Positions 1 through 35,281 of a DNA stretch of 35,281 nt are shown piece after piece (positions within the stretch are counted from its first letter, which is position 1; each line of letters starts with the position of its first letter). The notes under the pieces are model-generated. The model ran no database searches. It saw only the letters and a list, made by a program, of their open reading frames with translations, and was not told where the DNA came from. Source of the DNA: Candidatus Gottesmanbacteria bacterium RIFCSPLOWO2_01_FULL_43_11b (lineage in GTDB: Bacteria > Patescibacteriota > Microgenomatia > UBA10105 > UBA927); contig MFJV01000001.1 in the NCBI GenBank assembly GCA_001780985.1, positions 784,829-820,109 on the forward strand, given 5' to 3'. The position numbers were made by a program, and so were the translations under genes.

Positions 1-1
1 T

Positions 2-976
2 GCCAGTTATCAAAATAGCTCGCGAAGCGACGAAGGGACGTATATCGGCCATGGTAAGGCGGTAGAATTGGTGGATTCCATAACAGAGAACAAGATAGAC
101 GTCGTTGTCGTAAATGCAACAGTCAAACCCCGTCAGCTTATAGCACTTCACGATATCTTTATGAAATCGAATTCAAAAATAATCGTCTGGGACCGGGTGG
201 ATTTAATATTGGGAATTTTCGAAAGTCATGCAAAAACCGCAGAAGCCAAATTACAGATAAAGCTTGCAGCGATGCGTCATATGGGTCCGCGTATTTATGG
301 GATGGGGATGGTGCTTTCCCAACAAGGCGGTGGTATCGGGACGCGTGGAATTGGCGAGACAAACGTGGAGCTTATGAAACGCCATTGGGAGAGAGAGGTG
401 TCACATGTGCGTAAACAGCTCGGAAAAATCACCAAAACCCGCGTACAACAGATGGCAAACCGTAAACGGAATAATCTCCCCACGGTTTCCATCGTCGGCT
501 ATACCAATGCCGGCAAAACCACTCTGTTTAATCGTTTGTGCGGTAAAACAAATACCGTCAATGACGCACTCTTTGTAACGCTTGATAGTAGTGTGGGGAG
601 TCTGTACTTGCCGATACGTATGCAGGAGGTGTTCGTCACCGACACTATCGGATTTATCAAAAACCTTCCGACAGAGCTTATCGATGCGTTTACATCCACA
701 CTCATGGAAACTGTTCATGCGGATCTTATTTTGCATGTCATCGATTCAGAGGATCCTCTGGTTTGGGAAAAAGTTGCGGTCGTCATGGAGATACTTAAAA
801 GTATAGAAGCCGACAGCAAACCGATCATTTTTGTTTTAAACAAATCTGACCGGGTCGATGAGAAAAAAATTCATGAACTTAAACTTCGGTATGCGGATCT
901 TCACCCGCAGTCAATGAGCGCAAAGAATGGTGAAGGAACTGAATCACTCATCAAAACCATAGAGGAAATGCTATAA
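2..976 (+). CDS. hflX: GTPase HflX, 5'-truncated by window edge
   Basis: Frame is open upstream of 68 to the window edge (..EGTYIGHGKAVELVDS.., the HflX N-terminal TYIGxGK motif). GGGIGTRGIGETNVE, G1 VGYTNAGKTTLFNRL, G3 DTIGFI and NKSD are all present. Confidence 0.95.
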   Translation, partial: ASYQNSSRSDEGTYIGHGKAVELVDSITENKIDVVVVNATVKPRQLIALHDIFMKSNSKIIVWDRVDLILGIFESHAKTAEAKLQIKLAAMRHMGPRIYGMGMVLSQQGGGIGTRGIGETNVELMKRHWEREVSHVRKQLGKITKTRVQQMANRKRNNLPTVSIVGYTNAGKTTLFNRLCGKTNTVNDALFVTLDSSVGSLYLPIRMQEVFVTDTIGFIKNLPTELIDAFTSTLMETVHADLILHVIDSEDPLVWEKVAVVMEILKSIEADSKPIIFVLNKSDRVDEKKIHELKLRYADLHPQSMSAKNGEGTESLIKTIEEML

Positions 977-1032
977 AGTGATACCCCAAAACCGAACCTG
1001 ATTTTCCCTATTTGATCGAATTTGAGCGTGAG

Positions 1033-1071
1033 CCTGCCTGCCGGCAGGTAGGACTTGCCTGCGCAGGTAGG
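1033..1071. repeat. Two adjacent GC-rich palindromic repeat units (CCTGCCTGCCGGCAGGTAGG and CTTGCCTGCGCAGGTAGG)
   Basis: Seen directly: near-perfect palindrome 1033-1052 and palindromic core CCTGCGCAGG 1058-1067 just after hflX, in an otherwise AT-rich context. Confidence 0.75.
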
Positions 1072-1088
1072 GGGAGTAGTATGTAGGT

Positions 1089-1256
1089 ATGGCGTATAAA
1101 GAGGGTAACATAAGCGTAGGATTGTTTTGGGTGGAAAAATACTGGCGCTACCGGATCAGAATTCTCCGGTGTTCAGGCGGCTATATTTACGGACGGTATA
1201 TCTACTTGCCCTGGTGGGTAGGCATCATTTTCTACCCCAAATCATCAAAAAGGTGA
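1089..1256 (+). CDS. Small hypothetical protein (55 aa, MAYKEGNISVGLFWVEKYWRYRIRILRCSGGYIYGRYIYLPWWVGIIFYPKSSKR)
   Basis: ATG-to-TGA ORF read manually (below the ORF-track cutoff); aromatic-rich, protein-like composition. No homology checked. Confidence 0.35.
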   Translation: MAYKEGNISVGLFWVEKYWRYRIRILRCSGGYIYGRYIYLPWWVGIIFYPKSSKR

Positions 1257-1316
1257 CCGGGATAGTTTATCCTCTCCTCCCAAACCTAACTTTTCCCGTC
1301 AGAACTAGCTAGAAAG

Positions 1317-1325
1317 TGGTAAAAT
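1317..1325 (+). promoter_or_regulatory. Extended -10 promoter (TGG-TAAAAT) upstream of the R-M gene
   Basis: TGnTAnAAT motif 11 nt before ATG 1337. Confidence 0.5.
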
Positions 1326-1498
1326 AGATACAGATTATGTTGAATGACTATCTTTATGACATTTTTAAGACTTAGAAAACGAAAGATGCTACCGAACCAA
1401 GTTATTATCCCGATTTAAAAAAACTCCTTGTAAGCTACCTAGAAAAAAAAGGCAGAGTTCCTAATATCACCGTAAACCCCAAAAAGACTTCCGCGGGT

Positions 1499-3718
1499 AT
1501 GCCGGATTTCACTATTCGTAGAGGACACGAATTGATTGGCTATATTGAAGCTAAAGACCCCAAATATGAAGATTTAGACGCGTTACCCGCAAGAGATATA
1601 GAACAACTCGATCGTTACAAAGACAAACTTCCTAATCTTATCTTGACTAATTTTTTTGATTTTTGGTTGTGGCGAAAAGAGGAGAAACGGTGGATTAAAA
1701 AAGTGCGAATCGGTATGCCGAGAGTTTTCAATTCTCTAAGGATGGCTCCACCAGCGCAAAAGGAAGGTGAATTTTTTGATTTACTCACCGCGTTCTTTAA
1801 TTTCTACATCCCGGAAAGGAAAACAGCCCAATCTCTTGCCGAGGAACTAGCTGGAAGAGCCCAGCTTTTACGGCCATATATCATTGAACTTCTCACGGAT
1901 AATAAAGATGAAGAAATAGATCGAATATATCAGTCGTTTACTGAATTCCTTATTCCCGATCTCTCAAAAGACGATTTTGCTGACATTTACGCCCAGACAA
2001 TCACTTATGGATTATTTACTGCAAGATTATTGACTAAAAACGGGAGAGGGTTTAATCGTTTTGAAGCTCAATCTCTTTTGCCAAAGAATTTACCGCTTCT
2101 CTACCATACTTTTAATCTTATTTCCTCTAGCGCACTTCCAGAATCAATCGAATGGTTGGTTACTGAAATTACCACCGTTCTAGCAAATGCGGACATGGAA
2201 CAAATTAAGACTGAGTTAAATCTCCGTAAAGGTGTAGATGATCCCTTCGTCCATTTCTATGAAGATTTTTTGTCGGTATATGATCCCCAAAAAAGAGAAA
2301 AGCGTGGAGTTTACTATACGCCTTTTCCTGTCGTTTCTTATATCACTCGCTCAATTAACGAAATATTAAAAAACGATAGATTCTTCAACTTTAAAGAAGG
2401 GTTCGCGGATAAAAATGTTACTTGTCTGGATTTTGCTTCTGGAACTCTTACTTTCCCTGTTAACTCCATTAAAATCGCTCTTTCAGAATACAGTAAGTGG
2501 AATCCGGATTTAGGAGGGATTACCGGATTTATCAGAAATCACATCTTGAAAAATTTCTACGCTTTCGAGCTTTTAATGGCGCCTTATGTTTTAGGCCATC
2601 TCAAAACCTCATTATTGCTTCGTGAATATGATTATAACTTCAACTCCAGTGATAAAGATGATCGGTTTAATCTTTATCTCACAAATACTCTCGATTTCGA
2701 TCCAATAAAAGAAAGCAATCAACCTTTTACTTTTTACTTGTCAGAGGAAGGGAAAAACGCTTTAGAAGTTAAAAAAGACAAGCGAATATTAGTCGTTATG
2801 GGCAATCCGCCATATTCGGTAAGTTCCCAAAATGACACAGAGTTTACCCGTAAGGAAATGGCGCTATATAAAGAAGATGTTAGAGAGGAAAGGAATATTC
2901 AACTCTTATCTGATGACTATGTTAAGTTTATTCGATTCGCTCATTGGAAAATACAACAAGTTGGTTCCGGTGTAATTGGAGTGATTACTAAAAACACTTA
3001 TCTTTCAGTTTCTGCTTTTAAAGGCGTGAGGAAGAAACTCTTGGAATACTTCGATGATGTTTATGTCTTGAATCTTCACGGAAAACTTTATGAGAAAACA
3101 CCGGATGGCAAACCGGATGAAAATGTTTTTGATATAAGAGTAGGTGTTTCAATTCTATTTCTAGTAAAGAATGGCAAAAAGAAAGAGAAATACGCCAATC
3201 TCCACTTTGCTGAATTAAGAGGTGATAGACAATCAAAATACAACTATCTTAGTAGGGACTCGCTTAATACTACTAAATGGGAGGAATTAGAGATTGACGA
3301 AGAATACTTCTTTTTTGAAAAGAAAGAATTTGAGCATAGTGACATGTACAAGAAATTTATTAAAATAAACCAAATTTTCGGTACAGGTAATCCTGTAAAA
3401 GATCAAGGGACATATTGGTCGAGTGGAGTAAAAACAAATAGGGATTTTTTACTTACTGACAACGACGAAATGAGATTAAAGAGGAGGATATCTGACCTTC
3501 AAGATTTACAAAGGTCATCCGATGAAGAAATCAAGCTTATATATGAATTAAAAGATGATAATTACTGGCAAACTTCGAGAGAAAGAAGAAAGTTAAGCGG
3601 GATAAATATCGACGATAACATTTATCCCTACTTTTATAAACCTTTCTCGCCAAGATTTATTTATTATCAGCCGAATCTAATCGAAATCCACAGGGGGGGG
3701 GAGCTAGTAAGAATGTGA
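1499..3718 (+). CDS. Fragment 1 of Type IIG/ISP R-M enzyme: PD-(D/E)XK nuclease + N6-adenine methyltransferase
   Basis: MPDFTIRRGHELIGYIEAKD nuclease motif; NPPY methylase motif; ends just after the poly-G tract. Confidence 0.85.
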   Translation: MPDFTIRRGHELIGYIEAKDPKYEDLDALPARDIEQLDRYKDKLPNLILTNFFDFWLWRKEEKRWIKKVRIGMPRVFNSLRMAPPAQKEGEFFDLLTAFFNFYIPERKTAQSLAEELAGRAQLLRPYIIELLTDNKDEEIDRIYQSFTEFLIPDLSKDDFADIYAQTITYGLFTARLLTKNGRGFNRFEAQSLLPKNLPLLYHTFNLISSSALPESIEWLVTEITTVLANADMEQIKTELNLRKGVDDPFVHFYEDFLSVYDPQKREKRGVYYTPFPVVSYITRSINEILKNDRFFNFKEGFADKNVTCLDFASGTLTFPVNSIKIALSEYSKWNPDLGGITGFIRNHILKNFYAFELLMAPYVLGHLKTSLLLREYDYNFNSSDKDDRFNLYLTNTLDFDPIKESNQPFTFYLSEEGKNALEVKKDKRILVVMGNPPYSVSSQNDTEFTRKEMALYKEDVREERNIQLLSDDYVKFIRFAHWKIQQVGSGVIGVITKNTYLSVSAFKGVRKKLLEYFDDVYVLNLHGKLYEKTPDGKPDENVFDIRVGVSILFLVKNGKKKEKYANLHFAELRGDRQSKYNYLSRDSLNTTKWEELEIDEEYFFFEKKEFEHSDMYKKFIKINQIFGTGNPVKDQGTYWSSGVKTNRDFLLTDNDEMRLKRRISDLQDLQRSSDEEIKLIYELKDDNYWQTSRERRKLSGINIDDNIYPYFYKPFSPRFIYYQPNLIEIHRGGELVRM

Positions 3719-4494
3719 TGAAAAATTTCTTTGTGAGAGGATTAAACTTAAGTCTAATTCTAAAAAAACGCTTTAATGAAAAATCGTATGCCCACTGTTT
3801 CGTTTCTGATACTCTTGTTGATATTAATTTTCTAAGCGGACAAACATATGTTTTCCCTTTGTTCATCGATGGTGAGTTACAGTTAGCCCTTGATTTTGAA
3901 TCAAATGGTAGAAAGCCGAATTTTTCCAATAATTTTCAAGACGTTATCAAAATAACTTATAAAGAGATTCCGAATCCACAAGATATTTTTGCGTATATTT
4001 ACGCTGTATTAAATTGTAATATTTATCGAAAAAAATATATTACCTCTTTGGTAAATGACTTTCCTCGAATTCCCTTTACATCGAATTATCAGCTATTTAA
4101 AAGCGTTTCAAAATTAGGAAACGAATTAATCTCTTTACATTTACTCAACAATGATTGTCTTAATAATCCTGTCGCTAAATTCTTTGGTAAAGATTCCGAG
4201 TTGGTGAAATCCAAAGCTATTTATAAAGACGGTAAGTTGTTTGTTAATGAAACTCAGTATTTTGAAAAGGTCGAAAAAGAAATATGGGAGTTCCACGTTG
4301 GTGGCTATCAGGTATTAGACAAATGGTTTAAAGATAGAATTGGTAAACATTTAGACGATGATGATATCCGCCACGTTTGTAAAGTCATCACAGCTATTTC
4401 GAAAACATTAGATGTTCAAAATGAGATTGATAAGTTATATATCGAGTTAGAGAATAGTCTAATAAAAACTCCACAAAAAGCTAATGAGGTATAA
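3715..4494 (+). CDS. Fragment 2 of Type IIG/ISP R-M enzyme: target-recognition/specificity domain
   Basis: VMKNFFVRGLNLSLILKKR..., FAYIYAVLN, DFPRIPFT, GGYQVLDKW motifs; open upstream into the poly-G tract (GGASKNVMKNFF). Confidence 0.85.
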   Translation: MMKNFFVRGLNLSLILKKRFNEKSYAHCFVSDTLVDINFLSGQTYVFPLFIDGELQLALDFESNGRKPNFSNNFQDVIKITYKEIPNPQDIFAYIYAVLNCNIYRKKYITSLVNDFPRIPFTSNYQLFKSVSKLGNELISLHLLNNDCLNNPVAKFFGKDSELVKSKAIYKDGKLFVNETQYFEKVEKEIWEFHVGGYQVLDKWFKDRIGKHLDDDDIRHVCKVITAISKTLDVQNEIDKLYIELENSLIKTPQKANEV

Positions 4495-4524
4495 TCTTGA
4501 AAAAGCAATATTTTCATCACAGAC

Positions 4525-5010
4525 ATGAAAAGAAGGAAGAGATATCGTAGGCATTTTCGAAGAACCCGTCGATCTGAGAGTTTAAGAAACCTATTACTTG
4601 CAGTTACACAAAAGAAAACTGATTTACGGAAAGTCAAATTAGTAAGTCATTATTTCACATTAAGTCCACAACGAGACGAGCGAGTAACTTATGTGTATAA
4701 AGTGAACGTTGAAGATGATAGCGATGTGGTAGAGATTACCTGCGTATCATATGATTTATTACTTGAAAACGAATGGATAACAGTTGTATACTATGATAGT
4801 CATCATGGTGGTATACTGCATAGGCATGAGGATCATAATTTAGTAAAGAATACAGAAATTGTTTCGAGTGAGCGAATCAAGAAAAAGGGAACTCAAAAAC
4901 AACTGCTTACATGGGTAATACATGATCTTACGCATAGCTACCTGTCTTATAAAAATAGATTTTTGCGGATTAACAAAAAGTATCTTCAAAGGAAAAGTAT
5001 AACCGTTTGA
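4525..5010 (+). CDS. Conserved hypothetical protein with YYDSHHGGxLHRHE motif (possibly DUF7718/TumE-like)
   Basis: 161-aa ORF; the tyrosine-aspartate ... HRH motif recalls small RNase/toxin-like families. Family assignment is from memory and tentative. Confidence 0.6.
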   Translation: MKRRKRYRRHFRRTRRSESLRNLLLAVTQKKTDLRKVKLVSHYFTLSPQRDERVTYVYKVNVEDDSDVVEITCVSYDLLLENEWITVVYYDSHHGGILHRHEDHNLVKNTEIVSSERIKKKGTQKQLLTWVIHDLTHSYLSYKNRFLRINKKYLQRKSITV

Positions 5011-5040
5011 TTTAAAATAACGAGCATAAGGAAGAAGTCT

Positions 5041-5292
5041 ATGTCTAAAGCAAAAATCATTTTTAAAAATATTAGCCTATCTGAGAAGTTTTCATTGTAT
5101 TACTTAGACAATCCAAATTTATTTGTGGATTTTCCTAATAATGCCTCAATAGTTATTTTTAGCAAATCAGATAATGAACTGAATAAATCTAATGATAAGA
5201 TACTCAAAGATTTAATTCAGGAGGGCACGGAGGTCGTAAAAGTTCAGGAAACTTCTGATCAGAACACACCTTGGAGATTTTCTTCGCCTTAA
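5041..5292 (+). CDS. Small hypothetical protein, DUF5647-like
   Basis: MSKAKIIFKNISLSEKFSLYYLDNPNLFVDFPNNASIVIFSKSDNELNKSND.. resembles DUF5647 proteins (recalled, unverified); SD-like AAGGAAG upstream. Confidence 0.6.
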   Translation: MSKAKIIFKNISLSEKFSLYYLDNPNLFVDFPNNASIVIFSKSDNELNKSNDKILKDLIQEGTEVVKVQETSDQNTPWRFSSP

Positions 5293-5411
5293 CTAACAAC
5301 GCTCAGTTCTTGAAGTTTTTCTTGTAGCATTCTGATAATCCACACAAACTGAACGAGGATTAGGAGATTTTGACGCCCCGCAGTATAATCCTCCTCAGAA
5401 ATCTCTCAGAT

Positions 5412-6269
5412 ATGAATTATTACGTTTTTCAAGTCTCGGATCAATCAAAATACGGTAAACAAAGAACAGCCCACGAGGTTTTCGATTTTCTTGTAAAAGA
5501 ACGAAAAGCGTGGGGTTTTGGGTATCATACAGCTAACCGCAAGGCTATTCAAAAAGGAGATAAAGCTCTTTTCTATCTTACTGGATTAGATAATCAAGTT
5601 TTTGTGGGTGCAGCTACATTGAAATCAGCTGCATATAAAGATGCTACCAAAGAATCAGTAGACTGGTATTTGGATCCAGAAACTCTCCGTATTGACTTAG
5701 AGGACGTGATTATTTTTCCAGAACCAAAATCACGAAAGGAATTTAAGAGCATAGAATGGAGACCCGTACAAGGTGGGTCAGGTAAGATTTCGGAACGAGA
5801 TTATTTGATTATTATGGGTTTACAGCCCGATGCGTTTAGCAAACAGGCGGAACCACAAGAGGAGATGGAATTTGCACTCGAAAAATATCTTGAGGATTTT
5901 ATCTGGGATAATTGGGATAAAATTGATTTTGATGAAAAGTTATATAAATTTACCGATGGCGACGGTAATGAAGGGAAACAATACTACACCGATGAGGCAG
6001 GATATATTGATATTCTTGCAAAAGATAGCAAAGGTAACTTCGTAGTATTTGAGCTCAAAAAAGGAAGAAAAAATGATGAAGTAATCGGTCAGATTTTGCG
6101 TTATATTGGCTGGGTAAGGAACAATCTTGCAACCAAAGGGGAGCAAGTTCGCGGCATAATCATTGTTGGATCGAAAGATTCCAAATTAGAGTATGCATTA
6201 CAGGAGATTTCGAATCTCGTAAGTGTTAAGCTTTACAAAATTACTTTTAAGATAGAAAAATATTCGTAG
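5412..6269 (+). CDS. EVE domain - NucS-like PD-(D/E)XK endonuclease fusion protein
   Basis: N-terminal MNYYVFQVSDQSKYGKQRTAHEVFDFLVKERKAWGFGYHTANRKAIQKGDKALFYLTG (EVE/PUA-like); C-terminal DEAGYIDILAKDSKGNFVVFELKKGRKNDEVIGQILRYIGWV (D..ExK..Q nuclease core). ATG 5412 preferred over the track start TTG 5370. Confidence 0.8.
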   Translation: MNYYVFQVSDQSKYGKQRTAHEVFDFLVKERKAWGFGYHTANRKAIQKGDKALFYLTGLDNQVFVGAATLKSAAYKDATKESVDWYLDPETLRIDLEDVIIFPEPKSRKEFKSIEWRPVQGGSGKISERDYLIIMGLQPDAFSKQAEPQEEMEFALEKYLEDFIWDNWDKIDFDEKLYKFTDGDGNEGKQYYTDEAGYIDILAKDSKGNFVVFELKKGRKNDEVIGQILRYIGWVRNNLATKGEQVRGIIIVGSKDSKLEYALQEISNLVSVKLYKITFKIEKYS

Positions 6270-6307
6270 GTGGTCTACTAGCATTGTTAGCATGCCTATT
6301 GGTCATT

Positions 6308-6979
6308 ATGTACAAACTCTCTCCATCCGAATTTGCCTATTTATATGAGGAGTGTAAGCTGTGCTACTTCCTCAAAATTAAGCAGGGAATTGAGCGCCCA
6401 AAGTCACCGTTTCCGGGAGTTTTTTCTGCATTAAATACCCGTCTCCAGGGCGCTTTGATCGGAAATGATTTGCGTAAGCTTTCGTCGGTTTTACCTGAGG
6501 GGACAGTTGAGAGCCAGGAAGGATTTATTGAATCTCAACAAGTTACAAATACGAATGTGTACATCAAAGGCAAATATGATCTTCTTGTTCGTCAACCCGA
6601 CAACACGTACTTAATTGTTGACTTTAAGATCAGTCAGCCGAGTGAAGAGAAAATTGCAAAGTATCAAAGACAGCTGCAAGCTTATCACTATGCATTTGAA
6701 CATCCCGCTCGGGGAGAGGCGAAAAACATCACGAAATTGGGCCTTATTATCATGTATCCGGATCAGGTGAAATTTAACGATGGTCAAGCTAGCATCACTT
6801 TTCCTCCGCAGTGGATGGAGATTGACATTAAAAAGGATTCGTTTTTGGAGTTTATGAAAGGAGTTCATACACTTCTGGAAGGTCCACCGCCATCTGAAAA
6901 TCCGAATTGCCGGTGGTGTAAATACCGCCACATCGGAGAAAAACTCACGCACCCGCAGCAAACAGACATTCCGTTTTAA
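6308..6979 (+). CDS. PD-(D/E)XK nuclease superfamily protein (Cas4/RecB-like)
   Basis: GKYDLLVRQPDNTYLIVDFKIS + QLQAYHYAFE (QxxxY), N-terminal CKLC and C-terminal CRWC cysteine pairs. ATG 6308 preferred. Confidence 0.75.
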   Translation: MYKLSPSEFAYLYEECKLCYFLKIKQGIERPKSPFPGVFSALNTRLQGALIGNDLRKLSSVLPEGTVESQEGFIESQQVTNTNVYIKGKYDLLVRQPDNTYLIVDFKISQPSEEKIAKYQRQLQAYHYAFEHPARGEAKNITKLGLIIMYPDQVKFNDGQASITFPPQWMEIDIKKDSFLEFMKGVHTLLEGPPPSENPNCRWCKYRHIGEKLTHPQQTDIPF

Positions 6980-7338
6980 ATTTTTATCGCCTTTCCTCGG
7001 TAATCATCCGGATCTTTGTTAGACAAAAATTTACAAACTAGTCGATCTATTTCCTGATTTGAGTGTTGAGACTCTATACCGAGTATCCCTGGTTTTCCTT
7101 TTTTTACTAATTTTTTGAAGTCTTTGAAATTGACGGTTAACACGAATCTATTTTCTTTAACCGCTTTTTGATAGATTTCTTCATCAGAGCACGTGGGTGG
7201 AAATCTATATGTATGAACAATATGAGTGAGGTTAGCTTTTTTTGAGAGTGAAGGAAATGACGAGGAACGTGCAAAGGCTGAATCTAAAAGAATTTTAAAT
7301 TTTCGTCTTTTCTTTTTTGACGGACTATTATGCTGCAA
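6976..7338 (-). CDS. DUF5615-type PIN-like toxin
   Basis: KFKILLD...HIVHTYRFPPTCSDEEIYQKAVKENRFVLTVNFKDF typical of PIN-like DUF5615; overlaps the upstream DUF433 gene by 11 bp. Confidence 0.75.
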   Translation of the reverse strand: MQHNSPSKKKRRKFKILLDSAFARSSSFPSLSKKANLTHIVHTYRFPPTCSDEEIYQKAVKENRFVLTVNFKDFKKLVKKGKPGILGIESQHSNQEIDRLVCKFLSNKDPDDYRGKAIKI

Positions 7339-7534
7339 GTTGGCGCTTGTAAAAACTAAATATTTCCAGGAGGTCTTTTTTAGAAATGGTAAGATACGGA
7401 TAATCCTTTTTGAAATCTTTTACTTTGTATCCTTGAATAAAAAGAGCAACAATACGGGCTACTGGTATTCTTGTGCCGCGAATGACAGGCTGTCCGCCGA
7501 GGATTTTGGGGTTAGTCTGAATTATCTCTGGCAT
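7328..7534 (-). CDS. DUF433 domain antitoxin
   Basis: NPKILGGQPVIRGTRIPVARIVALFIQGYKVKDFKKDYPYLT is a canonical DUF433 signature. Confidence 0.9.
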   Translation of the reverse strand: MPEIIQTNPKILGGQPVIRGTRIPVARIVALFIQGYKVKDFKKDYPYLTISKKDLLEIFSFYKRQLAA

Positions 7535-7543
7535 TGTTTCCAG

Positions 7544-7571
7544 ATTATAATAGATACCTATAATTTGTCAA
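7544..7571 (-). promoter_or_regulatory. Consensus sigma70-type promoter (TTGACA-N16-TATAAT) for the TA pair
   Basis: On the minus strand: TTGACA (7571-7566), 16-nt spacer, TATAAT (7549-7544), ATG at 7534 only 9 nt after the -10. Confidence 0.8.
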
Positions 7572-7594
7572 CTTTGTAATGTCATAGCAACATT

Positions 7595-7642
7595 CAGGGA
7601 CGGTCCTTGAAATTAGCGTTGTGACGCGCTAAAATCGCCTCA
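7595..7642. repeat. REP-like repeat copy 1 (CAGGGACGGTCCTTGA...GTTGTGACGCGCTAAAATCGC)
   Basis: Shares AGGGACGGTCCTT core (13 nt) with copy 2; looser downstream similarity to copy 3. Confidence 0.6.
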
Positions 7643-7662
7643 ATATAAACTTTCTCCAATCG

Positions 7663-8208
7663 ATGAAAAAAGCATATTCAACAATTGACGAACTAATACA
7701 GAGAAACCTGGATACCACAGAAAATGCTGCTACGGAAGCGCTGATCGGTAAACTTAAGGAGATTGGAAAGCGGGGATATTTCACCAAAGATGAGTTTCTC
7801 CTCATAGGAATGTGGAAAAGTCCTCGGCCCAAACAACAGTATCTGAAAAATACGGAAAAACAAATACTAGACATCTCAAAAAAAGTGTTCGCCACGAAGT
7901 TTGAAAAACGAAAAATCGAATTGCTCACGAAATTAAAAGGCGTTTCTATCCCTACAGCCTCTGCCATTCTTACACTTATCGAGCCCGAGAATTACGGAGT
8001 CATAGATATCCGTGTATGGCAGGTTTTATATTTATATGGCGCAGTTACAACTAAACCCACAGGAACGAATTTTGATTTTACCAATTGGTATACCTATCTG
8101 ATGAAGTTACGATATTTTGCACAAAAGATGAAAGTTTCAGCCAGAGACATCGAACGGACGATTTTCCTTCACCATAAAAAAATACAGGAAGGGAATCTAT
8201 ACATTTAG
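7663..8208 (+). CDS. Hypothetical protein with HhH/DNA-glycosylase-like region
   Basis: IELLTKLKGVSIPTASAILTLIEPENYGVIDIRVWQVLYLYG resembles the helix-hairpin-helix GPD core. Confidence 0.6.
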   Translation: MKKAYSTIDELIQRNLDTTENAATEALIGKLKEIGKRGYFTKDEFLLIGMWKSPRPKQQYLKNTEKQILDISKKVFATKFEKRKIELLTKLKGVSIPTASAILTLIEPENYGVIDIRVWQVLYLYGAVTTKPTGTNFDFTNWYTYLMKLRYFAQKMKVSARDIERTIFLHHKKIQEGNLYI

Positions 8209-8252
8209 GGACGGTCCTTTGATTCATTGTCCGGACGCTCCGGAAATTGCAT
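8206..8252. repeat. REP-like repeat copy 2 (TAGGGACGGTCCTTTGATTCATTGTCCGGACGCTCCGGAAATTGCAT)
   Basis: About 37/47 matches to copy 3 by eye; first bases are the stop codon of the HhH gene; contains TCCGGA-CGC-TCCGGA hairpin. Confidence 0.75.
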
Positions 8253-8282
8253 GGTTTCTCGTTAAGAAATTATTATCTTCTG

Positions 8283-8291
8283 TGCTACAAT
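8283..8291 (+). promoter_or_regulatory. Extended -10 promoter TGC-TACAAT upstream of mltG
   Basis: TGnTACAAT 16 nt before ATG 8308. Confidence 0.55.
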
Positions 8292-8307
8292 TGACTGGAT
8301 TTTCCTC

Positions 8308-9267
8308 ATGAAACTTGCAGTCATTATTGGAATTTTCCTTGGTTTTGTTGGCGCATCGGTGTGGCTTCTTTCTCCTGTTAGTCGGCAGAGCCAGCCGGGT
8401 GTATTTGCAGTGCCGGAAAAAGTTGAGGATTTTGATGTTGTTCAAAAGCTTGAGGAGGGTAAGTTTATAAGAAACGCCCCCGCCTTCCGGTTACTATTGG
8501 GTGTTTTTGCTTCCGGTAAGCCTATCGATCCAGGTGGATACAGGCTCGATCCTGCGATGAATGCCTGGCAGGTATTGCAGAAGGTGACTGCTGACCCCGA
8601 ACTACTTTGGGTGACGGTTTCCGGGTGCCGCAGGAAAGAGGAAATAGCCGACCTTATTGATCAAACCATAGGGTGGACTGATGATACACTTAACAAGTGG
8701 GTTGATGCGTACCGGGATCTCGGAGATGAGTATGTTGAGGGCGTCTATTACCCGGACACCTACCTAATTCCCAAAGACGCAACGGGCACCGATGTAGCAA
8801 ATATGTTTATCAATCGCTTTAATGAAGAGTTTTCACCGCTTGCGGACATATTTATCCGGCAAAACATCAAATGGACAACCGGCTTAAAAATCGCTTCTCT
8901 TATAGCACGCGAAGCAGCCGGAGAAAGCGACATGAATCTTATCTCAGGTATTATCTGGAACAGGCTCGACCGCGGGATGAAACTCGAGGTAGACGCAACC
9001 ATGCAGTATACAAAGGGCAGACGCGAAGACGGAAGCTGGTGGGGAGGTATTGATTTAGCCGAGAAACGCAATGACTCTCTCTACAATACCTACCTGCACA
9101 CGGGTTTGCCGCCGACACCTATCTGCAGCCCGGGTATCGATGCAATCACTGCAGTTCTTGAACCGGAGGAAACTGACTGCTTCTACTACCTCCACGACAG
9201 AAACAAACAAATTCACTGCGCCGAAACATACGGAGAGCACAAAGCAAACATCCAGGAATATTTATAA
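8308..9267 (+). CDS. mltG: Endolytic transglycosylase MltG (YceG-like)
   Basis: IASLIAREAAGESD...GIIWNRLDRGMKLEVDATMQYTKG...SLYNTYLHTGLPPTPICSPGIDAITAVLEPEETDCFYYL; N-terminal TM. Confidence 0.92.
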   Translation: MKLAVIIGIFLGFVGASVWLLSPVSRQSQPGVFAVPEKVEDFDVVQKLEEGKFIRNAPAFRLLLGVFASGKPIDPGGYRLDPAMNAWQVLQKVTADPELLWVTVSGCRRKEEIADLIDQTIGWTDDTLNKWVDAYRDLGDEYVEGVYYPDTYLIPKDATGTDVANMFINRFNEEFSPLADIFIRQNIKWTTGLKIASLIAREAAGESDMNLISGIIWNRLDRGMKLEVDATMQYTKGRREDGSWWGGIDLAEKRNDSLYNTYLHTGLPPTPICSPGIDAITAVLEPEETDCFYYLHDRNKQIHCAETYGEHKANIQEYL

Positions 9268-9296
9268 CAGTTTAGCGCCGGTTCTCTAAGAAGTTG

Positions 9297-9305
9297 TGAT
9301 AAGAT
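9297..9305 (+). promoter_or_regulatory. Extended -10 promoter TGA-TAAGAT upstream of the cyclophilin gene
   Basis: Ends 8 nt before ATG 9314. Confidence 0.5.
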
Positions 9306-9313
9306 GGGAAGAT

Positions 9314-9862
9314 ATGAAAAAGGTTATTATCGGATTGTTTGTTGTTGCCATTGCTGCTATAGTTTTCTGGTTAAGTAAACTGCCAAAGGAGGAATCTATG
9401 ATCACTGCAACACTTAAGACAACTGCTGGTGATATTGTCATTGCTCTCAATGCCAAAGAAACTCCCAAGACAGTCAATAATTTTGTATATTTAGCGCGGA
9501 AGGGTTTCTATAACAACACGATTTTTTATCGGGTCATCAAAGGATTCATGATTCAGGGAGGGGATCCGAAGGGAGACGGCACCGGCGGACCAGGATACAA
9601 GTTTGATGACGAGCCAATAACCCTCGAATATACGCGCGGCACGGTTGCTATGGCAAACGCCGGACCAAATACCAACGGCAGTCAATTTTTTATCATGCAC
9701 GCCGATTATGCACTGGCAAAAAATTACGTAATATTTGGTAGAGTGACACAGGGATTGGAAGTTGTTGATAAAATCGCAACAGCTGAGGTTATCCCCGGAG
9801 GAGAAAACTCCAAACCCGTAAATCCGGTAACCGTTCAGACAGTAACGATCACGGAACAATAG
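9314..9862 (+). CDS. Peptidyl-prolyl cis-trans isomerase, cyclophilin type, with N-terminal membrane anchor
   Basis: TPKTVNNFVYLARKGFYNNTIFYRVIKGFMIQGGDPKGDGTGGPGYKFDDE...NAGPNTNGSQFFI. Confidence 0.95.
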   Translation: MKKVIIGLFVVAIAAIVFWLSKLPKEESMITATLKTTAGDIVIALNAKETPKTVNNFVYLARKGFYNNTIFYRVIKGFMIQGGDPKGDGTGGPGYKFDDEPITLEYTRGTVAMANAGPNTNGSQFFIMHADYALAKNYVIFGRVTQGLEVVDKIATAEVIPGGENSKPVNPVTVQTVTITEQ

Positions 9863-9926
9863 ACTAAAAAGGAACGAAACTTTACTTTATACCCGTTTGA
9901 TATACAATGACGGGGCTAAATTGAAA

Positions 9927-9952
9927 ACCTGCCCAATGTGGCGGGTTTTTTT
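9927..9952 (+). terminator. Rho-independent terminator
   Basis: ACCTGCC-caatgt-GGCGGGT followed by TTTTTT; one G.U pair in the stem. Confidence 0.7.
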
Positions 9953-9970
9953 GTTGTTAATGGTGAGATT

Positions 9971-10279
9971 ATGAAAGTATTGAAAATTATAGGAATTGGA
10001 TTTTTGGCGTTACTTTTACTGGCAGTAATTATTGCTCTTATACCCGGAGGGGATAAAAAATTAAAGGAGACGAACGAACAACTTCAGGAGAAAATCGAAG
10101 AACAAAAAGAGACTATTTCAGGTGATACCCCGGCGCGGAAACTTGCAATATTAGATACGAATAACCCAAACCCTCCGTCACAAACCATAACTGCGTTTGC
10201 AGTTGTTTTAAAAGAACTCAATTCTAAATGTACAGAGGAGGATGAACAGGAAATAGCAGATTATATTGTTTTTTCTTAA
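9971..10279 (+). CDS. Small membrane-anchored hypothetical protein, probably the N-terminal part of an interrupted gene
   Basis: MKVLKIIGIGFLALLLLAVIIALIPGG + coiled region; reading frame continues for 49 codons after the TAA (see finding). Confidence 0.55.
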   Translation: MKVLKIIGIGFLALLLLAVIIALIPGGDKKLKETNEQLQEKIEEQKETISGDTPARKLAILDTNNPNPPSQTITAFAVVLKELNSKCTEEDEQEIADYIVFS

Positions 10280-10461
10280 AAGAAGCTCGGGGAAAAGCAA
10301 GTGAATTTAACATTATTGGAAATTGCTAATGGCATAAATAACAGCATTCCTGAAAGTGCAATTGGTTTAGATGCCGTCAGTTGTGCCGAAGTCGCGACAG
10401 CATTCATCATTTTGACATCAAGCGAATAACTTTGAAGAACGGTCCATGAAGGGCGCGCCAG

Positions 10462-10470
10462 TGGTACAAT
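10462..10470 (+). promoter_or_regulatory. Extended -10 promoter TGG-TACAAT
   Basis: Ends 8 nt before ATG 10479. Confidence 0.55.
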
Positions 10471-10478
10471 AGGGCAGT

Positions 10479-10787
10479 ATGGCAGAGCCGGAAGAATCGA
10501 TAGACCGCCAGCGGGAAGCAATGGAAGAGATTGGGCGGAGAATCACGCGTGGAGAAAAAGTAAGCTTGCAGGATCAGTTGAAGTATTATAATTGGCGTAA
10601 AGTCAACTTATCACAAGTTCTTCAAAATTCATCAGACCCCAAAAAATTCGCAAAAATACATCATAAACTGGAGGGAGTTGAAAATCGAATTGCCGAGATC
10701 AATGGGGAAATTATGAATTCCGGCAGACGCGGCGGAGGAGTCATGGGGCAAGGGTCAATCAAGGATTCCCGCAATACCCCTCGATAG
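10479..10787 (+). CDS. Hypothetical protein
   Basis: ORF with charged, helical composition directly behind an extended -10 promoter. Confidence 0.55.
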   Translation: MAEPEESIDRQREAMEEIGRRITRGEKVSLQDQLKYYNWRKVNLSQVLQNSSDPKKFAKIHHKLEGVENRIAEINGEIMNSGRRGGGVMGQGSIKDSRNTPR

Positions 10788-10792
10788 GAATT

Positions 10793-10839
10793 CAGGGGCG
10801 GTCCTTTGATATATTGTCGTGACACTCCAGAAATCACAT
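10793..10839. repeat. REP-like repeat copy 3 (CAGGGGCGGTCCTTTGATATATTGTCGTGACACTCCAGAAATCACAT)
   Basis: Matches copy 2 at about 37/47 positions; begins 6 nt after the stop codon of the preceding ORF. Confidence 0.75.
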
Positions 10840-10893
10840 AATTTGTATTAGATGTATAATGACGCCATACAAGTTCCTGCTCCGATAGGTTAG

Positions 10894-11331
10894 GTGCGTG
10901 TGAGTAAAGAAAAAATATCCCGTGGTGAAGCAAGACATAGGCGACTGGAAATATCGAAAGGACGGAGTGGATACATACCTGATCGGCGCCGTCAGATGGC
11001 AGAGAAGTTACATGCAATGGAACGGTTGGTAAAAGTCGAAGAGCAGCTCACCCCGGAAAAATTGATGTTGCTGACGGGTACCAAGTTGCAGAAGGAACAA
11101 ATAAAGGCAAGTCTGGAGATTGAGCGGCTTTGGTTGCAGCTCAAATGTGGGGTGATAAACAAAGAACGACATGAGAAATTACTTTCCGGTAAATTTAACG
11201 AACTTAGTACTACTATGCCCGATGTATACAATTATTTCATTCAAATGGAAGATGGGATTACCAGGGCACAGAAGATCCGGTACAGCGTAATACCAGAGAT
11301 AAAGGTTGCGGGATTTCACACAACAAAGTAG
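10894..11331 (+). CDS. Hypothetical protein
   Basis: 145-aa ORF (GTG start, possibly GTG 10900); TATAAT at 10855-10860 upstream. Confidence 0.55.
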   Translation: MRVSKEKISRGEARHRRLEISKGRSGYIPDRRRQMAEKLHAMERLVKVEEQLTPEKLMLLTGTKLQKEQIKASLEIERLWLQLKCGVINKERHEKLLSGKFNELSTTMPDVYNYFIQMEDGITRAQKIRYSVIPEIKVAGFHTTK

Positions 11332-11352
11332 AGTGGGAGAAGGAGGTACCCT

Positions 11353-11784
11353 ATGAACGGAAAATCCATAGTTATCGGGATAGCCATACTTATAGCGGGT
11401 GTGGGGGCGGGGTATTACTTTGCTACCAATTACCCTTCGACAAGCTCAGGGCAAGCGACGGAGGTACCGACTGCGACTCCGACTGTGGATGAAAAGGCTG
11501 CGCTCCTTGTTGCAGTGAAATCAGGGCTCGTGGCTGAGCACGGGCCGGATGCGAACGATTTAACCGTCACCGTTTCCAAAATCGGAGGGAACTTTGCTCA
11601 GGGTGGTGCGTCAGAGCAGGGAGGCGGAGCCATGTGGCTGGCTGCGAAGGTGAGTGGAGAATGGAAGCTCGTCTGGGACGGTAACGGAACGATTTCGTGC
11701 GAGAAGACGGACCCCTACGATTTTCCGATCTCGATGGTGCCAGAATGTTGGAATGAGGCAACCGGCAAGCTTATCACGCACTAA
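11353..11784 (+). CDS. Hypothetical secreted/membrane-anchored protein containing repeat-derived PSTSSGQ peptide
   Basis: N-terminal TM (SIVIGIAILIAGVGAGYYF), strong SD AGGAGGT (11341-11347) before ATG 11353. Confidence 0.75.
   Translation: MNGKSIVIGIAILIAGVGAGYYFATNYPSTSSGQATEVPTATPTVDEKAALLVAVKSGLVAEHGPDANDLTVTVSKIGGNFAQGGASEQGGGAMWLAAKVSGEWKLVWDGNGTISCEKTDPYDFPISMVPECWNEATGKLITH
11433..11451. repeat. CPR-type interspersed repeat CCCTTCGACAAGCTCAGGG inside a CDS
   Basis: 19-nt imperfect palindrome in frame, encoding PSTSSGQ. Confidence 0.7.
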
Positions 11785-11800
11785 ACCCAGAGAGAACGAA

Positions 11801-11809
11801 TGCTATAAT
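11801..11809 (+). promoter_or_regulatory. Extended -10 promoter TGC-TATAAT
   Basis: Perfect TGnTATAAT ending 6 nt before GTG 11816. Confidence 0.65.
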
Positions 11810-11815
11810 AAGCGT

Positions 11816-12154
11816 GTGATCATAACGAAAACCACACCGTACTCGAAAGAAGAAATACAAAAACTTCGAGAACGATTTGACGTCTACATCAAAACGGTCG
11901 TTGACCTGAAGCGAAAAATTTGTTCAGCCGGATGCGACAGACATTTCGAATCAGAAAAAATATTGCTCGAGAGCGGATCCCGTCAGTCTGATCTTTGGGG
12001 TGGCGGTATTGATATTGAGGTGAAGATTATTGACGGAAATTCATTTATTAATATCCGGCCGTCAGACGGCAATACGATTAATGAGATCCAAGACCCCGAG
12101 ATCCGGAGCGATTTTGAGAAGTTGATGCAACACTTTTTCCAACATATCTTATGA
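11816..12154 (+). CDS. DUF5674 family protein
   Basis: VIITKTTPYSKEEIQKL...VVDLKRKICSAGCDRHFESEKILLESGSRQSDLWGGGIDIEV...FINIRPSDGN.IQDPEIR matches the DUF5674 pattern; GTG 11816 sits behind the promoter. Confidence 0.75.
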   Translation: MIITKTTPYSKEEIQKLRERFDVYIKTVVDLKRKICSAGCDRHFESEKILLESGSRQSDLWGGGIDIEVKIIDGNSFINIRPSDGNTINEIQDPEIRSDFEKLMQHFFQHIL

Positions 12155-12417
12155 AAAATCAACAGTTACTTGCTGCTCTTGCCATGGATTTACGACGGGC
12201 TGCACTGGGGTATCATCGCGGATCATTGAAAATGGCGAAACGTTTTTTGGAAGAAGCATTAAAGCGGCGTGAGCAAATTGATGCGATAAAGTTGAAGCCG
12301 TATTTGCGTAAATACCTCATGAAAGTGGATGGGCGTAGTCCGGCGGACGCAGAGGAACTGTTAACATATAGTATCGTATTTCAGAACGCCGCAACGATTA
12401 TTTCTCCGCGCGCCTGA
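12151..12417 (+). CDS. Hypothetical protein
   Basis: ATGA overlap with the DUF5674 stop; 88 aa, Lys/Arg-rich helical. Confidence 0.65.
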   Translation: MKNQQLLAALAMDLRRAALGYHRGSLKMAKRFLEEALKRREQIDAIKLKPYLRKYLMKVDGRSPADAEELLTYSIVFQNAATIISPRA

Positions 12418-12736
12418 TTTCTTCATCACTCATACCAAAGTGATGGCCGACTTCGTGGAGGACGGTGTTGCGGACTTGTTCCTTAATTACCTCCGGATTA
12501 TCCCCATACGCCATAACAATGGGACCGGCAAAAATGCTGATTTTATCCGGAAGGACACTATGGTAGTTTGTGCGTTTGGTTTGGGGAACACCGTGGTAGA
12601 GACCGAATAGATGCGGATTGGAGGGATTGGGCCAGACTTCAACAACCACCTCAACATTATCCATGAGTTTCCGAAACTCCGGAGGGATACTATCAAGAGC
12701 CTCTGCAACCAACTGTTCAAATTCACGTAATGTCAT
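12398..12736 (-). CDS. Zincin-like metallopeptidase family protein (DUF1025-like)
   Basis: VRNTVLHEVGHHFGMSDEEI contains HExxH..(HEVGHHFGM); MTLREFEQLVAEALDSIPPEF N-terminus. Confidence 0.9.
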   Translation of the reverse strand: MTLREFEQLVAEALDSIPPEFRKLMDNVEVVVEVWPNPSNPHLFGLYHGVPQTKRTNYHSVLPDKISIFAGPIVMAYGDNPEVIKEQVRNTVLHEVGHHFGMSDEEIRRAEK

Positions 12737-12742
12737 GGAGAT

Positions 12743-12756
12743 ATATTGTACAATAT
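12743..12756. promoter_or_regulatory. Palindromic bidirectional -10 element ATATTGTACAATAT
   Basis: 14-bp perfect palindrome with TACAAT on both strands, between the divergent metallopeptidase (ATG 12736, minus) and TspO (GTG 12765, plus) genes. Confidence 0.65.
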
Positions 12757-12764
12757 TAGGCAGA

Positions 12765-13220
12765 GTGAATTGGAAAAAACTTATCGTTGCAATTTTTATC
12801 TGTCAGCTTGCCGGAATACTCGGATCAGTATTCACTGTTTCGGCAATTCCCACATGGTACGCATCACTCGTTAAACCTTCATGGAATCCGCCGGGTTGGC
12901 TATTTGGCCCTGCGTGGACTACACTCTATACACTAATGGGTATATCGCTTTACCGCATATGGAGAAAACCAAGAAACAATCAGGCCCTTTTTTGGTTTTA
13001 CACACAATTATTTTTTAATGCCATGTGGTCGATAATTTTTTTCGGGCAACGGAATATTCCCGGGGCATTTGCAGAAATCCTTGTTCTTTTAGCGCTCATT
13101 GTAGTTGTCATTAAAAAGTTTTATAAAATTGACAAACGTGCCGCGTACCTCCTCATTCCATATCTAGTTTGGGTATCATTTGCCAGTTACTTAAACTATA
13201 CATTACTGATTCTTAACTGA
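12765..13220 (+). CDS. tspO: TspO/MBR family protein
   Basis: WYASLVKPSWNPPGWLFGPAWTTLYTLMGISLYRIW...FFNAMWSIIFFGQRNI...YLLIPYLVWVSFASYLNYTLLILN; start could also be ATG 12735. Confidence 0.92.
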   Translation: MNWKKLIVAIFICQLAGILGSVFTVSAIPTWYASLVKPSWNPPGWLFGPAWTTLYTLMGISLYRIWRKPRNNQALFWFYTQLFFNAMWSIIFFGQRNIPGAFAEILVLLALIVVVIKKFYKIDKRAAYLLIPYLVWVSFASYLNYTLLILN

Positions 13221-13265
13221 ATGTATTTGCACCGATATAACAATTAGGTTATACTAATGCTCTAT

Positions 13266-13523
13266 ATGGTAGTTTTACTGGAATGCAATCATCGATTTGA
13301 ACGTCGTGTTTCGTCAGGCACTGTGACCGGCCAAATAGCTGAATCAATTGAAACTGGGGGAAGAATTGACCCAAACCAATTGTTCATAGGCGCAATGTGC
13401 GCAATTACGAGGGTTCCTTGCATGCTACTTACAAAAAACCATGCTAATTGTAGAATAGCGCTTGAACATGCAAGCTCTGTTTCTACAGAAACGCCACCCC
13501 CAAGCGTCCCCACTGTATGCTAG
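13266..13523 (+). CDS. Small hypothetical protein
   Basis: 85-aa ORF (MVVLLECNHRFERRVSSG...); TATACT -10-like at 13250-13255, 10 nt before ATG. Confidence 0.4.
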   Translation: MVVLLECNHRFERRVSSGTVTGQIAESIETGGRIDPNQLFIGAMCAITRVPCMLLTKNHANCRIALEHASSVSTETPPPSVPTVC

Positions 13524-13526
13524 AAT
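13518..13526 (+). promoter_or_regulatory. Extended -10 promoter TGC-TAGAAT for the glycan operon
   Basis: Ends 7 nt before ATG 13534. Confidence 0.6.
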
Positions 13527-13533
13527 TGAGGGT

Positions 13534-15021
13534 ATGAGTCTCCTCAAACGTGGCTGGGGCAGGGTAATATTGGGGATTGGGATACTTCTGGGCTTCTACG
13601 CGTTCACACGGCTTCTTAACCTCACATTCCTTCCGATTTTCACCGATGAGGCTATCTACATACGCTGGTCGCAAATTGGAGCAAATGACGCAAGCTGGCG
13701 GTTTATTTCCCTTACCGACGGGAAACAGCCGCTATTTACCTGGGTCATTATGGCACTCCTGCGGTTTGTTCCGGGAGATCCGCTCCTTGCCGGCAGGCTT
13801 GCCTCTGTTGCCACAGGAGCAGTCAGTCTTGTCGGTATGTGGTTTCTTGCCTGGGAACTTTTTAAAAACAAAAGGGTAGCCTGGATTTCAAGCATTTTGT
13901 ATCTCGTGTCTCCGTTTGCTTTAGTCTATGACAGGATGGCTCTCTACGATAGTATGGTAGCAACATTTTTTATCTGGAACCTCTACATTGCAATCCGTCT
14001 GGTGCGCGAAGTCCGTCTGGATCTGGCTCTCATTTTTGGCATGACCTTGGGAGCCGGGATGCTTAATAAAACCTCCGGATTTATCAGCGTCTATTTATTG
14101 CCTGCAACATTTCTTTTAGCAAAGAAAAAAATCGGGAAATGGGTACTCCTTGTAATTCTTTCACTCGTCCTTTCACAGGTCTTTTACAGCGTTCTCCGTC
14201 TCTCACCATTTTTCCATATGATTGCCCAAAAAGACGCGGTGTTTGTCTACCCTCTGTCGGAATGGATAAAACACCCCTTTGATTTTCTTCAGGGGAACTT
14301 ATCCGGACTCTTTGATTGGTTACGCGGATACTTAACGCTTCCTATTTTTATTGCAAGTTTTGCTCCGATTGTTGCTTTTTGGAATAAACCCAAGGAAAAG
14401 TTACTCCTCTACATTTGTTGGTTTGCACCGTTTGTGGGGCTGGCACTACTAGGCAGGGTGCTATTTCCCCGGTTTATTTTCTTTATGACAATGCCGCTTC
14501 TGGTTCTTGCTGCGGTTTCAATTGACTGGATACTTGCGAGGGTTAATGTGAACTTATGGAAATACGCAGTGCTTGCGACTCTATTTTTCCCGAGCCTATG
14601 GACTGATTACTTCATTATCACCAATCCTCTTCATGCTCCAATTCCCTATGCTGATAAAGGGCAGTACATTGATAACTGGCCTGCAGGATGGGGAGTACGG
14701 GAGGTTACAGCATTTTTGACAACGGAATCTCAAAAAGGCCCGGTTGCGCTCTATACGGAAGGGACATTCGGACTATTACCCGCAGCAATTGAAATGTATT
14801 TTACAGACAATAAAAAGGTCAGTATTTACGGTATTTGGCCCCTCCCCGAGGAGATTCCGGATGAAATACAGGAGTCAGTAGAGAAAATGCCGACGTACTT
14901 AATTGTCAATCAATCAAATAAAGCCCCTGATTGGCCGATTGAGCTTCTGGCTAAATATCAGAAAGGAAATCGTACGGACAGATCACTTCGACTGTATCGG
15001 GTACTTCATCCTTCCATATGA
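13534..15021 (+). CDS. Membrane glycosyltransferase, ArnT/PMT-like (GT39/GT83)
   Basis: IFTDEAIYIRWSQ (DE motif in first loop), TDGKQPLFTWVIMALLR, multiple TMs. Confidence 0.8.
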   Translation: MSLLKRGWGRVILGIGILLGFYAFTRLLNLTFLPIFTDEAIYIRWSQIGANDASWRFISLTDGKQPLFTWVIMALLRFVPGDPLLAGRLASVATGAVSLVGMWFLAWELFKNKRVAWISSILYLVSPFALVYDRMALYDSMVATFFIWNLYIAIRLVREVRLDLALIFGMTLGAGMLNKTSGFISVYLLPATFLLAKKKIGKWVLLVILSLVLSQVFYSVLRLSPFFHMIAQKDAVFVYPLSEWIKHPFDFLQGNLSGLFDWLRGYLTLPIFIASFAPIVAFWNKPKEKLLLYICWFAPFVGLALLGRVLFPRFIFFMTMPLLVLAAVSIDWILARVNVNLWKYAVLATLFFPSLWTDYFIITNPLHAPIPYADKGQYIDNWPAGWGVREVTAFLTTESQKGPVALYTEGTFGLLPAAIEMYFTDNKKVSIYGIWPLPEEIPDEIQESVEKMPTYLIVNQSNKAPDWPIELLAKYQKGNRTDRSLRLYRVLHPSI

Positions 15022-16529
15022 AATGGTTGAAAACAAACCTTTGGTTTTTCATAGTTATCTTTCTCTGTGGTCTTGTCCTCTGGCCGCTACTCCGTGACGG
15101 ATTTTTTGTATCCGATGACGGAGACTGGATGATAATCCGTTTCTCTGCATTTTTTCAAAGCTTTCGGGAAGGGCAGTTTCCGGTCCGGTACCTGGGTCGC
15201 TTAAATTATGAATACGGCTATCCTGTTTCAAACTTTCTCTATCCCGGATTTCTTTACCTGGGATCGTTCATCCGCGCTTTGGGTGTTTCATTTGTCGACA
15301 CGGTAAAAATTATTTTTGCAGGTTCTGTTATCGGAGCCGGTTGGTTTATATTTTTATGGCTTCGGCGGTGGTTCCGGCCGCTTTCAAGTATTATCGGGAC
15401 AGCAGCGTTTGTTTTTTCACCATATCTCCTCTTTGATCTCTACAAACGGGGATCGGTCGGTGAAATTCTTGCGTTTTTCCCGGCAGCAATGGGATTATTT
15501 GCCATTGAAAAAAAGCAAAGACTCCTTCTGGGACTTTCTGTTGCACTTCTCGTCGTAAGTCACAACACGCTCGCCATGCTCTTTTTAGCAGTATTTCTTA
15601 TAAGAATTTTTTGGCTGAGAGCATACGAGTTGTTGCTGCCGATTGTTTTTGGGGCGGGTATGAGCGGATTTTTCTGGCTTCCTGCTCTCTTTGAGAGACA
15701 ATTTGTCTTGTTTGATAGCGTTGTAGTTGCAAATCCTCACGCCTACTTTGTTGAGTCGGGTATGCTTTTGGGAATCTCCGCCCTCATTGCTTTTATTTTA
15801 GCGTTAATAGTTAAATCAAAAGTTTCTCTTTCCGACCGCCGGTTTATAACTGTTCTTTTTATTGTTTCGACATTACTCGCCACACCTCTTGCGTCAAATA
15901 TTTGGAACATTGAAATTCTCGCAAAGATTGTTCAATTTCCGTATAGATTCCTTTCCCTCTCCGTGGTTTTTGGTGCATGGCTCGTTTCTTATGTATTTGA
16001 ACATATATCGAAGTGGCGATGGCAATGTACGGTCCTCTTTGGTTTATTTTGGATAATGTCACTTGTATCGACATTTAATTCAATTGTTGTGACAAATAAA
16101 CCGGAAGGATTTTACACAACCAATGAGGGGACAACGACTGTTGCAAATGAATATATGCCGATTTGGGTTAGCGAACCGCCCACTGAACGGCCGGGAGCAA
16201 AATTTGAAGTAGTCGCAGGAGATGCCACGGTTACCCCGATTGCCATGACAACACAAAAATTCATAGCAGATATTGAAGCCCAAGATGTAAGTACTATTCA
16301 AATGAACGCGCTTTATTATCCGGGATGGGGAGTGACTGTTAATGGTATCCGCGTACCCGTTCTTTTTGATAATCCAAAAGGAGTTATGCAGGTTGAAGTT
16401 CCTGCAGGTACACACCAGCTCGTTGCTGAGTTTCGTGAAACTCCGGCACGATTTGCCGCTGACATTGTTTCTGTCGTATCATGCATTCTCCTCATCGTAA
16501 TTCTACGCTACACTGGAGGAAAGATATGA
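15018..16529 (+). CDS. PTPS-related / YfhO-like GT-C membrane protein
   Basis: GFFVSDDGDWMIIRFSAFFQSFREGQFPVRYLGRLNYEYGYPVSNFLYP; C-terminal YYPGWGVTVNG..VPAGTHQLVAEFRETP. Confidence 0.75.
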   Translation: MKWLKTNLWFFIVIFLCGLVLWPLLRDGFFVSDDGDWMIIRFSAFFQSFREGQFPVRYLGRLNYEYGYPVSNFLYPGFLYLGSFIRALGVSFVDTVKIIFAGSVIGAGWFIFLWLRRWFRPLSSIIGTAAFVFSPYLLFDLYKRGSVGEILAFFPAAMGLFAIEKKQRLLLGLSVALLVVSHNTLAMLFLAVFLIRIFWLRAYELLLPIVFGAGMSGFFWLPALFERQFVLFDSVVVANPHAYFVESGMLLGISALIAFILALIVKSKVSLSDRRFITVLFIVSTLLATPLASNIWNIEILAKIVQFPYRFLSLSVVFGAWLVSYVFEHISKWRWQCTVLFGLFWIMSLVSTFNSIVVTNKPEGFYTTNEGTTTVANEYMPIWVSEPPTERPGAKFEVVAGDATVTPIAMTTQKFIADIEAQDVSTIQMNALYYPGWGVTVNGIRVPVLFDNPKGVMQVEVPAGTHQLVAEFRETPARFAADIVSVVSCILLIVILRYTGGKI

Positions 16530-18085
16530 AGCGACACATTTTACCCATTTTATTTATTCTCATTCTTTCTTGGTGGGCGATTCGGCCGCTCATAACCGCC
16601 GGATTTTTTCCGATGCACGATGATACCCAAGTCGGACGTGTGGTAGTAATGGGAAACGCTTTGCGGAACGGTCAATTTCCGGTGCGATGGGTGTCGGATT
16701 TAGGCTATGGATACGGTTACCCGATTTTTAACTTCTACGGACCGCTGCCGTACTACGTCGGCGGATTACTTTATGCAATAGGATTTTCAGGTTTAACTGC
16801 AACAAAGATTATGTTTGCACTTGGCATTCTTCTTCCGGCTCTAACGACGTACATAGCGCTTTTTCCCTTTGTCGGCCGGCTCGGTGCAACTGTTGGCAGT
16901 GTATTTTATCTTTATGCACCGTATCATGCTGTGCAAATGTACGTTCGTGGTGCAGTCGGTGAATTTTGGACGCTTATCTTCTTCCCGCTTATTCTATTCG
17001 GAATACAAAAAAAATCCGGAATCATCGGAGGCATTGGTCTTGCAGGGGTCATTCTATCTCATACACTCCTTGGCTATGCGACGACATTATTTCTTATTGT
17101 TGGCCTGATTTTCAAAAAATATCACGTATCACTGTTACTTTTGGGTTTAGGATTATCGGCTTTTTTCTGGTTACCGGCCATAACTGAAATGCGCTATACG
17201 AATGTTGCTGCGCAAATCGGTCCGACCGCAAATTTTGCGGATCATTTCGTTTGTCCGGGAGAGCTTTGGAGTTCTCCGTGGGGATTCGGTGGTTCAAGCC
17301 CGGGGTGTCTTGACGGTATCTCATTTAAACTCGGTAAAATCCATATAATTGCCGCAGCTGTTGGTTTAGTGGTCCGTCCGTTATGGGCAGGACTTCTCAT
17401 CGTAGTCCTGTCAATATTTTTCTTACTCCCTCAATCAGAGTTTATCTGGAGGAGTATTCCCGGATTTTCTTACCTGCAGTATCCATGGCGGTTTCTTACC
17501 CTTGCAACATTTGGTCTTTCAATATTATCCGCAAATGCGATTGCAATAAGTAGGTATTTTTTCATCCGTTGGGGGATTGGAACTACTCTTATAGTTTTTG
17601 TCATCATGCTTGAGGCAAAGTGGTTTGCACCGCAGTTTACATACGCAAAACCAGCAGCGGATTTTGAAACAACTGAAGAATTGCGGTATCGCGTTTCAAA
17701 GATTTCCGATGAATATTTACCGCCCGATATTATTCGGCCGACTAATGTAACTGGGATTGCAGGCGCTGCAATAAGAGAAACTGGAGAGCTTGAGGTCGGA
17801 ACTGATATAGATAAAGAAACATACAAAAAATTTCAACTCTTTTCAAAAGGCAGCCGAAAAATTACCGTTGCCCGGGCGTATTTTCCGGGTTGGCACTATT
17901 TAGTCAACGGAAAAGAAACAATCGAATACCTTGACCGGGGACTTCCTGTTCTTTCAATTCCCGAAGGAGAATCTGTTGTCGAGATGCGCTTTACAAATAC
18001 CCCGATACGGACATTGGCAAATACCGTGACACTATTGGTTATCGTTTGGCTCATCTATACCTATGGTAAAAAAACCCACGCTTAA
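16526..18085 (+). CDS. PTPS-related / YfhO-like GT-C membrane protein
   Basis: GFFPMHDDTQVGRVVVMGNALRNGQFPVRWVSDLGYGYGYPIFNFYGPLPYY; C-terminal YFPGWHYLVNG; GGAGG SD before ATG 16526. Confidence 0.75.
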   Translation: MKRHILPILFILILSWWAIRPLITAGFFPMHDDTQVGRVVVMGNALRNGQFPVRWVSDLGYGYGYPIFNFYGPLPYYVGGLLYAIGFSGLTATKIMFALGILLPALTTYIALFPFVGRLGATVGSVFYLYAPYHAVQMYVRGAVGEFWTLIFFPLILFGIQKKSGIIGGIGLAGVILSHTLLGYATTLFLIVGLIFKKYHVSLLLLGLGLSAFFWLPAITEMRYTNVAAQIGPTANFADHFVCPGELWSSPWGFGGSSPGCLDGISFKLGKIHIIAAAVGLVVRPLWAGLLIVVLSIFFLLPQSEFIWRSIPGFSYLQYPWRFLTLATFGLSILSANAIAISRYFFIRWGIGTTLIVFVIMLEAKWFAPQFTYAKPAADFETTEELRYRVSKISDEYLPPDIIRPTNVTGIAGAAIRETGELEVGTDIDKETYKKFQLFSKGSRKITVARAYFPGWHYLVNGKETIEYLDRGLPVLSIPEGESVVEMRFTNTPIRTLANTVTLLVIVWLIYTYGKKTHA

Positions 18086-18809
18086 TATCTGCATACCGGT
18101 TTATAACGAAGAAGCGGAACTTCGTACAAGCGTTCTTACGCTTGCGACATTCCTTACCCATAATCTTGCCGATTTTGCATGGGATATTACGATAATTGAT
18201 AACGCATCAACGGATAAAACATTTGAGATAGCAAAGCAGCTGTCGAGGCAAACATCACGTGTGAACGCCTTTCACCTTGATATGAAAGGAAGAGGGAGGG
18301 CAGTTAAATACGCATGGAGACATAGCAATCACGACATTGTCGCCTATCTTGACGTTGATTTATCGACAGACCTTAAACACCTCCCGCCTCTGGTTCGATC
18401 GTTAACACGGGGCTACGACATTGCGATAGGTTCAAGGAATGCCCGGGGGTCACGGGTTTTCGGAAGAAACGCCTTACGCACGATTACCTCGAAAGCCTAT
18501 ATGACACTTATTAAAATCATGTTTTTTGTTCATTTTAGTGATGCACAGTGCGGATTTAAGGCAGTGACAAGAAGAGTTGTCCGGGATATTCTCCCGCATA
18601 TCGATGATAATGAATGGTTTTTTGACACAGAGCTTCTCCTCATTTCGGAAAAACGGGGGGTACGGATTTATGAGGAGCCGGTAACCTGGATAGATAACCC
18701 CGGTTCAACCGTCCGTGTCTGGAAAACAGCACTGGGGGATCTTAAGGGACTATGGCGTATGTACTGGACCAGACCATGGCGAAAAATTCACTCCTATGCA
18801 AGACATTGA
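18063..18809 (+). CDS. GT2 glycosyltransferase, DPM1/ALG5-like polyprenyl-phosphate glycosyltransferase
   Basis: LNICIPVYNEEAELRTSV...YLDVDLSTDLKHLPPLV...GSRNARGSRV..DAQCGFKAVTR..WFFDTELLL. Confidence 0.85.
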   Translation: MVKKPTLNICIPVYNEEAELRTSVLTLATFLTHNLADFAWDITIIDNASTDKTFEIAKQLSRQTSRVNAFHLDMKGRGRAVKYAWRHSNHDIVAYLDVDLSTDLKHLPPLVRSLTRGYDIAIGSRNARGSRVFGRNALRTITSKAYMTLIKIMFFVHFSDAQCGFKAVTRRVVRDILPHIDDNEWFFDTELLLISEKRGVRIYEEPVTWIDNPGSTVRVWKTALGDLKGLWRMYWTRPWRKIHSYARH

Positions 18810-20238
18810 TATAGCATTAATTAAAAGAAAGTCGATTACAGGAATTATTGCGTTTACTTCGCGAACGTTTTTTCTGCAGATAGTTGCATTCGCGGGGACT
18901 TTTCTTTTAACAATTTTTCTTTCACCGGCCTCATTTGGACTTTTCTACATTGTCTCGGCAATTATTGCATTCCTCGGATATTTTTCGGATATCGGACTCG
19001 CTGCTGCGTTGGTTCAAAAAAAAGAAGACCTCCACCGCGAGGATTTAGTAACAACGTTTACCATTCAGCAGGTGCTCGTAGGGATAATGGTGATCCTGGC
19101 AGTTGCGGCATCGGGCCCGGTTGCTTCGTTTTACCGGCTTGATGAAAGCGGCATCCTTCTCTACCAGGCACTCGTTGCAGGTTTTTTTCTCTCATCTCTT
19201 AAAACAATTCCGTCAATTCTTTTAGAGCGCTCACTCGATTTTCAAAAACTCGTGATTCCTACCATGGTTGAAACGCTCCTCTTTTACATAGTTGCAGTCA
19301 TTTTAGCCTGGAAAGGATTTGGAGTAACGAGTTTTACCTGGGCAGTACTTGCGCGAGGAGTATCCGGTTTAGTGGTTATGTATTTGATTGCCCCGTGGAA
19401 AATTGGTTGGGGATTTTCAAAAAAATCAGCACGGAGCCTCCTTCATTTCGGCGTACCGTTTCAACTCAACTCATTCCTTGCCCTCATTAAAGACGATCTC
19501 ATGATTGTTTTCCTGGGTAAGGTGTTACCTCTTTCCCACGTCGGCTACCTGGGGTGGGCGAAAAAATGGGCAGAGGTACCGTTGCGGCTTATTATGGATA
19601 GTGTTATTAGAGTAACCTTCCCGGCATTTTCCCGTATACAGCATGACATAAAAGTTTTAGGATCAGCTCTTGAAAAAACGCTCTTCGGTCTTGCAGCAAC
19701 TATTTTCCCCATAACCATCGCACTTATATTTTTCATCAAACCCCTCATTGCCGTTATTCCCAAATATGAAAAATGGGAACCGGCAGTTTTTGCTTTTTAC
19801 TTGTTTGCAGTTACGTCAGCAATTGCAAGTTTATCAACGCCACTTACCAACGCATTTAATGCAGTCGGAAAAATAAAAATAACACTCGGACTTATGATCT
19901 TTTGGACTATATCAACATGGATACTCACGGTGGCGTTACTGCCTTCGCAAGGGTTTCTTGCGTTCGCCATCGCTACATTTTTAGTGTCGTTTTCGATTGT
20001 TGCGGTTATTCAACTCATGAAAAAAATTGCACCTTTTCAGTTCATGTCAGCAATTAAGATTCCGCTTCTGTCTTGTTTCGTCCAAATACTTTGGTATACG
20101 CTCTTTTTGAGAATCTCACCGCTATCTCTCTGGCAGCTCATAATTATTGGAGGAAGCGGTGTTATACTGTATGCAGGCTTAGTCTGGACATTTGAGAGAG
20201 AGCGAATTGCCGGACTTTTGTCTAAAAAACACTCATGA
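18796..20238 (+). CDS. Oligosaccharide flippase (Wzx/polysaccharide biosynthesis family)
   Basis: Multi-TM; FLSPASFGLFYIVSAIIAFLGYFSDIGLAAALVQKKE and LLERSLDFQKL are typical of PST-family flippases; ATG 18796. Confidence 0.88.
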   Translation: MQDIDIALIKRKSITGIIAFTSRTFFLQIVAFAGTFLLTIFLSPASFGLFYIVSAIIAFLGYFSDIGLAAALVQKKEDLHREDLVTTFTIQQVLVGIMVILAVAASGPVASFYRLDESGILLYQALVAGFFLSSLKTIPSILLERSLDFQKLVIPTMVETLLFYIVAVILAWKGFGVTSFTWAVLARGVSGLVVMYLIAPWKIGWGFSKKSARSLLHFGVPFQLNSFLALIKDDLMIVFLGKVLPLSHVGYLGWAKKWAEVPLRLIMDSVIRVTFPAFSRIQHDIKVLGSALEKTLFGLAATIFPITIALIFFIKPLIAVIPKYEKWEPAVFAFYLFAVTSAIASLSTPLTNAFNAVGKIKITLGLMIFWTISTWILTVALLPSQGFLAFAIATFLVSFSIVAVIQLMKKIAPFQFMSAIKIPLLSCFVQILWYTLFLRISPLSLWQLIIIGGSGVILYAGLVWTFERERIAGLLSKKHS

Positions 20239-21140
20239 AAAAGACAATTAGTGTTGTTATCACTGCATTTAATGTCGGTAAAACTCTGGAGAGGACCCTC
20301 AAATCAGTTACGTGGGCTGATGAAATTATCGTGACAGACGGTTCATCGACAGATAATACTGCCTCAGTTGCCAGAAAATTCACGAAAAAAGTATTCACAC
20401 AACCCAACTATCCAATGCTTAATAAAAACAAAAATTACGGATTTACCAAAGCAACCGGTGATTGGATTTTATGTTTGGACTCCGATGAAGAAATACCGGC
20501 GGAACTTGCAAAAGAAATAAGACAAAAAATACAAAGCGACAACACGGTGGGTTATTGGATACCGCGGAAAAACATTATTTTTGGAAAATGGATTAAACAC
20601 GGACTTTGGTGGCCGGATAGACAGTTGAGACTCTTCCAACGCGGGAAAGGAAAGTACCCGGAAAAACACGTGCATGAATATATTTCCGTTGAAGGACCGA
20701 CTACAGATCTTTCCAATGTATACGTTCACTACAATTATGAAAGCATAGATATGTACTTATGGAAAATGCAGCATATATATACGGGAAGTGAGGTAGAAAA
20801 TTTTATTGCTGCCGGAAACGTAGTCCGCTGGTACGATGCTATCAGGTTCCCTGTGTCAGATTTTTTGAAAATTTACTTTGCACAGGAAGGCTATAAAGAC
20901 GGGCTGCATGGCTTAGTTCTTTCAATATTGCAGGCATTCTATTCATTTATTGTTTTTGCGAAGCTTTGGGAAAGACAAAAGTTTGATGATATCGATGTGC
21001 CACTCTCTGCATCAGTAACGGAACTTAAAGCTGTTGTGCGTGATACACGGTATTGGATTCTCACTTCAAAAATAAAACATACAGCATTCCCCAGGAGTCT
21101 TTGGTATAGAATTCTCCGAAGACTAACCACTTCATCATGA
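20235..21140 (+). CDS. GT2 glycosyltransferase, WaaE/KdtX-like
   Basis: ISVVITAFNVGKTLERTLKSVTWADEIIVTDGSSTDNT...LCLDSDEEIPAEL...WWPDRQLRLFQRGKGKYPEKHVHEYI. Confidence 0.88.
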   Translation: MKKTISVVITAFNVGKTLERTLKSVTWADEIIVTDGSSTDNTASVARKFTKKVFTQPNYPMLNKNKNYGFTKATGDWILCLDSDEEIPAELAKEIRQKIQSDNTVGYWIPRKNIIFGKWIKHGLWWPDRQLRLFQRGKGKYPEKHVHEYISVEGPTTDLSNVYVHYNYESIDMYLWKMQHIYTGSEVENFIAAGNVVRWYDAIRFPVSDFLKIYFAQEGYKDGLHGLVLSILQAFYSFIVFAKLWERQKFDDIDVPLSASVTELKAVVRDTRYWILTSKIKHTAFPRSLWYRILRRLTTSS

Positions 21141-22054
21141 AAAAACGGGTTTCAATAGTTATCGTTAATTGGAATGGATATGATGATACTGTCGTTGCGC
21201 TTAATTCCCTAAAAAAAATAGACAGAAGAGAGTATGAAGTTTCCGTCATTGTCGTTGACAACGGTTCGACGAATGATTCCGTATCCGTTATACAAAAATC
21301 ACATTCATGGGTTACGCTCATTGAAACGGGAAAAAATCTGGGATTCACCGGAGGCAATAACGTCGGTATCAAAGCGGCTATGAAGGATGGGGCAGACTTT
21401 GTGTGGCTTCTTAATAATGACATCGTCGCAGATAAAAGTGCATTGTCGATCCTTGAAGCATTTGAAGATTCTCACTGCGGCATTGCAGGATCTAAAATTT
21501 ATTTTGCACCAGGCAAGGAATATCATAAGGATTGGTACTCAAAGAATGAGCGGGGGAAAGTTTTCTGGTATGCAGGAGGAATTATTGATTGGGACAATAT
21601 GTACGCATCACACCGCGGTGTGGACGAAGTCGATGAGGGTCAATACGATACTACAGAAGAAACACCATTTATTACGGGTTGCTCAATGATGATAAAAAGG
21701 GAAGTAATTGAAACTATCGGGATTCTTGACGACAAGTTTTATTTATACCTTGAGGATTTGGATTTCTGTCTTCGGGCAAAACAGGCAGGGTATAAACTTC
21801 TGTATTTGCCAAAATCAATTATCTGGCACGTCAATGCCGGCTCATCCGGAGGACCGGGAAATCCCATGCATGAGTATTACCTGACCAGAAATAGATTACT
21901 TGTGGGTATGCGTTACGCGCCGATAAGGACGAAATTGGCTTTAGTGCGGGAGGCAATTCGTTTTCTTGCCGTAGGCTCCACGATAAAAAGAAAAGCAGTG
22001 TTGGATGCTTTAATTTGTAAATTCGGCAATCGGTATGAACCAAAAAAATTCTAA
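21137..22054 (+). CDS. GT2 glycosyltransferase, rhamnosyltransferase-like
   Basis: VSIVIVNWNGYDDTVVALNSL...WLLNNDIVADKSAL...GCSMMIKREVIETIG..YLYLEDLDFCLRAKQAGY. Confidence 0.88.
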   Translation: MKKRVSIVIVNWNGYDDTVVALNSLKKIDRREYEVSVIVVDNGSTNDSVSVIQKSHSWVTLIETGKNLGFTGGNNVGIKAAMKDGADFVWLLNNDIVADKSALSILEAFEDSHCGIAGSKIYFAPGKEYHKDWYSKNERGKVFWYAGGIIDWDNMYASHRGVDEVDEGQYDTTEETPFITGCSMMIKREVIETIGILDDKFYLYLEDLDFCLRAKQAGYKLLYLPKSIIWHVNAGSSGGPGNPMHEYYLTRNRLLVGMRYAPIRTKLALVREAIRFLAVGSTIKRKAVLDALICKFGNRYEPKKF

Positions 22055-22808
22055 AATTTCAGCAGTAGTTTTGACTAAAAACGACGAGGAGAAGATAAAA
22101 GAATGTCTCGAGAGTTTGCGGTGGGTTGATGAGGTTGTTTTAGTGGACAACGAATCAACGGATAAAACTCCTCAAATTGCCGTGAATATGGGAGCACAAG
22201 TCGTAACCGAAAGAGTACAGATTAATTTTTCAAAACTGCGTAATATCGGGAAAGAGAAAGCAACAGGAGAATTTCTATTGTACGTTGATAGCGACGAACG
22301 GGTAACTGCTGAACTTAAAGAGGAAATTCTTGATCGAGTTTCCAATTTTAATCCGGAAACTTCTCCCGTAGCATTTTTTATTACACGTAAAAATTATTAT
22401 TTAGGACGCCTGTGGCCGTATCGCGACCGCATGGAACGATTCTTTTGGAAAAGGGGACTCATAGAATGGGAAGGGAAACTCCATGAATCACCGAGAGTAA
22501 CCGGTAAAGTAGGACAGCTAAAAAGTCCGTTACTTCACTACACACACCGAACGCTTGAAGAAATGCTTGAAAAAACAAATCAGTGGTCGGAAATTGAAGC
22601 AGACCTTCGATTTCGCGCAAATCATCCTCCGATTGTTTTTTGGCGGCTTATCCGCGTCATTGCCTCAGCTTTTTTTGACTCTTTCATTAAACAGGGAGGG
22701 TGGCGGGCCGGTGTCACAGGTTGGATCGAGAGTATATTCCAATCCTACAGCGCATTCATTACCTACGCAAAATTATGGGAAAAACAGCAAGCCGCATCTG
22801 GCCGGTAG
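22035..22808 (+). CDS. GT2 glycosyltransferase, WaaE/KdtX-like
   Basis: ISAVVLTKNDEEKIKECLESLRWVDEVVLVDNESTDKT...LYVDSDERVTAEL. Confidence 0.88.
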   Translation: MNQKNSKISAVVLTKNDEEKIKECLESLRWVDEVVLVDNESTDKTPQIAVNMGAQVVTERVQINFSKLRNIGKEKATGEFLLYVDSDERVTAELKEEILDRVSNFNPETSPVAFFITRKNYYLGRLWPYRDRMERFFWKRGLIEWEGKLHESPRVTGKVGQLKSPLLHYTHRTLEEMLEKTNQWSEIEADLRFRANHPPIVFWRLIRVIASAFFDSFIKQGGWRAGVTGWIESIFQSYSAFITYAKLWEKQQAASGR

Positions 22809-24862
22809 TATTAATATTTTTTGCCTGGTTCATCTTCTCTTTTCCCTATTTTTTTAAGGGTTTAGTGCCGTTTCCTTCAAAATACCTCGTCACTTTTTTT
22901 CCACCATGGAATGCGTCCTACGGCATGCCTGTCAAGAACAATGCCATGCCGGATGTCATTACACAGATGTATCCGTGGAAAAAATTAACCGTTGATACGT
23001 GGAGGAACGGAGAAATACCGCTATGGAATCCGTATAGTTTTTCCGGAACACCACATCTAGGAAACTACCAGTCAGCAACGCTATCGCCATTTAATCTTTT
23101 ATTTTTCATATTTCGGGAAGTTGACGCATGGAGTTTACTGGTGCTATTGCAACCATTACTTGCGGGACTATTCATGTACATTTATCTGCGAAGTCTTGAG
23201 CGCTCACAAGCGGGGAGTCTAATCGGAAGTCTGGCGTTCATGTTCTGTGGTTTTTTGGTCGTTTGGATGGCCTACGGAACACTCGGTTATGCAGCTCTCT
23301 TTCTCCCTCTCATTTTGTGGGCAATACGGAAAAATAATGGGATTTTAGTTAGTATTGGTCTTGCGCTTTCGTTTGTTTCAGGACATTTCCAAATAAGTCT
23401 CTATGTAGCAGCAGTGTCACTTTTTTATGCTTTTTCTTTTAACCGATCGGCAATAAAGTTTATATTCTTTGGAATACTACTTGCGGCGCCACAAATTCTG
23501 CCCTCACTTGAGGTATATCAGAATTCGGGAAGATTTTTATCGCAAGGAGGCGAAATAATTCCCTGGCAATATCTGATTACGTTTGTTGCTCCTGATTTCT
23601 TCGGTAATCCCGTAACGCGTAATGATTGGTATGGTCACTATGCTGAATGGGCAGGGTTTGTTGGAGTTATACCCCTTATACTTGCTCTCTCCGCGATCGT
23701 CCAAAAGAAAGAAAAACAGGAGATTTTCTTCCTAACGACGCTCGTTGTTTCACTGATTCTTGCAACAACCCCTCTTTTATTTTTATTTAAGATACCGGCG
23801 CTATCAACAAGTGCAGCATCGAGAATTATTGTAATGGCGAGTTTCTCACTTAGCGTGCTGGCAAGTTTCGGAATGGATAAGAGAAAAAAAATAAAACCGC
23901 TAACTATCGGTATTTTTATTTTCCTTCTTTGTAGTTGGATAGCACTCCTATACTTTCATCCATTACCAGTAGATAAGCTTATCGTAGCGAAAAGAAATCT
24001 TATTTTGCCCAGCGCTCTTCTTGCCGCTAGCATCGTACTATTGTGGATTAAAAGATGGAAGAAACTTGTTTTTGCTGTTTTAATCGGACTTACTGTCTTT
24101 GACATGCTTCGATTTTCGATAAAATGGATGCCTTTTGATGAGCGCCAGTATGTCTACCCTGAAATGCCGGTGATAACATTTTTGAAAAGCCGCGTAGGAT
24201 ACGATAGAGTATTCGGAAATTTCGGGAATGAACTCGCAACATATTTTGGTATCTCTTCTCTTGAGGGATATGATGCCGTGTATCAAAAGCGTTACGGAGA
24301 ATTTATTTCAACGTTCCATGACGGCAAGATCGGAGATCTTGCCCGGTCGGTGGTTCTTGTCGATAAGCAAGGCAAGTTAACGGAGGATATGCTTCAACTT
24401 CTTGGAGTGAGATATATTCTTCATCGAGTTAGTGACGGCAGGAATATCTGGGCATATCCGTTTTGGAATTATCCTCATTACGTTCAAATTTATAAAGATG
24501 ACGTGTATGAGGTATATGAAAATACCCGTGCATATCCGCGAGCATTTCTTACATCGAATTTTGAATCTGTCGAAGGTGAAACAACAATTGAACTATATAG
24601 ACCTACCCGGGTGAGAATCAGAACAAAGAGTGATTCGCCAAAAGAGTTATTTTTGTCCGATACATATGATGCAGGCTGGCAAGTAACAATTGACGGGAAA
24701 CCGGACAAAATACTTCAATCAAAATATGCATTCCGACAGGTTTCGGTTCCGGAAGGAGAACATAGTGTAGAATTTACGTATAGACCAAAAAGTTTTATTT
24801 TGGGTGTGTGGCTTGCAATAGTAAGTTTAATTCTTATTTTCTATGCGCATAGGTTTTCATAA
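22775..24862 (+). CDS. YfhO family GT-C membrane protein (paralogue A)
   Basis: PFPSKYLVTFFPPWN...DVITQMYPWKKLTVDTWRNGEIPLWNPYSFSGTPHLGNYQSATLSP; C-terminal DTYDAGWQVTIDGKPDKILQSKYAFRQVSVPEGEHSVEFTYRPKSF; ATG 22775. Confidence 0.85.
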   Translation: MGKTASRIWPVVLIFFAWFIFSFPYFFKGLVPFPSKYLVTFFPPWNASYGMPVKNNAMPDVITQMYPWKKLTVDTWRNGEIPLWNPYSFSGTPHLGNYQSATLSPFNLLFFIFREVDAWSLLVLLQPLLAGLFMYIYLRSLERSQAGSLIGSLAFMFCGFLVVWMAYGTLGYAALFLPLILWAIRKNNGILVSIGLALSFVSGHFQISLYVAAVSLFYAFSFNRSAIKFIFFGILLAAPQILPSLEVYQNSGRFLSQGGEIIPWQYLITFVAPDFFGNPVTRNDWYGHYAEWAGFVGVIPLILALSAIVQKKEKQEIFFLTTLVVSLILATTPLLFLFKIPALSTSAASRIIVMASFSLSVLASFGMDKRKKIKPLTIGIFIFLLCSWIALLYFHPLPVDKLIVAKRNLILPSALLAASIVLLWIKRWKKLVFAVLIGLTVFDMLRFSIKWMPFDERQYVYPEMPVITFLKSRVGYDRVFGNFGNELATYFGISSLEGYDAVYQKRYGEFISTFHDGKIGDLARSVVLVDKQGKLTEDMLQLLGVRYILHRVSDGRNIWAYPFWNYPHYVQIYKDDVYEVYENTRAYPRAFLTSNFESVEGETTIELYRPTRVRIRTKSDSPKELFLSDTYDAGWQVTIDGKPDKILQSKYAFRQVSVPEGEHSVEFTYRPKSFILGVWLAIVSLILIFYAHRFS

Positions 24863-25880
24863 TCCATATTTTAACGGCTTCGGCGGCGGGGAGCGCTATA
24901 CGCTGACTCTTGCTTCACATTGGTCAAAAAGTCATGATGTGGTGCTTTTTTGGGATGATGATATAAGAAAAGAAGCGCTAAAAAGATTCGATACTGATCT
25001 TTCGAGGGTAAAAATTGTTCAAAATATTTTTCGGGGTAAAAATTTACTCCAAAAATTATTTAATTCCCGTCAATATGATCTCATTTTCTTTTTAAGTGAC
25101 GGGAGCGTGCCTACAACGTTTGCAAAACATAACATACTCCATTTTCAAGTCCCTTTTAAAAGTGTTGAAGCAAATCTGTTTAAGCTTTCCCGTTTCAGAG
25201 CGATCGTATGCAATTCTTTTTTTACAAAAGTTAATCTCGATCCTATTGTTAGTGAACGGGCAACGGTTATTTATCCGCCTGTTAATTTAGAAAAGCTCCG
25301 TCCAGGCAAAAAGAAAAAACAAATTCTTTCCGTGGGTAGGTTCAGTACAGCAAAAAAAATGCAGATTCTTATTGAGACTTTTCGAACCGGATATAAAGCA
25401 GGCAGATTGAATAACTGGAGTTTATTTCTTGCAGGGGGACTCCTCGACAGCGACAGTGACTTTTTCTCATCTCTCAAAACACTATCTTCCGGCTTACCGA
25501 TTAAATTTCTTCCAAATGTTTCTTACTCGAAACTTGTAGAATTATACGGGAGTTCGATGATCTACTGGCATGCAACGGGATACGGAGAGTCAGATCCAAC
25601 ACAAGCAGAGCACTTTGGCATATCAACAGTTGAGGCTATGGCATCGGGCTGCATCCCGGTGGTTTTTGACGGCGGAGGTTTACCTGAAATCGTGACGCAC
25701 AAGAAAAACGGATTTTTGTGGAGCACCACAGGGGAACTTCTGGATTATACGGTTGCACTTGAATCAAAAAATGTGTTACGGACAACATTGCAAAAAGAAG
25801 CTATACAAACATCTAAAAAGTTTAACGAAAAAAAGTTTATCCAATCGTTTAATGAGTTATTGAACAAAATTACTAAATGA
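24843..25880 (+). CDS. GT4 glycosyltransferase, ALG11-like
   Basis: MRIGFHNPYFNGFGGGERYTLTLA...HFGISTVEAMASGCIPVVFDGGGLPEIV (GT-B, E..E signature). Confidence 0.88.
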   Translation: MRIGFHNPYFNGFGGGERYTLTLASHWSKSHDVVLFWDDDIRKEALKRFDTDLSRVKIVQNIFRGKNLLQKLFNSRQYDLIFFLSDGSVPTTFAKHNILHFQVPFKSVEANLFKLSRFRAIVCNSFFTKVNLDPIVSERATVIYPPVNLEKLRPGKKKKQILSVGRFSTAKKMQILIETFRTGYKAGRLNNWSLFLAGGLLDSDSDFFSSLKTLSSGLPIKFLPNVSYSKLVELYGSSMIYWHATGYGESDPTQAEHFGISTVEAMASGCIPVVFDGGGLPEIVTHKKNGFLWSTTGELLDYTVALESKNVLRTTLQKEAIQTSKKFNEKKFIQSFNELLNKITK

Positions 25881-28015
25881 AACTTAAATTTATTGCCATA
25901 TTTTTTTTGATTGTTGCGATCTTTTTTTACCCAACGATTCTAAAAGGAAAACTTCCGGTTCCGTCTGACTCACTGGTTGGTTTGTATCATCCTTTCCGTG
26001 ACTTACTTTCAAAGGAATTTCCCCGTGGAATACCGTTTAAGAATTTTCTCATTACCGATCCTATCCGCCAGCAGATACCCTGGAGAAAAATAGCGATTGA
26101 CCAGTGGAAGGATGCGAACCTTCCACGATGGAATCCGTTTGCGTTTTCCGGGATGCCGCTTGCGGCAAACATACAATCTGGCACATTTTATCCGTTAAAC
26201 ATACTCTTTTTTTTACTACCATTTCCCGTTGCCTGGACAGCGCTTATCGTGTTGCAACCTCTTCTTGCCGGACTTTTCCTATACCTTTTTTTACGACATC
26301 TAACCTTGAACCATTGGGCGAGTTTATTGGGGAGTATTGTCTGGAGTTTTGGAGGATTCGGTATTGCCTGGCTATCCTGGGGAACCATGATGCATGTAGC
26401 ATTATGGTTGCCTCTTATACTTTTGGCGATTGACAAAAAATGGCCATATGTTCTCGTTTTTTCCCTCGCCTCATCGATTTTTGCCGGTCACATTCAAATC
26501 GCATTGTATATAACCATCCTTGCTGCAGCATATGCTCTATGGAGAAAAACAGATTTTCGGATTCTTTCATGGATAGGTGTCGCCGCAGGGCTGGTTACCA
26601 TTATTTTGTGGCTGCCATTTATAGAGCTCGTTTCTCAATCCGGAAGGATTACTGAGCTTGATACGTGGACTAAGCCCGGGTGGTTTCTTCCCTGGCAACA
26701 TCTTGCGCAATTTATTGCACCTGATTTTTTTGGTAATCCAACCACCCTCAATTATTGGGGAGAGTGGAATTACGGAGAATTTATAGGATATGCAGGTATC
26801 GTAAGTTTAATCTTTGTTATACATGCATTTTCCGTTCATGTTGGCCGTTTTTGGAAGTTCACGTTATTAACCTCACTTCTTTTTATGTTACCCAATCTTG
26901 TTTCGAAGGTACCGTATCAACTACATTTTCCAATATTAGCAACGCTTCAGCCAACGAGGCTTATGGTTCTTGTTAGCTTCAGTATGGCTGTACTTTGCGC
27001 ATATGGGTTTGATTCATTCCTAAAAAAATTTAAAAAACCTCTGTTTGCGATTTTTACCATCGGATTAGGACTCGTTATTTTGTGGATAGTAGTTTTATTT
27101 TTACCCGGAGCCAATGCGGCCGTTGCCAAAAGAAATCTTATTCTCCCGACAGCACTTTTTTTGTCAGGAAGTGTACTCCTATACTTCCCAAAGAAAATAT
27201 TTACATTTGCAGCAGTTGCACTTATTGCATTTGACCTTCTGCGGTTCGGATGGAAATTTACACCATTTACGGATGCAAAATATTTTTTCCCGAATACAGC
27301 GGCGATTGAATTTTTGAAGAGTCAGGAAAAACCATTTCGGATTGCGAGCACAGACGCAAAGATTCTTCCTCCTAACGTATCGGCGTATTATGGAATTGAA
27401 TCAATAGAAGGGTACGATCCCATATATTTGAGATCGTATGAAGAATTTATAGCCGCCTCTGAACGTGGCAAAGCGGATATAAATCCTCCATATGGATTTA
27501 ACAGAATTATTATTCCGCATAACCTTGACTCACCACTCCTTCCGCTTCTGTCGGTTCGTTACGTGCTCGCACTTGGCGAAATCAACAACCAACTGTTTAA
27601 AAAGGTATTTCAGGAAGGAGAGACTCGCATTTATGAAGATTCACGATTTGTAGAACGCGCATATTTTGTCGATGGCGTTACGATTGAAAAAAACCGCCAA
27701 AGTATTCTGGAGAATCTTTTCAGTAAAGATTTTCGCGCAAAAGAAACGGCATATGTTGAAAAAGACGTGTCACTTTTGTCAGTACCCGTTAACATTACAG
27801 AATATGTTACCATCCGTAAATATAATTCCGGCTCGATTGAATTGGAGGTTGAAGCGCAAAATATGAGATTTCTGGTTATTTCCAACATGTTTTATCCGGG
27901 GTGGGTTGCGGAAATTGACGGAAAACCAACGGAGATATATAGAACGAATTACCTATTTCAAGGAATAGTGATACCTCCGGGCCGGCATATACTTGTGGTA
28001 CGATATCAAGGGTAA
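25877..28015 (+). CDS. YfhO family GT-C membrane protein (paralogue B, lacks final TM helix)
   Basis: LPVPSDSLVGLYHPFRD...TDPIRQQIPWRKIAIDQWKDANLPRWNPFAFSGMPLAANIQSGTFYPLN; ends ...PPGRHILVVRYQG*. Confidence 0.85.
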   Translation: MKLKFIAIFFLIVAIFFYPTILKGKLPVPSDSLVGLYHPFRDLLSKEFPRGIPFKNFLITDPIRQQIPWRKIAIDQWKDANLPRWNPFAFSGMPLAANIQSGTFYPLNILFFLLPFPVAWTALIVLQPLLAGLFLYLFLRHLTLNHWASLLGSIVWSFGGFGIAWLSWGTMMHVALWLPLILLAIDKKWPYVLVFSLASSIFAGHIQIALYITILAAAYALWRKTDFRILSWIGVAAGLVTIILWLPFIELVSQSGRITELDTWTKPGWFLPWQHLAQFIAPDFFGNPTTLNYWGEWNYGEFIGYAGIVSLIFVIHAFSVHVGRFWKFTLLTSLLFMLPNLVSKVPYQLHFPILATLQPTRLMVLVSFSMAVLCAYGFDSFLKKFKKPLFAIFTIGLGLVILWIVVLFLPGANAAVAKRNLILPTALFLSGSVLLYFPKKIFTFAAVALIAFDLLRFGWKFTPFTDAKYFFPNTAAIEFLKSQEKPFRIASTDAKILPPNVSAYYGIESIEGYDPIYLRSYEEFIAASERGKADINPPYGFNRIIIPHNLDSPLLPLLSVRYVLALGEINNQLFKKVFQEGETRIYEDSRFVERAYFVDGVTIEKNRQSILENLFSKDFRAKETAYVEKDVSLLSVPVNITEYVTIRKYNSGSIELEVEAQNMRFLVISNMFYPGWVAEIDGKPTEIYRTNYLFQGIVIPPGRHILVVRYQG

Positions 28016-28026
28016 AAAATTAGATT

Positions 28027-28905
28027 ATGGCAAAATCCCTTTCAGTAAGCATTGTTATTCCTAATTGGAACGGTGTGGGACTTATGAAAAAGCACCTGCC
28101 CCGCGTCATAGCTTTTTCCGAAGGCGCGGAGATAATTGTAGCTGACGATGCATCAAGTGATGAATCAGTTGAGATGCTTCGGAATAAATTCCCGAGTATC
28201 CGGGTAGTAGCAAATAAAAAACGTCAGGGTTTTGCAGGAAACGTCAACAGCGGAGTTGCACGGGCTATAGGCGATATTGTCATTCTACTCAATACCGATG
28301 TTGAACCCGAAAAAGGATTTTTGAAGCCGCTCATCAAACATTTTCAGGATCCAAAAATTTTTGCCGTTGGCTGCTTGGAAAAAAGTTACGATCGGGGAGG
28401 CATAGTGCTGCGTGGTCGCGGGCAGGCGAAATGGAGACGAGGATTTTTTATTCATTGGCGCGGTGAAGTAGATCAACCGAACACGGCATGGGTTTCGGGA
28501 GGAAGCGGTGCATTCCGAAGACAATTATGGAATAAACTCGGCGGCATGGATACCCTGTATAACCCTTTTTATTGGGAAGATATAGATTTAAGCTACCGGG
28601 CGCTCAAAGCAGGCTACAAACTCGTTTTTGAAAAGAAAAGTGTCATCGGCCATTACCATGAGAAAGGGAAAATAAAAAGTGAGTTTACACCCAACGACGT
28701 TAAACGAATTGCGTATCGCAATCAGTTTATGTTTATTTGGAAAAATATTAGCGATCCGAAAGAATTTGCATGGCATATCCTTTTAACACCGGTCCGACTT
28801 CTCAGAGCCTTCCTTGCCCGAGACTTTCTCATGATACAAGGCTACACGTTCGCTCTTTTGCGACTGCCTCAAATACTCGCGGCTCGACTTGGTTTCCACC
28901 CATGA
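28027..28905 (+). CDS. GT2 glycosyltransferase
   Basis: LSVSIVIPNWNGVGLMKKHLPRV...VILLNTDVEPEKGFL...NPFYWEDIDLSYRALKAGYKLVFEKKSVIGHYH. Confidence 0.88.
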   Translation: MAKSLSVSIVIPNWNGVGLMKKHLPRVIAFSEGAEIIVADDASSDESVEMLRNKFPSIRVVANKKRQGFAGNVNSGVARAIGDIVILLNTDVEPEKGFLKPLIKHFQDPKIFAVGCLEKSYDRGGIVLRGRGQAKWRRGFFIHWRGEVDQPNTAWVSGGSGAFRRQLWNKLGGMDTLYNPFYWEDIDLSYRALKAGYKLVFEKKSVIGHYHEKGKIKSEFTPNDVKRIAYRNQFMFIWKNISDPKEFAWHILLTPVRLLRAFLARDFLMIQGYTFALLRLPQILAARLGFHP

Positions 28906-29768
28906 ACTGTTACCTCTGTGGAGCATCAGTTGAAACATACCTTTTAAAAAACGGATTTTGCATATACCGTTGTTCGAAGTGTGGTTTAGGACGAACAGAC
29001 CTTAAAAAAGAGTACCGGACATTCGTGAAACAGCATTACAGCAAGGGATATTTTACCGGCGACCCTCGTATGAGTGCCTATGTTGACTATAAAGACGACA
29101 AAGTTTACATCGTAAGAAACCTCGCAAAATTCTTAAAAAAAATTCACAAGCACAAACCGCAGGGTACACTACTTGACGCAGGTTGCGCCTTAGGGTTTTT
29201 TGTTGAGCTTGCTCTAAAAAAAGGATATGACGCATATGGGTTTGACGCTTCATCATATGCAGCAAATGAAGCCTCTCAATTGGTGGGAGCCAAGAGAATT
29301 CAGCACGGAACAATTGCAGAAGTTAATTATAAGAAAAAATCGTTTGACGTTATTTCCATGTTTGATATTTTCGAACATCTTGATGACCCGCGAGCAGATC
29401 TGCGTAAAATATATTCATGGCTGAAAGATGACGGAATTATTATAATTGCAACGGGAGACACCAGGAGTATTTTTGCACAACTAATGAGGAGACGATGGCC
29501 ATTTTATAGCCCTCCGCAACACCTGTTTTTCTTTCATAAAAAAAATTTAGCGGATCTACTCCGGCAGGAAGGATTTACACCGTTCGAATGGTCACGAATC
29601 GGGAAATGGCTGAGTTTGCGCTACCTTCTCCATCTGGCAAGAACAACAGGAGAGAGTCGCATAGCACAGCTGGTTTACCCGTTTGCACACCATTCAAGGG
29701 CAGGAAAATTGCCGGTCTACATGCCGGTGAGAGATAATATGGTAGTCATTGCAAAGAAACATCTATGA
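28902..29768 (+). CDS. Class I SAM-dependent methyltransferase with N-terminal Zn-ribbon-like region
   Basis: MNCYLCGAS...YRCSKCGLGRTD (CxxC x2); GTLLDAGCALGFFVELALKKGYDAYGFDAS; DIFEHLDDP. ATG 28902. Confidence 0.88.
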   Translation: MNCYLCGASVETYLLKNGFCIYRCSKCGLGRTDLKKEYRTFVKQHYSKGYFTGDPRMSAYVDYKDDKVYIVRNLAKFLKKIHKHKPQGTLLDAGCALGFFVELALKKGYDAYGFDASSYAANEASQLVGAKRIQHGTIAEVNYKKKSFDVISMFDIFEHLDDPRADLRKIYSWLKDDGIIIIATGDTRSIFAQLMRRRWPFYSPPQHLFFFHKKNLADLLRQEGFTPFEWSRIGKWLSLRYLLHLARTTGESRIAQLVYPFAHHSRAGKLPVYMPVRDNMVVIAKKHL

Positions 29769-32065
29769 AGTTTCGCTTTTTTGTGCCTTTTATTTTTCTT
29801 TTGCTGTCCTTATTTTTTTTCCGTCAATATTTCACCCAAAACAAGGTTCCGCTCCCATTTAATTTACTCGTTTCGTTTTATTCACCTTGGAAATACGAAC
29901 CGGTGTATGGTTTGTCTATTCCGAACAAACCTCTCGGAGACGACAACATAAAACTCTTTTATCCGTACAGAAAATTTACCGTAGATGAATTGAAAAAAGG
30001 ACGGATTCCTCTGTGGAATCCCTACACGTTTTCAGGCTCAGTTAATCATGCGATGTATCAGTCTGCCGTATTTTATCCGTTAAATTTGATCTATTTTCTT
30101 CTTCCTCTCGTTGATGCATGGAGCGTTATTGTCATGATGACACCCGTACTTGCGGGGTTATTCATGTACCTATTCCTACGGTCCCTCAAGCTCTCGCAAC
30201 CATCGAGTTTTTTTGGCAGTTTAACATTTGCCCTTTCGGGATGGACGATGGCGTTTTGGGAAGAAGTATTAGTGAAGGGCCACACAATCCTTTGGCTTCC
30301 TCTCGCTCTTTACGGAATCAATAAAAAGAGCAAGCTTATTCTTGTTATTGCGTTAGTAAACGCAATCCTTGCCGGTTTTCCTCAGATGATTGTCTACCTA
30401 TTCATAACGGTATATCTCTGGGCTTTATACAGGAAAGTGGTAAAGCTGGTTACAGGCGCTACTATTATTAGTTTGCTTCTTACCGCATTTCAGTGGGTGC
30501 CGGCAGTGGAAGCATTTCTCAATGCGCCCCGGGGTAAAGTAGATACATTTTCTCTCTTTGAGTCGTATCTTACCCCGCTTACTCACTTGGTTACGTTTCT
30601 TGCGCCTGACTTCTGGGGTAATCCCGGGGTCTACAACAATTTTTCCCCGTTTCGATACCTGCAGGAACACACAATATTTATAGGCATTCCCGCAATTTTA
30701 TTTGCAGTACTTGCACTGAGGAATCGCGCAGTGCCGGTTTTTTGGAAACTGTTTTCTCTCATAACACTTTCGATGGGTTTTGCCATCCCAAGCAGTTGGC
30801 TCTTGTATACGCTTAAAATTCCAATTCTCAATATTGCCATGCCTGTTCGGATTTTTATCCTTGCAACATTCGGCTTGTGCATACTTGCGGCATACGGGAT
30901 TGAAAAAATCAAAGAAAATCCAAAATTTGAATTAGTGCTTATTTCTTCAATTTTTTCGGTTCTTTGGGGATTTGTCGGATTAATGATTGTTTTGTCTCAA
31001 AATACACCGGAAAAAATAATCATGTCGTATGCAACGATTTCTTTGCGGAATCTCATTCTTCCTTCTGCAATATTTATCCTTACTTCTTTAGGAATATTCT
31101 TTTTGAAAAAGAAAAAAATATATCTCATCGCATGTATGAGTTTTCTCACGTTTATCGGAGCTTTCTATTTTGGCAGCAAAATTCTCTATTTTTCTGAAAG
31201 GCAATATGAATACCCTGAAGTTACTCCGATTCAAAAACTAAAAGAATTTGCCGGGTACAATCGGGTGTGGAGTTACGGGGACGGATATATCGTGCGAAAT
31301 ATCCCGAGTTACTTCGGATTATTTTCACCTGAAGGATACGAGGCGCTCTACAGTCACAGGTACGGCACACTTCTCCATACAATTGTTACACGAGGGATTC
31401 TCATTGATCGCATTCAGAGAACTGACGCAACCCTTTCAGAGACCGGTCAGTATGAACCCATGACGCATAACCCCGTCAGGCTCCGCCTGATGTCTATTCT
31501 TGGTGTTAAGTATATTCTTGAACATAAAGATCCTGAAGCTGACAAACTGTTATCTCCAATGCAACGCTTTCCAGCAGATTTATTTTCACTTGCCTGGGAA
31601 AACGATCGGTGGCGAATATGGGAATATATGAATGTTCTGGGAAGAACATTCATAGTTTCTCAAACAGTCGTTGAGGAAGATCCGCAAAAGATCGTTGATG
31701 CTCTCCTTAAACCCGAAACAGATCTATTAAAAACTATTATTCTTGAGGAGTATGCGGGCAGTTTCAATGGCGGAGGCACGGCGGTTGTTACGGAATACTT
31801 GCCTTCTTCTGTAACTATTTCAACTGAAACTTCGGGCACATCCCTACTTTTTCTATCGGATTCGTACTATCCCGGTTGGCAGGCATATGTTGACGATATT
31901 AAAACACCCATTTACAGAGCAAATTTTATTTTTAGGGCGGTATCGGTTCCGGAAGGAACGCACACTGTACGTTTTGTCTACGATCCGCTATCGTGGAAAC
32001 TAGGATTGTATTTATCTAGTGCCGGAATTCTCATATTCTTTTTATGGATTCTAAGGAAGCAATAA
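29765..32065 (+). CDS. YfhO family GT-C membrane protein (paralogue C)
   Basis: VPLPFNLLVSFYSPWK...DDNIKLFYPYRKFTVDELKKGRIPLWNPYTFSGSVNHAMYQSAVFYPLN; C-terminal DSYYPGWQAYVDDIKTPIYRANFIFRAVSVPEGTHTVRFVYDPLSW. Confidence 0.85.
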   Translation: MKFRFFVPFIFLLLSLFFFRQYFTQNKVPLPFNLLVSFYSPWKYEPVYGLSIPNKPLGDDNIKLFYPYRKFTVDELKKGRIPLWNPYTFSGSVNHAMYQSAVFYPLNLIYFLLPLVDAWSVIVMMTPVLAGLFMYLFLRSLKLSQPSSFFGSLTFALSGWTMAFWEEVLVKGHTILWLPLALYGINKKSKLILVIALVNAILAGFPQMIVYLFITVYLWALYRKVVKLVTGATIISLLLTAFQWVPAVEAFLNAPRGKVDTFSLFESYLTPLTHLVTFLAPDFWGNPGVYNNFSPFRYLQEHTIFIGIPAILFAVLALRNRAVPVFWKLFSLITLSMGFAIPSSWLLYTLKIPILNIAMPVRIFILATFGLCILAAYGIEKIKENPKFELVLISSIFSVLWGFVGLMIVLSQNTPEKIIMSYATISLRNLILPSAIFILTSLGIFFLKKKKIYLIACMSFLTFIGAFYFGSKILYFSERQYEYPEVTPIQKLKEFAGYNRVWSYGDGYIVRNIPSYFGLFSPEGYEALYSHRYGTLLHTIVTRGILIDRIQRTDATLSETGQYEPMTHNPVRLRLMSILGVKYILEHKDPEADKLLSPMQRFPADLFSLAWENDRWRIWEYMNVLGRTFIVSQTVVEEDPQKIVDALLKPETDLLKTIILEEYAGSFNGGGTAVVTEYLPSSVTISTETSGTSLLFLSDSYYPGWQAYVDDIKTPIYRANFIFRAVSVPEGTHTVRFVYDPLSWKLGLYLSSAGILIFFLWILRKQ

Positions 32066-33603
32066 AAGTTGCACTTATTGTATTTTTTGCACTCTTTCTT
32101 CGACTATTTCGTTTGAGTGAAGTGCCTGTAGGGTTTCATGGGGATGAAGCGAGTGTCGGATACAATGCATATTCACTTCTCAAAACCGCAAGAGATCAGA
32201 ATGGCAATTTTTTACCTCTCGCAATTGATCAATTTGGTGATTTTCGCCCCGCTGGTTACCATTATATTGCTATACCATTTATTGCTACTTTCGGACTTTC
32301 TGAGTTAGCAGTTCGTCTTCCCGCGGCTCTGGTTGGAGGATTATCTGTCATTCCCTTCTATTTACTCATCCTGCAGTTATTAAATAAACAAAAAATTGCT
32401 TTGATTGGATCACTGCTTTTTGCAATCTCACCATGGCACATTGCGCTTTCACGGGCAACGTCAGAAAGCATTATTGCACTGTTTCTTGTTTTGTATGGAA
32501 CGTATTTTCTTCTCCGAAAAAAACTATCGTATTCGTTTCTTGCATTCCTTTTAAGTTTTGTTTTCTATCATGCTGCACGACTCTTTGTTCCGTTTTTGAT
32601 CGTAGGTTATATTTTTCTTTTAAAACCCAAGTCTTTTACACGATTCGCCATGCTCATAATTTTTAGCTCGATATTCATATTTTTTGCATCAAACGGATTT
32701 GGCCGAGCCGGCCAGGTAAGCATTTTGAAAGCGCCGGGTGAGATGCAGGAACTGAGGCAACAGCAATCTGAAGATGAAGGTTACACTCCTTGGACTGTAC
32801 GGGCGCTCCATAATAAAGCTACTTTTTATATAGCAACAGTTGCAAGGAATTATTCCGAACATTTTACCCCGAGTTTTCTGTTTCTTGAGGGAGGACAACC
32901 GGTTCGTTACAAAGTCCCATGGACCGGCGTCATGTACCTTACGGACATTGCTTTTGTTTTCATCGCGTTACTTGTAAATGAAAAAATTCTGTATTTGACA
33001 ATTTTATGGTTACTGCTTGGGCCACTTCCGGCCGCATTTACCTTTGGCGAACTCCCGAGCGTGCAACGGGCAGTTTTTATGATTCCTCCGCTTCTTATTT
33101 TATGTGCCTACGGATTAGATAAAGTTTTAAAGAAAAAAACGATTGTGATCATCTTTTTACTGCTTATTTACGGTTATCAGGGAACGATATTTCTTCACAA
33201 CTATTTTCAACACAGTTTTACCCATGAGCCCTGGTATCGAAATGCGGCAGAAAAAGAGCTGGTGTTTGACGTTGACCGTTTAGTAAAAGAAGGAAAGAAA
33301 ATTATTATGACGTCACAAAACGATAACAATCTCATTTTTTATCTCTTTTACCTTCGCTTTGACCCAAAACAGTTTCAGGAGATGGGTTCCCCCCGCGACA
33401 AAGATAATTTAGTGTTCGGGAATATAACCTTCACCTACAAACACTGTCCGCTTGAAGGAAGTGAAGATGACCCTGCTCTGGGAGAGGCCGGAGCAATTTA
33501 TGTAAACAGGGGAGAATGTAAAACCCCAAAAAATAGCGATCTTCTTAAAGACATTCAATGGCCAGATCGCTCAGTGGCGTTTCGAATTCTTAGACTGAAA
33601 TAG
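32044..33603 (+). CDS. Membrane glycosyltransferase, ArnT/PMT-like (GT39/GT83)
   Basis: RLFRLSEVPVGFHGDEASVGYNAYSLLKT...ISPWHIALSRATSES; multi-TM. Confidence 0.82.
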   Translation: MDSKEAIKVALIVFFALFLRLFRLSEVPVGFHGDEASVGYNAYSLLKTARDQNGNFLPLAIDQFGDFRPAGYHYIAIPFIATFGLSELAVRLPAALVGGLSVIPFYLLILQLLNKQKIALIGSLLFAISPWHIALSRATSESIIALFLVLYGTYFLLRKKLSYSFLAFLLSFVFYHAARLFVPFLIVGYIFLLKPKSFTRFAMLIIFSSIFIFFASNGFGRAGQVSILKAPGEMQELRQQQSEDEGYTPWTVRALHNKATFYIATVARNYSEHFTPSFLFLEGGQPVRYKVPWTGVMYLTDIAFVFIALLVNEKILYLTILWLLLGPLPAAFTFGELPSVQRAVFMIPPLLILCAYGLDKVLKKKTIVIIFLLLIYGYQGTIFLHNYFQHSFTHEPWYRNAAEKELVFDVDRLVKEGKKIIMTSQNDNNLIFYLFYLRFDPKQFQEMGSPRDKDNLVFGNITFTYKHCPLEGSEDDPALGEAGAIYVNRGECKTPKNSDLLKDIQWPDRSVAFRILRLK

Positions 33604-35280
33604 ACTTAATCCGGCAACCAATAACAAACTTACGACACTTATAACCACACCAAGCCGGAAAGATGATGGCGCGTACATAAATTCGACTGTAGAATCACCT
33701 TCCGGAACTAATACTGCACGAAAGTTATAGTTTGCCCTGTATATTTTTTGTGTTTTTCCGTTTACTTTTGCCTCCCAACCGGGAAAGTAAGTATCGGAAA
33801 TATAAAAGAGAGCAGGAGTATTGGTTTTTGTTTCAAAAGATAACGAATTCACGGTGGAATTAATAAGTTTTGCAGAACCAGTTCCGGGTTCAAGGATAGG
33901 GAGTTTTTCTTCAAGAAGTATTATTTTTCGAAAATCTATGGATCCGTTAGCAATATTATCTAACGCCTCCTCATCGCTTTTTACCTCTTGCGCTTCATAA
34001 TATAGACCAAAACGGGGAAATGCCCCAGTATTTCTGTAGACCACATGGCGATCGTCTTTATAGAGAAGATCGAAATTGCTCTCAAATTTATCCGTATGGA
34101 AGTATTTCAAAGAGGGATTCTCGTCGACACCCACAACAATAAGAGAAATACCCAGGAAGTCCAGACTTCTTTTGAGATCGTCTCCGTCGCTCGTAAATAT
34201 ATTTTTATTATCTTTAGAAATTTTCTCATCACGTTTTCCCTGAAGCGTCTGCATCAAAAATCCAGTCCGCGTGAGGTAGAGAGGATTATATGTTTCTGCA
34301 GTGTAAACGCCCAGAATCGTTGGTAGTTCAGGTTCGGCCAACCCAAACGTGCGAGAGAGAGACTCCTGAGATGCCTCTTTAACGAATTTTGTGACATTGA
34401 GTGCCGGATACAAAAATTTCTCGTTTGAAAACGTGAGAAATCTGTATCCCAAACGAAAGAGATCAAAAAAAGTGAGTGAAATAACGAAAAGCATGAATAG
34501 AGTTTTTTTCGGAAAATATAGATAGGCCGTTGTTACGATAGAGAAGACGATAAGTATCAGTGAAGAATAGCGAAAGTTATAGAGAAAAGCAGTCACCGAT
34601 TGCCCGTTTATCTTTTGTACGATTACTCCAACCGCGACAATTGCAATATAAGCAAGTGAAAATAGGACAAGCGAAAATATTTTTTTTCTTGTATTGCCGC
34701 TCCTCATAAACTCATGGACACCAAATCCGGAAAGTATTGCTCCTGAAAATAGTACGAGAGAAAATACACGATCACCCGAGCCACTAGTTAAAACAGGAAT
34801 TTTAAACAGATAAAGAATTTCTCCAACTCCTTTCAAAGAAAGAAGGAGAGAAGCAATAAACACAGTGCTGAAAAACTTTGTTATGGAATTATTTTTTATA
34901 AAAAATATTGCAATGAGGGAAAAGAAAAGGGGAATAATGCCAAAATATCCGCTCGTTTCAATATAGGCTATGGATAAATCCCTTGAGACAGGATTACCAA
35001 AGAAATCGGGAGCGAACAGACGGGCCAATTGAAAAGGACTAATAAGCCCCCGGGTAAAAATTTCTCTTGCCTGCACGGGATCTAAAAGTCCTCTATGCGA
35101 GTGGGAAAAAAGTTCAATTGATGGGACAAGTTGTACCGCACTTATCCCAAGTCCCAAGACAATGCTTATAAAAAGAGAAACAAAGCGCGAGACTCTTGCT
35201 TTTATGAGTCGGCCGTAAAAGAGAATAAATGCGAAAAGTAAAACAAGAGAGTAGCCAACATACTGGAGTTGGCCTGCCAA
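33571..35280 (-). CDS. YfhO family GT-C membrane protein (paralogue D), N-terminus beyond window
   Basis: LFAPDFFGNPVSRDLSIAYIETSGYFGIIPLFFSLIAIF; C-terminal DTYFPGWEAKVNGKTQKIYRANYNFRAVLVPEGDSTVEFMYAPSSFRLG. Confidence 0.82.
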   Translation of the reverse strand: MAGQLQYVGYSLVLLFAFILFYGRLIKARVSRFVSLFISIVLGLGISAVQLVPSIELFSHSHRGLLDPVQAREIFTRGLISPFQLARLFAPDFFGNPVSRDLSIAYIETSGYFGIIPLFFSLIAIFFIKNNSITKFFSTVFIASLLLSLKGVGEILYLFKIPVLTSGSGDRVFSLVLFSGAILSGFGVHEFMRSGNTRKKIFSLVLFSLAYIAIVAVGVIVQKINGQSVTAFLYNFRYSSLILIVFSIVTTAYLYFPKKTLFMLFVISLTFFDLFRLGYRFLTFSNEKFLYPALNVTKFVKEASQESLSRTFGLAEPELPTILGVYTAETYNPLYLTRTGFLMQTLQGKRDEKISKDNKNIFTSDGDDLKRSLDFLGISLIVVGVDENPSLKYFHTDKFESNFDLLYKDDRHVVYRNTGAFPRFGLYYEAQEVKSDEEALDNIANGSIDFRKIILLEEKLPILEPGTGSAKLINSTVNSLSFETKTNTPALFYISDTYFPGWEAKVNGKTQKIYRANYNFRAVLVPEGDSTVEFMYAPSSFRLGVVISVVSLLLVAGLSLFQSKNSKRH

Positions 35281-35281
35281 A

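Follow-up and report, generated by a model that had tools for sequence, protein, structure and literature searches.

The window analysed in this study is the whole stretch of 35,281 nucleotides from Candidatus Gottesmanbacteria bacterium RIFCSPLOWO2_01_FULL_43_11b. Near its start lies a gene for a single-chain restriction-methyltransferase, the two frames of which are parted by a run of nine G (Table 1). The sequence around the run reads CACA-GGGGGGGGG-AGCTAGTAAGAATGTGATG. The first frame, read from ATG 1337 or 1499, ends in ...LIEIHRGGELVRM before its TGA, and the protein continues in the second frame (...GGASKNVMKNFFVRGLNLSLI...) as far as 4494. According to codon arithmetic, 7 G or 10 G joins both frames. 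The nine-G run, the frameshift at this run and the arithmetic were found as the sequence-only reading, an earlier note on this DNA, had claimed. As in a homopolymer phase-variable gene, the repeat is situated within the frame and the frame is broken there.

Table 1. Features of the restriction-methyltransferase gene, in window positions
Feature	Position	Strand	Remark
Start codon	1337..1339	+	Fits orthologue starts; here MLNDYLYDIF..., cf. MLKLYLKKI and MLNSYLKGI (N-terminal alignment)
In-frame amber TAG, codon 13, first lesion	1373..1375	+	Sense codon in orthologues
Type IIG restriction-methyltransferase body: nuclease, methyltransferase, first third of specificity domain	1376..3691	+	
G9 tract, frameshift site, second lesion	3693..3701	+	Longest G/C tract in genome
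Remainder of specificity domain, other frame (PF18135 109-329)	3703..4494	+	
TGA closing the shifted frame, overlapping ATG 3718-3720 (TGATG)	3716..3718	+	

The joined frame encodes three conserved regions. The N-terminal region is a PD-(D/E)XK nuclease with the motif PDF...YIEAKD, the middle is an N6-adenine methyltransferase (Pfam matches to PF02384 and Eco57I), and the C-terminal is the specificity domain PF18135 (Type_ISP_C). In six orthologues, the nuclease residues P43, D44, E58 and K60 and the methyltransferase motif NPPY (N477-Y480) were invariant, and all of these catalytic residues are intact here. Positions 6-105 of PF18135 matched before the break and positions 109-329 after it. 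This indicates that no protein material was lost and that the break interrupts the specificity domain, whereas it had been placed between methylase and specificity domain. The enzyme family named at that time was supported. The N-terminal part matched the PADLOC model REase_MTase_IIG PDLC03610 (E 3.2e-160), and PDB 7LO5, which we take to be DrdV, was matched at E 3.8e-31. The frame of a functional Type IIG enzyme is uninterrupted; here it is interrupted by TAG at codon 13 and by the frameshift at G9, and apart from these two the 1051-residue frame has no further stop.

The GC content was 32-41% from about 1,300 to 8,000 of the window vs 43-48% in the flanks. The genes of this island are the enzyme, DUF7718, DUF5647, an EVE + PD-(D/E)XK gene (PADLOC PDC-S02, a candidate defence family) and a Cas4-like nuclease; hflX (Pfam) and mltG (named by inspection) flank them. 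In five relatives the enzyme is missing beside mltG. The low-GC stretch and this absence would fit an acquired defence island, within which the gene was probably acquired horizontally from other bacteria. Elsewhere in the window, the palindromic repeat CCTGCCTGCCGGCAGG occupies 1033-1048. It has 24 copies in the genome (13 forward and 11 reverse, mostly one palindrome) and its reversed control pattern has none, and it was regarded as a REP-like element. No Rfam family was found in the window. By eye, glycosyltransferase-like genes form an extended series in positions 13462-35280, together with several large membrane proteins of the YfhO-like kind (500-770 residues), which appear to be paralogous.

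The amber codon and the meaning of TAG

The TAG at 1373-1375 was overlooked in the sequence-only reading. It is codon 13 when the gene is read from ATG 1337. Orthologues have A, T, S, Y, F, L, G or I in this column; they were chosen with open frames only, so that a sense residue there is no test alone. The N-terminal alignment with orthologues runs through the TAG and holds both before and after it. Beyond the TAG, a usual start codon first occurs at ATG 1499; a protein begun there lacks the N-terminal portion of the nuclease.

Reassignment of TAG was considered and rejected. TAG terminates 80 of approximately 410 dominant ORFs (435 kb of the genome), including the PP2C phosphatase and RecO genes (named by inspecting the translations), and neighbouring ORFs in the same frame showed no enrichment of TAG between them (7/35). 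Amber suppression was also rejected. ARAGORN reported a tRNA with a CUA anticodon, 'Pyl (cta)', on the minus strand (G000:C1:37115-37187; L100 1500-1573), and gave the same label to a 99% identical tRNA in genome G021. The call is mis-framed by one base. If position 26 is taken as a single base, as is standard, the anticodon becomes UCU, and the homologues in related genomes (82-86% identical) were labelled Arg(tct). The tRNA search of the genome found no second Arg(UCU) tRNA besides this one, and no suppressor tRNA for amber was found in the genome. A mis-framed tRNA-Arg(UCU) of this kind is a trap when genomes are screened for amber suppressors. In this genome, TAG functions as a normal stop codon. 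Because the TAG at codon 13 is a real stop, no change in the length of the G tract restores the full-length enzyme. In a phase-variable gene a change in tract length alone restores the full-length product; here the amber codon blocks full-length translation whatever the tract length, which argues against the on/off switch that had been suggested.

The G tract in orthologues and in the genome

The gene is patchily distributed. It was absent from 23 of 23 other genomes searched in the same family, and was present in 17 of 374 genomes of the class and 20 of 380 of the phylum, this genome counted. In the collection of genome contigs, a single-protein query gave no relatives and an alignment query gave hundreds (577), the best being in Nitrospirae, Planctomycetota, Bacteroidota and others. 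A search of viral contigs and phages for close relatives found none. The nearest relatives are only about 45-58% identical. At the tract site, G runs reached at most 4, both among the 35 aligned relatives taken from CPR genomes and plasmids and among the 68 from genome contigs. A conserved tract, as expected of a phase-variable gene, was thus seen in none of the 35 + 68 orthologues. The sequence-only reading had called for this comparison and had named nine G in all reads, together with orthologues lacking a G tract, as the mark of simple frameshift decay. The approximately 100 orthologues, with at most four G, supply one half of that mark.

The closest specificity domains, those of the Nitrospirae relatives L123 and L125, read NLIEIGRGGASKDTM vs NLIEIHRGGASKNVM here at 7 G. 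In L123 and L125 the motif is written with mixed glycine codons. The Arg-Gly-Gly-Ala-Ser-Lys motif of the nearest relatives is written here in G-rich codons, which suggests that the tract is an accident of codon choice. Most simply, then, 7 G would be the ancestral length and the present 9 G a +2 slip; an ancestor with 10 G is possible. The family has other broken copies. The Planctomycetota orthologue L195 is frameshifted around 4830-4862, outside any homopolymer, and the frame of L148 stops near the same site as the G9 break. In L021 and L124, the first ORF ends just after the methyltransferase domain and a separate specificity ORF follows about 200-400 bases downstream; in L022 the first ORF also ends after the methyltransferase, and a specificity domain was not seen alongside. 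These three are the closest relatives in the N-terminal part and may belong to a naturally split Type IIG lineage.

Composition alone suffices to produce such a tract. G9 appeared in 16 of 100 dinucleotide shuffles of the window (mean 0.20). The genome (1,020,299 bases, one contig) has 22 G/C tracts of at least 7, of which 19 are of length 7, two of 8 and one of 9, the last being the tract studied here. The lengths form a smooth tail and the lone 9-mer is unremarkable. The 21 other tracts, of 7-8, were inspected genome-wide. Each lies within an open frame or at an ordinary junction between genes, and none is at a frame break; the suspicious ones (L062, L070, L064 and L071) proved to be ordinary gene pairs, and a phasome or genome-wide homopolymer errors were rejected.

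A sequencing or assembly error at the homopolymer had been the main alternative in the sequence-only reading. Homopolymers are the commonest sites of such errors, no other G/C tract in the genome is as long as G9, and the conserved motif fits 7 G, so that a consensus error with a true length of 7 or 10 is conceivable at this tract. However, the 21 sound tracts elsewhere speak against it, and an error here would leave the amber stop unexplained and the gene still broken. We consider this explanation unlikely.

A possible phase switch or a probable recent gene death

A switch might act on a shorter product. Translation from the internal start ATG 1499 might avoid the amber codon, which comes after 12 codons, and would give a nuclease-damaged methyltransferase lacking the N-terminus of the nuclease; slippage in the G run would then switch methyltransferase and specificity. 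The position of G9 in an open frame that 7 or 10 G joins is consistent with this. There are also precedents of poly-G/C switching in Type IIG genes, namely cj0031 of Campylobacter (PMC8355987) and JHP1272 and HP1353-HP1354 of H. pylori (PMC3936762), and HP0669 of H. pylori, the methyltransferase-specificity part of a broken Type ISP gene, is active alone in E. coli (PMC3936762). However, orthologues lack the tract, no other long tract of the genome is at a frame break, no obvious ribosome-binding site precedes ATG 1499, a start there drops the first conserved nuclease residues, and a MutS-family gene (assigned to family level) is present in the genome. We therefore regard a phase-variable methyltransferase as very unlikely, and give equally little credit to its most specific form, a CPR nuclease-defective Type IIG enzyme started at ATG 1499 whose specificity domain is switched by slippage among 7, 9 and 10 G. 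If true, such switching would generate epigenetic variation and would mean that a CPR bacterium has a restriction system subject to poly-G phase variation; in the literature searched, we found no paper on phase-variable restriction-modification in Patescibacteria.

Programmed ribosomal or transcriptional slippage on G9, or termination-reinitiation at TGATG (3716-3720), would yield a joined or a two-part enzyme. A G run is slippery, and the stop and start overlap in TGATG. However, no unusual RNA structure was found around the tract (z +0.55), and a frameshift programmed by such structure was rejected. TGATG arises incidentally from the conserved Val-Met being encoded as GTG ATG; GTGATG also occurs in other members of the family, among them the orthologues L006, L013 and L040. 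The amber stop lies upstream. This explanation is extremely improbable.

We have good confidence that the locus is a recently inactivated, horizontally acquired Type IIG gene in a low-GC defence island, carrying a nonsense mutation and a slip in a G run; a recently dead gene is the most likely reading, not an on/off switch. Both lesions, the intact catalytic motifs and the lack of a G tract in orthologues can be read from the DNA itself. We infer the loss of function and the order of events. The gene would have arrived with the defence island and escaped selection. Codon 13 would have become TAG by a nonsense substitution, and the frame would have been broken by slippage in the G run, most simply by +2; the two lesions would halt synthesis of the enzyme. 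The location of the frameshift in a G run makes slippage the likely mutation, and the intact catalytic motifs suggest that the loss is recent. Against gene death, a frame that is clean over 1051 codons except for two lesions requires the decay to be very recent. Read in this way, the locus shows an acquired defence gene that was lost recently. It also advises caution: homopolymers at frame breaks should be checked for further lesions before a gene is called phase-variable.

Comparison with known restriction systems

This locus holds no new kind of system. Judged from the order of its domains and from its length, the ancestral enzyme would be a Type IIG/IIL enzyme like the 7LO5 chain. The two are similar in size (1051 residues here vs 1029) and have the same order of PD-(D/E)XK nuclease, adenine methyltransferase and C-terminal specificity domain, whereas the gene here, unlike 7LO5 and PDLC03610, has an amber stop and a frameshift. 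The methyltransferase and Type_ISP_C regions also align with the Type ISP enzymes LlaBIII (4XQK, E 2.6e-36) and LlaGI (5FFJ, E 2.2e-24). However, the alignment with LlaBIII starts at residue 242 of the query and 786 of LlaBIII, and a chain of about 1050 residues vs 1578 has no room for the translocase. No helicase family was among the Pfam matches of this gene. Type ISP proper was ruled out by the missing translocase domain between nuclease and methyltransferase.

Like cj0031 (PMC8355987), JHP1272 and HP1353-HP1354 (PMC3936762), the gene has a G/C homopolymer in a Type IIG frame that is broken there. Switching was demonstrated in those genes, whereas the present gene has a separate amber stop and orthologues without the tract. 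The Type ISP-like gene HP0667-HP0669 of H. pylori is likewise broken by two lesions (PMC3936762), but its frameshifts are outside repeats, and in the present gene the specificity domain is itself interrupted by the second lesion.
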